64,000 nt of DNA. Origin: Verrucomicrobiota bacterium (lineage in GTDB: Bacteria > Auribacterota > JABMQX01 > JAFGEW01). This document shows, one piece after another, positions 1 to 64,000 of this stretch. How positions within the stretch are numbered: the stretch's first letter is position 1; every line of letters begins with the position of its first letter. Position numbers and translations under genes: made by a program. Location: contig JAFGEW010000132.1 in the NCBI GenBank assembly GCA_016931415.1, positions 1 through 64,000 on the forward strand, in the 5' to 3' direction. The notes beneath the pieces were generated by a model, which made no database searches, was not told the DNA's origin, and saw nothing but the letters and a program-made list of their open reading frames with translations.

Positions 1-12
1 CGAAGCGCGAGC

Positions 13-137
13 GATGTAGGGCGGGTCGCCCTCGGCCCGCCGCGTGCACCGAGCATGTACTGGTCGTCGAGGGTATGTGCTCACTGAGCGCGTCGTTGGC
101 GTATCGCGGCGGGCGCAGGGGCGCCCGCCCTACATTC
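13..137. repeat. REP-like inverted repeat
   Basis: The arms TGTAGGGCGGG (about 15-26) and CCCGCCCTACA (about 125-135) are inverted copies, each extended by GC-rich palindromic sequence. It lies downstream of the first PEP-CTERM gene and looks like an intergenic REP/BIME-type element. Similar palindromes recur in the window. Confidence 0.6.
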
Positions 138-197
138 GCGATCATCGTCGAATAGGTGTATCAGAAGTCCAAGATACACCGCACGACGCTGTGGTCT

Positions 198-977
198 TCA
201 GCGCGTACGCCGCTTGAGCAGAGCCAACCCGGCGATGGCGAGCAGTCCGAGCGTCGCCGGTTCGGGGATGGCCGTACCCGTCAGGCGGAACGACATGTCG
301 GCCGAGCCGAGGAGGTCGTCGGGCATCGTGCCGAAATACACGGTCGGGATAATGCCCATGAAGTCTGTGTACATCCACGCCAGATGGGCCCACTCGTCGG
401 TGGGCTGTGCGAATCCAAGGGAGACCGCGTCGTCGCCCCAGGTCGAGGCGTTGATGTCGCGGAACTTCCAGTAGAAAGCGCCGTCGCCCGGGAGCACGCC
501 CTGGATGCCGATCCAGTAGACCGTGCCGTCCTGCTGGACAAACCAGTCCTCTTCGGGAAGGTTGATCTTGAAGCGCGCCGAATCGGGGGTCTGCTCGATG
601 AGCTGCCAGCCGAGGCCGAGCGGGTCGTCCAGGCCGGCCTTGCCGACGAAGATCTCGTCAACGAGCTCGTCCGGGTGGCTCGCCTCGTCGGGTGTGGCCG
701 GGACGTCGCCCCAGAACGTGATGCGGAATGCACTGAGAGCTTCGGGGTTGTCGCAGTAGCCGTAGAACTCGATGTCGGTGATCCAGCCGGTCTCGGTGCA
801 GAGGAAGTCGTCGGCGACGAGCAGGTTCTCGTTGTCATTGACGTAGCTCTGCCAGATCCACATCGAGGACGGATCGAGCTGGTCCCATTTGACGTCGTGC
901 GGCCAGTCGGCGAGCGCCGCCGGCGTAAGCGCAAGGCCGAGGCCGCACAGCAAGGTCAGCAGTAGAACGTGTCTCAT
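198..977 (-). CDS. PEP-CTERM sorting domain surface protein
   Basis: Exported protein of 259 residues. It has a clear signal peptide (MRHVLLLTLLCGLGLALTPAALA), a roughly 200-residue beta-rich domain of unknown function containing VADDFLCTETGWITDIEF, and a C-terminal PEP-CTERM signal (PEPATLGLL, hydrophobic stretch, then KRRTR). PEP-CTERM tails are known to be recognised by exosortases that process exopolysaccharide-associated surface proteins. No exosortase lies in this window. The start is supported by a GGGGGAGGAAG ribosome binding site. A paralog with the same architecture follows about 1.5 kb away on the same strand. The function of the central domain is not known to me. Confidence 0.9.
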   Translation of the reverse strand: MRHVLLLTLLCGLGLALTPAALADWPHDVKWDQLDPSSMWIWQSYVNDNENLLVADDFLCTETGWITDIEFYGYCDNPEALSAFRITFWGDVPATPDEASHPDELVDEIFVGKAGLDDPLGLGWQLIEQTPDSARFKINLPEEDWFVQQDGTVYWIGIQGVLPGDGAFYWKFRDINASTWGDDAVSLGFAQPTDEWAHLAWMYTDFMGIIPTVYFGTMPDDLLGSADMSFRLTGTAIPEPATLGLLAIAGLALLKRRTR

Positions 978-1243
978 TCGATTTCTTCCTCCCCCTTTTC
1001 ACAGTGAATGGATTGTGCGTGCTCTTTGAGGCGATCCAGCACGGGCTTGGGATCCCGTCGCACGACACGAGCCGGAGAGATGCGACGGCCCGTCGGTCAC
1101 GCGCGGGAACACAGAACCCCGATACCCAAAGACGTGAATACAATAGCATATTTCGCCCTGGGAATCAAGAGCAAAGGGATGCCCGGATCGGCGGGCCGCA
1201 GTCGTCAGGTGGAGCCTGGAAGCTCCGTCAGGAGCGTTTGGCA

Positions 1244-1437
1244 GTAGCCACGGGCGAGAGCCCGTGGACCGGCGTATCACGCAACGTTCCGAGCCCCTTG
1301 AGGGGCGATTGAGGTCCAGAACCTGGACGAGGAATCTCAATCGCCCCTCAAGGGGCTCGGGGTGTTTCTCGTTGCCTTCTGCCCCACGGGTTCGCACCCG
1401 TGGCTACTCCCAGCCGCCCCGCCTTGGCGGGGCTCGC
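1244..1437. repeat. cluster of REP-like palindromes
   Basis: Contains a perfect 23-bp inverted repeat (1291-1313 with 1336-1358, core GAGCCCCTTGAGGGGCGATT). It is flanked by two smaller palindromes: CCACGGGCGAGAGCCCGTGG, and CCACGGGTTCGCACCCGTGG followed by CTAC. Related units occur at 25.5, 33.2 and 51.2 kb. Confidence 0.8.
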
Positions 1438-1450
1438 CTGCGCCATCGGA

Positions 1451-1557
1451 CACGCGCCGCGTCGTGCTTGCCAGCCGCCCTCCTCCGTGCGTCACACCCA
1501 TCGGGTGAAGGCCTTCTCGACGAGGAAGGCCCGTTATCCGAGAATCCGGGGATGGTT
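1451..1557. repeat. dispersed repeat, copy A
   Basis: About 107 bp, closely matching 19742-19868. Shared blocks include CACGCGCCGCGTCGTGCT, GTGCGTCACACCCATCGGGT and CTTCTCGACGAGGAA. Copy A lacks about 22 bp of a palindromic insert (CCGCCACAGCGGGGCTCG) present in copy B. Copy B appears to have replaced the 5' part of a gene. Confidence 0.8.
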
Positions 1558-1607
1558 GGCGTCGCTCTGGACGGCGGCGGGGCCGGGGGGCCCCGCCCTA
1601 CATGCGG

Positions 1608-2014
1608 CCGCCTCCGTGCTCTCCGTGGTCAGTCCTCTCCGTCCCCGTGCCCCCCGTGGTTAGCTCCCTCCATCTCCGTGCCCTTCGTGCTCTCCGTGGT
1701 TGGTTCTCTCTTCAGACAGGATTTACAGGATTCACAGGATCAGGGCGATCCAGTCGATCCAGTTGATCCTGTCCATTTTCCTCCTTCCTCGTTCCGTGTT
1801 TCCGCCTCACCCTCCGTGCTCTCCGTGTCCCCCGTGGTTAATTCTCTCCGTCCCCGTGCCCCCCGTGGTTAGCTCCCTCCATCTCCGTGCCCTCCGTCCC
1901 CGTGCCCCCCGTGGTTGGTCCCTTCCGTCCCCGTGCCCCCCGTGGTTAGCTCCCTCCACCTCCGTGCCCTTCGTGCCCTCCGTGGTTGGTCCCTTCCGTC
2001 CCCGTGCTCTCCGC
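1608..2014. repeat. tandem low-complexity CCGTGG repeats
   Basis: Many imperfect direct units built on CTCCGTG, CCCCCCGTGGTT and AGCTCCCTCC. They are interrupted at about 1705-1795 by a different short-repeat block (ACAGGATTCACAGGATCAG, and GATCCAGTCGATCCAGTTGA). On the other strand this reads as ACCACGGAGGGCACGGAG-type sequence. A related inverted pair sits at 33943-34000. Confidence 0.8.
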
Positions 2015-2450
2015 CTCCTCATCCAACGCGCAGGTCTGGAACTATGCGGAGCGGTCGCACGTTGAAGCTCTTGACTGGTCGAGGGCATGAAGAAGCGAGG
2101 AAGCCGACAACCCTGTCATGTGAGCCGCTGCGTTTTTTTCTTGACGCGGCCTTCGGCTTAGGGTAGTGAGGCAGATGCACGGCCCCAATGGGCAGCCCGA
2201 GCAAAGGGGGACCAGGGACCACTACGAGATACTTGACATCAAGCGGCGGTTTGTGGACTGTGGCACTGACCGCTGCATAAAAGCTGGGTGGGCGCGCTCT
2301 TCTCCTTCCATTTCTGTTCCCAGCCACTTCGAAGGGTGCGCTCACCCGTTTTTTGTCTTCACGCAGCCGCCCCCTCGCCCACCTCGTTTCTCGTCGAGAA
2401 AGGCGCTCCAAACCCTCCGCGTTGCGTCGGCCTGCATCGAGGAAAGAACA

Positions 2451-2486
2451 GCGCCACCGCAGCCGCTTTCGCAGCCGTGGTGGCGC
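2451..2486 (-). terminator. candidate terminator stem-loop
   Basis: GCGCCACC (2451-2458) pairs perfectly with GGTGGCGC (2479-2486). The hairpin lies 44 bases downstream of the second PEP-CTERM gene in its direction of transcription. The following sequence is only modestly T-rich, so termination is uncertain. Confidence 0.4.
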
Positions 2487-2529
2487 GTGTGTTTGTCTCA
2501 GTCTTGACTGTCGAGTCGTTGCCCGACGG

Positions 2530-3294
2530 CTACGCGCGCTTTTTGCGCCAGTACAGTCCGGCCAGCGCCGCACCCATCGTCACGAGGCTGAGCGAAGCTG
2601 GCTCGGGAACCGCCGTGCCCGTGAGACGGAACGACAGGTCGGCCGACGTCCAGCCCGCCGGCAACAGGCCCTCGTAGGTCTGGAGTCCAGCGGTCGCGCA
2701 CCAGCCGTAGTGCACCCAGCCAGGCGCGCCGGTGGCCCAGGTGACGGCATCATCCAACGAGTTGCCGGCATTCTGGCTCAGAACGGCCCACATGAATCCG
2801 GGCGGGCCCTGAATGCCGATCCAGTAGATATTGCCTTCTGTCTGAAGGAACCAGTTGTCTTCCGGCAGGTCGATCTTGAACTTCAGCTCAGTCCCGCTCG
2901 CCACGTAATCAGCGACTTCCTTCCATCCGAGGCTGAGTGGGTCCGCTGGATCAGCCGAGCCGACCGTGATGTCCCACAGGAGATCGCCCGGGTGGCTTTC
3001 GTCCACGTCCGTCGCCGGGACGTCGGACCAGAACGTGATCCGAAGCGTTCTGTCGGGATATGGGGCGAGTTGCCGGAATGGATCAGCGATGATCTCGATG
3101 TCGGTGATCCAGCCCGTCTCGCCGCACAGGAAGTCGTCGGCCGTTACCTGCGAGGCGAGCTGCGCCCAGGCAAAGGAGCCGGAGATCGGATCGAGCTGGT
3201 CCCACTTGACCGGGTGGTCCCAGTCCGCGAGCGCCGCAGGGGCAAACGCCAAGACAAGAGCGCACAATGAGATCAGTGTCGTAACCCTCTTCAT
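2530..3294 (-). CDS. PEP-CTERM sorting domain surface protein (paralog)
   Basis: Secreted protein of 254 residues, paralogous to the PEP-CTERM gene at the left edge. It has a signal peptide (MKRVTTLISLCALVLAFAPAALA), a shared core starting with HPVKWDQLDP and including TADDFLCGETGWITDIEI, and a C-terminal PEPASLSL motif with a hydrophobic helix and basic end (RKKRA). I chose the internal ATG because the AGGAGG box lies directly against the ATG two codons upstream and is correctly spaced for this one. The two copies are separated by repeats, as expected for an old tandem duplication. Function unknown. Confidence 0.9.
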   Translation of the reverse strand: MKRVTTLISLCALVLAFAPAALADWDHPVKWDQLDPISGSFAWAQLASQVTADDFLCGETGWITDIEIIADPFRQLAPYPDRTLRITFWSDVPATDVDESHPGDLLWDITVGSADPADPLSLGWKEVADYVASGTELKFKIDLPEDNWFLQTEGNIYWIGIQGPPGFMWAVLSQNAGNSLDDAVTWATGAPGWVHYGWCATAGLQTYEGLLPAGWTSADLSFRLTGTAVPEPASLSLVTMGAALAGLYWRKKRA

Positions 3295-3300
3295 ACTCAT

Positions 3301-3631
3301 CCTCCTCTTTGTGGTGAACTGACACCATGTACCCCTCTGATCGCCTGCTCAGCGCGTCCTCTCGAAGCCGTTACCGTGCCCAGGAGGCCGCACGTGAGCG
3401 AGGATCACATTCAGGACATGCCGAGCATGGCTGAATGGAGAGACAGAAGCATGTTCGGTCTCACAATGGGGTCCCGATACCCACGAACAACGACCATTAT
3501 GCTAGCACAAAGGATTAGGCAATGCAAGTGGAAATGAGCAGAATTGCAGATCATTGACGGCCGTGGAACTGAAGACCGCGGACGGCCGATTACAGTGGGG
3601 TATGGCTACTTCGTTACATAGGGAGGGACGC
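3301..3631. other. intergenic region between divergent genes
   Basis: This gap of about 330 bp separates the divergent PEP-CTERM and aldo/keto reductase genes and must carry both promoters. I see no convincing promoter pair, structure or gene. Confidence 0.5.
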
Positions 3632-4603
<972 letters not shown>

Positions 4604-4708
4604 TCGCTCCCCGTTCCGTCCGGGTGTGATAGGATTCGTTTTGCGTGCGGGGCGTCGGCGTTCCCGTATGGCGCGGTATCCGGAACACCCTGGCGGAGGC
4701 TTTGGCAG

Positions 4709-5449
4709 ATGAAACGCGTGGGCTGGCAAGCGTGGTTTGCGATCGCGTTGGTGGCGCTTTCGGCCGTGCTGTATGTGGTGCACTACGGCGTATTCCGCGA
4801 TGCGCACCACATCTTCATCTACCTGCTCGGCGATATCGCGTTCGTGCCGCTCGAGGTGCTGTTCGTCACGCTTATCGTCCACCGTCTGCTGACCAATCAC
4901 GAGAAACGTTCGCTGCTGCACAAGCTCAACATGGTGATCGGCACGTTCTTCCGTGAGATGGGCACGGAGCTGCTCGCTCAGCTCGTTGCGCGCGACACGG
5001 AATGCGAGCGCCTCAGCGACGCACTGCGCGTGCAGGCCGAATGGACCAACGATGCGTTCATTGACGCGGCCCGCCGTCTCACGCGGCACAAGCCCGAGAT
5101 TGACGCGCGCCGAGGCGATCTCGGAACGCTGGCCGACTTTCTCAGCCGTCAGCGCGACTTCCTGCTCGCCTTGCTGCAGAACCCCAACCTGCTCGAGCAC
5201 GAGGCGTTCAGCGATCTGCTCTGGGCCGTGTTCCATCTCGCCGACGAGCTGGGCCACCGACGCGACCTGAAGAGCCTCGGCGATGCCGACTGCCGGCATC
5301 TTGCGGGCGACATGGCGCGCGTGCACAGGCTGCTCGTCGCGCAGTGGGTCGGCTACATGAAGCACCTCAAGGACGACTACCCGTTCCTGTTCTCGCTCGC
5401 GCTGCGGACCAACCCGTTCGATCCCGAGGCGCGCGTTGAGGTGGCATAG
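4709..5449 (+). CDS. two-TM membrane protein of unknown function
   Basis: 246 residues. Two hydrophobic segments near the N-terminus (about residues 8-28 and 36-60) are followed by a long soluble, mostly helical and charged region (from HRLLTNHEKRSLLHKLN onward). That region is probably cytoplasmic and has coiled-coil character. I recognise no catalytic motif. It follows the aldo/keto reductase on the same strand with a gap of about 105 bp and converges with the sensor-like gene 15 bp downstream. Confidence 0.75.
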   Translation: MKRVGWQAWFAIALVALSAVLYVVHYGVFRDAHHIFIYLLGDIAFVPLEVLFVTLIVHRLLTNHEKRSLLHKLNMVIGTFFREMGTELLAQLVARDTECERLSDALRVQAEWTNDAFIDAARRLTRHKPEIDARRGDLGTLADFLSRQRDFLLALLQNPNLLEHEAFSDLLWAVFHLADELGHRRDLKSLGDADCRHLAGDMARVHRLLVAQWVGYMKHLKDDYPFLFSLALRTNPFDPEARVEVA

Positions 5450-5464
5450 CCCGAGGCGCGCCGA

Positions 5465-7912
5465 TCAGGACGCTACCGCCTCGGCGATGGCGGCGAGCAG
5501 GGCGTGGATGTCGAAGGGCTTGGTGATGAGGCGGCAGCGGGCGTTGTGAATGAAGGCGCTCGTGCGCGTGTCGCAGACTCCAGCCGTCGTGAAGACAATG
5601 CGCGAGGCAAGCTCGGGGCGTTCCTTGGCAACGTGGGCGTGCAAGTCAACGCCGCTCAAGCCCAATGCGCCGGGCGAGTTGCACGCCCCCAGGTCGGCGA
5701 TGACGGCGTCGAACGTCGAGGACTCGAGGGCCTGAAGCGCGGCATCGGTCGTCGAGCAGACGACAACGCGGTGACGGGCGCCCGCGAGGAGCTTCTTCAT
5801 CATCGAGCGCGTCTCGCTGTCCGGCTCGATGACGAGGATGCGCAGTGGCCCGGCCAGCGAGCACGCGTTGCCCACGACGGCGTTGACGTCGCAGGGCCGT
5901 GGCACGGGGGCGGCCGGACGGACCGAGGCGATGAACGACTCGACGAGCCGGCGAACGCTCTGAGCGCAACGCTCGATGGCGTTGACGTGCGCCATCTCGC
6001 CGATGCCCATGCGCCGCTGCTGGAGCATCTGGGCGTGGCCGACAACGGGACCGAGCCGGGTGTTGAGGTCGCGCGCCAGATCGGTAAGGAGCGAAGCCGT
6101 CTCGTCGTTCCGGCGCGATGCCTCGGCGTCGTTGCGCGCGAGGACCTGCTCGGTCACGTCGTCGAGGACCAGAAGAACGCGGGTGTCATCGCCCGCGGCA
6201 ACGACCGGCGTGCCGCGTGCCGAGAGCCACCCCGGCTTCGTCTCGCCCGGCGGCGTGTGGGGAAACGGGGTGGTGGTGAACGGCCGGCCCTCGAACGCCC
6301 CGCGGAGCTCGCCGGCGATGCAGGCGAGCGGGGCGTTCTCGTCGTTGACGACATCGGTGCCGACCAGCTCGTCGGGCGCCTTGCCCACGAAGAGGAGCCG
6401 GGCGAACGCGGCATTGGCGATTTCGACGTAGCCGCATGCATCGATCAAGGCCAGGGCGAGCGGCGCTTCGAGGAGGCAGCGCAGGCGGTTCCGCGTCTCG
6501 CGATGGAGTTCGGCGGCACGTACGACGTTCGTGATGTTGCGGAAGGCGAGCACGAGTGTGCCGTCGTCGAGCGCGGCGACCGAGCAGGCGGCGCGGAAAG
6601 TGGAGTCGTCGGTCCGCCGCCCGATCAGGAGCCGCGACAGCGGCGCGGGGGCACGGCCCGCCTCGGCAAGCAAGGTGCTCAGCTCGTCGCGCCGGCCCAG
6701 CAGGCCGCGCTCGCAGAGATTGGTGCGCACGAGATCAGAGCGCGCCGCACCGAGCAGATGGGCGGCGGCATTGCTCAGATCGAGAAGCAGGCCGGACTGA
6801 TTGAGGAGCAGGACCGGCTCGGGGACAGCCTGGACGAGATCGTGCAGCCGCGTGGCGGCGGCGTCCAGGCGCGCCGAGAGCGCGGCGTTGTCGAGCGCGG
6901 TGCCGAGCGCGATGGCGGCCGTCTCGACGAATTCAGTATCGTCGGCGGGCAGGGCGCTCTCGGCGCCGAAGGCGCCGCCGCCGGCCGTGCCGACGAGCAG
7001 CCATCCGGCCGGCTCCTTACCACGAGGGACGAAGGCGGCGAAGACGGACCGCACGCCGGCGCCTGCCAGTTCGGCCTGGCCGTCACCAAAGGTGTCATGC
7101 CTGAACGTGGCGCCGCGCGGGCCTCGGGGCAGGGCGCCGAGCGCCGAGTCGTCGAGCTGGATCGCTTCGCCAAGTTCACGTTGGGCGTACTCGACCGGCC
7201 AGATGCCTTCGAGACGCAGCGCGTGGCGGTCGGTCTGACGCACCAGGATGCAGAGGCGGCAGTTGAGCTCATCGTGCAGTCGGCGCAGGACGGCCTCGAC
7301 CGCCTTCGCCGGCGTCTGGCCGCGCACTTCGAGCAGCATCTGGCGCAGCACGTCGAGGCGGCGCGAACGGCGCACGTCGCGGTCGTACAACGCGGTCCAG
7401 GCGAGGCCCTCGCGCAGGTCCTGGGCGGCCGAGACCAGCGCGTCGAAGCCGGACGGAGGCGTGGCGGGACCCTCGGGGAGCGCTGGTGGAGCCTGTTCAA
7501 CGCCGTCGCGGATCCACGAGAGGAGCCGCTGGAGGCCGATGCGGACGCTCGCGGCATTGTCGGCCCCTTCGATGGCTTGCTCGACGGCCTCAGAGACGCT
7601 GCGGCAGACAGTGGTGCAGACGTGGACGGCCTCGTCGTGCGTGTGCTCAGCAAGGCGGCCCGACTCGGCGTGTTCGGGCCAGAACCGTTCAATAGCCTCA
7701 AGGTCGTTCTGTTCCAACGCCATGCACAGCACGTCGACGAACTCATCGACAAGCCGGGCGTAGATGGCCGAGGGCAGCGGCCTTGAGAACCTGAGCCGCT
7801 TCGAGCTCTTCAGGGTCGAATCGAGCCAGAGGCCGCGCACCACGGATTTTGAGGCGCGCAGCACGGTCTCAAGGCGGCGCGCTACCTCCTGACGTATGCC
7901 GATCGTTCCCAC
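5465..7912 (-). CDS. GAF-PAS-receiver protein with degenerate histidine kinase core
   Basis: 815 residues from a GTG start preceded by a purine-rich AGAGAGAACGG stretch. A longer frame to 8176 would overlap the divergent glycosidase gene. Order of parts: an N-terminal helical domain resembling RsbR-type sensor regions (residues about 1-150); a GAF-like domain (about 190-360); two PAS-like domains (the first around QAVPEPVLLLNQSG, the second around LALIDACGYVEIANAAF); a helical hairpin resembling HisKA (LLTDLARDLNTRLGPVVGHA); and a C-terminal receiver (phospho-acceptor Asp in AVIADLGA, conserved Lys in LITKPFD). The expected phospho-acceptor His is Arg, and no HATPase domain lies between the hairpin and the receiver. 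It probably senses and relays without kinase activity of its own. Confidence 0.8.
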   Translation of the reverse strand: MGTIGIRQEVARRLETVLRASKSVVRGLWLDSTLKSSKRLRFSRPLPSAIYARLVDEFVDVLCMALEQNDLEAIERFWPEHAESGRLAEHTHDEAVHVCTTVCRSVSEAVEQAIEGADNAASVRIGLQRLLSWIRDGVEQAPPALPEGPATPPSGFDALVSAAQDLREGLAWTALYDRDVRRSRRLDVLRQMLLEVRGQTPAKAVEAVLRRLHDELNCRLCILVRQTDRHALRLEGIWPVEYAQRELGEAIQLDDSALGALPRGPRGATFRHDTFGDGQAELAGAGVRSVFAAFVPRGKEPAGWLLVGTAGGGAFGAESALPADDTEFVETAAIALGTALDNAALSARLDAAATRLHDLVQAVPEPVLLLNQSGLLLDLSNAAAHLLGAARSDLVRTNLCERGLLGRRDELSTLLAEAGRAPAPLSRLLIGRRTDDSTFRAACSVAALDDGTLVLAFRNITNVVRAAELHRETRNRLRCLLEAPLALALIDACGYVEIANAAFARLLFVGKAPDELVGTDVVNDENAPLACIAGELRGAFEGRPFTTTPFPHTPPGETKPGWLSARGTPVVAAGDDTRVLLVLDDVTEQVLARNDAEASRRNDETASLLTDLARDLNTRLGPVVGHAQMLQQRRMGIGEMAHVNAIERCAQSVRRLVESFIASVRPAAPVPRPCDVNAVVGNACSLAGPLRILVIEPDSETRSMMKKLLAGARHRVVVCSTTDAALQALESSTFDAVIADLGACNSPGALGLSGVDLHAHVAKERPELASRIVFTTAGVCDTRTSAFIHNARCRLITKPFDIHALLAAIAEAVAS

Positions 7913-8123
7913 AGGACCGTTCTCTCTGCTGGTTCGAATCGAGGCGCAACACCAACCCACGCTCCGGCGGGCGCCGGAGCCACAGGCGGCTGTCTCCTCG
8001 ACATCCAATGTAGCCGCGTGCGGGGAAGGCGTCAAGGGACCATGTCGCGCTTGGAGGCGATTGCCCTTGCCCGGGGCCGGACATGAAAGCACAATCGTTA
8101 CGGAATGCGAGGAGCACGGGTTG

Positions 8124-10313
8124 ATGCGGGCGGAGTCCGAGGTCAGGCAACACAACGGCGTGCCCTGGCTGTTCATAAACGGTGAACCGGCGTCGCCGCA
8201 TTGGGCCTACTGCACGCCGGAGCGGGCCAACAGCTTCACGCGCGCGGGCATCCGCATCCTGACCTTCACGTTCCCGCGATCACGCGAGATCAGCCTGTGG
8301 TGGAGGGGGCCGGGCGAGTACGATTTCTCGACGACACGCCGGCTGCTCGACGACTTCGCCTGCTCCGCGCCGGAGGCCTGGCTCGTGCCGCGCATCCACT
8401 TCGGCTACGCGGAGATGGACTGGTTCCCCGACCGCTATCCCGAGGAATGCGCCCTGGCGCTGCGCATTGACACGGGCGAGCCGGACCGGGCATTCGTGGT
8501 GGACGGCGTCACGCGCATGCAACACTCGATGGCATCCGAGGTCTGGCGGGCGCTGGCAGGCGAGGCGCTCACGGCGCTCATCGAGGACTGCGAGGCGCAC
8601 TGTGGCGACCGGATCATCGGTTACCACATTGGCGGCGGGCACACGGCCGAGTGGTTCCCCTGGAACGTAGTGAACGAGAACTCGCTCGACGATTACAGCG
8701 AGCCGATGCGGCGCGCGTTTCGCGAGTTCCTCCGGCGGAAATACGGGACCGACGACGGGCTGCGGAAGGCATGGCATCGAGCCGAGGTGTCGCTCAACTC
8801 GGCTGCGATCCCCTCGCCCCAGCGCCGGGCCAATCCGGATGCCGGGTCCTTCTACGATCCGGCGACAAGCCGCGACATCATCGATTACCAGCGCTGCTAC
8901 GGCCAGGAGACGGCCCGGAGCGCCGTCCGCATGTGCCGCGTGGCCAAGGACGCCACTCAGGGCCGCAAGATCACGGGCGTTTTCCACGGCTACCTCATGA
9001 CGTTCGACACGGTGCTCTGCCCGCAGCGCGGCGGACACCTCGGCTTCGACCTGGTGCTGGATTCGCCGCATGTGGACTTCGTGACCAGCCCGTACCTGTA
9101 TGAGAACCGGGGCTGGGGCGGCGCGCACTATGCCCAGAGTTTGCCGCGCTCGATCCAGGCGCGCGGCAAGCTCTATGTGGACGAGATCGACTCGCCGCCC
9201 TTCGGCGAGGGGAAGGTGTCAGGGCCGTTCGCCCGCGTTCGGCTCTCCCGCAAGCCCGATCAATGGACGCAGACGCTGCGGCGCGACTGGGCCTACAACG
9301 CCGCAATGGGAACCGCGGGATGGTGGATGGACCTGATCGACGCGGGTTGGTACGGCGATGAGGGAAGCGTCGAGGTCCTGCGCGAACTGGTCCGGGCCGA
9401 CGCACTGCTCAGCGGACGCGAGCGGGGATCGGCCGCCGAGATCGCCGTGGTGCTCGACCTCGACTCCCACGCGGCCGCGGCCCCGGGACCGTCGTTCCAG
9501 GAGCCCTTCATCGGCTTCCTCGTGCAGTGGGAGCTGGCCCGCATCGGCGCGCCGTTCGACGTCGTGCTGCTCGATGATCTTCTGAAGAGACGTGCCGGCC
9601 CGTACCGCCTGCTCTTTGTGCCGCAGCTCGCCCATATCACGGACGAGACGCGCACAGCTCTCAGGCAGTATCTGAACAATTCGAACAGCTCAGTCTTCTG
9701 GCTCCACGCCCCGGGCTTCCTGGCTGAAAGCGATGATATCAGCGGCTATAACATGCGCGCACTGTGTGGCTTCAACATCGCCATCGAACGTACTACTGGA
9801 CATCTCGATGCCGCGATCACCTCCTACGGGCACTGGCTGACAAGGGGTGTTGCACCTGGGACGTCGTATGGGTCAAGCAGTGGATTAGCTGATCGGCAGC
9901 AAGTGTCGCTGGGCTGGACGCTTGACGCGACACGAATTGGACCGCGGGCGACGATTGTGGACGATGGTGTCGACGTGCTGGCACGGTTCGAGACGGGCGG
10001 CGCGGTGCTGGCGGTGAGAGAGTCGGACCGGCGATTCGACGTGCTCTCGACGGTGCCGGCGCCGCCGACACAGGTGCTCCGGAACGCCGCCGAACGGGCC
10101 GGAGTACACCTGTATACACCGCCGGGCGACGTCGTGTATGCGGGGAAGTCGTTCCTGGGCGTCGTGGCGGGCAGCGAAGGTGCTCGGACCATCCGGTTGC
10201 CCGAGGAGTCGCACGTGACAGACCTGTTGACGGGCCGGGTCGTCGTGGAAAGGGGACGCAGCTTCGGGCTTGTTCTGCTCACCCATCACTGCGCGCTGTT
10301 CCTTGTCGAGTAG
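8124..10313 (+). CDS. GH42-like beta-galactosidase family protein
   Basis: 729 residues, no signal peptide, so probably cytoplasmic. The N-terminal half looks like a glycoside hydrolase TIM barrel of the GH42/GH-A type: WAYCTPERANSFTRAGIR, the candidate acid/base region YHIGGGHTAEWF, the typical segment FREFLRRKYGTDDGLRKAW, and a candidate nucleophile Glu in LYVDEIDSPPF. The middle (about 430-560) resembles the trimerisation/flavodoxin-like domain of these enzymes (YRLLFVPQLAHITDETR). Such enzymes hydrolyse terminal galactosides or related sugars; the exact substrate is unknown. The ATG has GAGGAG upstream. The frame extends to 7896 but would overlap the divergent sensor gene. Low-complexity palindromes follow it. 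Confidence 0.8.
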   Translation: MRAESEVRQHNGVPWLFINGEPASPHWAYCTPERANSFTRAGIRILTFTFPRSREISLWWRGPGEYDFSTTRRLLDDFACSAPEAWLVPRIHFGYAEMDWFPDRYPEECALALRIDTGEPDRAFVVDGVTRMQHSMASEVWRALAGEALTALIEDCEAHCGDRIIGYHIGGGHTAEWFPWNVVNENSLDDYSEPMRRAFREFLRRKYGTDDGLRKAWHRAEVSLNSAAIPSPQRRANPDAGSFYDPATSRDIIDYQRCYGQETARSAVRMCRVAKDATQGRKITGVFHGYLMTFDTVLCPQRGGHLGFDLVLDSPHVDFVTSPYLYENRGWGGAHYAQSLPRSIQARGKLYVDEIDSPPFGEGKVSGPFARVRLSRKPDQWTQTLRRDWAYNAAMGTAGWWMDLIDAGWYGDEGSVEVLRELVRADALLSGRERGSAAEIAVVLDLDSHAAAAPGPSFQEPFIGFLVQWELARIGAPFDVVLLDDLLKRRAGPYRLLFVPQLAHITDETRTALRQYLNNSNSSVFWLHAPGFLAESDDISGYNMRALCGFNIAIERTTGHLDAAITSYGHWLTRGVAPGTSYGSSSGLADRQQVSLGWTLDATRIGPRATIVDDGVDVLARFETGGAVLAVRESDRRFDVLSTVPAPPTQVLRNAAERAGVHLYTPPGDVVYAGKSFLGVVAGSEGARTIRLPEESHVTDLLTGRVVVERGRSFGLVLLTHHCALFLVE

Positions 10314-10329
10314 CGCCGGCGTCTCGCGG

Positions 10330-10445
10330 GCTGTCGTGTAGGGACCCCGCCCACACGTCTTGCAGCGACGTTGCGTGATTCTCCGTCGCATGTCCGGACG
10401 GGGGCGGGACGCCCCCGAGACAGCCGGCAAGATGCCGGCGCTACA
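10330..10445. repeat. REP-like palindromes downstream of glycosidase gene
   Basis: Includes GGGGGCGGGACGCCCCC and CCGGCAAGATGCCGGCGCTAC, the GC-rich palindrome type seen elsewhere in the window. They lie between convergent genes and could act as transcription barriers. Confidence 0.55.
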
Positions 10446-10459
10446 TTGGCGCGGCGGTG

Positions 10460-11104
10460 CTACTGGTTCGGCGCGTCGGTTCTGGGGTTGATATCGTCGG
10501 CGGTGACTTTGACCTGTTCGGGTTCGGTGATACCGCCCTCGTAGTAGGCGATCTTCTCGGGGAAGTCCCAGCCGAACTGCTTGGTGAACCAATTCGTGAC
10601 GAACGAACGGCGGTAGGTATTGTACTGCCTGCACAGGGTGATCCAGTCGTCGAGGGCGGTTTTGATCTCGTTGAAGCCTTCTTCGACGGCGGCCATGGCT
10701 TTCTGGTAGGTGTCGCTCGTGCGGAGCTGGGGATAGGCCTCGAAGGCCACGCGGACATTCACGAGGGAACGTCCGAACTCGGCACCGAGCTTGGTCAGGT
10801 CGAGGGTTGAGGTCGTCTTGTCTGCGTCAGCCGCCTCGAAGGCTTTCCGGGCGCCTTCGTAAGCCGTTCTCGCCTGTGCGACGCCGATGTAGGTCTCCTG
10901 CTCGAGGAGGCCTTCCTGGTCGGCGAGCGTCCAGACCGACTTCATCTTCTGCGAGCAGGTGTTGACGGCGGCGGCGAACTTGGAGCGGCCCTCGTTGGAG
11001 TTCTCGTGCCTATTGACGAGGCCGTTGTACTTGCCGACGTAGGTGAAGGCGAAGACCGCGCCCACCACGAGTAGAATCACAATGATGATGACAAGCGCTT
11101 TCAC
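10460..11104 (-). CDS. lemA: LemA family protein
   Basis: 214 residues with an N-terminal membrane anchor (ALVIIIVILLVVGAVFAFTYV), followed by the YNGLVNRHENSNEGRSKFAAAVNTC helix and further long helices (RTAYEGARKAFEAAD, LRTSDTYQKAMAAVEEGFNEI). This matches LemA proteins, membrane-anchored helical-bundle proteins of unclear role that are often encoded beside TPM-domain proteins, as here. The start is GTG and overlaps the stop of the upstream TPM gene (GTGA), so translation is probably coupled. It is the last gene of the operon that begins with two helical secreted proteins and a radical SAM enzyme. Confidence 0.88.
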   Translation of the reverse strand: MKALVIIIVILLVVGAVFAFTYVGKYNGLVNRHENSNEGRSKFAAAVNTCSQKMKSVWTLADQEGLLEQETYIGVAQARTAYEGARKAFEAADADKTTSTLDLTKLGAEFGRSLVNVRVAFEAYPQLRTSDTYQKAMAAVEEGFNEIKTALDDWITLCRQYNTYRRSFVTNWFTKQFGWDFPEKIAYYEGGITEPEQVKVTADDINPRTDAPNQ

Positions 11105-11673
11105 TGTCCTGCTCCTTTCTTGCTGTAGAGGTGTCGGAGCTGTTCGTCGGTCCGGCGCACGATCTCGAGCACGCCGGTGTCGTAGTTGCCGAAGTTCAGA
11201 TACTCCTTGGCCGCGTTCATGATGTCAACCATGTGGCTGGAGGTGAGCCTGGGCAGGCCACGGCCGATCGAGTAGGTCATCTTCTCATCAGCGTCGGGGC
11301 GGATCAGCCAGACGACGCCGTTGTTGCCGCCCGCGGTGCTCAAGCCTTTCTTACCAAGCCTGAGCCAGCGGCCGTAGTGCGTGGCGTAGTCGGACGGGTG
11401 CTTGATGCCGTTCTGGATGAGCACGACGACCTCGGCGATGCCATCATCCTGGAGTCCTTGGCAGATGCGGCCGGCTTCTGCTATGGCGCCCGTCTCCATG
11501 ACGCCGGCGTTATCGAGGACCCAGGAATCGGTCAGCGCGGTGAACGGGGGATCGCCCTTGGGGACGGAGGCATTCGTGTCCGTCCCGTCGTGATCGTTCT
11601 GCTGGCAGCATCCGGGCAGGATCGCCACCAGGACAGCGAGCGCAACGATGTACAGTGCATGTGAGCGTTTCAT
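11101..11673 (-). CDS. TPM-domain lipoprotein (YgcG-like)
   Basis: 190 residues. N-terminal lipoprotein signal with a lipobox-like ILPGC followed by a second Cys, then a TPM domain (DSWVLDNAGVM near residue 50, EVVVLIQNGIKHPSDYA, the GVVWLIRPDADEKMTYSIGRG core). TPM domains occur in extracytoplasmic proteins implicated in envelope or photosystem maintenance; a molecular role is not settled. Its ATG overlaps the stop of the upstream gene (ATGA), and its own stop overlaps the start of lemA, so the three genes are tightly coupled. Confidence 0.85.
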   Translation of the reverse strand: MKRSHALYIVALAVLVAILPGCCQQNDHDGTDTNASVPKGDPPFTALTDSWVLDNAGVMETGAIAEAGRICQGLQDDGIAEVVVLIQNGIKHPSDYATHYGRWLRLGKKGLSTAGGNNGVVWLIRPDADEKMTYSIGRGLPRLTSSHMVDIMNAAKEYLNFGNYDTGVLEIVRRTDEQLRHLYSKKGAGQ

Positions 11674-12686
11674 TCCGCGCGTACTCCTTTTCGGAGAGGG
11701 CACGTATCCTTCATGTCGCAGTCTTTGCAGAGCGGACACGTGTAGGTGAGCTTGCGGTCGCAGCCTGCGCCGCCGCCACCGGCACACGCGCAGGCGCACG
11801 CGCAGCCGGCACAGGCACACGCGCAGGCACAGGAGAACGACCGGCCACCGAAGCCTCCTCCCCCGCCCGTGCGGACGCGGCGCGAGGCGGAGCCTCCACC
11901 GCTCCCGCCGCGGTAGATGTCGCCACCGCGGCCGTACGTGCCGCGCGAGCGCACCCCGGCGACAATGATGGCGACAAGCAGCGCCGCAAACCCGCCGAGC
12001 AGGAGCACAATGACCAGTACGGCGGGCCACGTTGCGGCTCGCGTCCTGAGCTGCGACTCGCCGATCCCGCGCGGGAAGAGCTTTCTGGGAAAGGAGACCG
12101 AGAGATTGAACCGCTCCCCACGCGCCAGGGCGGTCTTCTCCCAGATCATGCTTTGGCCTTCGACACGCGTCGGGCGAGGTTTGGCGGTGACGGTGTCGAG
12201 CTTGGCGAAGAAGAAGATCTCGACACGCAACCTGTCGGTCTCGGCGCGGTCGTACCAGCCGGGGGTGAAGTCGAGGTGATAGCTGTCCTTGTCGGCCCAG
12301 AACAGCTTGTTCTGGACGATGGAGAAGCCAACCTCGAAGGTTTCGCCCGGCCGGTAGTCTTTGTCGAGGTCGATGCGCACACCCGACCAGTCGCCGCTGC
12401 TCGCGTGCGTGATGCTGCGGACGTTGCCGGTGTTCTTTCCGCTGACGGTCAAGAAGGTGCTGTTCGGCGTGCCGACAGTGATCCACGGGATGTGGCCACC
12501 GGTGACAGACCACTTCTGGTAATAGGCGATCTCGACCGCGCCGTCGGACCTCGGCGTGAGCTTCACTGAGTAGTCGAGGATCTTATACGTGCCGGTATCG
12601 CCGGAAGCGACCGCGGTATGGACGGGGAGACAGAACAGCAACGCCAGTCCCAGCAGGCAGGCGTATCTGGTTGTATTGTGACCCAT
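11670..12686 (-). CDS. membrane protein with alternating Cys-Ala tail
   Basis: 338 residues. Signal peptide (about 1-28), a beta-rich exported domain resembling DUF2207-type proteins (YKILDYSVKLTPRSDGAVEI; GETFEVGFSIVQNKLFW), a transmembrane helix (PAVLVIVLLLGGFAALLVAIIVAG, about 218-245), then a Gly/Ser/Arg-rich tail. The tail contains the strictly alternating tract CACACACAGCACACACA (residues 286-302) and ends with CPLCKDCDMKDTC. In related proteins this region is normally a plain Gly-rich low-complexity tail. With a cleaved signal and one TM helix, the tail should face the cytoplasm. The gene starts 5 bp after a radical SAM/SPASM gene and overlaps a TPM gene, so the tract is a candidate substrate for that enzyme. 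That link is inference. Confidence 0.85.
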   Translation of the reverse strand: MGHNTTRYACLLGLALLFCLPVHTAVASGDTGTYKILDYSVKLTPRSDGAVEIAYYQKWSVTGGHIPWITVGTPNSTFLTVSGKNTGNVRSITHASSGDWSGVRIDLDKDYRPGETFEVGFSIVQNKLFWADKDSYHLDFTPGWYDRAETDRLRVEIFFFAKLDTVTAKPRPTRVEGQSMIWEKTALARGERFNLSVSFPRKLFPRGIGESQLRTRAATWPAVLVIVLLLGGFAALLVAIIVAGVRSRGTYGRGGDIYRGGSGGGSASRRVRTGGGGGFGGRSFSCACACACAGCACACACAGGGGAGCDRKLTYTCPLCKDCDMKDTCPLRKGVRAE

Positions 12687-12691
12687 GCTGC

Positions 12692-14080
12692 TTATTCCTG
12701 TCTCTTTCCCGACTGGTGCATTGCGTCCATCATCTCGAGCGGACAGGCGCCGGCGCAGACTTCGTTGTGGATGCAGGCGACACAATCGGCGTTCTCTTCG
12801 GCAAAGCCGTGTGCGCGAAGTTTGTCACATATCGGGTGGCGCCAGATGCGCTCCCACGGGTCGGTGAGGATGTTGCCGACCGTGTCAGGCCAGCTCTGGC
12901 AGGGCAACACTGTGCCGTCTGGCTGGACGGTCATGTTGTGGGCGGCGGCCGAGCAGCCCTTGGCGCCGAAGCCAAGCTCGATGGGATTGAGGTGGAGATA
13001 GCAGGTCGGCGAGTACCACTGGAGGTTGACGCCGAGGTCCTGGGCGACGGCGATGGCGCGCTCGAGGATCGTTCGCAGCTCATCGAGGGGGATGCCCTGT
13101 TCGCGACGGAAAGCGACCCCGCGGCCGCTGCAGATGAGCGTGTTGCAGGACATGTTGCGCAGACCGAGGTCCTTGCCGAAGCGCAGCAGGTCGGCGAAGC
13201 TCGACGCGTTCTCCTTGGTCAGCGTCGTGTTGGTGATGACCTGCAGGCCGATGCCGAGGGCGCGTTTGATTCCTTCGACAGTTGCCGCGTGCGCATCGGT
13301 GCCGCCTGCGCCTACCATGCGGTTGTGAATTGCTGCATCGTGCGATTCAATCGTCACTTGGGCGTAGTCGAGGCTGGCGTCGTGGAGCGGGCCAGCCAGT
13401 TCGGCGAGGCGCACTCCGTTGGTAACGACGCCGGTGACGAACTCGTCGGCCTCGGCGACGAGTCTCACGAGGTCGTCGCGCAGCGTCGGTTCCCCGCCGG
13501 TGAAGACGACATTTGGCACGCCGATACGCCAGAGGACTTCGTAGACCCTGAGCCAGTCGTCGAAGGCGAGCTCGTGGAGCTCTTTGCTTGGCCCCCCGGT
13601 GTAGCAGTGCGGGCAGTTGAGGTTGCAGCGATACGTGAGCGCGAGGTCCATGCGCGCCGGCGCGTTCCATTCGGCGGGTCTGATCTCCCTCGCGTCCAGG
13701 CCGGCTTCGACGGGGCATGCACCCTCGGCGATTCGCATCATCGTACCGAAAATGCGGTCAAGATCCGCGTCGATGTGTCTGCGTGTCACGCGCCGGCCTG
13801 GCAGGGCGAAGAAGCGGCCGTGCTTGGCGTACATCGCGTCAACGACGTTCTGGCGGACGCGGGGCGACTCGTCCCCTACTCCTTGCTGGAACTTCCACAT
13901 GGCGTCGATGAGGAGGGCAACGAACTCCCCGGCGACCTGGTCGAGCAGCAGGGGCGGCGACTGGCCGTCGATCCAGAGCGGATTGAGCTCGGACGGATCG
14001 GTCAGGCGCAGGTGGAAGCGGTGCCCGTTGATCGTTGCGTGCCTGATGCCGTCCGTTGTGAACTGCGGTTTCCGCGTCAT
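12692..14080 (-). CDS. radical SAM/SPASM domain enzyme
   Basis: 462 residues. After an N-terminal region of about 160 residues, a radical SAM core carries the CxxxCxxC cluster motif (TYRCNLNCPHCYTGG) and the GGEPTLRDD motif. The C-terminal SPASM-type region holds additional Cys (GAKGCSAAAHN, GTVLPCQSW, DCVACIHNEVCAGACPLEM), as expected for auxiliary iron-sulfur clusters. Family members of this layout often modify ribosomal peptides or proteins in the cytoplasm. The GAGG box favours this ATG; a GTG six codons upstream is possible. Only 5 bp separate it from the gene for the Cys-Ala-tail protein, which makes that protein the obvious candidate substrate. Confidence 0.92.
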   Translation of the reverse strand: MTRKPQFTTDGIRHATINGHRFHLRLTDPSELNPLWIDGQSPPLLLDQVAGEFVALLIDAMWKFQQGVGDESPRVRQNVVDAMYAKHGRFFALPGRRVTRRHIDADLDRIFGTMMRIAEGACPVEAGLDAREIRPAEWNAPARMDLALTYRCNLNCPHCYTGGPSKELHELAFDDWLRVYEVLWRIGVPNVVFTGGEPTLRDDLVRLVAEADEFVTGVVTNGVRLAELAGPLHDASLDYAQVTIESHDAAIHNRMVGAGGTDAHAATVEGIKRALGIGLQVITNTTLTKENASSFADLLRFGKDLGLRNMSCNTLICSGRGVAFRREQGIPLDELRTILERAIAVAQDLGVNLQWYSPTCYLHLNPIELGFGAKGCSAAAHNMTVQPDGTVLPCQSWPDTVGNILTDPWERIWRHPICDKLRAHGFAEENADCVACIHNEVCAGACPLEMMDAMHQSGKRQE

Positions 14081-14340
14081 AGCGCCTCGTTTGCACACCC
14101 GCGCGCCGGGCAGGTCGTTCCAGCGATCAGGAAAGATGATAGCAGAGACGGGCGAGCGTCGTCGACAGACACGGCAGGCGCTCTGTCGCCACGGTGTTGC
14201 GAGTGCAGACCAGCGCCGGGACGAAACCCGTCATATCCTGATTCCCGTGGAGAAGCCTGACGTCATGTCCAGGTCCTCTCGCAGCAGTGCAGCCGCGTCT
14301 GTCGCGTTGTTCAGTGCCGCAACGATGGCTGGCGACGCGG

Positions 14341-15381
14341 TCAATCCACCAGAGGAACGCCCTCGATTCGGGTGATCTCGCTCTGGATCCTCTTGCGCAT
14401 CGCCGTCAGGTTCGTGGCGAACTCGCTGAGTTTCCAGTCTTCGAAATGGGTCAAGCTACTCCACAGGGGCGGCGTGTCGCCCAGAATAGGCTTCGTGGCC
14501 TCGACGAATTCGTCGTAGGCCTTCTTGTAGTCCTCGGCAAGCTGCTTGCCGTTGGAGGCCCAACTCTGAGCGAACGCCGCCGTGGCGGGGAACGTGCCGG
14601 CGCAGAGCTTCACTGTGTCTTCCACGGCCTTGGCCGTGTCTTCCAGCTTCTTCTTGACGGCATCGGGGCGGCGCTCGGTCTCGGTCGTCGATTCGGCCAG
14701 CTTGCGGTACTTCTCGAGGATGTCCAAGTCATTGGGGATCGTGTTCTCCTCGAATCTCTCGACATCCCGGAGGATGGTTTTCAGCGTCTTGGCGGCGTCC
14801 TTCTTGCCCTCGACGACGGTGGTGCTCGCCTTGCTGATCAGCGCGTCCAGCTTGACGAAATCCGGTTTCATCTCTTTGATTCTGCCGGTCATGCTGGCCT
14901 TGTCGGTCCTGTAGCCCTTGGCCCAGTCAGCAAACTCGGCCCAATCCGAGTAAGCCTTATGGCCCGATTCGGCCATGTAGAGGATGAACTTCCGCCCATC
15001 GCGGATCTTCTGAATCCAGTCCTTGGGCAGATCGCCGGACCATTTGTCGCCGAGATAGGTCTCCGCTGCGTTCTTGGCGTTCGTCACATTGGCTTCGAAG
15101 GCGTTGCTGAATTGCGTACACAGGTTCAGCCAGTCCGTCGGGTCAGACTGCGCCGTGCCCTCGGGTGTCAGGACAAACAGGGTCGCGTCCAGCCACGCCT
15201 CGGCATCATCCCGGAAGGCAACGCGCAAGGCATCGGTGGCGTCGGGGCCGATGTCGGTCAGGCCCGCGCCGAATTCCTCTTCGCTGCCATATGCCAACGA
15301 GTGATACCCGGGTCCTAGCACGATCATCACGGTCAGCAGTCCGACGACTGCCGCCGCCATGGAACCTCTTGCGGCTTTCAT
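14341..15381 (-). CDS. secreted helical protein of unknown function
   Basis: 346 residues with an N-terminal signal (MAAAVVGLLTVMIVLGPGYHSLAYG) and a mature part that is almost wholly charged helix (for example KLEDTAKAVEDTVKLCAGTF and KAYDEFVEATKPIL). I recognise no domain. It lies 22 bp downstream of another secreted gene and about 260 bp upstream of the radical SAM gene, all on the minus strand, so it may belong to the same transcription unit. Confidence 0.75.
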   Translation of the reverse strand: MKAARGSMAAAVVGLLTVMIVLGPGYHSLAYGSEEEFGAGLTDIGPDATDALRVAFRDDAEAWLDATLFVLTPEGTAQSDPTDWLNLCTQFSNAFEANVTNAKNAAETYLGDKWSGDLPKDWIQKIRDGRKFILYMAESGHKAYSDWAEFADWAKGYRTDKASMTGRIKEMKPDFVKLDALISKASTTVVEGKKDAAKTLKTILRDVERFEENTIPNDLDILEKYRKLAESTTETERRPDAVKKKLEDTAKAVEDTVKLCAGTFPATAAFAQSWASNGKQLAEDYKKAYDEFVEATKPILGDTPPLWSSLTHFEDWKLSEFATNLTAMRKRIQSEITRIEGVPLVD

Positions 15382-15403
15382 CCTCGCAACTCCTTTCGGG
15401 ACC

Positions 15404-16759
15404 CTAGAAGGGCTGGGCGTAGTTGACGATGTACCACCGGCCCTTGTTGGTCCGCCGCAGGAAGAAGGTTTTTGGGCTGCCGTACTGCCGCCCGTTTTCG
15501 TCGTAAGCCCGGCTCCTGACCTCCGCTTGCTCGACCAGGTCGCCGGAGACCTTCCGGATGCTCTCCTTCTCCTCCTCGGTCAGGAAGAAGTCCTCGACCT
15601 CTCCGCCCTCGTCGAAGCCCTCGATTACGGTGATCGTCGCCGGCTCGGGCATGGTCAGGACATAGAAGGTAGCGAATCGGTGCTGGTGCCAGTCCCAGTG
15701 GTACTGGCAGAGGTCCAGGGCGATTGGCGTTTTGCGCCGAGCGGGGTCGATGCAGTCGAGGTACAGCGGGTAGTTCTTCTCCTTGATGGCGGCGGCGAAG
15801 ATGTCCAGCAGCCCTTCCGGTGTCACGTCATCGGGAATCGAGGTGACCGTGTAGAAGGCGCTCTTGATCTTCTCCATGTCCGCCTCCCCGGAGAAGTGGC
15901 CGCCTACTTCGGACTCGCGATCGGCCACCGCCAGCGTGCAGCCGGCCACGTGGATCGCAACCGGCTCGACGGTCCAGCCCCAGCGCGGTACGTCGGTTTT
16001 CTCCTCCGAGGCCTGGGGAATCAGCAGGTCCAGATCCATGACCCGGCCCAGCAGGACCCACTTGCCGTCTTCGGGGATGTCGCGGTTGACCAACCGGCGG
16101 TAGCGTTTGAAGGCGGCATAAGCACCGGCCCAACTCCGGTTGCTCAGTTCGACGAAGTAGTAGCCCCGCGATGGCGTGCCGATAGAGACAAACTCCCGAC
16201 CCATGTCCTTGAACTGGTTGGCGGGATAGCGGAAGTCCTCCAAAATGACGAAGCGGCCACTCATCTCAGCGATCGTGGCGTCCTCGCGGTCGGTCGGGGG
16301 AAAGGGCTTGGCGATGTAATCGGCAGACTGCTCCGCCTGCGCGCGAAGGCTCGCCCACTCCTTCTCGGCTGCTTCGGCGAACACCTGCTTGAGCTTCTGT
16401 TCATTTTCGCGGTAGCTCGTCATCTCCGGCGTAATAACGATGACGTCGCCCTTGCTGGCGATCAGAAGCTTGCGGGCCTCTTGGAACAGCTCCTCGACCT
16501 CCGGGTCGTCGGGGTACTTCTCTTTCAGATTCTTGATCCGGTCCAGCGCCTCATTCTCTTCAAAGCCCAGTTTCATCGGCTGACCGCGGGCCAGCTCCAC
16601 CTTCCGCGCGAACTGCTTGAGGCGGTGTTGAGCCCCGCTGAGCTCCTGCTTGCCGGGCTTGGAGGCGTCGCTGGCCGAGTCGGCAGCCGATGCCGCCAAG
16701 GCGATCAGAATCGCACCGACACACGCCAGTGTCCGGTGGATGAGCCAATGAAGTCGCAT
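15404..16759 (-). CDS. secreted protein of unknown function
   Basis: 451 residues. Signal peptide MRLHWLIHRTLACVGAILIALAASAADS; then a charged helical part (HRLKQFARKVELARGQPMKLG, KEYWASL-like helices) and a mixed alpha/beta C-terminal half ending in KTFFLRRTNKGRWYIVNYAQPF. That ending resembles small NTF2-like or nuclease-type modules but is not diagnostic. The start follows GGGAGGGAAGGG; an upstream extension lacks a signal-peptide context. It is the first gene of the minus-strand series leading to the radical SAM operon. Confidence 0.75.
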   Translation of the reverse strand: MRLHWLIHRTLACVGAILIALAASAADSASDASKPGKQELSGAQHRLKQFARKVELARGQPMKLGFEENEALDRIKNLKEKYPDDPEVEELFQEARKLLIASKGDVIVITPEMTSYRENEQKLKQVFAEAAEKEWASLRAQAEQSADYIAKPFPPTDREDATIAEMSGRFVILEDFRYPANQFKDMGREFVSIGTPSRGYYFVELSNRSWAGAYAAFKRYRRLVNRDIPEDGKWVLLGRVMDLDLLIPQASEEKTDVPRWGWTVEPVAIHVAGCTLAVADRESEVGGHFSGEADMEKIKSAFYTVTSIPDDVTPEGLLDIFAAAIKEKNYPLYLDCIDPARRKTPIALDLCQYHWDWHQHRFATFYVLTMPEPATITVIEGFDEGGEVEDFFLTEEEKESIRKVSGDLVEQAEVRSRAYDENGRQYGSPKTFFLRRTNKGRWYIVNYAQPF

Positions 16760-16891
16760 TGTCCCTTCCCTCCCGCAGAGATGCCAGTCGGGGTGTCCCG
16801 CACAGCCCCCAGTCTGGTGCAGTTGCACGCCCCCTTTCCTTTATTCTCGCTCAGATCGGAATCCGTGCAAGCATTTTCGGGCGACAGGGGG

Positions 16892-18442
16892 CTACGCGCG
16901 TTTCTTGCGGGGCGGCGGGGGTTGGACTTGGGCGTGGTCACGGCCGAGGTAGTAGTTGGTCCAGGAGCTGGTGCGGTCGAGCTTCCAATTGCGGGCAACG
17001 GGTTCGCGGTCGCGGATCTGGAGCTCGGCGCCGTGGGACTTGAGACAGTCGTAGATGCGGACCCAGACGCAGGTGCGGTCGGGCCAGACTTCGCACATGC
17101 CGTCTCGACTGCCGCCGCACTGGCCGTTACGCAGGAACTTGCCGCACTGAGACTCGGGGCAGAGAAACGCCATCTCGGGCAGGGCGCAGTCGCCGCACTC
17201 GCGACAGCGGTTCGTGAAGTCCTTCATAACCGACTCGAAGCGCAAGAAGCGGCGCGCAAGCGACGGGCGCTCGTCGATGTAGCGGCAGACGCGCTGGGCC
17301 CACTTGAAGCCAAGCCGGCCCGGCTCGAAGAAGCTGTCGTGGATCATTTTCATGAACTTGTAGGCGATCGGCGCGCGCTGCGTTGGGCATCCCGACGTGC
17401 GGGTGTCGGTATTGAGGCCGGTGGCTTCGTTTTTCTCGTAGAGGTAGCAGCCGCCGGGGATGCTGAAGCTGACGTCTTTGACATGGGCCTGCCAGTCGCC
17501 GAAGAACTCCTCCGCGCGGTCAAGGATGTACTTGAGATGCTCGTACTTGAGGCCGTAGCCGCCGATGTGGGCGCCCTTGTAGCCAAGGCCGCGCAGGACG
17601 GCGACCTGCTTGGCGGCCAGATCGAGGCGGGCCTGCTTGCCTTTGTCGGGCAGCTTCGCATTCGCGTCGAACTGCGCCATGAGGTCGTCGTTGACGACGC
17701 AACCGGGCAGGTCGCCCCGGTGCATGATACCCGCGACGACTCGCGTGAGCACGTAGACGTTGCCGAGCACGGGAACGCGAAGATCGTTGTCGCGCATAAA
17801 GCGCAGGAGCTCGTCCGATTTGCGGGCGTCGTAGCCGACCTGGGTGACGATGAACTGGGCGCCCATGCGGACCTTGTTGACGAGCTTCCAGTACTGGTTC
17901 ATCAGCTCGGACTCGAGCTTCTTGAACGGCGAGACGCAGGCGCCGGCCATGAAGTTGGTACGTTCGAGCGCGGTCCACTCGCCCGGCTTGCGGCCCGGAA
18001 CGCGGAGGCCCTCGTTCATCTCGCCGAGCATCTTGAGCAGCATGACCGAGTCGATATCGAACGCGGGCTTGGGCGGGCCGCCGTAGCCCTCGACGGGGAA
18101 ATCGCCGGTGAGGGCGAGGATGTTCTCGAGGCCAAGACGAGAGAGCTGGTAAGCGCGGCTCTCGATGCCGTTGCGGTTGTAGTCCTTGCAGGCGAGGTGA
18201 ATGATGGCATCCAGGCCACGGTACTTGATATCCAGGCCAAGGATGTCGGGGCTCAGGCGCGGGTTGCCGCCGGGGTTGTCTGTCAGGCTCAGCGCGTGGA
18301 TGCGGCCGTCATCGATGCAGTGCTGGGCCAGTTCGATGATCTCGCCGACGTCTCTCTTGATCGCGCCCCGCGTGGGTACAATCTCGACGGTGATGACGAA
18401 GGTCGTGTCGTCTCGGAGGAACGCGGCGAGGTCCTTGTACAT
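16892..18442 (-). CDS. metF: methylenetetrahydrofolate reductase with C-terminal zinc-cluster domain
   Basis: 516 residues. The N-terminal TIM-barrel (about 1-310) matches methylenetetrahydrofolate reductase (FVITVEIVPTRGAIKRDV, SLTDNPGGNPRLSP, LTGDFPVEGYGG, FIVTQVGYDA). A C-terminal domain (about 390-490) has clustered Cys (RCRECGDCALPE, CPESQCGK, CGGSRDGMC, CVWVRIYDC), like the MTHFR_C/MetV-type domain that binds Fe-S or zinc in MetFV-type reductases. It reduces methylene-H4folate to methyl-H4folate, feeding methionine synthesis or a methyl branch of C1 metabolism. The ATG is preceded by AAGGA. A separate MTHFR domain occurs in the homocysteine methyltransferase fusion at 29-31 kb. Confidence 0.9.
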   Translation of the reverse strand: MYKDLAAFLRDDTTFVITVEIVPTRGAIKRDVGEIIELAQHCIDDGRIHALSLTDNPGGNPRLSPDILGLDIKYRGLDAIIHLACKDYNRNGIESRAYQLSRLGLENILALTGDFPVEGYGGPPKPAFDIDSVMLLKMLGEMNEGLRVPGRKPGEWTALERTNFMAGACVSPFKKLESELMNQYWKLVNKVRMGAQFIVTQVGYDARKSDELLRFMRDNDLRVPVLGNVYVLTRVVAGIMHRGDLPGCVVNDDLMAQFDANAKLPDKGKQARLDLAAKQVAVLRGLGYKGAHIGGYGLKYEHLKYILDRAEEFFGDWQAHVKDVSFSIPGGCYLYEKNEATGLNTDTRTSGCPTQRAPIAYKFMKMIHDSFFEPGRLGFKWAQRVCRYIDERPSLARRFLRFESVMKDFTNRCRECGDCALPEMAFLCPESQCGKFLRNGQCGGSRDGMCEVWPDRTCVWVRIYDCLKSHGAELQIRDREPVARNWKLDRTSSWTNYYLGRDHAQVQPPPPRKKRA

Positions 18443-18668
18443 CAAGCAGTCCTTCTGTCGGTTGCGCGAAGCCCGGATTACCGCGGCATGGTACGCATGG
18501 CGGGAATGGGACGCAACCCGTTTCGGCCCGGAGCCTTGCCCGGGCCGTGGAACCCGGACCAGACCGGGGCCCGTTGTGATAGGTACGGGCGTCTGAATAT
18601 CACGCCCGGCGGATACGTCTCATCCATGAAATGACCATGACAGTCCACACGGAAGGGACCCGAGCACA

Positions 18669-18983
18669 ATGAAACGGCTCATCTTGATCGCGGTGGCGGC
18701 ACTGACGATGACGGCTTGGGTCGGGTCGGCTTTCGCCCACGGGCGAGTGTACCGCTACACATCAGGCGGGTGGCGCTACAGCGACGGACGCGGACGAGCC
18801 TACCACCGCGTCTCGTACGCTCCCCGCCGCACCTACTACAGGACGTACAGGTACTACGACGCGCCGAGGTACTACTACTACCACCAGCCGTCGTACCGGC
18901 GCGTCTACTACTACCCCCCGTACACGTACTACGGCGCCTACTACTACGTGCCGCCGGTGCGCGTGCACTACTACCGGTACTAG
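18669..18983 (+). CDS. small secreted tyrosine-rich protein
   Basis: 104 residues. Signal peptide MKRLILIAVAALTMTAWVGSAFA; the predicted mature chain of 81 residues holds 27 Tyr plus many Arg and Pro (for example RYYDAPRYYYYHQPSYRR and YYYPPYTYYGAYYY). I know no defined family. Low-complexity Tyr/Arg/Pro secreted proteins are usually surface or matrix components; Tyr-rich chains can cross-link or bind polysaccharide, but that is inference. GGAAGGGA lies about 12 bases upstream of the ATG. It sits alone between metF and the STN-like cluster. Confidence 0.8.
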   Translation: MKRLILIAVAALTMTAWVGSAFAHGRVYRYTSGGWRYSDGRGRAYHRVSYAPRRTYYRTYRYYDAPRYYYYHQPSYRRVYYYPPYTYYGAYYYVPPVRVHYYRY

Positions 18984-18997
18984 GCCGGAACGGGAGG

Positions 18998-19777
18998 CTA
19001 CCTCAGGAGGCCTGTTGCCGGGTCACGACCTTGTGAGCCAAGTGGGGCAAGGGTGGAAACCACTGTCTTGACCAGTTGGCCGCCGGTGTACACCTCGATG
19101 GTCCAGCCGTAGTAGCGGATGCCGGAACGGGTTCTCGCGCCTGTTCTGTGCTCGCGGTCGCGACGGAGCTTCGTGTCAGTCCTGTCGTCACCTTTCCTCC
19201 ATTTTACAGCTTTGTACTCGGTCTCGGTGACTGTGGCCGTACCCAAGCCGGTGCGCGCCTTGATCCCCCGTCCGGACAAGAGGGTCCCGATGTGACTGGT
19301 CTCGGTGTGCAAGGCGTGGATCCTGCGTCGGTCGTCGTGGCCGTAGAACGTGATCGTCAGCCAGACGTCGTTCAGGGGACTCATGCTGACAAGAGAGATG
19401 TTGAGCCGGACGTGGTGCGTCGTGTGCCTATTGATGGCGAGGATTTCCCAGTCGTGTCTGCTTGGATCGGGCCGTGTTGACGCGCCCGTGCCCTGGCGCC
19501 TCGTGACAGATGCCTTGGCTTCTGCGATGAGGCCTGCGCCGATCACGGCGCGCTGCATTGGGCTGAGTGGCGGCGAGTTCGACGACCGGCAGATCCTTGG
19601 GGACGCGGAGCTGGAGGCATTCCGGGCAGAGCCCGCATGCTTGCGGGCCTCCGAAGGGAGCGTGACAAAGACACCCTTGGGATCGAGCTGTGGGACAATC
19701 CCGGCTCTCGTGCTGAAGGCCTGGATCGCGGCGCCCGCGGGCACGCGCCGCGTCGTGCTCGCCAGCCGCCCCGCCAC
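18998..19777 (-). pseudogene. truncated STN-like secreted paralog
   Basis: The C-terminal part matches the three upstream paralogs, for example YYGWTIEVYTGGQLVKTVVS and GRDPATGLLR. Homology begins only at VPAGAAIQAFSTRAGIVPQL, which corresponds to about residue 105 of the 355-residue neighbour. The signal peptide and first 100 residues are missing. In their place lies copy B of a dispersed repeat (19742-19868), and a palindrome (GCCCGCATGCTTGCGGGC) also sits inside the frame. The GTG that opens the frame is within the repeat. This looks like a decayed gene, not a functional short version. Confidence 0.7.
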
Positions 19778-19868
19778 AGCGGGGCTCGTCCTCCTCCGTG
19801 CGTCACACCCATCGGGTGAAGGGCTTCTCGACGAGGAAAGCCCGTTGTACGAAAACCCGGGACGGTTG
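19742..19868. repeat. dispersed repeat, copy B
   Basis: About 127 bp, closely matching 1451-1557 apart from a 22-bp palindromic insert (CCCCGCCACAGCGGGGC). It occupies the position where the 5' end of the adjacent STN-like paralog should be. Confidence 0.8.
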
Positions 19869-19891
19869 TTCCGTGCAAGTCGGGCGTGGTG

Positions 19892-20959
19892 CTACCTAGT
19901 GAAGCCGGTACTGGGGTCACGTCCAAACTTATGGAAAAGGGCCTTGTTGCTTGTGATGACCTTGATAAGTTGGCCGTTGGAGTAGACGTCGACAATCCAG
20001 CCGCAGTACTCGGTGCCCGAGCGGTAGGGACCGCTGGAACTCCGTTGATCCATCCCTGAGTTGGCTTCCACCGATCCCCATGCGCCCACCTCGTACTTGG
20101 CATCAGTGAATGAGGCGGTCACGACGCTCGATCGGCCCTTGCGGTTTTGGCCGGCAGGCAGGTCGCCGACCTGAAGCTCCTCAGCGCCGAGGACTATGGT
20201 TTCCTTGTCCTCCCTGTACTTGGGCGCCCGATGGCGGCGGTTTTCCTTCAGTTTCAGCGTGTGGCGGTAGCCAAAGACTGTGACTGTGACGCTGACGCCA
20301 GGCAGGGTGCGAGTGGTGGTCATCGACATCTCGACCTGGATCTGCTGGGTGGTGGTCTCGGCGAAGACCCTCGTACCCGAGGGGACATCCACATCGGGTG
20401 GAGGGCTCGCAGTCTCGTCGGTCTTCTTATCCAGAAGCGTCTTGCCGGTGATGTTGAGGGCGACCCCGATCTGGGTACGTTGCAGGTTGCTGAGCCGTCT
20501 GGGTTGATCCGGAGGCACTGGGGGTGACTCAGGCTCGTTCTGCACGGGTTCGACCGGGAGGGCAATGTAGACGCCGTTGGCGTCGAGCTCGGGCACGAGG
20601 CCCGCGTCCGCGCAGAAGGCGCGGATGGCATCGGCAGCCACGACGTTGTTGAGGTCCACGGGTGTCACGGCCGCCGTGACCTTGCCGTTCGTGGCCGCGC
20701 GGGAACGTCCGGCCTGGTAGGGGACGCCGACCTGTTGGCAGATGGCGGCGATGGCGGTCTCGACCGTAGGCTGCCCGCCATCAGGGCCCGCCGTGATCTG
20801 GAGCGTGACCGGGCGCATGAGGGCCGCCTGGCAGTTTCTCTTTGTCTGCTCGGCGGCGAGGCCCTGCGCATCGGCCGTGCGCCCGCCAGGGACGGTGGCG
20901 GCAAGGATCACGAGGACGCACACGGTGATAAGAGCGGTGTTGAGCGTCTTGCGCGGCAT
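19892..20959 (-). CDS. STN-like secreted paralog 3
   Basis: 355 residues. Signal peptide (about 1-30), then an N-terminal region with two parts: TVETAIAAICQQVGVPYQAG, and a segment resembling the secretin/TonB short N-terminal (STN) fold (VDLNNVVAADAIRAFCADAG followed by LVPELDANGVYIALP). The C-terminal half is beta-rich and ends with CGWIVDVYSNGQLIKVITSN and GRDPSTGFTR. The ending is shared by all four tandem paralogs. The ATG follows GAGGAG. Function unknown; the fold suggests periplasmic binding or a piece of an envelope complex. Confidence 0.8.
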   Translation of the reverse strand: MPRKTLNTALITVCVLVILAATVPGGRTADAQGLAAEQTKRNCQAALMRPVTLQITAGPDGGQPTVETAIAAICQQVGVPYQAGRSRAATNGKVTAAVTPVDLNNVVAADAIRAFCADAGLVPELDANGVYIALPVEPVQNEPESPPVPPDQPRRLSNLQRTQIGVALNITGKTLLDKKTDETASPPPDVDVPSGTRVFAETTTQQIQVEMSMTTTRTLPGVSVTVTVFGYRHTLKLKENRRHRAPKYREDKETIVLGAEELQVGDLPAGQNRKGRSSVVTASFTDAKYEVGAWGSVEANSGMDQRSSSGPYRSGTEYCGWIVDVYSNGQLIKVITSNKALFHKFGRDPSTGFTR

Positions 20960-20992
20960 AGTGGTCTCCTCTCAGGTGCGGGCGCGCCGCCC

Positions 20993-21931
20993 TCAATCGG
21001 GTTTGGGGTGTTGCACGAGTCCCCGGGATGAAGCAGCGGACTTGATCAGCGTCTTGCCCATGTAAACCTCGACTACCCAACCGTAGTGCTTGTCGCCGTT
21101 GCGGCGTGTGACCCTCTTGCCGTCGAGCTGGCGGTATACCTCGTCCGTGTGACTCAAACGGCACGTGATCCCTGTGAGGCTGCGGGGTTTCCCGGCGGGC
21201 AGAGAGGGAACGGAGAGAGTCCGGCTGCGCGATCGAGAAGGCTTGCCGCCTCCCTGTCCGTGCTTGGTGGCATAGATGTGGATCTCGATACGGAGATCCT
21301 GGAAGGCCTTCGTGCTGACCAGCGAGACATCGGTCCCTATGAGCTTCACCATCTCTGTTGTCGAGAGCACCGAACCGGTCCACGACGACTTGTGCGGATC
21401 GTCGTGGCCCTGCTTGGGGTCAGGTTGCTTCTTCGGCACAACCCTGAGCGCGACGTAGACGCCGATCCTATCGCAGAGGGTGCGAATAGCGTCCGCCGCG
21501 ACCATGTCCATGAGGGTGGCGGGCGGTACACTGACGGTTAGACGGTCGCCCACCAACGTACGCGAGATGGCGGCCTGGCAAGGCACGCCGACCTGCCGGC
21601 AGATCTGGGCGAAGGCGCTTTCGACCGCCGGCTGGGTGCCGTCGCTGCCAGCGGGGAGCTCAACCGTCACGATGTGCAGCAGGGCGTTGCAGTAGTCCTG
21701 CGTGGTTGGGGTCGCGGTATCTGTCTGCTCCCTCGCGGTCGGCGCCGCTCCAAGGGCCGTGCCGACGGTGACGACAGAGCAGACGCTCATCAGGATGCAG
21801 CAGATGGCGTTCGACAGTTTCGGACCCCTCGTTCGCGCGCGTCGGCGCGTGTTCGTCAGTCCGGATGCGCGGGCGGTCAGTATGGCACGTCCCACGTGAG
21901 AGTCTGTACACCACACAGCGGTTGATTCCAT
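20993..21931 (-). CDS. STN-like secreted paralog 2
   Basis: 312 residues as drawn. The signal-peptide-like stretch (SNAICCILMSVCSVVTVGTALGA) lies about 40 residues in, so the true start may be internal. A weak CAGGGACG precedes the ATG used here. The core (AVESAFAQICRQVGVPCQAA, MVAADAIRTLCDRIGVYVAL) and the ending (YGWVVEVYMGKTLIKSAASS) align with its neighbours. It is separated from the next gene by 33 bp and from the previous by 12 bp, so they form one operon. Unknown function. Confidence 0.75.
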   Translation of the reverse strand: MESTAVWCTDSHVGRAILTARASGLTNTRRRARTRGPKLSNAICCILMSVCSVVTVGTALGAAPTAREQTDTATPTTQDYCNALLHIVTVELPAGSDGTQPAVESAFAQICRQVGVPCQAAISRTLVGDRLTVSVPPATLMDMVAADAIRTLCDRIGVYVALRVVPKKQPDPKQGHDDPHKSSWTGSVLSTTEMVKLIGTDVSLVSTKAFQDLRIEIHIYATKHGQGGGKPSRSRSRTLSVPSLPAGKPRSLTGITCRLSHTDEVYRQLDGKRVTRRNGDKHYGWVVEVYMGKTLIKSAASSRGLVQHPKPD

Positions 21932-21943
21932 CGTCCCTGCCTA

Positions 21944-22882
21944 TCATCTGAGCGGAAAGCCGGTGCGGGGATCGCGGCCGAGGACCTCGTAGAGCTTGAC
22001 GGTCGACGTGACGGACTTGATGAGCTGGTTGCCGATGTAGATGTCAACAACGTAGCCGTAGTACTTCTCACCGTAACGACGGTTGGCGCCGTGCCAGCGG
22101 TCGTACACTTCGTATTCCGTGGAAGCCGCCTTGGACTTGATCTCGCGGGCTTGCAGGCGCGGGAGCTCGGCGACCGTGATGGTTTCGCTGAGGATCTCGA
22201 CGAAGTCCTTGTTGGAGCCGTAGCGGGGCCGCTTGTCGTCATCGTAGGTGGAAGAACCGCGGCTGTGCCGTTGGATGCGGGCGTAGATGCGGGGTGCGAT
22301 CTTGAGATCCCTCAGGGCAACGGTCGAGGTCAGCTTGATGCGGAGCTGCGTCTGCTGCTCGACATCCTTCTCGCGCCAGTATTCGCGGTCAATGTCCTTC
22401 CCGTGGATGGCGGTCACGTTGACCTGCAGGGCGAGTCCGAGCTGGTGTCGTTCGTTGAGCGAGAGCGCCCGCGTGGCCGGCGGAACGGCGGCGGGCGCGT
22501 CCGGCTGGGGCATGAGGTAGACGCCTTCTTCGTCGATCATCATGACGAGGCCACCCTGAGCGGCGAGTGCGACGATGGCTTGGCCCGCAACGACGTTGGT
22601 GTAGTTGATGGGCGGGACACGCCCCGTGACTTTGTCGCCGCCCAGCTCGCGCGAGCGCTTGACTTGGTAAGGGACCTCGGCCTTCTTGCAGACCCAGGCG
22701 ACGGCAAGCTCGATGGTAGGTGTGCCGCCGTCCTTCGCCTTGGCGAGCTGAAGGCTGATCTTGCTGAAGAGGGCCTTATAGTAGCCCTGGGCCTTGGTGG
22801 GTGTCTCCGCAGCGCGAGCGCCCAGGAGCACCAGGAGGCCGGCGACTGCCGCCATGAGAAGGCGTGTGCGAAGCGTTCCCAT
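21944..22882 (-). CDS. STN-like secreted paralog 1
   Basis: 312 residues. Signal peptide MGTLRTRLLMAAVAGLLVLLGARA; core with TIELAVAWVCKKAEVPYQVK and the STN-like INYTNVVAGQAIVALAAQGG followed by LVMMIDEEGVYLMP; C-terminal YYGYVVDIYIGNQLIKSVTS and LGRDPRTGF. The internal ATG has GGGGAG eight bases upstream; upstream codons (to 22957) do not add homology. It is the first gene of the tandem family and lies just downstream of a MacB-like permease gene. Confidence 0.82.
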   Translation of the reverse strand: MGTLRTRLLMAAVAGLLVLLGARAAETPTKAQGYYKALFSKISLQLAKAKDGGTPTIELAVAWVCKKAEVPYQVKRSRELGGDKVTGRVPPINYTNVVAGQAIVALAAQGGLVMMIDEEGVYLMPQPDAPAAVPPATRALSLNERHQLGLALQVNVTAIHGKDIDREYWREKDVEQQTQLRIKLTSTVALRDLKIAPRIYARIQRHSRGSSTYDDDKRPRYGSNKDFVEILSETITVAELPRLQAREIKSKAASTEYEVYDRWHGANRRYGEKYYGYVVDIYIGNQLIKSVTSTVKLYEVLGRDPRTGFPLR

Positions 22883-22987
22883 GAGTCTACTCCCCGTTCG
22901 AGCAATCCGTCCCATCATCCAGCCTGTTGAGACATCACGCAGACGCACAATGTTCACAAGTATCTTGCCGCAAAACGAGCGCGGCGT

Positions 22988-24256
22988 CTACTCGTATCTG
23001 AGGGCTTCGATCGGGTCCATACGGGCGGCTTTGACGGCGGGGTGAAGGCCGAAAACGATGCCGACTCCGATGGAGATGCCGGCCGAGATGATGATGGCGA
23101 CTGCGGTGATGATGGTTTTCTGCTGGGCGAAGAACTGGACGAGTTGGGCGATGACAACCCCGCCGAGGATGCCGACGAGGCCGCCGACGGCGGAAAGGAC
23201 GACCGTCTCGATAAGGAACTGCTGGACGATGTCGACCCGGCGCGCGCCCATAGCGCGGCGGACGCCGATCTCGCGCGTGCGCTCGGTCACGGTGGCAAGC
23301 ATGATGTTCATGATACCGATGCCGCCGACGAGCAGCGAGATCGAGCCGATGAGGACAAGCACGTTGTTGTAGGTGCGGATCGTGCGCTTGCGCTGCTCGA
23401 GGAGTGCCTGGGGTATAATGACGTCGTAGTCGGTTCGCGCGTGATTCTTCGCGAGGATGCGCTGGACCATCCAGGCGGCGCGGGGAATGAGCGCCGTATC
23501 GCGGATGCGGATGATGAGCTCAGTGATCTGAACCATTTCGTATTCGCGGCTGCTGGTTGTGACGATGACGGTCCAGTCGCCGAAGCGTGTGTGCGCGGTC
23601 TTGTACGGGATGTAGATGTCGCGGTCGAGGTTATGGACCTTGACGGTGCCGGTGGTTCCTTTGATGGCCTTGTCTTCCATGATGCCGACGACTTCGAACC
23701 AAAGCTGACCGATGCGGATGTGCTTGCCGATGGGGTGTTCGTAGCCGAAGAGTTCGCGCCTGACCTCGGCGCCGATCACGCAGACGGCGGCGGCCAGCGC
23801 ATTGTCGAGTTCGGTAACAAAGCGGCCATGGCCGACATGGAAGTTGATGATGCCGGTGTAGTCGGGCGTGGTGCCGACGACACGGGCCTCCAACTGCCGG
23901 TCGCCGTAGAAGACGGGATGGCGGACTTCCTTGACGGGGACGACGATTTCGACGGGGCCGACGGTCTGCTCGATGTGGCGACGGTCAAACTCGGTGAGGC
24001 CGTAGCTGAGTGATTGGTCGCTGGAGGCCTCGCGCTGGCTGATCTGGGGCGGTTTGACGCTTCGCACGGTGATATTCTGGACACCGAGCAGCTCGATCTG
24101 CTGGAGGGCCTCCCACTTGGCGCCCTCGCCGATAGCGAGCATGCTGATAACGGCAGCGACACCGAAGATGATCCCGAGCGTCGTCAGGAAAGAGCGCAGC
24201 TTGTGCAACACGATGTTGCGAATGCCCAGCCTGATGATTTCGAGGATGCGTGTCAT
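22988..24256 (-). CDS. MacB-like ABC transporter permease
   Basis: 422 residues. N-terminal TM helix in LRSFLTTLGIIFGVAAVISMLAIGEGA, a large periplasmic domain of about 220 residues, then three TM segments (VLVLIGSISLLVGGIGIMNIML; VVLSAVGGLVGILGGVVIAQLV; AVAIIISAGISIGVGIVFGL) with the FtsX motif RTREIGVRRAMGARR between them. The ending HPAVKAARMDPIEALRYE is typical. MacB-type permeases transmit ATP hydrolysis mechanically across the membrane for efflux or lipoprotein trafficking and normally pair with an ATPase and an adaptor. Neither is adjacent here, so the partner must be elsewhere. The downstream STN-like proteins could be periplasmic partners (inference). Confidence 0.9.
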   Translation of the reverse strand: MTRILEIIRLGIRNIVLHKLRSFLTTLGIIFGVAAVISMLAIGEGAKWEALQQIELLGVQNITVRSVKPPQISQREASSDQSLSYGLTEFDRRHIEQTVGPVEIVVPVKEVRHPVFYGDRQLEARVVGTTPDYTGIINFHVGHGRFVTELDNALAAAVCVIGAEVRRELFGYEHPIGKHIRIGQLWFEVVGIMEDKAIKGTTGTVKVHNLDRDIYIPYKTAHTRFGDWTVIVTTSSREYEMVQITELIIRIRDTALIPRAAWMVQRILAKNHARTDYDVIIPQALLEQRKRTIRTYNNVLVLIGSISLLVGGIGIMNIMLATVTERTREIGVRRAMGARRVDIVQQFLIETVVLSAVGGLVGILGGVVIAQLVQFFAQQKTIITAVAIIISAGISIGVGIVFGLHPAVKAARMDPIEALRYE

Positions 24257-24430
24257 GACTGTTGCCTCTTGAACGCGCATTATGCCCGAACGGTTCAGAG
24301 GGTGCAGTGAGAAAATCGGGCAGGGCCGCCGTATCGCCGGTCAGAGGCCGGTACTCCACTCGTTGACACCGGCGTGGGCCTGGGTATAGTGGGCGCATTA
24401 CAGGAACAAAACGGCTAAGGAGAGATGAGG

Positions 24431-25021
24431 ATGAAGCGAGCATTGGTGTGGGTCCTGGTGATCGCGGCGGCGGCGCTGGTGTGTTTCGACGCGCAGGCGC
24501 AGCAGGGACGTCGGCTGACGGTCCAGCCACGGCTGTCGTACTGGGTACCGGACGACGCCGACAACGCGTTCGGCGTCGGCGCGAGTGCCGAGATCATGCT
24601 GAGCGATTGGTTCGGTCTCACGGGCGGCATCGACTTTTGGGGGTTCGAGGGGGATTCGCTCTCGAGCACGCTCGACGTGTTCCCCGACTGGGACATCCGC
24701 GATCTGTCGGTGGGGATCGTATTCTACATCGGCTACTCCGAGACGATCAATCCCTACATCACCGCAGGGCTCGATTACTTTTTCATCGGTGATGACTTCG
24801 GCGGGGCCGATGCAGGCGCGTTCGGCACGGCGGGTGTGGACGATTCAATCGGCTGGCACATCGGCGGCGGTCTGGACATCGCGCTGAGCGGCAACTTTTC
24901 GATCGTCATCGAGGCGCGCTACTTCGACACGAGCATCGACGTGGACTTGAGCGAGATCGAAGTCGGCGACGTGGAGGTGACGGGTTTCGCGGCGCTGGTC
25001 GGCGTCGAGATCGGGTTCTAG
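24431..25021 (+). CDS. outer-membrane beta-barrel-like protein
   Basis: 196 residues. Signal peptide MKRALVWVLVIAAAALVCFDAQAQ; the mature part alternates beta strands (LTVQPRLSYWVPDDADNAFG, FGLTGGIDFWGF, ISVGIVFYIGYSETINPYIT-like, FAALVGVEIGF) and ends in an aromatic Phe, as in small outer-membrane barrels of the OmpA/OprG type. I chose the second ATG because AAGGAG is eight bases from it and only two from the first. Role unknown; possibly a structural porin-like protein. It overlaps no neighbour and is followed by a small membrane protein 18 bp later. Confidence 0.75.
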   Translation: MKRALVWVLVIAAAALVCFDAQAQQGRRLTVQPRLSYWVPDDADNAFGVGASAEIMLSDWFGLTGGIDFWGFEGDSLSSTLDVFPDWDIRDLSVGIVFYIGYSETINPYITAGLDYFFIGDDFGGADAGAFGTAGVDDSIGWHIGGGLDIALSGNFSIVIEARYFDTSIDVDLSEIEVGDVEVTGFAALVGVEIGF

Positions 25022-25039
25022 GCAGCCGGGGTCGAGGTC

Positions 25040-25462
25040 ATGGCCGGACGGCGAGCCGTGTTGCTCCGCGTGCTGCTGATCGCGGCGGCGTTCGGCTGGG
25101 GCATCTCGTTTCTCGGCGTCTTTCTGCCGTGGCCGACGGTTGATCAAGTGTTGCGGTCGCTGGGCGCCAGTGACGTGCCCCATGACGCGATGGTTGTTTA
25201 CTGGGTGCGGGGCACGGCGGCGACGTTCGGGTTCATTGGCGTCATGTTCGCCGTCGCAGCCCTGCGACCTGAGCGGCATACGCACATGATCTTCTGGCTC
25301 GCGATCCTGATGCTCGGCACCGGGACTGCGAGCCTTCTGTACGGCCGTGCCCTCAAGGTGCCCGCCTTCCCGTTTGTCGGCGACGTCACGTTCTGCCTCG
25401 CGGTAGGGGCGGGGATTTTGGCGCTGCGCAAGGCGAGGGCCGCGTTTCTCGATTGTCCCTAG
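25040..25462 (+). CDS. small four-TM membrane protein
   Basis: 140 residues with about four hydrophobic segments (LLIAAAFGWGISFLGVFLPW; GTAATFGFIGVMFAVAAL; HMIFWLAILMLGTGTASLLY; FCLAVGAGILALRKA). No enzymatic motif seen. The start is supported by GAGGTC. It is the second gene of a probable two-gene unit with the barrel protein and converges with the alcohol dehydrogenase gene. Confidence 0.7.
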   Translation: MAGRRAVLLRVLLIAAAFGWGISFLGVFLPWPTVDQVLRSLGASDVPHDAMVVYWVRGTAATFGFIGVMFAVAALRPERHTHMIFWLAILMLGTGTASLLYGRALKVPAFPFVGDVTFCLAVGAGILALRKARAAFLDCP

Positions 25463-25494
25463 AGGGGCTCTCGTTCTCCTTCTGCGGCCCATCG

Positions 25495-25518
25495 CCACGG
25501 GCGCAAGCCCGTGGCTAC
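25495..25518. repeat. REP-like palindrome
   Basis: CCACGGGCGCAAGCCCGTGG followed by CTAC, the same type as 1244-1437, 33181-33204 and 51164-51260. It lies between convergent genes. Confidence 0.6.
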
Positions 25519-25563
25519 TGCGGCACCGCGCGTGTGCAGTTTCATGACAGCTTCCGGAGGCTG

Positions 25564-26592
25564 CTACGTTTGCAGGACGAGTTTGCCGAAGAAGTCGCGG
25601 TCGAGCATCTTCTGCTGCGCGGCTGCGGCTTCTTTCAGCGGGAAGACCGCGTCGATGACGGGCTTGAGGGCGCCTTGCTCGACGAGTTCGAGAATGCACC
25701 TGAGGTCGCCGCGGGTGCCGAGGTAACAGCCCGTGATGGATAGCTGGCGCGTGTAGAAGGGGCGTACGTCGAGCTGGACGTGCGGGCCGCCGGTGGCACC
25801 GCAGACAACCATGCGTCCGCCTTTGGCCAGGCAGGCGAGGTTACCGGGCCAGGTCGGCGGGCCAATGTGCTCGAAGACAAGGTCGGCGCCCGCGCCTCCG
25901 GTGAGCTGCTTGACGCGGGGGGCGAAGTCCACCTTGTTGTAGTTGATCGTCTCGTCGGCGCCGAGCGCCTTCGCCTTCTCGAGTTTCTCATCCGTGCCGG
26001 CCGTTGTGATCACGCGTGCGCCGAGGTGCTTGGCGATGACGATGGCGGCCGAGCCGATGCCGCTGCCGGCGGCGTGGATGAGGACCGTCTCGCCGGCCTC
26101 GATCTTGCCGGTGGCAACGAGCATGTTCCACGACGTGAGGAACACAAGCGGCACAGCGGCCCACTGCTCGAAGCTGAGCCCGCCGGACACGGGAAAGACG
26201 CTGCGCGCGGGCGCGACGACGTACTCGGCGTACGTGCCGGGCACCTGGAGGCCGAAGAGGCGGAAGTCGGGACAGAGGTTGTCGCGCCCGTCGAGACACT
26301 CCGAGCATTCGCCGCACGAGAGGGAGGGGCTCACGACGACGCGCTGACCCTTCTCGAGCGCGCGGACGCCCTCGCCTACTTCGGCGACCTCGCCCGCACC
26401 GTCGCTGCCGCCGATATGCGGGAAGGCGAGCTTCATGCCCGGCAGCCCCTGGCGGACCCAGATGTCGAGGTGGTTGAGCGACGCGGCGTGGAGCTTGATG
26501 AGGACTTCGCCGGGGCCGGGTCTCGGCGTCGGCACGTCCTGGTACGACAGCTTCTCGATCCCACCATGCTCGTGAAAGACGACGGCTTTCAT
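25564..26592 (-). CDS. zinc-binding alcohol dehydrogenase family protein
   Basis: 342-residue medium-chain dehydrogenase/reductase. The N-terminal GroES-like domain has VQ-type lead MKAVVFHEHGGIEKLSYQDV, the GxGEV element (RPGPGEVLIKLHAAS), a conserved DIWVRQG segment and a structural-zinc quartet of Cys (SCGECSECLDGRDNLCPDF). The Rossmann domain contains HAAGSGIGSAAIVIAKHLGA. It most likely reduces or oxidises an alcohol/aldehyde or quinone with NAD(P)H; the substrate is not deducible. The ATG follows AAGGA by about nine bases. It is the last gene of the minus-strand methionine-related series, 47 bp after a BamE-like gene. Confidence 0.9.
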   Translation of the reverse strand: MKAVVFHEHGGIEKLSYQDVPTPRPGPGEVLIKLHAASLNHLDIWVRQGLPGMKLAFPHIGGSDGAGEVAEVGEGVRALEKGQRVVVSPSLSCGECSECLDGRDNLCPDFRLFGLQVPGTYAEYVVAPARSVFPVSGGLSFEQWAAVPLVFLTSWNMLVATGKIEAGETVLIHAAGSGIGSAAIVIAKHLGARVITTAGTDEKLEKAKALGADETINYNKVDFAPRVKQLTGGAGADLVFEHIGPPTWPGNLACLAKGGRMVVCGATGGPHVQLDVRPFYTRQLSITGCYLGTRGDLRCILELVEQGALKPVIDAVFPLKEAAAAQQKMLDRDFFGKLVLQT

Positions 26593-26639
26593 CGCTGTGT
26601 CCTTGCCTGTCGTAGCGCCGGAGATGCAAGCGTTGCGAC

Positions 26640-27173
26640 CTAGTCGGTGACGAATTCGTCCCACTTGTCGACAACTCGGTCGTCTGGTCCTATGAGTATC
26701 GTGATGAACCAGCAGTTGCTTGTGAAGTGGGCGGGATCTCGCTGGGCATAGACGAAGCCCCGACCCGGGCGGTTTGCGCTGACGCTGTCCGGCTCGCCCA
26801 GCATCGCTTTGAGTTCGTCGAGCGTCATGCCAGGTTCGATGTCATGCTCCTTGACGCGAACGCCGCCCTGGTGGGTCAGCTTCCCCGCTTCGTCGAAGAC
26901 AAACCAGCAGTTCCTCTCGACCGGTGACGGTGGCCCGGGATTGACATTCTCCTCACGGTACATGAGCACTTGCGTGTACTCAACCGCGTGAACGGACAAC
27001 GGCGGGCCGAGGAGCTCCGTCAGCTTGTCGACGTGCATGCCGGGCTTGACTTTCGCGTATGCCTCCCACGTGAAACCCGGGGCGTACACGGTCCTCTCCT
27101 CGCTTCGTGTCACGAGCACGAGCACAACCACGACAACGAGGAGAAGGCCGCAGACAATGAAGACCCATTTCAT
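26640..27173 (-). CDS. membrane-anchored protein with two BamE/SmpA-like motifs
   Basis: 177 residues. An N-terminal TM helix (FIVCGLLLVVVVVLVLV) is followed by two copies of the SmpA/BamE-type signature: VKPGMHVDKLTELLGPP and IEPGMTLDELKAMLGEP. In the BamE family this motif sits at the start of an alpha/beta sandwich of envelope proteins. The start codon overlaps the stop of the methionine-synthase half upstream (ATGA), so expression is coupled to it, though no functional link is evident. Role unknown. Confidence 0.75.
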   Translation of the reverse strand: MKWVFIVCGLLLVVVVVLVLVTRSEERTVYAPGFTWEAYAKVKPGMHVDKLTELLGPPLSVHAVEYTQVLMYREENVNPGPPSPVERNCWFVFDEAGKLTHQGGVRVKEHDIEPGMTLDELKAMLGEPDSVSANRPGRGFVYAQRDPAHFTSNCWFITILIGPDDRVVDKWDEFVTD

Positions 27174-28195
27174 CGGTCTGTCTCCCAGCAGGTCTGTGTC
27201 TCAGCGCGGACGATGGCGGCGGCTTTGACGACGGCGTCGAGGAACTCGATGCCCTCGGCGACGGTGCGCGTCTTGAGGCCGCAGTCGGGATCGACCCAGA
27301 TGCGCTCGGGTGGGAGCACGTCGAGCGCGGCGCGAATGCGCTCGGCGAGTCTCTCGGGCGGATCGGTCTGGTGGCGATGGACGTCGTTGACGCCGACGGA
27401 GAGATCCCTGGTGAACGGGTGAGCGCGGAACAGGTCGAGCATTTCCATGTGGCGGTTGGCGAGCTCGAGGTCGAAGTTGTCCACCGGCATGTCGAGCATG
27501 CGCGGGTAGATCTTGTCGAAGTTGCCGTAGCAGATGTGGGTGATGAAGTAGGCGTCCTGGCCGTCGGTGACGCGGCGCATGGCGTCGATGACGACGTCCA
27601 TCTCGCCCGGGCGGACGCTCACGGCGGGCTCGTCGATCTGGATGATGCGGCAGCCGGCGGCGATGAGGGCGGCGACCTCGCTGCGGATGACGTCGGCGAG
27701 CGCCATCGTGGCGGCGCGGCGGCCGGCGTAGTGCTCGTTGAACGACCAGTCCATGATCGTGTACGGGCCGGTGAGCATGCCTTTGACGGGCTTGCCGCCG
27801 GCGCGTGATTGGGCGTAGCGCCACCAGTCGACGGTCATGGGGCCGTTCCAGACGACTTGGCCGGTGATGATCGGCTTGTGGTAGAAGCGGTTGCCGTAGC
27901 TGCGCACGAGGCCGCCGATCTCGAATCCCGCAAGGGACTCGGCGAAGAAGGCGACCATGTCGCCGCGATACATCTCGCCGTCGACGAGGAGGTCGATGCC
28001 GAGCTCGAGCTGCTTGTCGATCCAGAAGCCGGTGGCCTGGCGGGCGGCGGCGTCGAGCTCGGCGGCGCTCAGCTCGCCCTTGGCGTGAGCGGCGCGGGCG
28101 CGCTTGAGCTCGTCGGGCTTGGGGAAGCTCCCGACGGACGTGGTCGGCAGAAGGGGCAGGTCGATGCCGTAGCGTTCGAGTTTCGTGCGCGACAT
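27170..28195 (-). CDS. MetE C-terminal catalytic half (cobalamin-independent methionine synthase)
   Basis: 341 residues matching only the C-terminal catalytic domain of MetE: LPTTSVGSFPKPDELKRAR, DGEMYRGDMVAFFAESLAGF, KGMLTGPYTIMDWSF, and the zinc ligands His and Cys in THICYGNF, Glu in FDLELANRHMEM and Cys in DPDCGLKTR. Full MetE proteins are about 750 residues; here the degenerate N-terminal half is encoded just upstream by its own gene 10 bp away. MetE transfers a methyl group from methyl-tetrahydrofolate polyglutamate to homocysteine. Stand-alone C-terminal core proteins also occur in archaea and some bacteria and may use other methyl donors, so the donor is not certain. Confidence 0.85.
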   Translation of the reverse strand: MSRTKLERYGIDLPLLPTTSVGSFPKPDELKRARAAHAKGELSAAELDAAARQATGFWIDKQLELGIDLLVDGEMYRGDMVAFFAESLAGFEIGGLVRSYGNRFYHKPIITGQVVWNGPMTVDWWRYAQSRAGGKPVKGMLTGPYTIMDWSFNEHYAGRRAATMALADVIRSEVAALIAAGCRIIQIDEPAVSVRPGEMDVVIDAMRRVTDGQDAYFITHICYGNFDKIYPRMLDMPVDNFDLELANRHMEMLDLFRAHPFTRDLSVGVNDVHRHQTDPPERLAERIRAALDVLPPERIWVDPDCGLKTRTVAEGIEFLDAVVKAAAIVRAETQTCWETDR

Positions 28196-28205
28196 GGCTC
28201 CTCCC

Positions 28206-29180
28206 CTACTTCAGCTCCGAGGCGATGGTGACGAGGTGCTTGAGCTTGCGCTGGGCGCGGTCGCGCGGCAGGTATTCGAGGCCGCACGACGGGCAGAGGT
28301 ACGCGCGCTCGCCGCGCACTTTCGGCAGCAGCCTCTCGAGCGTGCGCAGGACGGCGGCTTTGTCGTCGAGCTTGGTGTTTCGGCCGTCGATGAGACCGAA
28401 GGCGATACCTTTGGCTGAACCATCGGCAGCGATTCTCTCGACGAGGCCGGGGCTGTAGGTGAAGTCGAGGCCGAGCACGCTCACGGGCAGGCCCTGGAGC
28501 TTGTCGTAGAGGGGCGTGGCGTCGCCGAAGTAGACGTGGAGCTCGAGCGCCAGGTCTGGTGCTCGGTCAGCGGTTGCCTTGATCCCATCGGCGAACAACG
28601 CGAACTCGCCGGCGTGGGCCGTGATGGACGGCTCGTCGAGCTGGACGCGAGCGGCGCCGGCCTGGGCGAGCGCGGCGACTTCCTGGGCGATGGCGTCGGT
28701 GATCCCGGCGAAGAAGGCGTCGAATGACGCATTGCGCTTGCCGGCAATGGTGTGCTTTGCGAGCGTGAACGGGCCGGTGACGACGGGCAGAACGGGCTTG
28801 GCCGAGTTCTTTGAGGCGAACGCGTATTCAGCGGCGAGCACGGGCCCGCGCCACGTGATCGGGCCGTCGACGGCGAGCTGGCGCACGAGGTAGTTCGTGT
28901 CGAAGAAGCGGACGAGGCCGTCGACGGAGGTGCCACCGAGTATTCTGGTGAAGTGGCTCACGACGTCGTACCAGCGGACCTGACCGTCGGTGACGAGGTC
29001 GAGGCCGGCGTCGACCTGCTCGGCGAGGACCTCGCGGGTGGTGTCGTCCTGGACGGCGGCGAAAGCAGCTTTCGTAAGGGCGCCCTTTTCGAGTTGGGTG
29101 TGGGCGCGGCGGAGGCGTTGGTGTTCGGCGGTGTCGCCGATGCGCGGGTAGCTGCCGGCGTTCTTCGTCAGAAGCGTCAT
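28206..29180 (-). CDS. MetE N-terminal-half-like protein
   Basis: 324 residues resembling the N-terminal (non-catalytic) barrel of MetE: NAGSYPRIGDTAEHQRLRRA, VTGPFTLAKHTIAG, ELHVYFGDATPLYDKL, LPVSVLGLDFTYSPGL and CPSCGLEYLPRD. The zinc site is degenerate (HVY where the catalytic half has HIC), as in the N-terminal half of full MetE, which helps bind folate. Gene order and a 10-bp gap to the C-terminal half reproduce the domain order of fused MetE, so the two proteins probably act as a split enzyme. An alternative is a methyltransferase with its own substrate. Confidence 0.8.
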   Translation of the reverse strand: MTLLTKNAGSYPRIGDTAEHQRLRRAHTQLEKGALTKAAFAAVQDDTTREVLAEQVDAGLDLVTDGQVRWYDVVSHFTRILGGTSVDGLVRFFDTNYLVRQLAVDGPITWRGPVLAAEYAFASKNSAKPVLPVVTGPFTLAKHTIAGKRNASFDAFFAGITDAIAQEVAALAQAGAARVQLDEPSITAHAGEFALFADGIKATADRAPDLALELHVYFGDATPLYDKLQGLPVSVLGLDFTYSPGLVERIAADGSAKGIAFGLIDGRNTKLDDKAAVLRTLERLLPKVRGERAYLCPSCGLEYLPRDRAQRKLKHLVTIASELK

Positions 29181-29368
29181 GGTGCCTCTTCGTTCCCCGG
29201 TGTGTGCGGGGTGGTCTGGTGCGTGTCGGGCCGAGCGCTGTCGCCCCTTCGGGGCGCAGGCGTTTCCGTGTCGCGCCCCTTCCCCGGGGGTTACGCCCCG
29301 GGCCGGGATCCGTCGCCGCTTCGCGGCTCATTCTGCCGTGAGCAGGAGCCTCCGTTCGTGCTCGCGTG

Positions 29369-31216
29369 CTACAGCACCTCGAGGATGCGGAGCGCTACGT
29401 CGTGCCGGTTGAACGGCGGCATGATGTAAACACCGTCGACGACGTCACGGGTTTCCAGCAATGTCTCCTGGGCGATTTTGATCCCTTCCTTGCGCGCGGC
29501 GTCGCCGCTGGGCGCCTCGGCCATGCGCTTCATGATCTGCTGAGGGATCTCGATGCCGGGCACCTCATTGTTGAGGAACTCGGCGTTTTTGTAGCTCGCG
29601 AGGGGCAGAATGCCGACGAGCGTCGGGATGCGCCACTGCTGTGTGCGTTCGAGGAACTTGAGCAGTAACCTCGAATCGTAGACAGGTTGCGTCATGAGGA
29701 ACTCGGCGCCGGCTTCGACCTTGCGGCGGTAGCGGTCGATCTCGGTCTCGATCTCGACGCTGCCTGGATCGGCGCCGCAGCCGAGCAGGAGCGACGTGGC
29801 ATCCTTCAAAGGATTGCCGGCAAGATCGAGGCCGCGGTTGAGGTTGGCGGCGATCTTCAGGAGGCCGATGCTGTCGACATCGAACACGCCGGTGGCGAAC
29901 GGGTAGTTGCCGAGCTTCGGCGGGTCGCCGGTGACGCACAGCACGTTCTTGAGGCCAAGGGCCTCGCAGCCGATCAGGTCGGCCTGCATGGCGAGCACGT
30001 TCCGGTCGCGGCAGCAGTAATGGATGATGGTCTCGATGTCGACTTCGCGACGGATGGCGAGCGCCATGCTGACGGGGTTCATTCGGGCGCTGGCGCGCGG
30101 ACCGTCGGCGATGTTGATCGCGTCGACGCCGCGCTTCTTGAGGGCGCGCGCCGAGTCGAGCACCTTGGCAATGTCGGCGCCGCGCGGCGGGTCGAGCTCG
30201 ACGCTGACGACGAATCCTTTGCCGAGCTTGGCGGCGAGCAGGCCCTTCTGGGCCGTCGGGACAGGTTCGATGGCGGGTGCTTCGACCTTCACTTCTGGCA
30301 ACTCGATTTTGGGGCGCGCGACGGTGATGGGCGTCTCGGCCGTGACGGCGCTGCGCATGGCGCGGATGTGTGCGGGCGTGGTGCCGCAGCATCCGCCGAC
30401 GAGGCGCGCGCCGGCGCGGATGAGACGGCGGGCGTACTCGGCGAAGTACTCCGGCGTGGCGAGGTAGAGGAGCCGCTGGTCGACGTAGCGCGGCTCGCCG
30501 GCGTTGGGCTGGGCGCTGATCGGCAGCTCAGTGAGCGGGGCGAGGCGGTGGATCACGTCGAGCAGGCCCTGCGGGCCCATCGAGCAGTTGGCGCCGATGG
30601 CGGCGAGCGGGTAGCGCTTGCCGATCGCGGCAAGGGCCTCTGGGCCATCACCGGTGGCGGTCTTGAGGTCCTCGTTGAAGCTGAGCTGGGCGATGAGCGG
30701 CAAGCCGCCGCAGACGCTGAGCACGGCGCGGACGGCAACCTCGAGCTCGGCGGCGCTGCCGAAGGTTTCGAGCAGGAGCAGGTCGACGCCCCCCTCAACG
30801 AGGCAGCTCGCCTGTTCGGCGAAGGCGCCGGAGGCCTCGTGCTCGATCGTCGAATCGAACGGTTTGCCGAGGGGGCCGATGGCGCCCGCGACGAGGACGT
30901 CGGCAACGAGCGCGTCGTGTGGACCGATCGCCTGGCGGGCCAGCTCGACGCCGCGCAGGTTGATGTCGCGGACACGGTCCTCGAAGCTGAACAGGCCGAG
31001 CTTGTACCGGTTGGCGCCGAAGGTGTTCGTTTCGATCACATCGGCGCCGGCCTCGACGTAGCCGCGATGGACGTCGGCAACCAGCTCCGGCATGCTCAGG
31101 TTCAGCTCATCGAAGCATCGGTTGATGAAGATGCCCTTGGTGTAGAGCATAGTGCCCATCGCGCCGTCAAAGAGCACAATACCGTGCGAAAGCCTCTCGG
31201 CAAGGGTCGAAGCCAA
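29369..31216 (-). CDS. homocysteine S-methyltransferase / methylenetetrahydrofolate reductase fusion
   Basis: 615 residues of the YitJ type. The N-terminal barrel (about 1-290) is a zinc-dependent homocysteine S-methyltransferase: LFDGAMGTMLYTKG, ETNTFGANRYKLG, zinc ligands Cys in IGANCSMGPQG and the Cys pair in GGCCGTTPAHIRAM. The C-terminal part (about 330-615) is a methylenetetrahydrofolate reductase barrel (VSVELDPPRGADI, CVTGDPPKLGNYPFATGVFD, GAEFLMTQPVYD). It should couple reduction of methylene-H4folate to methylation of homocysteine. A structured 5' region lies between it and the divergent radical SAM gene. The split metE genes follow after about 190 bp of palindromic spacer. Confidence 0.92.
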   Translation of the reverse strand: MASTLAERLSHGIVLFDGAMGTMLYTKGIFINRCFDELNLSMPELVADVHRGYVEAGADVIETNTFGANRYKLGLFSFEDRVRDINLRGVELARQAIGPHDALVADVLVAGAIGPLGKPFDSTIEHEASGAFAEQASCLVEGGVDLLLLETFGSAAELEVAVRAVLSVCGGLPLIAQLSFNEDLKTATGDGPEALAAIGKRYPLAAIGANCSMGPQGLLDVIHRLAPLTELPISAQPNAGEPRYVDQRLLYLATPEYFAEYARRLIRAGARLVGGCCGTTPAHIRAMRSAVTAETPITVARPKIELPEVKVEAPAIEPVPTAQKGLLAAKLGKGFVVSVELDPPRGADIAKVLDSARALKKRGVDAINIADGPRASARMNPVSMALAIRREVDIETIIHYCCRDRNVLAMQADLIGCEALGLKNVLCVTGDPPKLGNYPFATGVFDVDSIGLLKIAANLNRGLDLAGNPLKDATSLLLGCGADPGSVEIETEIDRYRRKVEAGAEFLMTQPVYDSRLLLKFLERTQQWRIPTLVGILPLASYKNAEFLNNEVPGIEIPQQIMKRMAEAPSGDAARKEGIKIAQETLLETRDVVDGVYIMPPFNRHDVALRILEVL

Positions 31217-31268
31217 CAGTCCCTCCTCGTCAACCCGTGGTGATTGCGAAAGAGACGATAGCTCCGCG

Positions 31269-31323
31269 GCCCAACAGGCTCAAGGGAAAAGCCCCCACTC
31301 CCTTCTGGGTGATCCTGTTGGGC
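31269..31323 (-). promoter_or_regulatory. structured leader element upstream of the homocysteine methyltransferase fusion
   Basis: A perfect 10-bp stem (GCCCAACAGG with CCTGTTGGGC) encloses a second stem (AAGGGA with TCCCTT). It would lie 50-110 nt upstream of the start codon in the minus-strand transcript. It could be a cis-regulatory RNA or a protein site. I do not recognise it as a SAM, SAH, cobalamin or folate riboswitch. Confidence 0.4.
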
Positions 31324-31340
31324 GTGGCACAACAAAGTGT

Positions 31341-31369
31341 TTGATATGGCGCTCCGGTTCGGGTATACT
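31341..31369 (+). promoter_or_regulatory. sigma-70-type promoter
   Basis: TTGATA, 17-base spacer, TATACT. Transcription would begin near 31376 and produce a leader of about 207 nt before the second radical SAM gene. The leader contains an 8-bp stem (CCGATCAG at 31392 with CTGATCGG). Confidence 0.65.
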
Positions 31370-31583
31370 ATAGCGGAGTGATGGTGCCACCGTCCGATCA
31401 GCCTGCGCCATGGTGTTGTGCTGATCGGCGACTCCCTTGGGGGAGGTGCGGGATGTCAGGTTCGCGGTTTTCTGTCACCTGCAAGCTTCAAGAAGGTCTG
31501 CACAAACCCAGCCTCGCCGCGTACCAGTGTGTCCCGTCGTCATGGGTTCTGGTCAGGACTCGTTTTCCGGAGGAGGTGCAACC

Positions 31584-32933
31584 ATGAGGATCCCGAAGAC
31601 GGTCGTCGAGTTCGTGTTGAGGCAGGCGCTGGCAAGTAACAGCCCACTGGTCCAACGGTTCACGCGGGGCGCGTTGAGCCAGTACATCGACCGGGAGCTC
31701 GCGACGCTTCCGGCGCCATCCAAGACGTTCATGAAGCGGCTCATGACACACGGGATCCGCACGATCCAGGAGTCGTCGCCCACCTGCCGCAAGCGGGCCG
31801 TAGAGAACTTCATCATCAAGTACCTCTTCATGCGGCACGAGAAGGCGAAGCTTTTCGAGGCCGAGCACGGATTCCGGCCGCCGCAGCTCATCGTGGTGAG
31901 CCCGAGCATGCGGTGCAATCTGCACTGCTACGGCTGTTACGCCGGGTGCTACACGAAGAAGGACGACCTGCCGTTCGAGGTGTTCAACAGGGTGCTCGAC
32001 GAGGGCAAGGAGATGGGCATCCATTTCGTTGTCATCTCGGGCGGGGAGCCGTTCTTCAGTCCGGACCTCATTCCGATCTTCGAGCGACAGAGCGACATCT
32101 ACTTCCAGGTCTACACGAACGGGACGCTGATCGACGAGGCGATGGCCGACGAGCTGGCGCGCGTCGGCAACGCGGTGCCGGTGATCAGCGTCGAGGGTTT
32201 CGAGGAGTGGACCGACGCGCGACGCGGGCCGGGCACGTTCCGCAAGGTGCTCGACGCGATGCGCAACCTGCGCGAGCGTGGCGTGCCGTTCGGGATCTCG
32301 GTGACCGTGACGCGCGAGAACAACGAGTTCGTCGTGAGCGACGAGTTTGTCAGGTTCTGGTGCGATCAAGGCGCGTGGCTGGCGTGGTACTTCAACTACG
32401 TGCCGATTGGGCTCGAGCCGGACATGGCGCTCATGCCGACGGCCGAGCAACGCAAGTGGCGGCGGCGCGAGTTCGAACGTGTGCGCGCCGAGATGCCGAT
32501 GCTCATGGCGGATTTCTGGAACGACGGGATTCTCACCGGCGGGTGCATGGCTGGGGGACGGCTCTACCTGCACATCAACTGCAAGGGCGACGTGGAGCCG
32601 TGCGTGTTCGTGCACTACGCGGTTGACAACATCAAGGACAAGAGCCTCGTCGAGTGCCTGCAATCCCCGCTGTTCGAGCGGATCCGCTCGAAGATCCCCT
32701 ACGACGGCGACTTGTCGCGCCCGTGCATGATCGTGGACCATCCGAGCGAACTGCGCGAGCACGTCGCGTTGACGGGCGCGGTGCCGACGCATCCGGGCGC
32801 CGACAGCGTCACCACGGTGCTCGCCGGCGCGCTCGACGAGTACGCGGCCGAGTACGCGCGCATCTGCGAGCCGGTGATTCATCCGCGCTTCCGCGACAGG
32901 TATGCGGAGGCAACGGCGAAGGCGATGCCGTGA
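31584..32933 (+). CDS. radical SAM protein
   Basis: 449 residues. An N-terminal helical region of about 100 residues (with IQESSPTCRKRAVENFIIKYLF) is followed by a radical SAM core with CxxxCxxC (SMRCNLHCYGCYAGCY), the SAM-binding GGEPFFSPDL and a YTNGTLID strand. C-terminal Cys (GGCMAGGRLYLHINCKGDVEPC and RPCMIVDHP) suggest a Twitch/SPASM-like auxiliary cluster. The ATG follows an excellent AGGAGGTG box. The target is unknown; no short precursor peptide is obvious beside it, though the long leader might encode one that I cannot confirm. Confidence 0.88.
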   Translation: MRIPKTVVEFVLRQALASNSPLVQRFTRGALSQYIDRELATLPAPSKTFMKRLMTHGIRTIQESSPTCRKRAVENFIIKYLFMRHEKAKLFEAEHGFRPPQLIVVSPSMRCNLHCYGCYAGCYTKKDDLPFEVFNRVLDEGKEMGIHFVVISGGEPFFSPDLIPIFERQSDIYFQVYTNGTLIDEAMADELARVGNAVPVISVEGFEEWTDARRGPGTFRKVLDAMRNLRERGVPFGISVTVTRENNEFVVSDEFVRFWCDQGAWLAWYFNYVPIGLEPDMALMPTAEQRKWRRREFERVRAEMPMLMADFWNDGILTGGCMAGGRLYLHINCKGDVEPCVFVHYAVDNIKDKSLVECLQSPLFERIRSKIPYDGDLSRPCMIVDHPSELREHVALTGAVPTHPGADSVTTVLAGALDEYAAEYARICEPVIHPRFRDRYAEATAKAMP

Positions 32934-33180
32934 ACTGAACCAGGGGGCGCCTGCCTTGGTGGGCGCTGTATTCTTCCGTGGTGTTGCACGCTGCACTCGC
33001 CCCAGTGCATGCGTGACATCAGGCCGCGCAGCGGGTGAGACCCTGATGGCTGCGGTAGTAAGCGCGCGCGATAGGCAGACGGCGCAAAGGAAGACCCCAT
33101 GGGGGGGACATGCGGCTCTCTGGCCTCGACGAGCAGATGCCACCCCCTGCGGGGGTTCATCTCGTGGCCCCGCGCGTGTT

Positions 33181-33204
33181 CCACGGGTTGACACCCGTGG
33201 CTAC
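33181..33204. repeat. REP-like palindrome
   Basis: CCACGGGTTGACACCCGTGG followed by CTAC; same type as the copy in 1244-1437. Confidence 0.6.
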
Positions 33205-33215
33205 AGGATGCCGCC

Positions 33216-33385
33216 CGCTGCGCGGGCTCCCGAGGCCTGCTGTCGCTTTCCGGATACGACGCTGCGCGGGCTGGCGAGGTATGCTGTTGCTTTCCGGATA
33301 CGACGCTGGGCGGGCTGGCGAGATGCGCTATTGGTCTCCGCTGCGCGGGCTGGCGAGGTGTGCTGTTGCTTTCCGGACAGGAGGC
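33216..33385. repeat. tandem 44-bp repeats
   Basis: Four imperfect copies of CGCTGCGCGGGCTGGCGAGG plus TATGCTGTTGCTTTCCGGAT, starting at 33216, 33260, 33304 and 33339 (the third is shortened). Units are contiguous without unique spacers, so this is not a CRISPR array. Confidence 0.8.
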
Positions 33386-33409
33386 TGCCGTCGGCATCGG
33401 AACGCGCGC

Positions 33410-33919
33410 TCAGACCCAGCGCACGTCGGGGCGTTCCTTGTCATCGTCATCGGGCGTGAAGCGGCCATCGTCGGCGGGTTTCTGCGGCTCGACTGAGTCG
33501 AGCCAGCCGGAATGCTCGACGGGGTAGACGTCGAAGCGGGGCGAGTACGGCTTGATGTCGAGGAGGGGCGTGCCATCGAGGGCGTCGATGTCGGCGACGT
33601 GGAGGATGTGTTTCTCGACGCGGAGCAGGCGGACACAGCTGAGACCGATCGGGTTGGGCCGGCAGGGGGCTCGCGTGGCGAAGAGGCCGCGCTGGACGGT
33701 GTCGAGGAACGGCTTGACGCTCAGGTTGACCTGCGCGACGCGGTCGAACCAGTAGAGGAGCCAGATGCGGTCGAAGCCGTCGAGGTCCTTGAGCGCCTCG
33801 GCGTACTTGTCGAAGACCTCGACGGTCCCTTCGGCGCCCTGGGCGAAGGCGGGCTGGATGGGCGTGCCCGCGGGCTTGGTGAACGGCGAGCGGATCACGC
33901 CAATCGGCTTGAGCTTCAT
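33410..33919 (-). CDS. trmO: tRNA (N6-threonylcarbamoyladenosine(37)-N6)-methyltransferase
   Basis: 169 residues of the TrmO/TsaA (UPF0066) family: MKLKPIGVIRSPFTKPAGTPIQ at the N-terminus, DLDGFDRIWLLYWFDR, the highly conserved ATRAPCRPNPIGLSCVRLL, and LDGTPLLDIKPYSPRFD. TrmO methylates t6A at position 37 of tRNAs using SAM. No other tRNA-modification gene is adjacent; the upstream neighbours are a FetAB-type transporter separated by an inverted repeat. Confidence 0.93.
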   Translation of the reverse strand: MKLKPIGVIRSPFTKPAGTPIQPAFAQGAEGTVEVFDKYAEALKDLDGFDRIWLLYWFDRVAQVNLSVKPFLDTVQRGLFATRAPCRPNPIGLSCVRLLRVEKHILHVADIDALDGTPLLDIKPYSPRFDVYPVEHSGWLDSVEPQKPADDGRFTPDDDDKERPDVRWV

Positions 33920-33942
33920 GTCCTTCCTCTCCTACCCCGTGT

Positions 33943-34000
33943 TCCCCGTACTCCCCGTGGTTACGGTTCCTGATTTCCTCGACCACGGGGAGCACGGGGA
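33943..34000. terminator. inverted repeat between trmO and the ABC transporter genes
   Basis: TCCCCGTACTCCCCGTGGT (33943-33961) pairs with ACCACGGGGAGCACGGGGA (33982-34000) with one mismatch. It would form a strong hairpin just downstream of the permease gene but lacks a clear T tract. The arms belong to the same CCGTGG family as 1608-2014. Confidence 0.5.
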
Positions 34001-34007
34001 AGGCGGC

Positions 34008-34835
34008 TCATTTGAGTTTGGTCTTTCGAGTGGCTGTGAAGATGGCGTGGTCGAGGGTGCCGTAGGCGGTGAAGGACTTGTTGAGCGTCAGTCGGATGGC
34101 GAGTGCGACGGTGATGGCGGTCCCGACGAAGATGGCGATCATGATGGCGATTTGATACTTGATGGCCGTCATGGGGTTGGCGCCGCCGAGGATAACGCCG
34201 GTCATCATGCCGGGGAGGGCGACGAGGCCGATCGTGGCGATCGTGGCGATTGTCGGCGCGAGCGCGGCGGTGATGGCGTCTCGGAAGAACGGGCGGACGG
34301 CCTCGGAGAGACGCGCGCCCTGGGCCAGGGCCATCAGGAAAGCCTTCTCGGCTTTCCGGATGGCGTCGTAGAAGCTCTTCAGGCCGATGATGTCGGCGCG
34401 GAGGCAGTTGCCGAGGATCATGCCGCCGATGGGGATGGCGTACCGGGCCTCGAGGAGCTTGGACTGCGGCAGCATGAGGCCGAGGAAGTAGAGCAGCGGG
34501 ACGACGGTGCCGATGAGAAGCCCGACGAAGACGGGCACGAGGAACCGGCCGAGCCGCAAGCCGCAACCGCGGATGATCGAGAAGTCGGCTACGCCGATCA
34601 TGACGAGGATCCACGCCCCGTTGAGCCACGGGCTATCGAGCTTGAAGACGAACTGGAGGTAGACGCCGACGAAGAGCAACTGGAGGGTCATGCGCGCGAT
34701 GGCGACGATCGTGCGCCCGACGATGGGCGTGCGGTGCCAGAGCATGAGCGCGAACGGAATGATGAGCAGCGCGTAGCCGAGCGCGAGGCTTGGATAGCCG
34801 ATTTCCATGGTCGGGGCAGCGCTTGCAGCAATCAT
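34008..34835 (-). CDS. fetB: FetB-like ABC transporter permease (UPF0014)
   Basis: 275 residues with about seven TM segments: LALGYALLIIPFALML, LLFVGVYLQFVF, ILVMIGVADFSII, VFVGLLIGTVVPLLYFL. Conserved family motifs include AIPIGGMILGN, the PIATIATIGLVALPGMMTGVILGG-like stretch (IATIATIGLVALPGMMTG) and GANPMTAIKYQIAIMIAI. The FetA/FetB pair of E. coli is known to lower iron stress by metal export; UPF0014 proteins are assigned to that class. The start overlaps the stop of the ATPase gene (ATGA). Confidence 0.9.
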   Translation of the reverse strand: MIAASAAPTMEIGYPSLALGYALLIIPFALMLWHRTPIVGRTIVAIARMTLQLLFVGVYLQFVFKLDSPWLNGAWILVMIGVADFSIIRGCGLRLGRFLVPVFVGLLIGTVVPLLYFLGLMLPQSKLLEARYAIPIGGMILGNCLRADIIGLKSFYDAIRKAEKAFLMALAQGARLSEAVRPFFRDAITAALAPTIATIATIGLVALPGMMTGVILGGANPMTAIKYQIAIMIAIFVGTAITVALAIRLTLNKSFTAYGTLDHAIFTATRKTKLK

Positions 34836-35476
34836 GGCTCGCGCTCCTCGTATCCGCCTGGCAGCTCGATGAGTTGGCCGCCGAAGCCGAAGCCGTCGGG
34901 TTTGTGCGAGACCGAGAGCACGGTCAGATCTGCTCGCTCGCGCAAGGTGTCGGCGATGGCCTGCTCGGAAGTCTTGTCGAGAGCCGAGGACGCTTCGTCG
35001 AGCAGGAGGATGCGGCGGTCGAGCAGCATGGCCGAGACGATGGCGACGCGCTGCTTCTCGCCGCCACTCAGATCGGTGATGTCCTCGTCAAGCAGGCCTC
35101 TCGGCAGCAGGAAGCGTCTGAAGAGCTCGCCGGTGCGCGCGAGGTTGTCGCGCAGGTGGGCGTTGGCGTGATAGTCGAACGGGCGCTCGAGCACGTCCCG
35201 CACGGTCCCCTCGCCGAGGTCGGGCTCCTGGGCAACGTAGGCAAGTTTCGTTCGCACGCGCCAGACCGAGCGCGCGGTAAGCTCCTCGCTTTCGATGCGG
35301 ATCGTGCCGGCGTCGGGCAGAACGAAGCCGAGCAGGCAGCGCAGCACGGTCGTCTTGCCGCAGCCCGAGCGGCCGGTGAGCGTCGCCTTCTCCCCTGCCC
35401 GCATCCGGAGCGAGAAGCGGTCGAGCACCGTCTTGTCTCCGAAGCGGACCGTAAGGTCCTCGATGTGTATTGTCAC
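34832..35476 (-). CDS. fetA: ABC transporter ATP-binding protein (FetA-like)
   Basis: 214 residues with Walker A GRSGCGKTT, the Q loop AYVAQEPD, signature LSGGEKQR, Walker B RRILLLDEASSALD and the H loop SVSHKPDG. It energises the downstream UPF0014 permease, to which its gene is translationally coupled. GTG start. The divergent gene starts about 240 bp away; no regulator is adjacent. Confidence 0.9.
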   Translation of the reverse strand: MTIHIEDLTVRFGDKTVLDRFSLRMRAGEKATLTGRSGCGKTTVLRCLLGFVLPDAGTIRIESEELTARSVWRVRTKLAYVAQEPDLGEGTVRDVLERPFDYHANAHLRDNLARTGELFRRFLLPRGLLDEDITDLSGGEKQRVAIVSAMLLDRRILLLDEASSALDKTSEQAIADTLRERADLTVLSVSHKPDGFGFGGQLIELPGGYEEREP

Positions 35477-35718
35477 GGGCTGCCTCGTGCCTTCCGATCG
35501 TCTGGTGTTGTGCGGCTCCCGGTGACAGTATCAGGGATGGGCACCAGCGACAACTCGATCCGAATCCGGCTTCGAGCTTGACCCTGGACGAGCGCTCTGG
35601 TAGATGTCGCTACCGCTTGGCGCGAGGAGCCTTCGGTTGTGTTCCGGGGCTTGCGCCGGCGTGACCGCGTCGATGCGCGGCACCAGTCGGGCGGCGATTC
35701 TGCGGAGGAGGCGCGAAG

Positions 35719-36141
35719 ATGAGGTGGTTGTCTCTGGCTTTTGTGGCGTTCTTCTGTCTGGGTCTGTGTTGCGACGAGCACAATGGGCCGGACGGCAAGC
35801 CGCCGGATGAAGGCGCTCAGCCGAGCGACAACGCCGAGCCGGCCGGCCCGCCCCAAGTGGTCGACACGCAGTACGTGCGATTGACTCCGGGCCTGGAGAG
35901 GCTTTTCGCGTGGACGAGCACGGGCCCCGGGACGATCACGGCAAGCATCTCGTGGACGGGGAGCGCCACACTGACCCTCTACATTGCCAAGGGGGGAGTG
36001 TGGGAGACGGACAGTGGGCCGAGTCCGCTCGAAGTAAGCGGGCACGCCGCGGGCGCGGGCGAGGAGTGGACGATCGGCATGCAGAACCCCTCGGCGACCA
36101 ACGCCACGGTCAGCTACACGCTGACGTTTCTGCCGGACTGA
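35719..36141 (+). CDS. small exported protein, possible lipoprotein
   Basis: 140 residues. Hydrophobic N-terminus ending in two Cys (LSLAFVAFFCLGLCCDEHN); the context CLGLCC is a poor lipobox, so lipid attachment is uncertain. A disordered Pro/Asp/Glu-rich linker (about 22-48) follows, then a beta-rich domain (FAWTSTGPGTITASISWTGS, SATLTLYIAKGGVW, ATVSYTLTFLPD) resembling small peptidase pre-peptidase or jelly-roll C-terminal modules. The start has GGAGGAGG upstream. No partner is evident. Confidence 0.7.
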   Translation: MRWLSLAFVAFFCLGLCCDEHNGPDGKPPDEGAQPSDNAEPAGPPQVVDTQYVRLTPGLERLFAWTSTGPGTITASISWTGSATLTLYIAKGGVWETDSGPSPLEVSGHAAGAGEEWTIGMQNPSATNATVSYTLTFLPD

Positions 36142-36216
36142 CGGCCAGGCGCGCAGCACGCGTCGCACGGGTGGCCGGAGGCCACAGCAGGGGCTTCGGC
36201 CTTCCTCGCCTGCGGG

Positions 36217-36669
36217 CTAGCTTTCCTTGAGATGTTCTTTCAGCCTCTGGACGAGGTGGAAGCGGTAGGGCAACGCGCCGACCCAACGGTCGAGGAGCGT
36301 GTAGGCGGTGTGAAGCTTGTCGTCCGACTCGAACCGGACGCCGCCTTCCTTACCTTTGAGAAAGACAACGTACTCTTTCCCTTCCTCGACGAGCATTGGC
36401 TCGGAGTGGTCGAGGAACTCGAAGCGGTTGAAGCGGAACCGAATGATTTCGCCCTTCTCGATGGGGCCTTTGACCGGCTCCACCACCTCGCAGAGCGCGG
36501 CCCACTCCTGGACTCCTTGCTCATCCTGTGCCCCGCCCTGGACGGCGAGCACCTTGACGTGGACGACGATCTCGGCGTCCTTCGTCATTTGTTTGAGGAC
36601 GTTGTCCTGAGCTGAGGCGACGCTTGTGAGGACGAGCAGGCTGATCAGTACGAAGGCTCGGGTTTTCAT
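36217..36669 (-). CDS. small secreted protein of unknown function
   Basis: 150 residues. Signal peptide MKTRAFVLISLLVLTSVASAQ, then a beta-rich body (EIVVHVKVLAVQGG, EIIRFRFNRFEF, KEYVVFLKGKEGGVRFES). The pattern recalls small OB-like secreted domains, but I cannot assign a family. The ATG is preceded by AAGGA. It sits alone between two convergent or divergent genes. Confidence 0.7.
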   Translation of the reverse strand: MKTRAFVLISLLVLTSVASAQDNVLKQMTKDAEIVVHVKVLAVQGGAQDEQGVQEWAALCEVVEPVKGPIEKGEIIRFRFNRFEFLDHSEPMLVEEGKEYVVFLKGKEGGVRFESDDKLHTAYTLLDRWVGALPYRFHLVQRLKEHLKES

Positions 36670-36832
36670 CGACGTAGGGTCCTTCTGATTTCCGTCCCTC
36701 CAGCAACTGGGGCGTTCCTGCTCCCGGCTCGTATCATATGCCCGCTTCGGCACCGTGTCCATACCAAGGTAGAGCGCGCGCCTGCGGCGGGTAGTGTAGA
36801 CTGGAGCGATCGCAGCGGAGAGGGACCGACGC

Positions 36833-36905
36833 ATGATTCTCGACGGGCACATTCATGTCTCGAGCGGACTCACGGACGTTGGGAGGTGTGCGGCGCGGGT
36901 GGCGA
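36833..36905 (+). pseudogene. truncated 5' fragment of an amidohydrolase gene
   Basis: ATGATTCTCGACGGGCACAT and the following codons (MILDGHIHVSSGLTDV, then CAARVATQ) match the start of the full amidohydrolase gene at 40122 (MILDGHIHIYSGLTDI, then AARLTEAG). Similarity stops after about 23 codons and nothing else of the gene follows. It is a remnant on the far side of the prepilin cassette. Confidence 0.7.
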
Positions 36906-37099
36906 CGCAGGGTTCCCCGCCTGCTCCAAGGGCAAGAGACAGCCGATCCGGGACGACCTTGCCGCCGAAGGGGACTGCGAGGTTCGCGATGCGAATCGCC
37001 CACGTCTTGTCTGCGGGCGCGCGTCCTCCGTCGTGCCGGGCGAATCGTCCTCGCCGCGGAAGGGCTGCCGGGCAACACCTGGACGAGGAGGATGGGGCG

Positions 37100-38767
37100 C
37101 TATTCGTAACGCCAGCGGGCGACTTCGATGGTGAAGACGCTTGGCATGCCCGGGGGCGCTTTGGCTGGGTCGGCGAGACTCTGGTCGTAGCCCCAGTTCC
37201 GGTTGGGGGCCTCGTAGACAGGGCTGCCGTAGATCCAGTCGCCCGTAGCGGTTTCACTTTGCCACAGCGCGGCGAGCGAACCACGGTATGTCAGCGTCTT
37301 GCCGCTCCAGGTCTCGAGGAATCGCGGCATGTTCTCGACGCCGCCGTTGTATTGGCCCTCAGTGGTTACCGTGTTGCCGGCGGCAATGGCGGCATTGATC
37401 GCCGTGTTCGAGGCGACTCGTGAGCTGAGGCTCTTCGCGCTGTTGCTGTCCTTCCAGTTGTTGGAAAGGATATTGACGGCATCGCACATGACGCTGGCCG
37501 GCTGCTGGTTGACGGTGTTGTAGTCGCCCTGGATATAGAGGGGGTTATCGGTCACCACCGTCAGGCCGCCATCGGGGAGCTGTGTGCCGTTGACGAGGCG
37601 GACGGCGTCCTGTTTCGTGCCTCCGAAATTGCGGTAGTCGGAGACATAGAGGATGCCGTTGGCCGGCATTTTGCCGCTCTCGCGCAGCATGGCCACGTCG
37701 ATCTGAGTGACGGACACCGTCTTGCCCTCGCGGAAGTTGTAGAACGTCTGGGTCGAGACGGGGTTGAGCGTCTTGGTGGGGTCGCTCGGATCGGGATATG
37801 ACAGGTCCACGCTCCAGCCGTCCCACGTCTCGGCTTGGCCGTCAATGATGCGCAGGTCGGCTTTGTGGTAGTACTTAACCTCCTTGGTCTCCGGGCTATC
37901 GGCTGCGCTGCCGCGCTCGATGATCTCATGCGACCGGTCGCTGGTTGCGAGCGCGAGCCGCAGCGGATTGACGCGATGGACGCTTGAGGCGACATTGCCG
38001 TCCCAGCGCTCGGTCGCCCCCTCGAACCATTCGGCGTGACGGCTATCGAGCCATGTTCCATCAGGATTGCGCATGTTCTGGAAGAGGCCGTCTTTGTCTT
38101 TGAACAAGACGGGCGCATCAATGGTGTCACTACTGTCTTTGCGCCCATGGTAGATGTTGCCTGCAGCGGTGACGAGGGACTCGAATGTCAAGCCTGTGTG
38201 ACTCCCGACGTAGATGTCGCTGTTGCAGTGCACGGGGCCGCTCACGGTCATCGCCGGGCCGGGGAGGATCTCGAGGTCGTCTTCGTAGTAGAAGATGGCG
38301 AACTGGAAGATGGGGATAAACTGCGCCTCGACCTCTTCTGAGATACAAGTCGTCTCACCGGAATGATGCGATGAGACGACGGCTGTGATCTTGATACGTT
38401 GGATGCGGCCGCGGAGCCCGGCATAGTTCCCGGCGCTGAGCACGTCCTCGTAGGACTCGCCGATGGCGACGACGCTGAACTCTTCGAACGTGTAGCCGTC
38501 GAACTGCGGCGCGATGATCTCGGCCAACTCGGTTGACGAGTAGCCTTGGGCTTTCGAAAAGAGCAGGTTGAGCTCGGCCACTGCCTTCTCGATGCCGGCC
38601 TGGGCGACATAGAACGAGCGGGTCAGCTCGACTTCCCGATAGGTCAAATGCACGTCCGAGCCTACAACACTGAGAAACGCCGCCGCGATGATCGCGATGA
38701 CGAAAACGATCACGAGCACCACGGCAAGCGCGATGCCCCTGTTTCTATCTGGCTTGAGCTGTCTCAT
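37100..38767 (-). CDS. PilX-type pilus assembly protein
   Basis: 555 residues. N-terminal hydrophobic segment IALAVVLVIVFVIAIIAAAFLS preceded by basic residues and followed by FYVAQAGIEKAVAEL, the PilX/PilX_N pattern of pilus-associated proteins that copy the prepilin entry helix. The large remainder is a mixed domain of unknown detail. It starts by overlapping the stop of the upstream PilW-like gene (ATGA) and is the last of three prepilin-like genes. The usual pilus motor genes are not in this window. Confidence 0.8.
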   Translation of the reverse strand: MRQLKPDRNRGIALAVVLVIVFVIAIIAAAFLSVVGSDVHLTYREVELTRSFYVAQAGIEKAVAELNLLFSKAQGYSSTELAEIIAPQFDGYTFEEFSVVAIGESYEDVLSAGNYAGLRGRIQRIKITAVVSSHHSGETTCISEEVEAQFIPIFQFAIFYYEDDLEILPGPAMTVSGPVHCNSDIYVGSHTGLTFESLVTAAGNIYHGRKDSSDTIDAPVLFKDKDGLFQNMRNPDGTWLDSRHAEWFEGATERWDGNVASSVHRVNPLRLALATSDRSHEIIERGSAADSPETKEVKYYHKADLRIIDGQAETWDGWSVDLSYPDPSDPTKTLNPVSTQTFYNFREGKTVSVTQIDVAMLRESGKMPANGILYVSDYRNFGGTKQDAVRLVNGTQLPDGGLTVVTDNPLYIQGDYNTVNQQPASVMCDAVNILSNNWKDSNSAKSLSSRVASNTAINAAIAAGNTVTTEGQYNGGVENMPRFLETWSGKTLTYRGSLAALWQSETATGDWIYGSPVYEAPNRNWGYDQSLADPAKAPPGMPSVFTIEVARWRYE

Positions 38768-39363
38768 GGACCTGTGCCTCTTGCAGTATAGTTGCGCGGC
38801 AGCACGCGAGTCAGGAGGGTCGCGTTCATCCATCGGTCACGAACGCGTTTCTCGCCGATCAGGCGGACCTCTATCGTGCCGTCGGCACGCTGCGCAAACT
38901 GTATGTTCGTGCGGTGCTGCGAAGTGTCGGACGCGGCCTCGGAGCGCGACGGGTCATAGATCGCTTGAACTTCGCTGTCCGGGGTGCTTGCGTCTGAGTC
39001 GTAGATGATTTCGTTGCCGTCCAGGTAGATGCGCCGCGTCGTATCGTCAACGCCGCTGGTGAACTCGATCGTCTGCGGATCGATGATGCTTATCTGCTTT
39101 GCTTCGCGGAGGCCGTGCTGGCGCTCCTCGAGTGCGCCGCGTTCGCCCTGGACGATGCGCTGCATGGCCACGGCGAGCTTGCGTTGTATCGCGACCTCCG
39201 CACTGCCCTCAGACCAAGTCCGCAGCGACATGAGATAGAAGCTCACAATCGTGGCCGAGAGGATGAGAAACAAGGCGAGCGCAATGATGACCTCGGGCAG
39301 GGTGAAGCCCCGCGCCGCGATTGAGGCCTGCCGGCCGTACGGTCTCTGTTTGTCTTGTTCCAC
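38764..39363 (-). CDS. PilW-like prepilin
   Basis: 199 residues. The prepilin cleavage/methylation site is RGFTLPEV followed by the hydrophobic helix IIALALFLILSATIVSFYLM. The rest is a small mixed domain. GTG start. It is a minor pilin or pseudopilin of a type IV pilus/type II secretion family. It follows the PilV-like gene by nine bases and overlaps the PilX-like gene. Confidence 0.85.
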   Translation of the reverse strand: MEQDKQRPYGRQASIAARGFTLPEVIIALALFLILSATIVSFYLMSLRTWSEGSAEVAIQRKLAVAMQRIVQGERGALEERQHGLREAKQISIIDPQTIEFTSGVDDTTRRIYLDGNEIIYDSDASTPDSEVQAIYDPSRSEAASDTSQHRTNIQFAQRADGTIEVRLIGEKRVRDRWMNATLLTRVLPRNYTARGTGP

Positions 39364-39372
39364 CGGTGCGCC

Positions 39373-39816
39373 CTATCGTTTGGCGATCAATGTATCGAGA
39401 AAGACTGACAGCGTTCTCTCGCCGCCGAGTGAGTACGATTGCCACGTCAGCGTGACGCGCACGAGCTTGCACGTGTCCTTTTCACCGTCGCCGTCGAGGT
39501 CTATGAGATCGAGCACCTCAACCTGGATCTCGCCGGTCAGGTCGTCGTCTGTGCCCCACTCGATGTCTCTGCCGGGATCGAGGACAACGTTCACCGGGCC
39601 CCAGTCGAGCACGTCCTCGTAGGATCCGGCGCGGAGTTCCTCGAGCTTTGCCTGCAGCAGAAGTGAGGCCTGGATCTGATGCCGGGCGCGGTAGGTGGCG
39701 ACGCGCCCCATGAGGAAGGTTGTACAGAGGCCGCCGACGACAAGACCAAACAGGAGAACGGCGACAGCGAGTTCGACAAGCGTGAACCCACTTTTCCTAG
39801 CTCGATGTGGACTCAT
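39373..39816 (-). CDS. PilV-like prepilin
   Basis: 147 residues. Leader SPHRARKSG then the cleavage motif GFTLVELAVAVLLFGLVVGG, followed by a typical N-terminal helix (RHQIQASLLLQAKLEELR) and a small beta domain. The ATG with AAGG five bases upstream was chosen; the next ATG upstream is possible. First gene of the three-gene prepilin-like cassette. Confidence 0.85.
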   Translation of the reverse strand: MSPHRARKSGFTLVELAVAVLLFGLVVGGLCTTFLMGRVATYRARHQIQASLLLQAKLEELRAGSYEDVLDWGPVNVVLDPGRDIEWGTDDDLTGEIQVEVLDLIDLDGDGEKDTCKLVRVTLTWQSYSLGGERTLSVFLDTLIAKR

Positions 39817-40121
39817 TGGAGCCTTCTGAAGCATAATCGCGTTGTGCACCGTGCGTGCTTCGGTACCGTTGGTGCACCATGGAGCACAAAGCATACCTGC
39901 TCAGGCGTTACATGAGGCTGCAAGTAGTAACTACCGTGGGGTCAATATACTGTGGCATACGCCGGCGTGAACCAGGTGTACGTGCTTTGTCGCTCTTGAG
40001 ACAATCCGGTCGGTTGCTGTCGCACGGGTGAGACAAACGCGCGTTGCGGCAAGGAGGAAGGTCAGGTAAGATCGCCAGACGATGTGCACCTGAGGCAAAT
40101 GCAGACGAGATGGAGCAGCGG

Positions 40122-40952
40122 ATGATTCTCGACGGGCACATACACATCTACAGCGGGCTGACGGACATTACGGGTTTTGCGGCGCGGCTGACGGAGGCGG
40201 GCGTTGACGGGGGGCTTGTGATGTCGGTGGCGCCGCCGGTCTTTGCGATCTGGGCCGATCCGACGCCGGCGATGGAACGTGTTGATGAGGTGCTCGAGGT
40301 GGCGCGTGCCGCGCCCGAGGCGCGTCTGTTCCCGTTTTTCTGGATCGACCCCATGGAAGCAAACGCCGTCGAGCAGGTTGATGAGGCGGTCAAACGCGGC
40401 ATTTCTGGATTCAAGGTCATCTGCTCGACGCACTATCCCGGCGACCCGAAGGCGATGGCTGTGTACCGGCGGATCGCGGGGCACGGCAAGCCGATCCTGT
40501 TTCACTCGGGCATCCTGTCGGACACAACGGCGAGCTCGCGCTACAACCGGCCGGCCGAGTTCGAGTGCCTGCTCGGTGTTGACAGGCTGCGGTTCGCGCT
40601 CGCGCACCTGGCGTGGCCGTGGTGCGACGAGCTGATCGCCGTCTACTACAAGGCAAGCGAGGCGCGGCACGACTCGCCGGACGTCACAGCCGAGATGTTC
40701 GTCGACACCACGCCCGGCACGCCGCCGATCTACCGCCAGGACGCGTTCACGAAGCTGTACGCTTGCGGCCCGGGGGCAGCCGACTACACGTTCTTCGGCA
40801 CGGACCGGGGGGTGAACGACTACGACGTGCGCGGCGTGCGCGAACTGATCGAGCGCGACACGGCGATGTGCGACGCGCTGGGTTTCGACACCGCGACGCG
40901 GGACAAGTTTTTCGCCGGCAACCTGCTGCGGTTTGTCGGGTCCAAGGCGTAG
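40122..40952 (+). CDS. amidohydrolase (TIM-barrel metal-dependent hydrolase)
   Basis: 276 residues of the amidohydrolase_2 type. The metal-binding motif DGHIHIYSG is at the N-terminus; further motifs are LFPFFWIDPM, ISGFKVICSTHY, KPILFHSG and the final TFFGTDRGVNDYD with the catalytic-type Asp. It would hydrolyse a carbon-nitrogen or related bond, or act as a decarboxylase. No ligand is deducible. The ATG has GGAG about eight bases upstream. A truncated copy of its 5' end lies beyond the prepilin cassette. Confidence 0.85.
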   Translation: MILDGHIHIYSGLTDITGFAARLTEAGVDGGLVMSVAPPVFAIWADPTPAMERVDEVLEVARAAPEARLFPFFWIDPMEANAVEQVDEAVKRGISGFKVICSTHYPGDPKAMAVYRRIAGHGKPILFHSGILSDTTASSRYNRPAEFECLLGVDRLRFALAHLAWPWCDELIAVYYKASEARHDSPDVTAEMFVDTTPGTPPIYRQDAFTKLYACGPGAADYTFFGTDRGVNDYDVRGVRELIERDTAMCDALGFDTATRDKFFAGNLLRFVGSKA

Positions 40953-40989
40953 CGGCCCCGGCGACTCGGCCCTGTCGCCGTGTTGTCCC

Positions 40990-43900
40990 CTACTGCGTCT
41001 TGCCGACCTCGAGGCGGTAGACGCCGGCGCCGTCGGTGCCGGCGTAGACGGCCCCGTCGGCGGCCGAGACGGCGATCTGCACGATGTTCGAATCGGGCAG
41101 CCCCGTGCTGAGCGTCTCAAACGTTTTCCCACCGTCGCGCGTGCCCAGGATATTCGCCTGGCTGTCGGAACCGACGTAGAAGACGTCCGGATCCTTGGGA
41201 TCGAAGGCGACGCAGCTCGGCCTCATGGAGTTCAGTGATCCAAGGTTCTCGAGGGTCTGCCATGTCTTGCCGGCGTCGCGTGTCAGATAGAGAGGTCCAT
41301 TCCATTCCGCGACGATGGCGACCCGTGGATCCGTTGGATGGACCTCAACAAACCTGATCCAGTTCTCGCTGTACTTGTCGAGAGCCATGACTTCCTGCCA
41401 TGTCCGGCCGACATCTGTGCTTCGACGCAGGTGCTTGCGTTCAGTGATCTCGTAGATCGTGGCGGCGTTCTCTTGTCCCGTCCCGGGCCAGTCGCCGCTT
41501 CGGCGGCTCAGTCCGATCGACCCCTCGGTCGGCTCCCAGGTGTCGCCGTGGTCACTGGTCTTGAGGATCCTGGCGCGCGTCAAGATGTAGAACGTGTCCA
41601 CATCTTCCGGGTCGAAGACGAAGGCTTCGATCTTCGAGTGACGTGTGTCGGACACCTCGGACCACGACTCCCCGCCGTCGGTGCTCATCACGACCCGGTC
41701 GTCACCCGTGCCGACCAGGATGGTCTTGGGATCGAGCGGATGGATCGTCACCGGCGGGCCGCACCAGCTCTGAGTCATGAGCTGTGTCCACGTTTTCGCG
41801 CCGTCGGTGCTCTTGTAGAGGCCCGAACGGCCGGCGACGTAGAGCAGGCCGGGCGTCTCGTTGTCGCAAGCCATGTCGCGGGTCTCAAAGGACGAGAAGC
41901 CCGTGTTGACGACGGTCCATGTCTCGCCAAAGTCCTCGGTCTTGAGCACGCTGGCAAGTTCCATGGCAACGCGGTAGACAACGTCGGGCTTGGTCGGGTC
42001 GGCGACGATCGGTCCGCCTGTCCAGCGGGACTGCCGTCCGGCATTGGCCAAGCCGTAGAGGAAGCACCTGCGCAGTTCCTTGATCGTCTCCGTCTGCTCC
42101 TGTTCCGGATCCTGCTCGGCCGCGTAGAGGGACTCCCACGTCTGGCCGCCGTCCTCGGAGTAGTAGTAGACGTCCTGCGTGGTGCCCGCGTAGAGCACGT
42201 CGTTGGCGGCCCCGCCGACGCGAACCCCCTTGAGTTGGCTCACTTCGAAAGGCAATTGGACGGCGCGCCAGGTCCCGCCGCCGTCAGTCGTGACGAAAAT
42301 CTCTTCGCCCACGAGGCAGTAGAGCATCTGCGGCACGTTCGGATCCATCTCGAGACGCAAGAACTCCTTGTTCTTCGGGATCAGGCCGCGGTTCCTGGCC
42401 AACCACGTGTCGCCGCCGTCGGTGCTCCTCAACACGCCGCGGTCCTGGTCGGCGACGTAGAGTGTGCCGGGCGTCTTTGGGTCGGCCTCGACGAAAGCGA
42501 CGCTGCCGCCTTCGCCGGCCACAGGCAACGGCTTCCAGGAGGCGCCGCCATCCGTGCTCTTGTGGAGCCGGCCGCTGGTCACGTAGACGATTCGGGGGTC
42601 CTTGGGATCAACGGCAACGTCGTCGGCAGCCATCCGGCGTCCATTCACCTGGTGGCCGGCGCAGGGCTGCCAGTGCTTGGCGCCGTCGATGGTTCTGTAC
42701 ACGTCATTGCGCGTCGCGGCGTAGAGAACACCCGGTCTGCTCTGACACAACACGAGCGCCCTGACCTCCTCGCCCGCCAGCCCGCTGGCGCTGACCCAGC
42801 GGTGCGGCGCTGCCGGGGCCGCCAAATCCGGCTGCGCCGCGCAAGTCTCCTGCGTCCGCACGATGGTCGTACCACCGATGAGCGCGAGGGCGGCGCACGC
42901 AGCGCCGATCACGGCGGCCGTGACTGTTCGCGGCAGGCAACGCAGCAGCAGCATTCGACCGCTCAGGAGCGTTTCGACCCGCCTGAAGAGCTTCGAGCGG
43001 TAATGCGCCATCCCGACGCCGGCAACGCGGCAATGGGCAAGGACGCGCGTCTGCTCGAAGAGCGACGTGAGACACTTGGCGTACGCCACGGGTTTGCTCG
43101 TGGCGCTCACGACCGCCTCGTCGCACAGCTCCTCGCGCGCGGCGCAAAGCTGCCGGCTTGCGAGCCAGATCGCCGGATGGAAGAACAGCGCGGCCTCGAT
43201 GAGGCGCTGCACGAGCATGACGAACGGATCCCTGCGCCGGATGTGAGTGAGTTCGTGCACGGCGATGGTCTCCAGGTCAGCCTCCGGCAACTGCGTGGCC
43301 AGATGCGCGGGAAACAGCACACACCGGTGGAAGAGCCCGGCGGCGACGGGCACGGCAAGCTCATCCGAGACGCCGAGCGCAACATCGCCCTTAGCCCCGA
43401 CCAGAGCGCGCGCCGAGGCGAAGGCGCGAAGCAGCCGCGCATCGTTCGGGACGGTCGCACGCTTGATCAAGCGCTGCAACGCCCACTGGGCAACGACGAG
43501 ACGCACGAGGAGCAGCAGAACGCCCAGAGCCCACGCGGCGCCGATGCAGGCGGGCCAACTCAGTCTCAGCGAGGGTCCCGAATCAACGGGCGCAGCCGTG
43601 GGCTTGACGGCGAAGTCCCCAGATAGCCGCTCCTGGTTGTCCTCCTCTGCTGCCGACGTCGTCGCAGGCTCTGTTGCGCCGGCTGCCGAAGGCCGGATGT
43701 CGGACGGGGGCACACCCGTGCTTGCTTTCGATCCGTCGGCACGCGGCGTCGCCGGCACCGGATCGTCATCGCCTGCAACGAACTCCGGGAGCGGCGCCCG
43801 CGTGATGTCCATGGCCAACGGAATGGGCAGAAGCTGGATGGTGCTGACCAGCCCGCTCAGCGCGATCAGTGGACAGACCCCGATCCCTACGAGGGCGAGC

Positions 43901-44058
43901 AGCCAGACGAGATGCCGCGTGAGCGGACTGCGCGGCCGGAAGAGCTTGACGGCCGCGAAGGCAACCAGGAACACGGCCGCGCACTGCCACGCGACGTTGA
44001 GCAGCACGATCGGCACATTGGCGCTCAGCCTGTTCAGAACTTCGACGAGGCTACTCAT
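40990..44058 (-). CDS. BlaR1-like M56 protease fused to an Asp-box beta-propeller
   Basis: 1022 residues. N-terminal BlaR1/MecR1-type membrane domain with TM helices at about 18-38, 48-75 and 165-190, then a zinc-protease motif (H268, E269, H272 in HELTHIRRRDP; LCDE further on) and another TM helix (VTAAVIGAACAALALIGGTTIV, about 390). The long C-terminal part (about 425-1022) holds some 12 Asp-box (BNR) units such as STDGGASW, STDGGDTW, TTDGGGTW and STDGGESW, typical of sialidase/Ycf48-like propellers. In BlaR1 the C-terminal sensor is a penicillin-binding domain; here a propeller takes its place. It follows the BlaI gene (8-bp overlap), so signal-dependent cleavage of BlaI is the obvious inference. 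Confidence 0.88.
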   Translation of the reverse strand: MSSLVEVLNRLSANVPIVLLNVAWQCAAVFLVAFAAVKLFRPRSPLTRHLVWLLALVGIGVCPLIALSGLVSTIQLLPIPLAMDITRAPLPEFVAGDDDPVPATPRADGSKASTGVPPSDIRPSAAGATEPATTSAAEEDNQERLSGDFAVKPTAAPVDSGPSLRLSWPACIGAAWALGVLLLLVRLVVAQWALQRLIKRATVPNDARLLRAFASARALVGAKGDVALGVSDELAVPVAAGLFHRCVLFPAHLATQLPEADLETIAVHELTHIRRRDPFVMLVQRLIEAALFFHPAIWLASRQLCAAREELCDEAVVSATSKPVAYAKCLTSLFEQTRVLAHCRVAGVGMAHYRSKLFRRVETLLSGRMLLLRCLPRTVTAAVIGAACAALALIGGTTIVRTQETCAAQPDLAAPAAPHRWVSASGLAGEEVRALVLCQSRPGVLYAATRNDVYRTIDGAKHWQPCAGHQVNGRRMAADDVAVDPKDPRIVYVTSGRLHKSTDGGASWKPLPVAGEGGSVAFVEADPKTPGTLYVADQDRGVLRSTDGGDTWLARNRGLIPKNKEFLRLEMDPNVPQMLYCLVGEEIFVTTDGGGTWRAVQLPFEVSQLKGVRVGGAANDVLYAGTTQDVYYYSEDGGQTWESLYAAEQDPEQEQTETIKELRRCFLYGLANAGRQSRWTGGPIVADPTKPDVVYRVAMELASVLKTEDFGETWTVVNTGFSSFETRDMACDNETPGLLYVAGRSGLYKSTDGAKTWTQLMTQSWCGPPVTIHPLDPKTILVGTGDDRVVMSTDGGESWSEVSDTRHSKIEAFVFDPEDVDTFYILTRARILKTSDHGDTWEPTEGSIGLSRRSGDWPGTGQENAATIYEITERKHLRRSTDVGRTWQEVMALDKYSENWIRFVEVHPTDPRVAIVAEWNGPLYLTRDAGKTWQTLENLGSLNSMRPSCVAFDPKDPDVFYVGSDSQANILGTRDGGKTFETLSTGLPDSNIVQIAVSAADGAVYAGTDGAGVYRLEVGKTQ

Positions 44059-44485
44059 GGTTCCGGCTCCTCCTCTCCGCCTTCGACGAGCGGCCCTCTT
44101 CGGGACGTTCCCGTTCCTTCTCTGCGATCATGCGTTTCATGCGATCGAGCTCATCGGGCTCGATGGTTTCTGCATCGAGGACGTGCGCTAGCAGGGCGGC
44201 GGGTGAGCCATCGAACAGGCGGCGTGTGATGTCGCCGACGATGCCGCGCACGATGCGCTTGCGCTGGACAACGGGCTTGTAGACGTAGGTGCGGCCGTCA
44301 ACTTCGTGGCTTAGCAAGCCCTTGGTCTCGAGGTCGCGAAGCATGGTCAGGACGGTCGTGTAGGCCATCTCGCGTTTGGCGGCGATGGCGTCGGTGACTT
44401 CGCGAACCGTCGCCTTGCCTTTGGCCCAGACGACCTTCATCAGTTCGAGCTGCACGTCGCCGAGCTTGGGCGGCTTCTTGGCCAT
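44051..44485 (-). CDS. blaI: BlaI/MecI-family transcriptional repressor
   Basis: 144 residues. Winged-helix DNA-binding part (GDVQLELMKVVWAKGKATVREVTDAIA, YTTVLTMLRDLETKGLLSHEVDGRTYVY) and C-terminal dimerisation region (PALLAHVLDAETIEPDELDRMKRMI-like). BlaI/MecI proteins repress their own operon until a M56 partner protease cleaves them. The gene precedes the M56-propeller gene by overlap and has its own promoter with a dyad operator. Start supported by AAGGAG. Confidence 0.9.
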   Translation of the reverse strand: MAKKPPKLGDVQLELMKVVWAKGKATVREVTDAIAAKREMAYTTVLTMLRDLETKGLLSHEVDGRTYVYKPVVQRKRIVRGIVGDITRRLFDGSPAALLAHVLDAETIEPDELDRMKRMIAEKERERPEEGRSSKAERRSRNHE

Positions 44486-44544
44486 GGCGGCTTTCTCCTT
44501 GTCATGCCGTGCGATCAGGCTGTGAGACCTTGTGTGATCCGACC

Positions 44545-44585
44545 AATACTAGTCGAATAATACTAGCAGGCTGGTAGTATGTCAA
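44545..44585 (-). promoter_or_regulatory. blaI promoter with overlapping dyad operator
   Basis: On the minus strand TTGACA (44585-44580), a 17-base spacer and TATTAT (44562-44557). A near-perfect dyad, ATACTA and TAGTAT arms around 44560-44580, covers the spacer and part of the -10. A second ATACTA half-site lies at 44546-44551. A BlaI dimer there would block RNA polymerase, giving autorepression. Confidence 0.8.
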
Positions 44586-44714
44586 GCTTTTCGGCACACT
44601 GCGGCATGTTCTGGCGTGATGTGCAAGTTCGATCGGGATCCAACGGTGCCCGCAGTCCGGGAGACGGGACGTCCAGGCACAGACCGAGGCTCTATCATGC
44701 GCGGAAGAGCGGGC

Positions 44715-47072
44715 TCACGCGCCCGGCGACGCTCCCCTGCTGGAGCCCTGCGGCTCCGCTCCAGTCTGCTCCCCCACCTCCAGCCGATAGATGCCGGCAC
44801 CTTGCACAGCGGCGTAGACGGCGCCATCGGCTGGCGAAACGACAATCTGGCAGACCTTCGCGTATGGAAGACCGCTATTGAGCGCTTCGAATGTCGTGCC
44901 CCCGTCGCGCGTGCAGAGAACACCTTCACCGTCGTCGTATCCAGCGACATAGAATGTCTGCGGGTCTTTCGGGTCCATACCGATGCAGCCGCGCCACCAG
45001 CTATCGTCACAAGGCTTCCGGGGAAGCTGGACAACGCGCCATGTTTCACCCGCATCGCGTGACACATGCAGCCGGCCATTGCGTTCGACTGCCATGACGG
45101 TTTTTGCGTCCAGAGGATGGACTGTGATGAACTTGAGCTTGCCTTCGACGTTCAGGTGATCAAGCTCTGTCCAAGTCACGCCAAGGTCGCGACTTCGAAA
45201 CAGCGTTGTCGCTCCCCGGACCGTGTAGATGACATCCGTGCTCGTTTGGTCAAGGCCCGTCTGCTCGTCATGAGCGAACGGGGCTCCGCCGGGAACGTCC
45301 TTCACGTCCGGCTCCATGGTGCCTGAGGTCGCATGCCACGTTCGACCGCCGTCGGTCGTTCTGCAGATGCTCTTGTGCGTGAGGACATAGAAGACGTCGG
45401 CATCTTCCGAGTCAAAAACGAAGCCTTTGAGATCTCCCCCCGCATCGGGGACTTCCCTCCAGGTGCCACTCTCGGCATCGATGCAAACCGGGCCGCCGGC
45501 TGCTCTGGTCCTTCGCCCGACGAGCAGAATGTTTGAGTTGAGCGGATGAACGGCCAGCGGAGGGTAGCAGTAGTCGGACGGGTTGGCACCGTCAAGGTCC
45601 TTCCAGGTGCGTCCCCCATCCGTGGTTTTCGATATGAAGAAGGAGTTGAGCGCGTAGAGGAGTCCCGGTGTCTGGGCGGCGCACGCGATCCTTTCTGGCC
45701 GGATCGTCGAGAGGCCTTTGGCTTGATGCCACGTCGTGCCAAAATCCTCCGTTCTCAGCACACCTTCGCGCGTTGCACGGTAGGCAGTGTTCGGGTTCGA
45801 CGGGTGCGCGATTGTCGCGCCATGGAAGAGCGATTGCACTTGGTGCGGCGTGTCTGCCTTCCCGAGGCCATAGAGGAAGTGCCTCTTCAACTCGGCAAGT
45901 GAGGCGGTATCTTCGGCATTCGGGTCAAACTCGGTGGCATAGAGCAGTTCCCACGATTCCCCGCCATCGAAGGAGTAGTGAAAGATGTCATCGCGCGTGC
46001 GAGCATACAACACATCGCCTTGCTCACCACCGACTCGTAGGGCCTGCAGTTCGCATACCTCACAAGGCAACGCGAGCGGGCGCCAAGTCTCAGCACCATC
46101 GGTTGTAGTGTAGAATACGGACTCTCGACGAATCGAGACCCGTAACCAGTTTGGATCGTTTTCCTTGATCAGGATGCTATCGACCCTCAATCCTGGCGGC
46201 ACCAACCCCTTAGCCGACCATGTTCCGCCACCATCAGTGCTTTCGAACTGGAACGGCTTGTCATCGTATGCAATAACGATTGAGAGTCGTTGCTTGTTGG
46301 CTGGATCGCGCGCAAAACTCCTCACTGAGACGCGGGTCGTATCCGCCATCGTCCTGGCAATATACCCATCGAAGCTCCAGGTAACGCCATTGTCCTTGGA
46401 TTCAAAGTCCCAGCCTAGAAGGCTACTCAAGCCATACAGAACGCGGGGGAAACGCGGGTCGATGTCGAACCGGGAGAATCCCGGGTGAAGCTGCAAGCCG
46501 CTGTTCTTGATCTTCCAGTTCGCGCCGCCGTCGGTGGTCTTGAAAACGCCCGAGGCCCCGCTTTCGACATAGACCGTGTCCGCCCGTGCCGAATCGATCA
46601 GAATGCAGCGTATATCCGTCCATCGCTGCTGACCGGGATTGAGTTCAGCCCAGGAGCCGCCACCATCGGTGCTCTTGTGCACACTGCTGTCCGTAGCGGC
46701 ATAGACGACGAGCGGATTTGTCGGATCGACGGCTACGTCGCAAGCGGCTTTCGGGCGACCGTCACGCCGCAGTAACGTCGTGGGCTGCCAGGTCGCGGCC
46801 CCATCGGTGGACTTGTAGACGCCATACGAGCAGGCGGCATACAGCACCTTGGGCTCGCCCTTGCACAGGGTCAATGTCGTGACAACGCCACTGGACGGGC
46901 CGCTCACGCTGACCCATCGGTGCGGCTCGGACACCTCCTTGATCGTTGGCTCGATGACATGCGGTGTCTCGGCCTGGTGGGCACCTTCGGGAGGAGCCAG
47001 TGTGAGCGCATAACAAGGAACCTGAAGCGCGAATCCAAGACACACCATGAGCAGCTGAAGTCTGTGCGGCAT
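44715..47072 (-). CDS. secreted Asp-box beta-propeller protein
   Basis: 785 residues. Signal peptide MPHRLQLLMVCLGFALQVPC and then an extracytoplasmic propeller with about 13 Asp-box units (STDGAATW, STDGGGSW, TTDGGANW, TTDGAETW, TEDFGTTW, TTDGGRTW, SRDAGETW). The end QIVVSPADGAVYAAVQGAG then VYRLEV is shared with the M56-fused propeller and the neighbouring paralog. No sialidase catalytic arginine triad is obvious, so it may be a Ycf48-like or binding protein. It has its own spacing of 230 bp from blaI. Confidence 0.85.
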   Translation of the reverse strand: MPHRLQLLMVCLGFALQVPCYALTLAPPEGAHQAETPHVIEPTIKEVSEPHRWVSVSGPSSGVVTTLTLCKGEPKVLYAACSYGVYKSTDGAATWQPTTLLRRDGRPKAACDVAVDPTNPLVVYAATDSSVHKSTDGGGSWAELNPGQQRWTDIRCILIDSARADTVYVESGASGVFKTTDGGANWKIKNSGLQLHPGFSRFDIDPRFPRVLYGLSSLLGWDFESKDNGVTWSFDGYIARTMADTTRVSVRSFARDPANKQRLSIVIAYDDKPFQFESTDGGGTWSAKGLVPPGLRVDSILIKENDPNWLRVSIRRESVFYTTTDGAETWRPLALPCEVCELQALRVGGEQGDVLYARTRDDIFHYSFDGGESWELLYATEFDPNAEDTASLAELKRHFLYGLGKADTPHQVQSLFHGATIAHPSNPNTAYRATREGVLRTEDFGTTWHQAKGLSTIRPERIACAAQTPGLLYALNSFFISKTTDGGRTWKDLDGANPSDYCYPPLAVHPLNSNILLVGRRTRAAGGPVCIDAESGTWREVPDAGGDLKGFVFDSEDADVFYVLTHKSICRTTDGGRTWHATSGTMEPDVKDVPGGAPFAHDEQTGLDQTSTDVIYTVRGATTLFRSRDLGVTWTELDHLNVEGKLKFITVHPLDAKTVMAVERNGRLHVSRDAGETWRVVQLPRKPCDDSWWRGCIGMDPKDPQTFYVAGYDDGEGVLCTRDGGTTFEALNSGLPYAKVCQIVVSPADGAVYAAVQGAGIYRLEVGEQTGAEPQGSSRGASPGA

Positions 47073-47138
47073 GAGGCCACCTCCGCCGGCATTGAACGCT
47101 CAAAGCCTTCATACGCTCAAGGAATGCGCCGGTTCCGC

Positions 47139-49430
47139 TTACTCTCTGGGGTCGTCATTTGGAGACGGCGTATCGGTTTCCAGCCGGTAGACGCCGGCGC
47201 CTTCGGTGGCGGCGTAGACGGAGCCATCGGCCGGCGAGACAACGATCCGCCTGATTGTCACGCTGGGCAGGCCATCACTGAGTCTCTCGAACGTCTTGCC
47301 GCCGTCCTGAGTGCGCAGGATGCCCTCGGGGCCGCCATGGGCGCCGACGTAGAACACGTCCGGATTGGCCGGGTCCATGCCGATACAGCTCCCCCACCAG
47401 TGTTTGTCAGGTCCTTGTTCGAAGACCTCGGCAGTGCGCCAGGTTTCGCCGGCATCGTTCGACATGTACAGCTCGCCTTTGTCGCCGGCAACAACCACGG
47501 TTCTGGGATCGAGGGGATGGACTTGGACAAAGCGGACGGCGCTCTTGGGTTCCAGAGACGTGATTCCTTCCCAGCTCTTGCCAAGGTCGGTGCTTCGAGA
47601 CAGCTTTTCATTTTCCGTTAGCTGGTAGATGATCGTGGCATTCGTCTGATACGTTCCTCGGTAGCGGTTGTTGGAGCCGTGGTCGCTTGTCTGATACGGG
47701 CGGTTGGTAGGCTTCCAGATGCATCCCCGGTCCGTCGTTTTGAAGATCCCTTCGCCTGTCAGAGCATAGAACGTGTCGGGGTCTTTCGGGTCGAAGACGA
47801 AGGCTTCGATTGTGGCGCTCGGAAGTTCCTTGGCTTCGTTCCAAGTTTCTCCGCCGTCCGTACTGAGACTGACCGGGCGGCCGGCAAGCACAATCTGTGG
47901 ATCGCCCGGATGAACGGCCAGAGTCGCGTCGCCCGTGGATAGTACGTCCAGGCCGGTCTTCTTCCACGTCTTCCCGCCGTCGGTGCTCTTCTGCAGGGAT
48001 TCCCAGTCGAGGGCGTAGAGCGAGGCCGGCTGCGTTGTAGTGCACGCCATGGCGAGCATCACTGACGCACTGATGCCGTGGTCTGCCGGGGTCCATGTTC
48101 TGCCGAAGTCCTTGGTTTTCAGAACGCCTTCGAACAAGGTCCGCAGGTAGACGGTGTCCGGATCCGATGGGTGGGCGACTGCGAAGCGATGACCCCACTC
48201 ATGCCAAGAGGTGGCCGAGGTCCACCTATCGTCAGGGCAACGAAGGCCGTGGAGGAAGTACTTGCGCAGTTCCGCGATGGCGGCTTTCTGCTCGGCCCTT
48301 GGATCGGACTCGGCGGAGTAGAACAGCTCCCATGTCTCACCGCCATCAGCCGAGTAGTAGTAGACGCCCTCCTTTGTGGCGGCATAGAGCGTGTCGCCCT
48401 GCTCGCCGGCGGCACGCACCCTTCTGACTCGTGGGGCACCGAGGGGCATGTCTATCGCGCGCCAGGTGTCAGCCCCGTCCGTTGAGATGTACTGCAGACA
48501 CCTCTCGACACTGAGGACGTGCTCGCCATCGCCGGTAGCAGACAATTCGAGCCTGAACCCATCTGCCGCCTCGTCGTCCGTCTCCCAGGTCTCACCGTCA
48601 TCTTGGCTCGCAAAGCGGATCCTTTGGGCATCGCGGCCAAGAACAACCGACACCTTCTGGAGATCGTCAGGATCTCTGGCGAAACTGACGAGCTCGATCT
48701 CGTGGGAACCGAACCGCCTCCACGTGAGGCCCTTGTTCTCGAAGGCAAACATCGAGGTGCACGACGCGGTCCTGCAGTACAGCACATGGGGGAAGCACGG
48801 ATCGACGTCGTAGTAGTCGGCCGGCGTGTCGCCCATACCCTTGTTCTTCAACTCCCAGGTTCCGCCGCCGTCGGTGCTCTTCAGCACGCCACGTTGGATG
48901 ACCAGGACGTAGACAGTGTTCGGATGCTTGGAGTCGAGGCCAACGTCGTATGGCGCTCCTCCCCATCCCTCACTCCCGGGGTCGAGGACCTTCCATGAGG
49001 CGCCGCCATCCGTGCTCTTCAGGACGTCGCCGGGGGAAGAGAGGTGCACAGCATACACGATGTCGGGATCGGTCGAGTCCACCGCCACGGCGTCGACAGG
49101 ACTGCGCCGGCCGTCGCTTCGGACCGGCGCTGCGGGCGACCAGCTCGCGGCGCCATCGGTGGACCTGAAGACCCCGTTCGAGGTCGCGGCGTAGACAACG
49201 TTCGGACTGCTGACGCACAGTGCGAGGTCACGGATCTGGCCCCCATATGGACCGCCTTCGTTGATCCAGCGGTGCAACTGCGGGGCGTCTGGCAGCGTCC
49301 CTTCGGATGTGGCTTGTGTGGTGGACGCGGCGTGTTCTGAGGTGGCGCCATTGTCTTGTGCTGTGCCAGCCGCGGCGATCACGAGCAGAACGCTGCCCAA
49401 GGCAAGACAGAAGCGTAGCGTCCTATGCAT
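47139..49430 (-). CDS. secreted Asp-box beta-propeller protein (paralog)
   Basis: 763 residues. Signal peptide MHRTLRFCLALGSVLLVIAAAGT, then about 14 Asp-box units (STDGAASW, STDGGASW, STDGGGTW, SQDDGETW, TKDFGRTW, STDGGKTW, SNDAGETW). It is a clear paralog of the downstream propeller protein and of the propeller part of the M56 fusion. GAGGAGG is six bases before the ATG. No catalytic motif was identified. The three genes form a same-strand paralog series, the oldest relation between them being uncertain. Confidence 0.85.
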   Translation of the reverse strand: MHRTLRFCLALGSVLLVIAAAGTAQDNGATSEHAASTTQATSEGTLPDAPQLHRWINEGGPYGGQIRDLALCVSSPNVVYAATSNGVFRSTDGAASWSPAAPVRSDGRRSPVDAVAVDSTDPDIVYAVHLSSPGDVLKSTDGGASWKVLDPGSEGWGGAPYDVGLDSKHPNTVYVLVIQRGVLKSTDGGGTWELKNKGMGDTPADYYDVDPCFPHVLYCRTASCTSMFAFENKGLTWRRFGSHEIELVSFARDPDDLQKVSVVLGRDAQRIRFASQDDGETWETDDEAADGFRLELSATGDGEHVLSVERCLQYISTDGADTWRAIDMPLGAPRVRRVRAAGEQGDTLYAATKEGVYYYSADGGETWELFYSAESDPRAEQKAAIAELRKYFLHGLRCPDDRWTSATSWHEWGHRFAVAHPSDPDTVYLRTLFEGVLKTKDFGRTWTPADHGISASVMLAMACTTTQPASLYALDWESLQKSTDGGKTWKKTGLDVLSTGDATLAVHPGDPQIVLAGRPVSLSTDGGETWNEAKELPSATIEAFVFDPKDPDTFYALTGEGIFKTTDRGCIWKPTNRPYQTSDHGSNNRYRGTYQTNATIIYQLTENEKLSRSTDLGKSWEGITSLEPKSAVRFVQVHPLDPRTVVVAGDKGELYMSNDAGETWRTAEVFEQGPDKHWWGSCIGMDPANPDVFYVGAHGGPEGILRTQDGGKTFERLSDGLPSVTIRRIVVSPADGSVYAATEGAGVYRLETDTPSPNDDPRE

Positions 49431-49617
49431 GGAGGGCCTCCTCTGCGTTCCGTGTGCTGTAGCCGGATCCGCCGCGCGGGGGTGCATCAGACCCGGCGTG
49501 TGCCGTACGTCGCCAGAAACCTAAGCTTCCAGCGCATCTCCCTCATCGGACTCGTCTACGTCCGTTCCATGCTTGCGTCAAGGCCCGGCGTGCGAATGTA
49601 CGCTAGCCGGCGGCTAG

Positions 49618-50310
49618 TCACTGGAACGCGAAGTCGACGGCGGCCCGGGCGTGGAGGGGTGTGGTGTCGAGGATGGGGACGGCGACGTCGGATTGGTCCA
49701 CGAGGAGGCCGATCTCGGTGCAGCCGAGGACGATGCCCTGGGCGCCGCGGTCGGCGAGGGTGTTCATGATCCGGGCGAATTCGGCCCTCGACTCGGCCGT
49801 GCGCTTGCCCTGGCAGAGCTCGTCGTAGATGACGCTGTGGACGATGGCGCGATCGGCGTCGTCGGGGATGATGACGTCGAGGCCGTGGGGATCGCGCAGG
49901 CGGTCGGCGTAGAAGCCGTCCTCCATGGTGAAGCGTGTGCCAAGCAGGCCAAGCGTGGTGAGGCCTTGGACCTTCGCCTGCCCGGCCGCAGCGTCGATGA
50001 TGTGGAGCAGCGGTATCCCGATGCGTGCTTGGACGGCATCGGCCACCTTGTGCATCGTGTTGGTGCAGACGAGCACGCAGTCGGCGCCGGCGGCCTCGAG
50101 ATGCGCGGCGGCGTTGCCGAGCGTGTCGGCCATGGCGACCCAGTCGCCGCGGCGCTGCTGATCGGCGATCTCGGCGAAGTCGAGCGAGCAGAGGCAGATC
50201 TGGGCGGAATGGAGGCCCCCGAGACGCTCGCGGACAAGTTCGTTGATGATCTGGTAGTAGGTGGCGGTGGATTCCCAGCTCATTCCGCCGATGAGGCCGA
50301 TGGTCTTCAT
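49618..50310 (-). CDS. aspartate/glutamate racemase family protein
   Basis: 230 residues. N-terminal KTIGLIGGMSWESTATYYQ, the first catalytic Cys region VCTNTMHKVADAVQ and the second in QGIVLGCTEIGLLVDQSD, as in the YgeA-type amino-acid racemase family. It interconverts L- and D-Asp/Glu-type acids via a two-Cys mechanism. The ATG is preceded by GGGAGGAG. Alternative specificities within the family cannot be ruled out. Confidence 0.88.
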   Translation of the reverse strand: MKTIGLIGGMSWESTATYYQIINELVRERLGGLHSAQICLCSLDFAEIADQQRRGDWVAMADTLGNAAAHLEAAGADCVLVCTNTMHKVADAVQARIGIPLLHIIDAAAGQAKVQGLTTLGLLGTRFTMEDGFYADRLRDPHGLDVIIPDDADRAIVHSVIYDELCQGKRTAESRAEFARIMNTLADRGAQGIVLGCTEIGLLVDQSDVAVPILDTTPLHARAAVDFAFQ

Positions 50311-50594
50311 GCTGTGCGTGGTTCTCCTCCCCTCACGGGTCAGCCAGTCGTGGTGCAGGGCATGCACCAGATGCTCCGAATGGGCTACATGTAACCTCAG
50401 GGGCGGCGGGGGTCAAGATGTCAATTGCTCTCGGCTTATCCCGGACCAGCAGATATGGAGTGTTTTCCGTCGAAGCTCTCTGTCTGGCGGGTGCGCTCAA
50501 GGAGTGGCAGTGACGGTGTGGCGCGAGACGGCGGCGGGCGCAGAGGCTCCTGCCCCACATTGCGGGGCTGGACGCGATGTAGTCCCGGGGCGGG

Positions 50595-51065
50595 CTACCT
50601 GAAGGCGTCAGGTGCTTCGAGGCGGATGGCATCGAAGCCGGCGCGCACGTCGCGCAGGTGCGAGATCGTGCCGAGGAAGACGCTGAGCATGGCGAGCGTG
50701 AATACGGCGACGTCGAGGCCGGCGATGATGGGGTTTCCGAGGAACGTGTTGAGGACGATGAGGAACGAGGTGAGCAGGGACAGGGCGATACCGGTGTAGT
50801 GGAACAGAATCGCGCGGCGCACGTGCATGAGGCGTTTGACGAGGCGCTCAATCTGGCTCGTGAGGTTGGTCTCGCGTTCCCTGTTCGGCTCGGGTTTCTC
50901 GCGGAGGGTTCGGCGCTCGCTGTTGAGGGCGCGGATGCGGGCAGAGAGCGTCGAGAACTTGTTGTGCAGGCTCAACAGCAGCAGGGCGGCGGCGTTGACC
51001 ATAAAGGCCGGCAAGAGCATGCGGCCGATAATGACGGTCGTTGATTCGGGTTCGAGCGCGGCCAC
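50595..51065 (-). CDS. DUF2721-like membrane protein
   Basis: 156 residues. TM segments MLLPAFMVNAAALLLLSL, AILFHYTGIALSLLTSFLIVL and VAVFTLAMLSVFLGTI, with the connecting helix NKFSTLSARIRALNSERRTLR. This matches the DUF2721 pattern of bacterial membrane proteins; role unknown. A GTG start preceded by GAGGAG was used. Confidence 0.75.
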   Translation of the reverse strand: MAALEPESTTVIIGRMLLPAFMVNAAALLLLSLHNKFSTLSARIRALNSERRTLREKPEPNRERETNLTSQIERLVKRLMHVRRAILFHYTGIALSLLTSFLIVLNTFLGNPIIAGLDVAVFTLAMLSVFLGTISHLRDVRAGFDAIRLEAPDAFR

Positions 51066-51414
51066 GTCAGAGTCTCCTCATCGAGGGACGCAGTATGGCA
51101 GCGTCGTTGCGGTTGCGCAATTCCAAATCGGCGGACAACAAGTATCTCGTCGAGTCAGAGCCATCAATCGCCCCTGACGGGGCTCTGGGTGGGGTACGGT
51201 GCGTTCTCCACGGGCTTGCGCCCGTGGCTAGTCCCAATCGCCCCTGACGGGGCTTCTCGGCTCCGGGCATCGGCGCATGTGCGAGACAAGGATGGTTGTA
51301 TCTCTTTCCATGGTTGTTGCCCTCTTGCTGTTCGCGCATCGGCCGGAGAGGGCTCGGCTGTCAGCCTGCAAGGAAGCCTCTTGTCGGCCGATCGGGGACG
51401 ACGGCCCGCCTCAC
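51066..51414. other. repeat-containing intergenic region
   Basis: Nearly 350 bp without a gene, containing REP-like palindromes at 51164-51260. No promoter or other structure is convincing. Confidence 0.6.
51164..51260. repeat. REP-like repeats
   Basis: Two direct copies of CAATCGCCCCTGACGGGGCT flank a palindrome CCACGGGCTTGCGCCCGTGG. The same pair of motifs occurs in 1244-1437. Confidence 0.8.
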
Positions 51415-52857
51415 CTACTCCATCTCGGCCGGGGGGATGTCTGGGTGCGGGACGACGGCGGGCGGGATAACCTCCTCCTCGATGACGCGCATGGTGCGCC
51501 ACTTGCCGCCGAGGAAGCGGGCGAGCGCCGCGACAGCCAGGACGAGCAGGTTGAGGACGCTGAGCATCCAGATGCGGCGGAGTGTGCCGTGTCCCGTCCA
51601 GTGCAGCACCAGGCTGGGGACAAACAGCACGCCCCACGAGAACCCGACGACGGCCCACATCGGGAAGAGGGTGTCGCCCGCTCCCCGCAGCGCCGCAAAC
51701 AGCACGATGGCGATGGCATCGAAGACAACGTAGGCGGCCACGTAGCGGAGCAGCACGTGGGCAAGGGATGACACAGCGCCCGAGTCGCCGCCCGAGCCGT
51801 TGGGGGAGAAGATGGCCATGAGCGGTCCCGGCATAAGCACGATGAGCACTGAGAACAGGCCCATGGCGACGACAACGAAGTGAACGGCCGACCATGCGGT
51901 ACGCGCCGACAGCTCGGGTTTGCCCTCGCCCTGGTGTCGCCCGACGAGCGTCGAGACGGCCAAGCCGACGCCGACCACGGGCAGGAACGCGAGGCTGTTG
52001 ATGGCGAAGGTGATGGCCGAGGCGGCGGATGCGACGATGCCGTAGGCGCCCATGAGCAGGATGGTGCCGGCCCAGACGGCGACCTCGAGGACGTGGCTCA
52101 CGCCGGTCGGCAGACCGAAGCGCAGCATGCGTCGCATGAGCACGGCGTCGAACCGGCATCCGCTCAGGGTGCCGAACGCGCGCCGGTGGCCAGGCCGGAG
52201 CATGAGCGCCAGGAAGAGCGCGGAGTAGACGACATAGGCGATGACCGTGGCCCAGGCCGCGCCGCGAACGCCGAGTTCGGGAAGGCCGAGACGGCCGAAG
52301 ATCAGCACGTAGTCCAGGACGACGTTGACAGCGACGGAGACAAGCGTCACGAGCATCACGGTGACCGTGTCGGCGCGACCGCTGAAGAACGTCGAGAGGG
52401 CCGTGCCGAGCATGGGGAACACGGCCCCATACGTGAGGATGAGGAAGTAGCCGGTCTCGGCGTCGAGCAGATGTGGCTCGTGGCCGAAGAGGAGGAAGAC
52501 GCCGGAGGCAGGGCGGGCCAGCACGAGCAGCAGCGCGCCCGCCGCGAGACTGAGGAACACCGCCTGCCAGACGGCGAGGCCGACGCGTCCGGGCCGTTTG
52601 GCGCCGATGTACTGGGCGACGAATGTGTTGGCATAGGCGACCGTGGCGATGAAGAGGACGATGACGGTGAAGTTGACCGAGCCGCCGTTCATCGAGCCGG
52701 CGACGTCGGCGTTGGAGTAACGGGCCAGGAAGGCGCGGTCGATGACGGTCTGGACGCTCCACATGCCCGTGCTGACGATAAGCGGCAGGGCCACGCTGAG
52801 CAGCTCCCGGTAGCCGCCGTCGGCGCGCCATCTGTCAGCAAGATATTTGAGAACCAT
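51415..52857 (-). CDS. MATE family efflux transporter (copy 3)
   Basis: 480 residues with about 12 TM helices. Typical MATE features: YRELLSVALPLIVSTGMWSVQ at the N-terminus, FVAQYIGAKRPGRV, GTALSTFFSGRADT, LVGRHQGEGKPELS and LRGAGDTLFPMWAVV. MATE pumps export cationic or other drugs and metabolites against a Na+ or H+ gradient. It ends with a cytoplasmic tail containing ARFLGGKWRTMRVIEEEVIP, shared with the other two copies. It is the last gene of a three-copy tandem family. Confidence 0.9.
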   Translation of the reverse strand: MVLKYLADRWRADGGYRELLSVALPLIVSTGMWSVQTVIDRAFLARYSNADVAGSMNGGSVNFTVIVLFIATVAYANTFVAQYIGAKRPGRVGLAVWQAVFLSLAAGALLLVLARPASGVFLLFGHEPHLLDAETGYFLILTYGAVFPMLGTALSTFFSGRADTVTVMLVTLVSVAVNVVLDYVLIFGRLGLPELGVRGAAWATVIAYVVYSALFLALMLRPGHRRAFGTLSGCRFDAVLMRRMLRFGLPTGVSHVLEVAVWAGTILLMGAYGIVASAASAITFAINSLAFLPVVGVGLAVSTLVGRHQGEGKPELSARTAWSAVHFVVVAMGLFSVLIVLMPGPLMAIFSPNGSGGDSGAVSSLAHVLLRYVAAYVVFDAIAIVLFAALRGAGDTLFPMWAVVGFSWGVLFVPSLVLHWTGHGTLRRIWMLSVLNLLVLAVAALARFLGGKWRTMRVIEEEVIPPAVVPHPDIPPAEME

Positions 52858-52953
52858 GGTGTTTGTCCGTTCTGACTCCGCGAAGGTCACACTCCACACA
52901 GGAGGCGGTTGCCGGTCGAGGCACCCGTGGATTTCGCGGCCGCCCCGTCGAGC

Positions 52954-54405
52954 TCACTCGATATCGAGGGGCGGCACGTCCGGATGCGGGGCAATGTAGG
53001 GGGGCGGGACCTCTTCCTCGATGACGCGCATCGAGCGCCACTTGCCGCCGAGGAACCTGAACAGCATGACGAACGAGAGCGCAATGACGCAGGCGGTTGT
53101 GAAGGTCCAAAACCGGTAAAGGGTGGCGTGGCCGGTGGCGTAGAGGATCCAGTTCGGCACGACGACGAGACCATATGAAACCGCGGTGGCCGCGATCAGG
53201 GGGAAACGCGTGTCGCCGGCGCCGCGTAAGGCGGAGATGAAGGTAATGGTGAAGCCGTCGAAGACGGTGTAGAGAGCGACGTAACGCAGCAGCACGATCG
53301 TGGTGGAGGCGTATGTGCGGAACTCCTCCGGATCGGCGTTGACGGCAAGCAGTGCAAGAAACAGCCGGGGCACCAGCACGTAGCAGGCGGCGATGGTCAC
53401 CATGTAGACCGTCACCAGGTGGATGCCCGACCAGACCGTGCGGGCGGCGACGTCTGGGCGGTACTCGCCCTGGCGGCGCCCGACGAGTGTGGACAGGGAG
53501 ACGCCGATGCCGAACATGGGCATGAACGCGAGCTGATTGATGCTGAACGCCGCCGCGGTGGCGATCAGTCCGGTCGTGGTCACCCTGCCGATGAGACTGA
53601 GGAAGATGGTCCACACGAGCACGTCAAGCATGCCGGTCAAGCCCGCTGGGAAGCCGAACCGCATGAGTCGGACGAAGAGATTCCTGTCGAAGCGGAAGCC
53701 GGACGCGGTGGCGAACCGCTCGCGGTGGCGGCGGCGGAGCATGAGCAGCATGAACAGGCAGGCGCCGACGGCGTTGGCGACGACGGTGGCCCAGGCGGCG
53801 CCGGCGATGCCCATCTCTGGGAAGCCCGCGTGGCCGAAGATCCACAGGTAGTTGAGACCGACATTGATGACGACAGAAAGTGAGGTCACCAGCATGACGG
53901 TGATCGTGTCGCCGCGGCCGGTGAAGAACGATGAAAGGGCCGCGGAGAGCACACTGATGCCGGCGCCGCCGAGGACGATGCGGAAGTAGGTCACCTCGTG
54001 GACGCGGAGTCCGGCCTCGTGGCCGACGAGATCGAGCAGGGGTCCTGCGAACACCGATGCGATGAGGAAGACGACCCAAGCGCCCAGGGCGAAGAACGCG
54101 CCCTGCCACACGGCGAGGCCAACGCGGTCGGGCCGGCGGGCGCCGACGTATTGGGCCACAAAGGTGTTGCAGTAGGCGGCCGTGCTGGTGAACAGCACGA
54201 TGATCGTGAAGGCCGCGATGCCGGCCTGCATCGAGGCGGCCATGGTCTTGCCCGAGTACCAGCCGAGGAAGACGCGATCGACGAAGAGCTGGAGGCTCGT
54301 GATGCCCATGCTGACGACGAGGGGCAGCGCCATCTGGAGCAGCTCGCGGTAGCCGCCCTCGCCGCGCCATCGGTTTTTCAGCCAGCACCACATCGTCGGG
54401 ATCAT
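52954..54405 (-). CDS. MATE family efflux transporter (copy 2)
   Basis: 483 residues, paralogous to the neighbouring copies: YRELLQMALPLVVSMGITSLQ, VAQYVGARRPDRVGLAVW, SAALSSFFTGRGDTITVML, LVGRRQGEYRPDVAA and SALRGAGDTRFPLIA. The C-terminal tail FRFLGGKWRSMRVIEEEVPP is the same as in copies 1 and 3. The frame opens 138 codons upstream without a start supported by homology; MIPTMWCWLKN is chosen, with MWCWLKN as an alternative. Function as for copy 3; specificity may differ. Confidence 0.88.
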   Translation of the reverse strand: MIPTMWCWLKNRWRGEGGYRELLQMALPLVVSMGITSLQLFVDRVFLGWYSGKTMAASMQAGIAAFTIIVLFTSTAAYCNTFVAQYVGARRPDRVGLAVWQGAFFALGAWVVFLIASVFAGPLLDLVGHEAGLRVHEVTYFRIVLGGAGISVLSAALSSFFTGRGDTITVMLVTSLSVVINVGLNYLWIFGHAGFPEMGIAGAAWATVVANAVGACLFMLLMLRRRHRERFATASGFRFDRNLFVRLMRFGFPAGLTGMLDVLVWTIFLSLIGRVTTTGLIATAAAFSINQLAFMPMFGIGVSLSTLVGRRQGEYRPDVAARTVWSGIHLVTVYMVTIAACYVLVPRLFLALLAVNADPEEFRTYASTTIVLLRYVALYTVFDGFTITFISALRGAGDTRFPLIAATAVSYGLVVVPNWILYATGHATLYRFWTFTTACVIALSFVMLFRFLGGKWRSMRVIEEEVPPPYIAPHPDVPPLDIE

Positions 54406-54485
54406 TCTTGCCTGGGTTCGTGAGCCGTTATTTCTACACGAGCCGCATGCGCCTGTCGAGAACACTCGTGGGATCGCGCGCGAGG

Positions 54486-55937
54486 CTATTCGGCCTCGGC
54501 GAGAGGGGCCTCCGTGTACGGCCCGAGTCGCGGAGGCGGGACGTGGTCCTCGATGACGCGCATCGTGCGCCACTTGCCGCCGAGAAAACGGCCGAGCATC
54601 ACCATCGAGAGCACGACGAAGTAGGCGGCGGCCAGGGCCCAGTTGAGGTAGATGTTCCGAACCCCGAGCAGGTAGAGCATGAGGCTCGGCACGCCGACAA
54701 TGCCCCACGACAGGCTGATCATGGCCACCATCGGGAAGCGCGTGTCGCCGGCGCCTTTCAGCGCGCCCTGGAGGATAATTGACAGGCCATCGAAGACCGC
54801 CTCGAACGCAACGAACCACAGCAGCGTGGCGGTCAGCTCGGCCACGGGCCGGAACGCGACGGGATCAGCCTTCGCCGAGAAGATGAAGATGAAGGCGCCC
54901 GGGACGACGATGACCAGCGCAGAGAAGACGAGCGTGTGGACCACCGCCAGGTGAACGCCCGACCACGCCGCGCGGGCCGCGGCCTGTGGCCTGCGCTCGC
55001 CCTGGTATCGTCCGACGAGGGTCGAGACCGCGATCGCCACGCCGAACAGCGGCATGTAGATCAGAGTGTTGATGTTATTCGCCACGGCGTTGGCCGCGCT
55101 CTGGGCGACGCTGTAGGAGCCGATCACCAGGACGAATACGGCCCAGACGGTCACTTCGAGCGAGTAGCTCACGCCCGTGGGCAGACCGAAGCGGAGCAGA
55201 CGATGGAACAGGTCGGCGTCGAACCGGAACCCGGACATCGTGCCGAACTCGACGCGGTGGCGGGGCCGCACCATGAGCAGGAAGAAGGCGAGCGCATAGA
55301 CGGCATTCGAGACGACCGTGGCCCACGCGGCTCCGGTGATGCCCATTGCCGGAAAGCCGAGGTGGCCGAAGATCCAGACGTAGTCAAGGATCACGTTGAC
55401 GGCGACCGCGACGGCCGTGACGATCATGACGGTCGACGTAACCTCGCGTCCGCTGAAGAACGTCGACAACGCGGTGCCCAGCACGAGGAAGACCGAGCCG
55501 CCGAGCGTGATGCGGAAGTAGATGCTCTCGGCGCGGGCCAGCTCGGGCGCGTGGTTGACGGACGAAAAGACGCCCGACCCGAAGCGCGAGACGACAAACA
55601 GGACAACGCCCGCGGCGAGACTGAAGAAGGCGGCCTGCCACACGGCCCGCCCGACGCGGCCCGGACGGCCCGCGCCCATGTACTGCGCGACGAAGGTGTT
55701 CGCATAGGACGCCGTGCCCGTGAACAGACACAGGACGGCGAGCGAAGCGATCCCGCTGTTCGTCGAGGCGGCGACAGCCTCGTTGGCGTACCACGACAGG
55801 AACGTGCGGTCGATCACGTGCTGGAGGCTCCACATCCCCGTGCTCACGATGAGGGGGAATGCCACCTTGAGCAGCTCGCCGTAGCCGCCCTCGCCGCGCC
55901 ATCGGTCTGAAATGCACTGCCCGAGCCCCATAGCCAT
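54486..55937 (-). CDS. MATE family efflux transporter (copy 1)
   Basis: 483 residues. YGELLKVAFPLIVSTGMWSLQ, FVAQYMGAGRPGRVGRAVW, GTALSTFFSGREVTSTVMI, LVGRYQGERRPQAAAR and GALKGAGDTRFPMVAM match the other copies. The tail is LGRFLGGKWRTMRVIEDHV. The start is placed at MAMGLGQC, with another ATG two codons later. First gene of the tandem set. Confidence 0.88.
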   Translation of the reverse strand: MAMGLGQCISDRWRGEGGYGELLKVAFPLIVSTGMWSLQHVIDRTFLSWYANEAVAASTNSGIASLAVLCLFTGTASYANTFVAQYMGAGRPGRVGRAVWQAAFFSLAAGVVLFVVSRFGSGVFSSVNHAPELARAESIYFRITLGGSVFLVLGTALSTFFSGREVTSTVMIVTAVAVAVNVILDYVWIFGHLGFPAMGITGAAWATVVSNAVYALAFFLLMVRPRHRVEFGTMSGFRFDADLFHRLLRFGLPTGVSYSLEVTVWAVFVLVIGSYSVAQSAANAVANNINTLIYMPLFGVAIAVSTLVGRYQGERRPQAAARAAWSGVHLAVVHTLVFSALVIVVPGAFIFIFSAKADPVAFRPVAELTATLLWFVAFEAVFDGLSIILQGALKGAGDTRFPMVAMISLSWGIVGVPSLMLYLLGVRNIYLNWALAAAYFVVLSMVMLGRFLGGKWRTMRVIEDHVPPPRLGPYTEAPLAEAE

Positions 55938-56140
55938 CCGGTCGCTCTGTGAGCCACATACTCTACACGCCCGCTCGCGCGTCGTCGAGAACACGTCTCC
56001 TCGTGCCCGTCGCCTCCGGGCCGCAGGAAAGGAACTCAACGGCGCCGTCTGGAAACTCAACCGCGCCGCCATTGTCGGTCGTAGCCCGCCCGGCTACTAT
56101 GACCGCGTCAGATGCAGGCCAATCCACCGGAGGGCGGTAG

Positions 56141-56869
56141 ATGAACGTGCAGGAGCTCGGACAGAGGATCCGCGCTCGTCGAGAGAAGTGCGGCCTCAAA
56201 CAGTGCGATGTGGCGGCGGCGCTCCAGGTCAGCCCGCAGGCTGTATCGAAGTGGGAGCGTGGCGAGAACGCCCCGGACATCGCCCTGCTGCCCTCGCTCT
56301 GCAAGCTGGTGGGTGTTTCGGTCGACTGGCTTCTGGGCTGCTACGGGGAGGACCGCGACGTGTTCGAGGCGACGGTCTTCTCCTCGGGCGTGCAGAACGC
56401 ACGCGAGATGTCCGAGAGCCTCGAGCCGCGCGCGTTCGCCGCGTGGACCAACAGCGTTTGCCACCAGGTCACCGAAGCCGTTCTGCAGCACGGCGGCGTG
56501 CCGATCAAGCATAGGGGACCGGGCCTGCTCTGCTTTTTCGCGGGCTCGGAGCACCGCGAGCGGGCTGTCCGGAGTGCGATCAGCGCGAAGAAGGCCTCGT
56601 CAGTTCCGCTCAAGATCGGCATCGCCACCGGACGCATCTACTTCGGACCGATCGGGCATCCTGACTACGCGCAACCGGACATCATGGGTGAAGCGGTGAG
56701 CCTTGCCAGCTTGGTCGCCGGATGGGCTGCTGCGAACACGACGAGCGGCATCGCCGCAAGCGCGTTAACAGCCGCCGGTCTCACGGCGCCTTTTTCGTTC
56801 GGCCAGGAAGAACAGACGCAATTCACCGGGATCAGCCACCCGGTTGAGGTGTGCGAACTCGAAAGCTGA
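56141..56869 (+). CDS. XRE-family regulator with degenerate nucleotide-cyclase-like domain
   Basis: 242 residues. N-terminal helix-turn-helix of the XRE type (LGQRIRARREKCGLKQCDVA, VSPQAVSKWERGENAPDIA, about 5-62). The rest (about 75-240) resembles a class III adenylyl/guanylyl cyclase fold: ATVFSSGVQNAREM, HRGPGLLCFFAG, LKIGIATGRIYFGPIGHPDY, PDIMGEAVSLASLVAGWA. The two metal-binding Asp expected in the VFxD and GDG positions are Ser (VFSSG) and Pro (RGPGL), so catalysis is unlikely. A fold that can still bind a nucleotide would suit a ligand-responsive regulator. It lies 24 bp upstream of purA and is probably co-transcribed; a purine-related signal is inference. Confidence 0.8.
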   Translation: MNVQELGQRIRARREKCGLKQCDVAAALQVSPQAVSKWERGENAPDIALLPSLCKLVGVSVDWLLGCYGEDRDVFEATVFSSGVQNAREMSESLEPRAFAAWTNSVCHQVTEAVLQHGGVPIKHRGPGLLCFFAGSEHRERAVRSAISAKKASSVPLKIGIATGRIYFGPIGHPDYAQPDIMGEAVSLASLVAGWAAANTTSGIAASALTAAGLTAPFSFGQEEQTQFTGISHPVEVCELES

Positions 56870-56893
56870 TCTTGTCCTGAAGGGAGTGCGCGA

Positions 56894-58186
56894 ATGCCAG
56901 CCATCGCAGTGGTCGGGGCAAACTGGGGCGACGAGGGGAAAGGCAAGATCGCCGACTACCTCGCCGGGCAGGCGGACGTCGTTGCCCGCTTCCAGGGCGG
57001 GAACAACGCTGGTCACACGGTCATCAACGACTACGGCAAGTTCGCCCTGCACTTGCTGCCCTCAGGCGTGTTTCACTCCGGCGTGGTCAACGTGCTTGGC
57101 CCCGGCGTGGCGATCAACATCGCCGCGTTTGTCGCCGAGCGGCAGGAGCTGATCTCGCGCGGCGTGCCCGAGCCGCAGTTGCGCGTCTCCGATCGGGCGC
57201 AGGTCGTTCTGCCGTACCACCTCCTTCTCGACGAGTACGAGGAGCAACGACTCGCCGATCGCCAGTTCGGATCCACGAAGGCGGGCATCGCCCCATTCTA
57301 CGCGGACAAGTGTCTCAAGCTCGGCATCCAGGTCGCCGATCTTTGGAACCCGCGCCGTCTCCGCGAGCGGCTCACCGCATCGCTGGTACCGAAGAACATC
57401 CTGCTCGAGCACCTGTACCAGAAGCCGACCATCGAGCCTGAGGAGCTGCTCCCCGACCTGCTTGCCCAGGGAGAGAGGATCCGCCCATTTGCCTGCGACA
57501 CGGTTCGGCTGCTTCAGGACGCGCTGGCCGGCGGCAAGCGGGTCTTGCTCGAGGGTCAGCTTGGCGCCCTGCGCGATCCTGACCACGGCGTTCTCCCCTA
57601 TCCGACCTCGTCGTCACCGCTGGCGGGCTTTGCCTCTGTTGGGGCAGGGGTGCCGCCGCAGCAGATCAACCGCATTGTCGCGGTGGTCAAGGCCTACTCC
57701 TCATGTGTCGGCGCCGGGCCGTTTGTCACCGAACTCTCTGGGGACGCGGCCGACGAGTTGCGCGCCCGCGGTGGCGATGCCGGCGAGTACGGCGCGACGA
57801 CCGGCCGCCCACGGCGGGTAGGCTGGTTCGATGCCGTTGCCACTCGGTACGGTGCGGGCCTGCAGGGCGCCACGGAGCTTGCGCTGAGCAACCTGGACGT
57901 CCTCGGCTATCTGGACGAGATCCCAATCTGCACTGCCTACGAGGTCAATGGCCGACGGACAGACCGGTTCTTACTTCCGGTCGATCTGGACCGCGCCCGG
58001 CCGTTGTTCGAGTCTCTGCGGGGCTGGAAGTGCAACATATCCAGCGTCCGCACCTTCGACGAGCTACCCGAGCAGGCCCAGGAGTATGTCAGACGCATCG
58101 AGCAGCTGGTCGAGGTCCCCGTCCGTATCATCTCGGTCGGATCGGCGCGAGACGCGACGATCGCCCGGACGACGAGGAACGAGTGA
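56894..58186 (+). CDS. purA: adenylosuccinate synthetase
   Basis: 430 residues, the normal length. GTP-binding GDEGKGK (VVGANWGDEGKGKIADYL), catalytic and IMP-binding FQGGNNAGHTV, PRRVGWFDAVATRYG, LSNLDVLGYLDEIPICTAYE, and the final VRIISVGSARDATI. It converts IMP and aspartate to adenylosuccinate with GTP, the first committed step to AMP. The preceding gene encodes a putative nucleotide-sensing regulator. Confidence 0.95.
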   Translation: MPAIAVVGANWGDEGKGKIADYLAGQADVVARFQGGNNAGHTVINDYGKFALHLLPSGVFHSGVVNVLGPGVAINIAAFVAERQELISRGVPEPQLRVSDRAQVVLPYHLLLDEYEEQRLADRQFGSTKAGIAPFYADKCLKLGIQVADLWNPRRLRERLTASLVPKNILLEHLYQKPTIEPEELLPDLLAQGERIRPFACDTVRLLQDALAGGKRVLLEGQLGALRDPDHGVLPYPTSSSPLAGFASVGAGVPPQQINRIVAVVKAYSSCVGAGPFVTELSGDAADELRARGGDAGEYGATTGRPRRVGWFDAVATRYGAGLQGATELALSNLDVLGYLDEIPICTAYEVNGRRTDRFLLPVDLDRARPLFESLRGWKCNISSVRTFDELPEQAQEYVRRIEQLVEVPVRIISVGSARDATIARTTRNE

Positions 58187-58387
58187 GTCAAGGACTCCTC
58201 GGCACGCCGCTCGACATCGAGATGAGCGCAGATAGGACGTGAAGCATGGCTCTGCCTCTGCTGGATTGGCGGGTACTTGACACGCGTTCCGGGAGCAGAG
58301 TCCAGGGCGGGTCGCACCGGATACATGTCGCGCAGATGGGGCCGATGCGAACGATGGGCGGGCGCGGGACGATCGCGGGGGATGGAG

Positions 58388-59653
58388 TCAGTCTGGCGAG
58401 CCGTTCTCGGTGGTCGAGGTGAGGTGCTGTGCGGCCCAGTCGAGCCAGGGTTGGGGGTTGCGACCGAGGTCTTCGCCGACGATCTGGATCAGGGACGAGT
58501 GGGCGTTCTCACCGGCGTTGGGATCGTCGAGGAGCCTGGTGAGGACGGCGATGGACTCTCGGGACCTGTGCGCGATCAGTGCGTTCGTTACAGCATGGGG
58601 GAAGAGGTTGTTGTACTCGTAGGCGCGTGCGTTGAATTCGCGCCAGATGGCCTCGATGAGGGGGACGTTCTGCTCGTTGGGCATGTGCTGCAGTGCCGAC
58701 AGCACCGCCTCGCACGTCTGGCCAAGGCCATATTTGGCGGCCCAGACGCCTAGGTCGCGGATGAAGGGCAGGTCGCTCGTCCGCTTGAAGTGGGCCAGAC
58801 CGGCGGCGCCGTAGTAGAGCTCGCCGCTCATCTCGCGGCGGACGGTGGTCTTGGCGCGCAGTTCATCCTTGCTGAGCGCAACGTCGGCCTCGGCACCGGG
58901 CAGGTACGAGGGATAGAGGTTGCGCAGGCTCTCGAGGTGCGAAACGAGCACGTCGTGCAGCTTGTCGCCGCCGAAGCGGCCGAAACTCGTCATGAGCGAC
59001 ATGCGCTCGGAACTCGAGAAATACGGGAAGCGCTCGGCGACGAAGTCGCCCGCGACCTCGCCCGCCTTGGCAAACTCGTCGAGAGTGACGCGGAAGCACG
59101 TCGAGCCGGTGTTCCACAGGAACGGCCAGAGGGCGGCGACGCGCGCTCTGGGGTCATCGATGGCGGCGGCCTCCTCCCAGTCTGTGCGGAGGGTGACGGC
59201 CGTGGTCGCCTCGCGGCGCAACTGGTCAAGGTTCGACGGGTCATCGACCCAGAAGAAGCAGTAGCCGTAGCCGGCGACCTCCCACGTGCGCGCGTCGCCC
59301 TCCTTGCGCTTGAGGAAGAGCAGGATGCGCGTGTCGCTGGTGATCGGGTGCTCCACCCTGTCGTGGCCGAAGCCCCACGCATCGTACGAGTAGAGCTCGA
59401 AGCCCGGCAGAGAGATGGCGTCGCCAACGCCGAGGCTCTCGCCGGCTTCAGCGGCGTCGGGAGCAAGGGCGTCGTTGGGCTTCAGGAACACCTCCTCCAG
59501 TCTGTAGGCGTCGCCTTCGGTGTGGCTGACGATGGCGATCAGTTCGGACTGGAAGGCGCCATCGCGTGAATCCTTGATCGGCGGCTCGCGGCCGAAGGCG
59601 AGGAGGGGCGTCATCATCGCGAGAACGATAGCGAGGGCGCGGAGAGATCGCAT
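58388..59653 (-). CDS. secreted helical-repeat protein of unknown function
   Basis: 421 residues. Signal peptide MRSLRALAIVLAMMTPLLAFG, an N-terminal beta region (SELIAIVSHTEGDAYRLEEVF, DTRILLFLKRKEGDARTWEV) and a C-terminal part of helices resembling HEAT/ARM-type repeats (SMSLMTSFGRFGGDKL-like, EAVLSALQHMPNEQNVPLIEAIW, ESIAVLTRLLDDPNAGENA). I recognise no family. The ATG is preceded by GGGAG. It stands alone between purA and a repeat-rich gap. Confidence 0.75.
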   Translation of the reverse strand: MRSLRALAIVLAMMTPLLAFGREPPIKDSRDGAFQSELIAIVSHTEGDAYRLEEVFLKPNDALAPDAAEAGESLGVGDAISLPGFELYSYDAWGFGHDRVEHPITSDTRILLFLKRKEGDARTWEVAGYGYCFFWVDDPSNLDQLRREATTAVTLRTDWEEAAAIDDPRARVAALWPFLWNTGSTCFRVTLDEFAKAGEVAGDFVAERFPYFSSSERMSLMTSFGRFGGDKLHDVLVSHLESLRNLYPSYLPGAEADVALSKDELRAKTTVRREMSGELYYGAAGLAHFKRTSDLPFIRDLGVWAAKYGLGQTCEAVLSALQHMPNEQNVPLIEAIWREFNARAYEYNNLFPHAVTNALIAHRSRESIAVLTRLLDDPNAGENAHSSLIQIVGEDLGRNPQPWLDWAAQHLTSTTENGSPD

Positions 59654-60068
59654 TGCCTTGCTCCCGTCTGGCCGTGCTCGGGTGTGTGCCACGATCATGT
59701 GTGACGCGCGATGCGCGTGTCAAGTTCCGCGCGGGAGCCTGAGTCGGCGCGTGAGAATCGTAGCACGGGCATCTTGCCCGTGTTGTTGGCGACCACACCG
59801 GACAATCACGGGCAAGATGCCCGTGCTACTTCAGGCACTCGTCAGGCAGATGCCGTTCCGTCATGCTGGCGCTGATTCAACCGGAAGAGAGACGGGGGCG
59901 CCCGCCGGGCTGGGCACGGAGGATCTTCTCCGGGGCCATGGGAGATCAGGACCAACCTCACGGGAACGTCGGCCGGCGGCGAGCTGTTGTCAGTCTGACC
60001 GGGCCGAATGGCGGGGAGGGGCTGTGGTACGGTCCTATGCCAGGCGGTTGCAGAACGGGAGGACGGCA
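59654..60068. other. intergenic region with a long inverted repeat
   Basis: About 415 bp between divergent genes. Apart from a perfect 23-bp inverted repeat (59760-59829), I see no gene or promoter of confidence. A purine-rich GGGAGGA box precedes the flavodoxin GTG. Confidence 0.6.
59760..59829. repeat. perfect inverted repeat (REP-like)
   Basis: A 23-bp arm (59760-59782, core AGCACGGGCATCTTGCCCGT) is perfectly inverted at 59807-59829 around a 24-bp loop. Each arm is itself palindromic. Confidence 0.85.
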
Positions 60069-60575
60069 GTGGACAGGATTGGCATCTTCTACGGCAGCAC
60101 GAGCGGCAACACGCGGCGGGTGGCCGAGCTGATCCGGCGCGAGCTCGAGGGCGAGACGGTCGAGGTGCACGACGTCGGCGAGGCCAATGAAGGCGACCTC
60201 GAGCAGTACGACATGCTCATCCTCGGGGCTCCAACGTGGAACGAGGGCGACCTCCAGGACGATTGGGAGGCGTTCATCACGCACCTCGACGGCATTGACC
60301 TGAGCGGCAAGACGGTGGCCTTGTTCGGTCTCGGCGACCAGAAAGCGTACCCCAACGCCTTCCTCGACGCGCTCGGCACGCTCTACGAGCACGTCAAACG
60401 CAAGGGGGCGACGATCGTCGGCCGCTGGCCGACGCACGGTTACACGTTCACGCGCTCGTCGGCCGTCATTGACGGCGAGTTCATCGGCCTCGCCCTCGAC
60501 GAGGAGAACCAACCTGAGCAGACCGAGCACCGCGTCGCCAAGTGGGTCAAGATGCTCCGGCTGGGGCTGGGGTGA
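60069..60575 (+). CDS. flavodoxin
   Basis: 168 residues, the usual long-chain flavodoxin length. FMN phosphate-binding loop YGSTSGNTRRVA, flavin ring contact GAPTWNEGDLQDDWE, and FGLGDQKAYPNAFLDALGTL; ends as in the family. Flavodoxin is a low-potential electron carrier that can replace ferredoxin and often serves radical SAM enzymes. GTG start with GGGAGGA upstream. It is convergent with the tracrRNA gene whose terminator lies 10-40 bases beyond its stop. Confidence 0.92.
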   Translation: MDRIGIFYGSTSGNTRRVAELIRRELEGETVEVHDVGEANEGDLEQYDMLILGAPTWNEGDLQDDWEAFITHLDGIDLSGKTVALFGLGDQKAYPNAFLDALGTLYEHVKRKGATIVGRWPTHGYTFTRSSAVIDGEFIGLALDEENQPEQTEHRVAKWVKMLRLGLG

Positions 60576-60585
60576 GCGCCCCTGC

Positions 60586-60616
60586 AAGAAAAGGACCCCT
60601 CTCATTGAGAGGGGTC
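60586..60616 (-). terminator. intrinsic terminator of the tracrRNA
   Basis: A perfect 10-bp stem (GACCCCTCTC, loop of three, GAGAGGGGTC) is followed on the minus strand by CTTTTCTT. It is oriented to end the minus-strand tracrRNA. On the plus strand it lacks a T tract after the flavodoxin gene. Confidence 0.8.
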
Positions 60617-60700
60617 AGATGCCGGTTCTAGGGGTCGGCTGCCCCACGACTCTGTAGTCTTGTTGTGGGAAGACCGCAGATTCGGAAGTGCTACAATCCT
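60586..60700 (-). ncRNA. tracrRNA of the type II-C CRISPR system
   Basis: Predicted RNA of about 115 nt on the strand opposite cas9. Its 5' part is a 36-nt anti-repeat (60697-60662, beginning ATTGTAGCACTT). Read on the plus strand the segment starts GTTGTGGG and ends GTGCTACAAT; the 36-nt length and the GTGCTACAAT end match type II-C repeats such as that of Neisseria meningitidis. After it follow a short stem GACT-ACAG-AGTC, a GGGG-CAGCCGA-CCCC hairpin (nexus-like) and an intrinsic terminator. A promoter lies just upstream. It would pair with crRNA repeats to load Cas9. The matching CRISPR array is outside the window, so the pairing is inferred. Confidence 0.88.
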
Positions 60701-60706
60701 GCCGAT

Positions 60707-60735
60707 ATGCTATGCTCACCTTACTGGGATGTCAA
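60707..60735 (-). promoter_or_regulatory. promoter of the tracrRNA
   Basis: Minus strand: TTGACA (60735-60730), 17-base spacer, TAGCAT (60712-60707). The start site would be near 60700, immediately at the anti-repeat. It lies within the 5' untranslated region of cas9 on the other strand, so cas9 and tracrRNA promoters must overlap or lie back to back. Confidence 0.75.
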
Positions 60736-60756
60736 GAGAATTGTACGGAGGTGTGC

Positions 60757-63700
60757 ATGAAGGCCTACACGCTGGGACTCGACCTTGGGGCAAACTCGCT
60801 GGGCTGGGCTATCGTTCCCGACGAACCGGATGTGAACGGCGTGGGCGTCACGACAGGCGTCCGCGTGTTTCGGCAGGGAACTGAGCCAACAAAAACGGGC
60901 GGCGAGCAGTCGCGGAACAAGGATCGTCGCGACGCGCGACAAATGCGCCGGCAGCTCTATCGTCGGGGACGGAGACGACGTAAAGTCCAGCATCTTCTCG
61001 TCGAGGCCGGCGCCATAGCCGACACGCCCGAAGCCCTGCCTGAACTACGCTCGTACGACCCCTACGAGCTGCGGCGCCGTGGGCTCGATGAAGAGCTGAA
61101 ACCGGCCGAGTTCGCGCGCGTGCTCATGCACATGGCGAAGCGGCGGGGGTTCAAGAGCAACAAGAAAGCCCAGGGCGACGCGCGGAAGGAACAGGGGAAG
61201 GTCAAGACGGCTATCGCATCCCTCGAGTCTGAGATGGCGGAGGTCGGCGCCCGCACGCTCGGGGAGTACCTGGCGATGCTCCACGTCAAGGGCTCGAAGG
61301 TTCGAAACCACTATACGAGCCGTGCGATGTTCGACGACGAGTTCGCGCAGCTCTGGTCAAAACAGGCGTCGTTCCAACCTGATCTGTGGACGAAAGACAC
61401 AAAGGATCTCTTGCATGACGCCATCTTCGGGCAACGCCCCCTCAAACCTGTGGATCACCTGATCGGGAGGTGCCAGTTGGAGCCCAAGGAACCGCGAGCC
61501 CCACGCGCCAGTTGGTTCGCCGAGCAGGCACGTCTCCTCCAGGAGGTCAGCAACCTCAAGGTGTTGCCCCGCCGCGGCGAGGAGAGGAGTCTCACCGAGG
61601 AGGAACGGCAACGCCTCCTCCACGAGCTGATGACCCGCGTTAGCGACGTCGCCGTCGAGGCAGTCAAGACGAAGGTCCTCAAGCTCGCAGAGACGGAGTC
61701 CCTCAACTATGAAGGCGGTCAACGCGACAAGATGCAGCCGAACAAGATCGAGGCGCGGCTCCGCAGGCTCTTCGACAAGGAGCACGACGCGAAGGCCGAC
61801 TGGTTGCGCGGCACCGTGTGGGAGGCTCTCGTTCACGATGAGGCCGAGGACTTCGAGGAGAAGGCGCTTGCCGACTGGGGCCTGAGTCGCGAGCAGGTTG
61901 ACGCGCTCTACAAGATCGAGCGGCCCGACGGCTACAGCCGGTTCTCACTGAAGGCGCTTAAGAGGCTGCTGCCCCATCTCGAAGCGGGACTGACGATAGA
62001 TAAGGCCATCCTCGCCGCCGGGTACAAGACCCCTGAGACCGAGAAGCGTGGGTGGCTTCCGCCGGTCAAGGCGGGCGAGTTCCGCAATCCCGTCGTCCTG
62101 CGCGCGCTGAGCGAAACACGGAAGGTCGCTAACGCCATCGTCCGCGAGTACGGCAAGCCGTCGCGTATCGTCGTGGAGCTGGCGAGGGAGACGCGCGGCA
62201 CGATGAGAAGCAGGCAGGAACGCCTCTCGCAGAACCGCCAACTCGAGGCCTACCACAAGACCATTAGCGCAGACTTGGCGGCGCAAGGCATCAAGCCATC
62301 GCACAATCTGGTCGAGAAATACAAGCTCGCCGACGAGTGCGAGTGGGTCTGCCCTTATACGGGACGGTCTATCGCCTTCCACCAGCTCTTCGGCGCGACC
62401 CCCGAGTTCGACGTGGAGCACATCATCCCGTACAGGCGCAGTCTCGACAACAGCTTCATGAACAAGACGTTGTGCGCCAAGAGCGAGAACCAGCGCAAGA
62501 ACAACCGGACGCCTTACGAGGCCTACCACGGCACGGCGCAGTACGAGGAGATCCTCGTCCGGATCAGCAAGGTTAGGCTCCCATACGAGAAGCAACGACG
62601 GTTCACGATAAAGGAGCTGCCCGAGGACTTCGCGAACAGGCAGCTTGTGGACACGAGCTACGCGGCACGCTCTTGCGTCGACTATCTGCGCCAGCTTGGG
62701 GTACCCGTGGACACAACGCGCGGCCAGATCACGGCCGAGCTGCGATGGCAGTGGGGCCTCAACAGCATTCTCGGCGACGACGAGGCAGTGAAGGCGCGCG
62801 ACGACCACCGCCACCATGCCGTGGACGCCGTGGTGATCGCACTCACCACAAAGAAGCACATCAACAACCTGAGGCGCAGGTACGAGTTCGGACGCGAGGA
62901 GCGGTTCCCTGCGCCGTGGGAGGACACAGGTGCGTCGAAAGAAGCGTTTCGGCAGATCGTGCGGGCGTCCGCTGAGGCGATCAACGTCTCGCACCGGCCA
63001 TGGCGCAAGCTTCAGGGCCGGTTCAACGAGGAGACCAACTACGGGGCCGTCGACGTCCAGAAGGGCGAGTACGTCTACCGCGTTCCGCTCAAAGGCATTA
63101 CCCCCTCCAAGGCGGCCGACATCCTTGATCCGGCCATCAGGCAGCTCGTCTGCCAACGGCTGAAGCAGCATGGCGTGGAAGGAGGGAAAGCCGCACCCGC
63201 TGCCGTCTTCAGCGACGAGAACCCGCTCTACATGCCGGCTCGCCCGGGACGCAAGGCTCCACGCATCGACTCGGTCCGCATTCGTGAGAATGCCACCACC
63301 ATGATGCCGGTGCACGACGAGACCGGCAGGGCGTATCGTTACGTCAAGCCGGGCAACAACCATCACATCGCCATCTTCGAGTACACCGATGAGAAAGGGA
63401 AGCTGCGCCGGTGCAAGGAGGTCGTGACGCGATTCGAGGCAGCCCGACGCAAGTTGGCCGGGGAGCCGGTCGTGCGACGCACGCATCCGGAGCATCCCGA
63501 GGCCAGGTTCCTCATGTGGCTCTGCAACGACGACATGCTCTTGATCGAGAAGCACGGAACAAAGCGGCTCTACCGCGTGCAGAAGATGTCGGATGGTCCA
63601 GGCCAGGAATCCGTGAACATCATGTTCCGCGCTCATACAGCCACGAGACTCGATGACCCTCAGGCTGCTGAGAGCATCCGATCGTTGGGTCCTCGTACGT

Positions 63701-63759
63701 TCAGCGCCCAGAAGGTCACCGTGGACCTCTTGGGTCGGATCCACCCGTGCAATGATTAA
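60757..63759 (+). CDS. cas9: Cas9, compact type II-C
   Basis: 1000 residues, small for Cas9. RuvC-I with D9 (TLGLDLGANSLGWAI), Arg-rich bridge helix (about 52-80), RuvC-II with E474 (IVVELARETRG), HNH domain with H555 and N578 (FDVEHIIPYRRSLDNSF, SENQRKNNRTPYEAY), RuvC-III with H687 and D690 (HRHHAVDAVVIAL), and a C-terminal PAM-interacting region. All nuclease residues are present, though the residue before H555 is Glu (E554) where many Cas9 proteins have Asp. The ATG follows GGAGGTG; an upstream in-frame ATG at 60688 overlaps the tracrRNA gene. Cas9 cuts DNA guided by crRNA:tracrRNA. It overlaps cas1. Confidence 0.95.
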   Translation: MKAYTLGLDLGANSLGWAIVPDEPDVNGVGVTTGVRVFRQGTEPTKTGGEQSRNKDRRDARQMRRQLYRRGRRRRKVQHLLVEAGAIADTPEALPELRSYDPYELRRRGLDEELKPAEFARVLMHMAKRRGFKSNKKAQGDARKEQGKVKTAIASLESEMAEVGARTLGEYLAMLHVKGSKVRNHYTSRAMFDDEFAQLWSKQASFQPDLWTKDTKDLLHDAIFGQRPLKPVDHLIGRCQLEPKEPRAPRASWFAEQARLLQEVSNLKVLPRRGEERSLTEEERQRLLHELMTRVSDVAVEAVKTKVLKLAETESLNYEGGQRDKMQPNKIEARLRRLFDKEHDAKADWLRGTVWEALVHDEAEDFEEKALADWGLSREQVDALYKIERPDGYSRFSLKALKRLLPHLEAGLTIDKAILAAGYKTPETEKRGWLPPVKAGEFRNPVVLRALSETRKVANAIVREYGKPSRIVVELARETRGTMRSRQERLSQNRQLEAYHKTISADLAAQGIKPSHNLVEKYKLADECEWVCPYTGRSIAFHQLFGATPEFDVEHIIPYRRSLDNSFMNKTLCAKSENQRKNNRTPYEAYHGTAQYEEILVRISKVRLPYEKQRRFTIKELPEDFANRQLVDTSYAARSCVDYLRQLGVPVDTTRGQITAELRWQWGLNSILGDDEAVKARDDHRHHAVDAVVIALTTKKHINNLRRRYEFGREERFPAPWEDTGASKEAFRQIVRASAEAINVSHRPWRKLQGRFNEETNYGAVDVQKGEYVYRVPLKGITPSKAADILDPAIRQLVCQRLKQHGVEGGKAAPAAVFSDENPLYMPARPGRKAPRIDSVRIRENATTMMPVHDETGRAYRYVKPGNNHHIAIFEYTDEKGKLRRCKEVVTRFEAARRKLAGEPVVRRTHPEHPEARFLMWLCNDDMLLIEKHGTKRLYRVQKMSDGPGQESVNIMFRAHTATRLDDPQAAESIRSLGPRTFSAQKVTVDLLGRIHPCND

Positions 63760-64000
63760 GCGGACGATTGAGGTATCGGGGCCGGAGGCGTCGCTTTCAC
63801 TGCGCGACGGGCAGATCATCGTCAAGCGAGGCGACGAGCAGGTCGGTACGTTCAGCGCCGAGGATGTCGGCATGCTCATCGTGGACACGCCAACGGCGCG
63901 CTACACGCACGGGACGCTGATCGAGCTGCTGGAGCACGGTGCGGTCGTGGTGCTGTGCGGCAGCGATCACCTCCCCACCGCGTTCGTTGCCTCGTGCACG
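63752..64000 (+). CDS. cas1: Cas1, 5' part only
   Basis: The first 83 codons, running off the window. MIKRTIEVSGPEASLSLRDG, then GTFSAEDVGMLIVDTPTA, ARYTHGTLIELLEHGAVVVL and CGSDHLPTAFVASCT. This matches the N-terminal beta domain of Cas1 from type II-C systems (compare the VLVLD, E/DD and H-x-P positions of that family). The ATG lies inside the last codons of cas9 (8-base overlap), so translation is coupled. Cas1 integrates new spacers with Cas2. The rest of the gene, and probably cas2 and the array, lie beyond the edge. Confidence 0.88.
   Translation, partial: MIKRTIEVSGPEASLSLRDGQIIVKRGDEQVGTFSAEDVGMLIVDTPTARYTHGTLIELLEHGAVVVLCGSDHLPTAFVASCT

Follow-up and report, generated by a model that had tools for sequence, protein, structure and literature searches.

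Most radical SAM RiPP systems give rise to small secreted peptides. The closest described relatives of the system reported here are the sactipeptide and ranthipeptide maturases (SkfB, CteB, RumMC and TrnC/TrnD), which share with it a radical SAM domain, a SPASM domain and a Cys-rich (here putative) substrate and, with most relatives of its enzyme, an RRE-like N-terminus. PqqE/PqqD, QhpD and anSME are likewise radical SAM/SPASM systems that act on ribosomal peptides or proteins, with other substrates; to our knowledge, none of them acts on C-terminal Cys-Ala repeats. The His-Xaa-Ser (HxsA/B/C), ACGX and TVGG (TvgA/B, PMC9062424) systems have in common with it the combination of a radical SAM enzyme and a tandem-repeat target. 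Finally, membrane proteins of the DUF2207, TPM and LemA kinds show the same succession of signal peptide, extracytoplasmic beta domain, transmembrane (TM) segment, cytosolic part and Gly-rich end.

The locus described here lies in a 64,000-nucleotide stretch of bacterial DNA (the window) and differs from each of these. In contrast to the sactipeptides and ranthipeptides, the candidate substrate is the tail of a membrane-anchored protein (338 aa; relatives about 550 aa), a partner devoid of FeS cysteines is part of many cassettes, and no short leader-bearing precursor, export gene or protease gene of the sactipeptide or ranthipeptide type was seen here. Enzyme families and repeat sequences both differ from those of the His-Xaa-Ser, ACGX and TVGG systems. 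Neither ACGX (TIGR04340, cut-off 400 bits) nor HxsC (cut-off 268 bits) is among the best 25 families of the window enzyme; a related enzyme from the CHSA side described below scores 83 bits with the former, and a relative at locus L067 scores 72 bits with the latter. Unlike DUF2207, TPM and LemA proteins, members of the tail family end in Cys-Ala or CHSA repeats, and their pairing with the enzyme is near-obligate. No model in Pfam or NCBIfam names the tail protein, none passes its cut-off as an equivalog of the enzyme, and no description was found in the open-licence literature on the tail motif, DUF2207 with radical SAM, ACGX or Asgard RiPPs. The system is filed here with the radical SAM/repeat-substrate kind, as an unnamed pair. 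The part acted on would be the terminus of a conserved membrane protein, and it keeps almost the same letters between Chloroflexota and Asgard archaea.

The enzyme and tail genes in the window

Four tightly ordered genes on the reverse strand encode a radical SAM/SPASM enzyme, the tail membrane protein, a TPM protein and a LemA protein (Table 1). The stop codon of the enzyme gene is 5 bp from the ATG of the tail gene, and the tail gene/TPM and TPM/LemA junctions each have a 4-bp overlap; the spacing and the coupling reported in a first-pass annotation of this DNA are thus confirmed. The LemA and TPM neighbours look specific to the window genome and appear to lie outside the conserved enzyme–tail pair. 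Their membership of that pair was considered and rejected, since no recurring neighbour cluster was recognised elsewhere among clusters annotated in part. Two further reading frames of the window may be mentioned: a second, distantly related radical SAM ORF (31425-32930, + strand, 502 aa; 32% across a brief segment) and a small secreted protein of Tyr/Arg-rich, low-complexity sequence (YRYYDAPRYYYYHQPSYRRVYYYPPYTYYGAYYYVP; 18669-18983, + strand).

Table 1. Positions of the locus features in the window
Feature	Position	Strand	Basis or remark
Radical SAM/SPASM enzyme, 462 aa	12692..14080	-	Pfam, alignment A1, AlphaFold, Foldseek
DUF2207-like membrane protein, 338 aa	11670..12686	-	ORF, alignment with relatives, AlphaFold
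Alternating tail CACACACAGCACACACA, proposed substrate	11781..11831	-	Sequence; like motif in 117 other loci
CPLCKDCDMKDTC cluster after the tail	11700..11738	-	Peculiar to the window protein; relatives end at GGGR
TPM-domain lipoprotein-like protein	11101..11673	-	PF04536 2.9e-11
LemA-family protein	10460..11104	-	PF04011 6e-12

The tail protein ends in CACACACAGCACACACA-GGGG-AGCDRKLTYTCPLCKDC...C, with GGGGAGCDRKLTYTCPLCKDCDMKDTCPLRKGVRAE coming after the tail CACACACAGCACACACA, so that the strict Cys-Ala alternation and the C-terminal Cys cluster first noticed in this protein are exact in the sequence. Synonymous codons are mixed within the tail (TGT/TGC for Cys and GCC/GCG for Ala); therefore, the repeat is not a DNA microsatellite. 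The AlphaFold model (pLDDT 66; sandwich blocks mostly 70-90) contains a signal peptide helix, a beta-sandwich at residues 33-200 that resembles ribophorin I and the M1 aminopeptidase N-domain, a single TM helix at 210-245, a disordered Gly-rich linker and, at low confidence, a tail folded into a hairpin that turns at its central Gly. In the relatives, positively charged residues follow the TM helix, and this topology supports a tail facing the cytosol, as had been proposed.

The label "DUF2207-like" stands as far as architecture and alignment to relatives (25-30% identity) are concerned, but not as a Pfam assignment: DUF2207 has no Pfam match in the window tail protein, and in three relatives DUF2207_C is matched with E values no better than 0.19, below threshold. 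The window protein lacks a cytosolic domain of ~250 aa and a conserved TNPxP motif, both of which lie upstream of the tail in relatives, where the protein ends at the repeat. A search of its own phylum found no homologs of the tail protein, and in the phylum-mates of the window genome the enzyme is of the CHSA type. The window pair is a divergent, minimal member of the family.

The enzyme has only the generic Radical_SAM (PF04055, 5e-21) and SPASM (8e-8) domains in Pfam. Its CxxxCxxC motif spans residues 152-159; C152, C156 and C159 are invariant in alignment A1, as are six SPASM cysteines (376, 394, 433, 436, 442 and 446). A putative N-terminal PqqD/RRE-like region covers residues of about 10-120. 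The PqqD family PF05402 is matched by 14 of 17 relatives (best 8.5e-7), the window enzyme itself has no Pfam PqqD match, and the A1 profile matches the lasso RRE TfuB1 at positions 31-101. The AlphaFold model has a pLDDT of 84.9 and a pTM of 0.86, and the nearest solved structures in the PDB (Foldseek) are SkfB, SuiB, PqqE and CteB, all peptide-acting; EpeE also appears in the fold search. By profile, the nearest kin make thioethers, C-C bonds or PQQ and are not epimerases. The enzyme scores far under every equivalog cut-off shown: its best NCBIfam match scores 103 bits where the cut-off is 500, and the families scored include NirJ2, AhbD and PqqE.

Co-occurrence of tail and enzyme across genomes

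A scan of ~85,000 species genomes with a back-translated (CA)4-x-(CA)2 pattern matched at least 119 stretches. Among the matches listed, 117 of 119 hold an in-frame (CA)4-5 G (CA)3 C-terminus followed by glycines and Arg (GGGR), and these 117 tails sit on homologous membrane proteins from roughly twelve bacterial phyla and from Asgard archaea. By record title, the hosts among the listed matches include Chloroflexota, Fermentibacterota, Aminicenantes, Zixibacteria, Coatesbacteria, Acidobacteriota, Edwardsbacteria, Cloacimonadota, Actinomycetota, Chrysiogenales, UBP2 and Asgard archaea. Since the first part of the motif is set by the pattern itself, its constancy there is in part built in, a bias that the enzyme-first tests escape. 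Beyond the pattern, residues that were free to vary are constant at the 117 loci, except for one longer Gly run. Codons vary at all 19 tail positions, by which a microsatellite artefact is ruled out.

With the window enzyme as the query, a homologous enzyme was present in the fetched DNA at 101 of the 116 tail loci tested. Ten of the other 15 were searched genome-wide and the enzyme was found in all ten genomes, one of which (G160) has a tail locus interrupted by masked bases; these genomes thus offer no Cys-Ala tail that lacks a radical SAM enzyme. Among 97 measured pairs, tail and enzyme lie on the same strand in 96 and the enzyme is downstream in 88, with a median of 40 bp between the tail and the point where the matched enzyme domain begins. 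The order in the window, with the enzyme before the tail gene, is the minority order.

Starting from the enzyme, its profile separates into score bands in 298 genomes of the Bellilinea class (Chloroflexota), and the top two bands (E below 1e-150) comprise 43 genomes. A Cys-Ala tail is present in 36 of these by pattern, and in 39 once exceptions are read, three genomes (G385, G442 and G219) having tails shorter than the (CA)4 pattern. The enzyme ends the contig in G169 and G290 and starts at contig base 1 in G319; no tail protein was found in the enzyme-positive genome G168. Since 39 of the 43 genomes carry the tail, the pairing exceeds chance (Fisher p = 6e-34 for the raw pattern count, a value that treats related genomes as independent and so overstates their independence). 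Plain Gly-rich tails beside the same enzyme were not seen in these 43 genomes. Pattern matches in four enzyme-negative genomes (G194, G353, G446 and G294) were read and discarded as out-of-frame chance matches; that in a fifth (G255) is a pure GTGCGC repeat.

A similar situation was encountered in a sample of 196 Asgard genomes, where the tail lies within about 1.5 kb at 25 of 29 fetched top-band loci. Three of the four remaining genomes have the tail elsewhere, giving 28 of 29 by genome; no tail protein was found in the Asgard enzyme genomes G493, G518 and G512. Some Asgard tails have no central Gly, and Val or Ser may replace an individual Ala or Gly in them; the repeat number of the tails ranges from 5 to 8 Cys. 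In the opposite direction, the membrane-protein profile finds 36 of 150 Chloroflexota genomes, every one of which has the enzyme; no homolog without the partner enzyme was seen at this threshold. The strong matches end in Cys-Ala tails and the weak ones are of the CHSA type. Co-occurrence across genomes, the check proposed when the locus was first annotated, thus proves near-obligate across phyla (39/43, 28/29 and 36/36).

The sister system is recognised by its CHSA repeats. Five related enzymes (36-41% identity; four from the phylum of the window and one from another) adjoin DUF2207-like proteins ending in such repeats, for example CHSACHSACHSACVSGGSH, and the third score band of Chloroflexota and Asgard enzymes is likewise found beside CHSA-ending DUF2207-like proteins (loci L009-L013, L178-L183, L207-L219 and L249-L256). 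No tail protein was found in one CHSA-side genome, G187. In a maximum-likelihood tree, all CHSA enzymes fall on one side (100/99), FeS-less partner enzymes form one clade (100/100), and the window enzyme groups with the Cys-Ala enzymes on a long branch (94/97, just under the starred cut-off). The five tree groups need four changes, the least possible; therefore, enzyme clade and tail type match.

Possible chemistry of the tail

The near-obligate co-occurrence, the match of enzyme clade to tail type, the retained catalytic cysteines, a tail that is constant in protein but not in codons, and the peptide-maturase kin support the RiPP-like pair suggested in the first-pass annotation; neither plain Gly-rich tails beside the enzyme nor Cys-Ala tails lacking it were seen in the genomes searched. 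Enzyme and membrane protein probably form a two-gene RiPP-like protein-modification system with the cytosolic tail as the substrate. The tail is likely to be chemically modified by its paired enzyme, whose substrate it would be. The enzyme would recognise the cytosolic C-terminal part of the partner membrane protein, in most relatives via the N-terminal PqqD-type domain, and would then modify the alternating Cys-Ala tail. We know of no modified product of such a tail. The product might, as a guess, be a series of thioethers linking Cys sulfurs to Ala carbons, which would give the membrane protein a rigid cytosolic element, stable to redox change or ready to take up metal.

If the tail is modified at all, Cys-Ala thioethers are the leading guess, for and against which the balance is about level. 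This guess is based on the one-to-one ratio of Ala to Cys that most repeats of both tail types keep, and on known relatives making such bonds; RumMC2 can place a Cys thioether on Ala, so Ala can accept one (PMC8188230). Variation between 5 and 8 Cys, together with the Asgard tolerance of Val and Ser, suits iterative modification or a metal-loading surface over one fixed cluster. Features of the window pair that count against the proposed modification are the missing Pfam PqqD match of the enzyme and, in the tail protein, the absent cytosolic domain and TNPxP motif and the extra C-terminal Cys cluster; so do the genomes noted above in which an enzyme but no tail protein was found (G168, G512, G493 and G518, and G187 on the CHSA side). 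It is tempting, if somewhat speculative, to see in the Cys-Ala and CHSA tails of this conserved membrane protein family widespread, unnamed, built-in RiPP domains of bacteria and Asgard archaea, which radical SAM enzymes would convert into a cytosolic element cross-linked through sulfur, as a poly-thioether or otherwise, with a role inside the cell and not as a secreted product.

The tail could instead be a metal- or FeS-binding ribbon, with the enzyme a metallocofactor-assembly or electron-delivery factor and not a covalent modifier. In an extended strand all Cys would lie on one face, the CxCxC spacing suits soft metals, and the low-confidence hairpin with Gly at its turn, the variable repeat number (as in metal buffers) and the NirJ2, AhbD and PqqE scores point the same way. 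We nevertheless consider this improbable, given that the full CxxxCxxC is kept, that most relatives have a PqqD domain and that the nearest structures are peptide maturases; moreover, the enzyme clade is tracked by the tail type, a better fit to a substrate than to a bystander. Still less probable is that Ala or Cys is epimerised by the enzyme, or changed in some other way free of cross-links, yielding an L/D alternating helix. Radical SAM peptide enzymes do include epimerases, among them EpeE, which the fold search also matched, and a strict period of two residues would go well with a backbone alternating between L and D; however, the sister CHSA tail is a four-residue repeat without alternation, and the profile-nearest kin form other bonds. 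A chance low-complexity tail beside an unrelated gene, conceivable insofar as TPM and DUF2207 proteins often end in Gly-rich tails, is contradicted by the data and hardly credible, since amino acids are invariant with synonymous codons free at the 117 listed loci, and enzyme-first and body-first searches both recover the pairing.

As regards the proposed modification, the tail protein is paired one-to-one with the enzyme, and the sister system swaps both repeat and enzyme clade. This makes chemistry and specificity directly testable, and cultured Anaerolineae include Bellilinea, Ornatilinea, Levilinea and Leptolinea.

FeS-less partners and extended cassettes

Many Chloroflexota cassettes encode a second paralog of the enzyme that has no CxxxCxxC and mostly no SPASM cysteines, with the GGEP region kept. 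At L067 (1626-2888), as at many Chloroflexota loci, the FeS-less paralog has a PqqD-like N-terminus and lies downstream of the active enzyme. No such partner was detected in the window genome. The thuricin CD enzymes TrnC and TrnD are a precedent for a two-enzyme complex in which the radical activity of just one partner is strictly essential (PMC12093266). Annotators gain two families that were missing so far, together with a radical-SAM-like partner that has no FeS cysteines.

Other genes accompany the pair at some loci. At ~60 loci, including L067 (5931-6302), a small protein with TM segments and a zinc-ribbon-like C-terminus is encoded codirectionally and directly upstream of the tail gene. 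The extended cassettes L175 and L176 have two tandem tail proteins and a separate pseudo-enzyme that retains SPASM, and L175 also has a protein-kinase-like gene.
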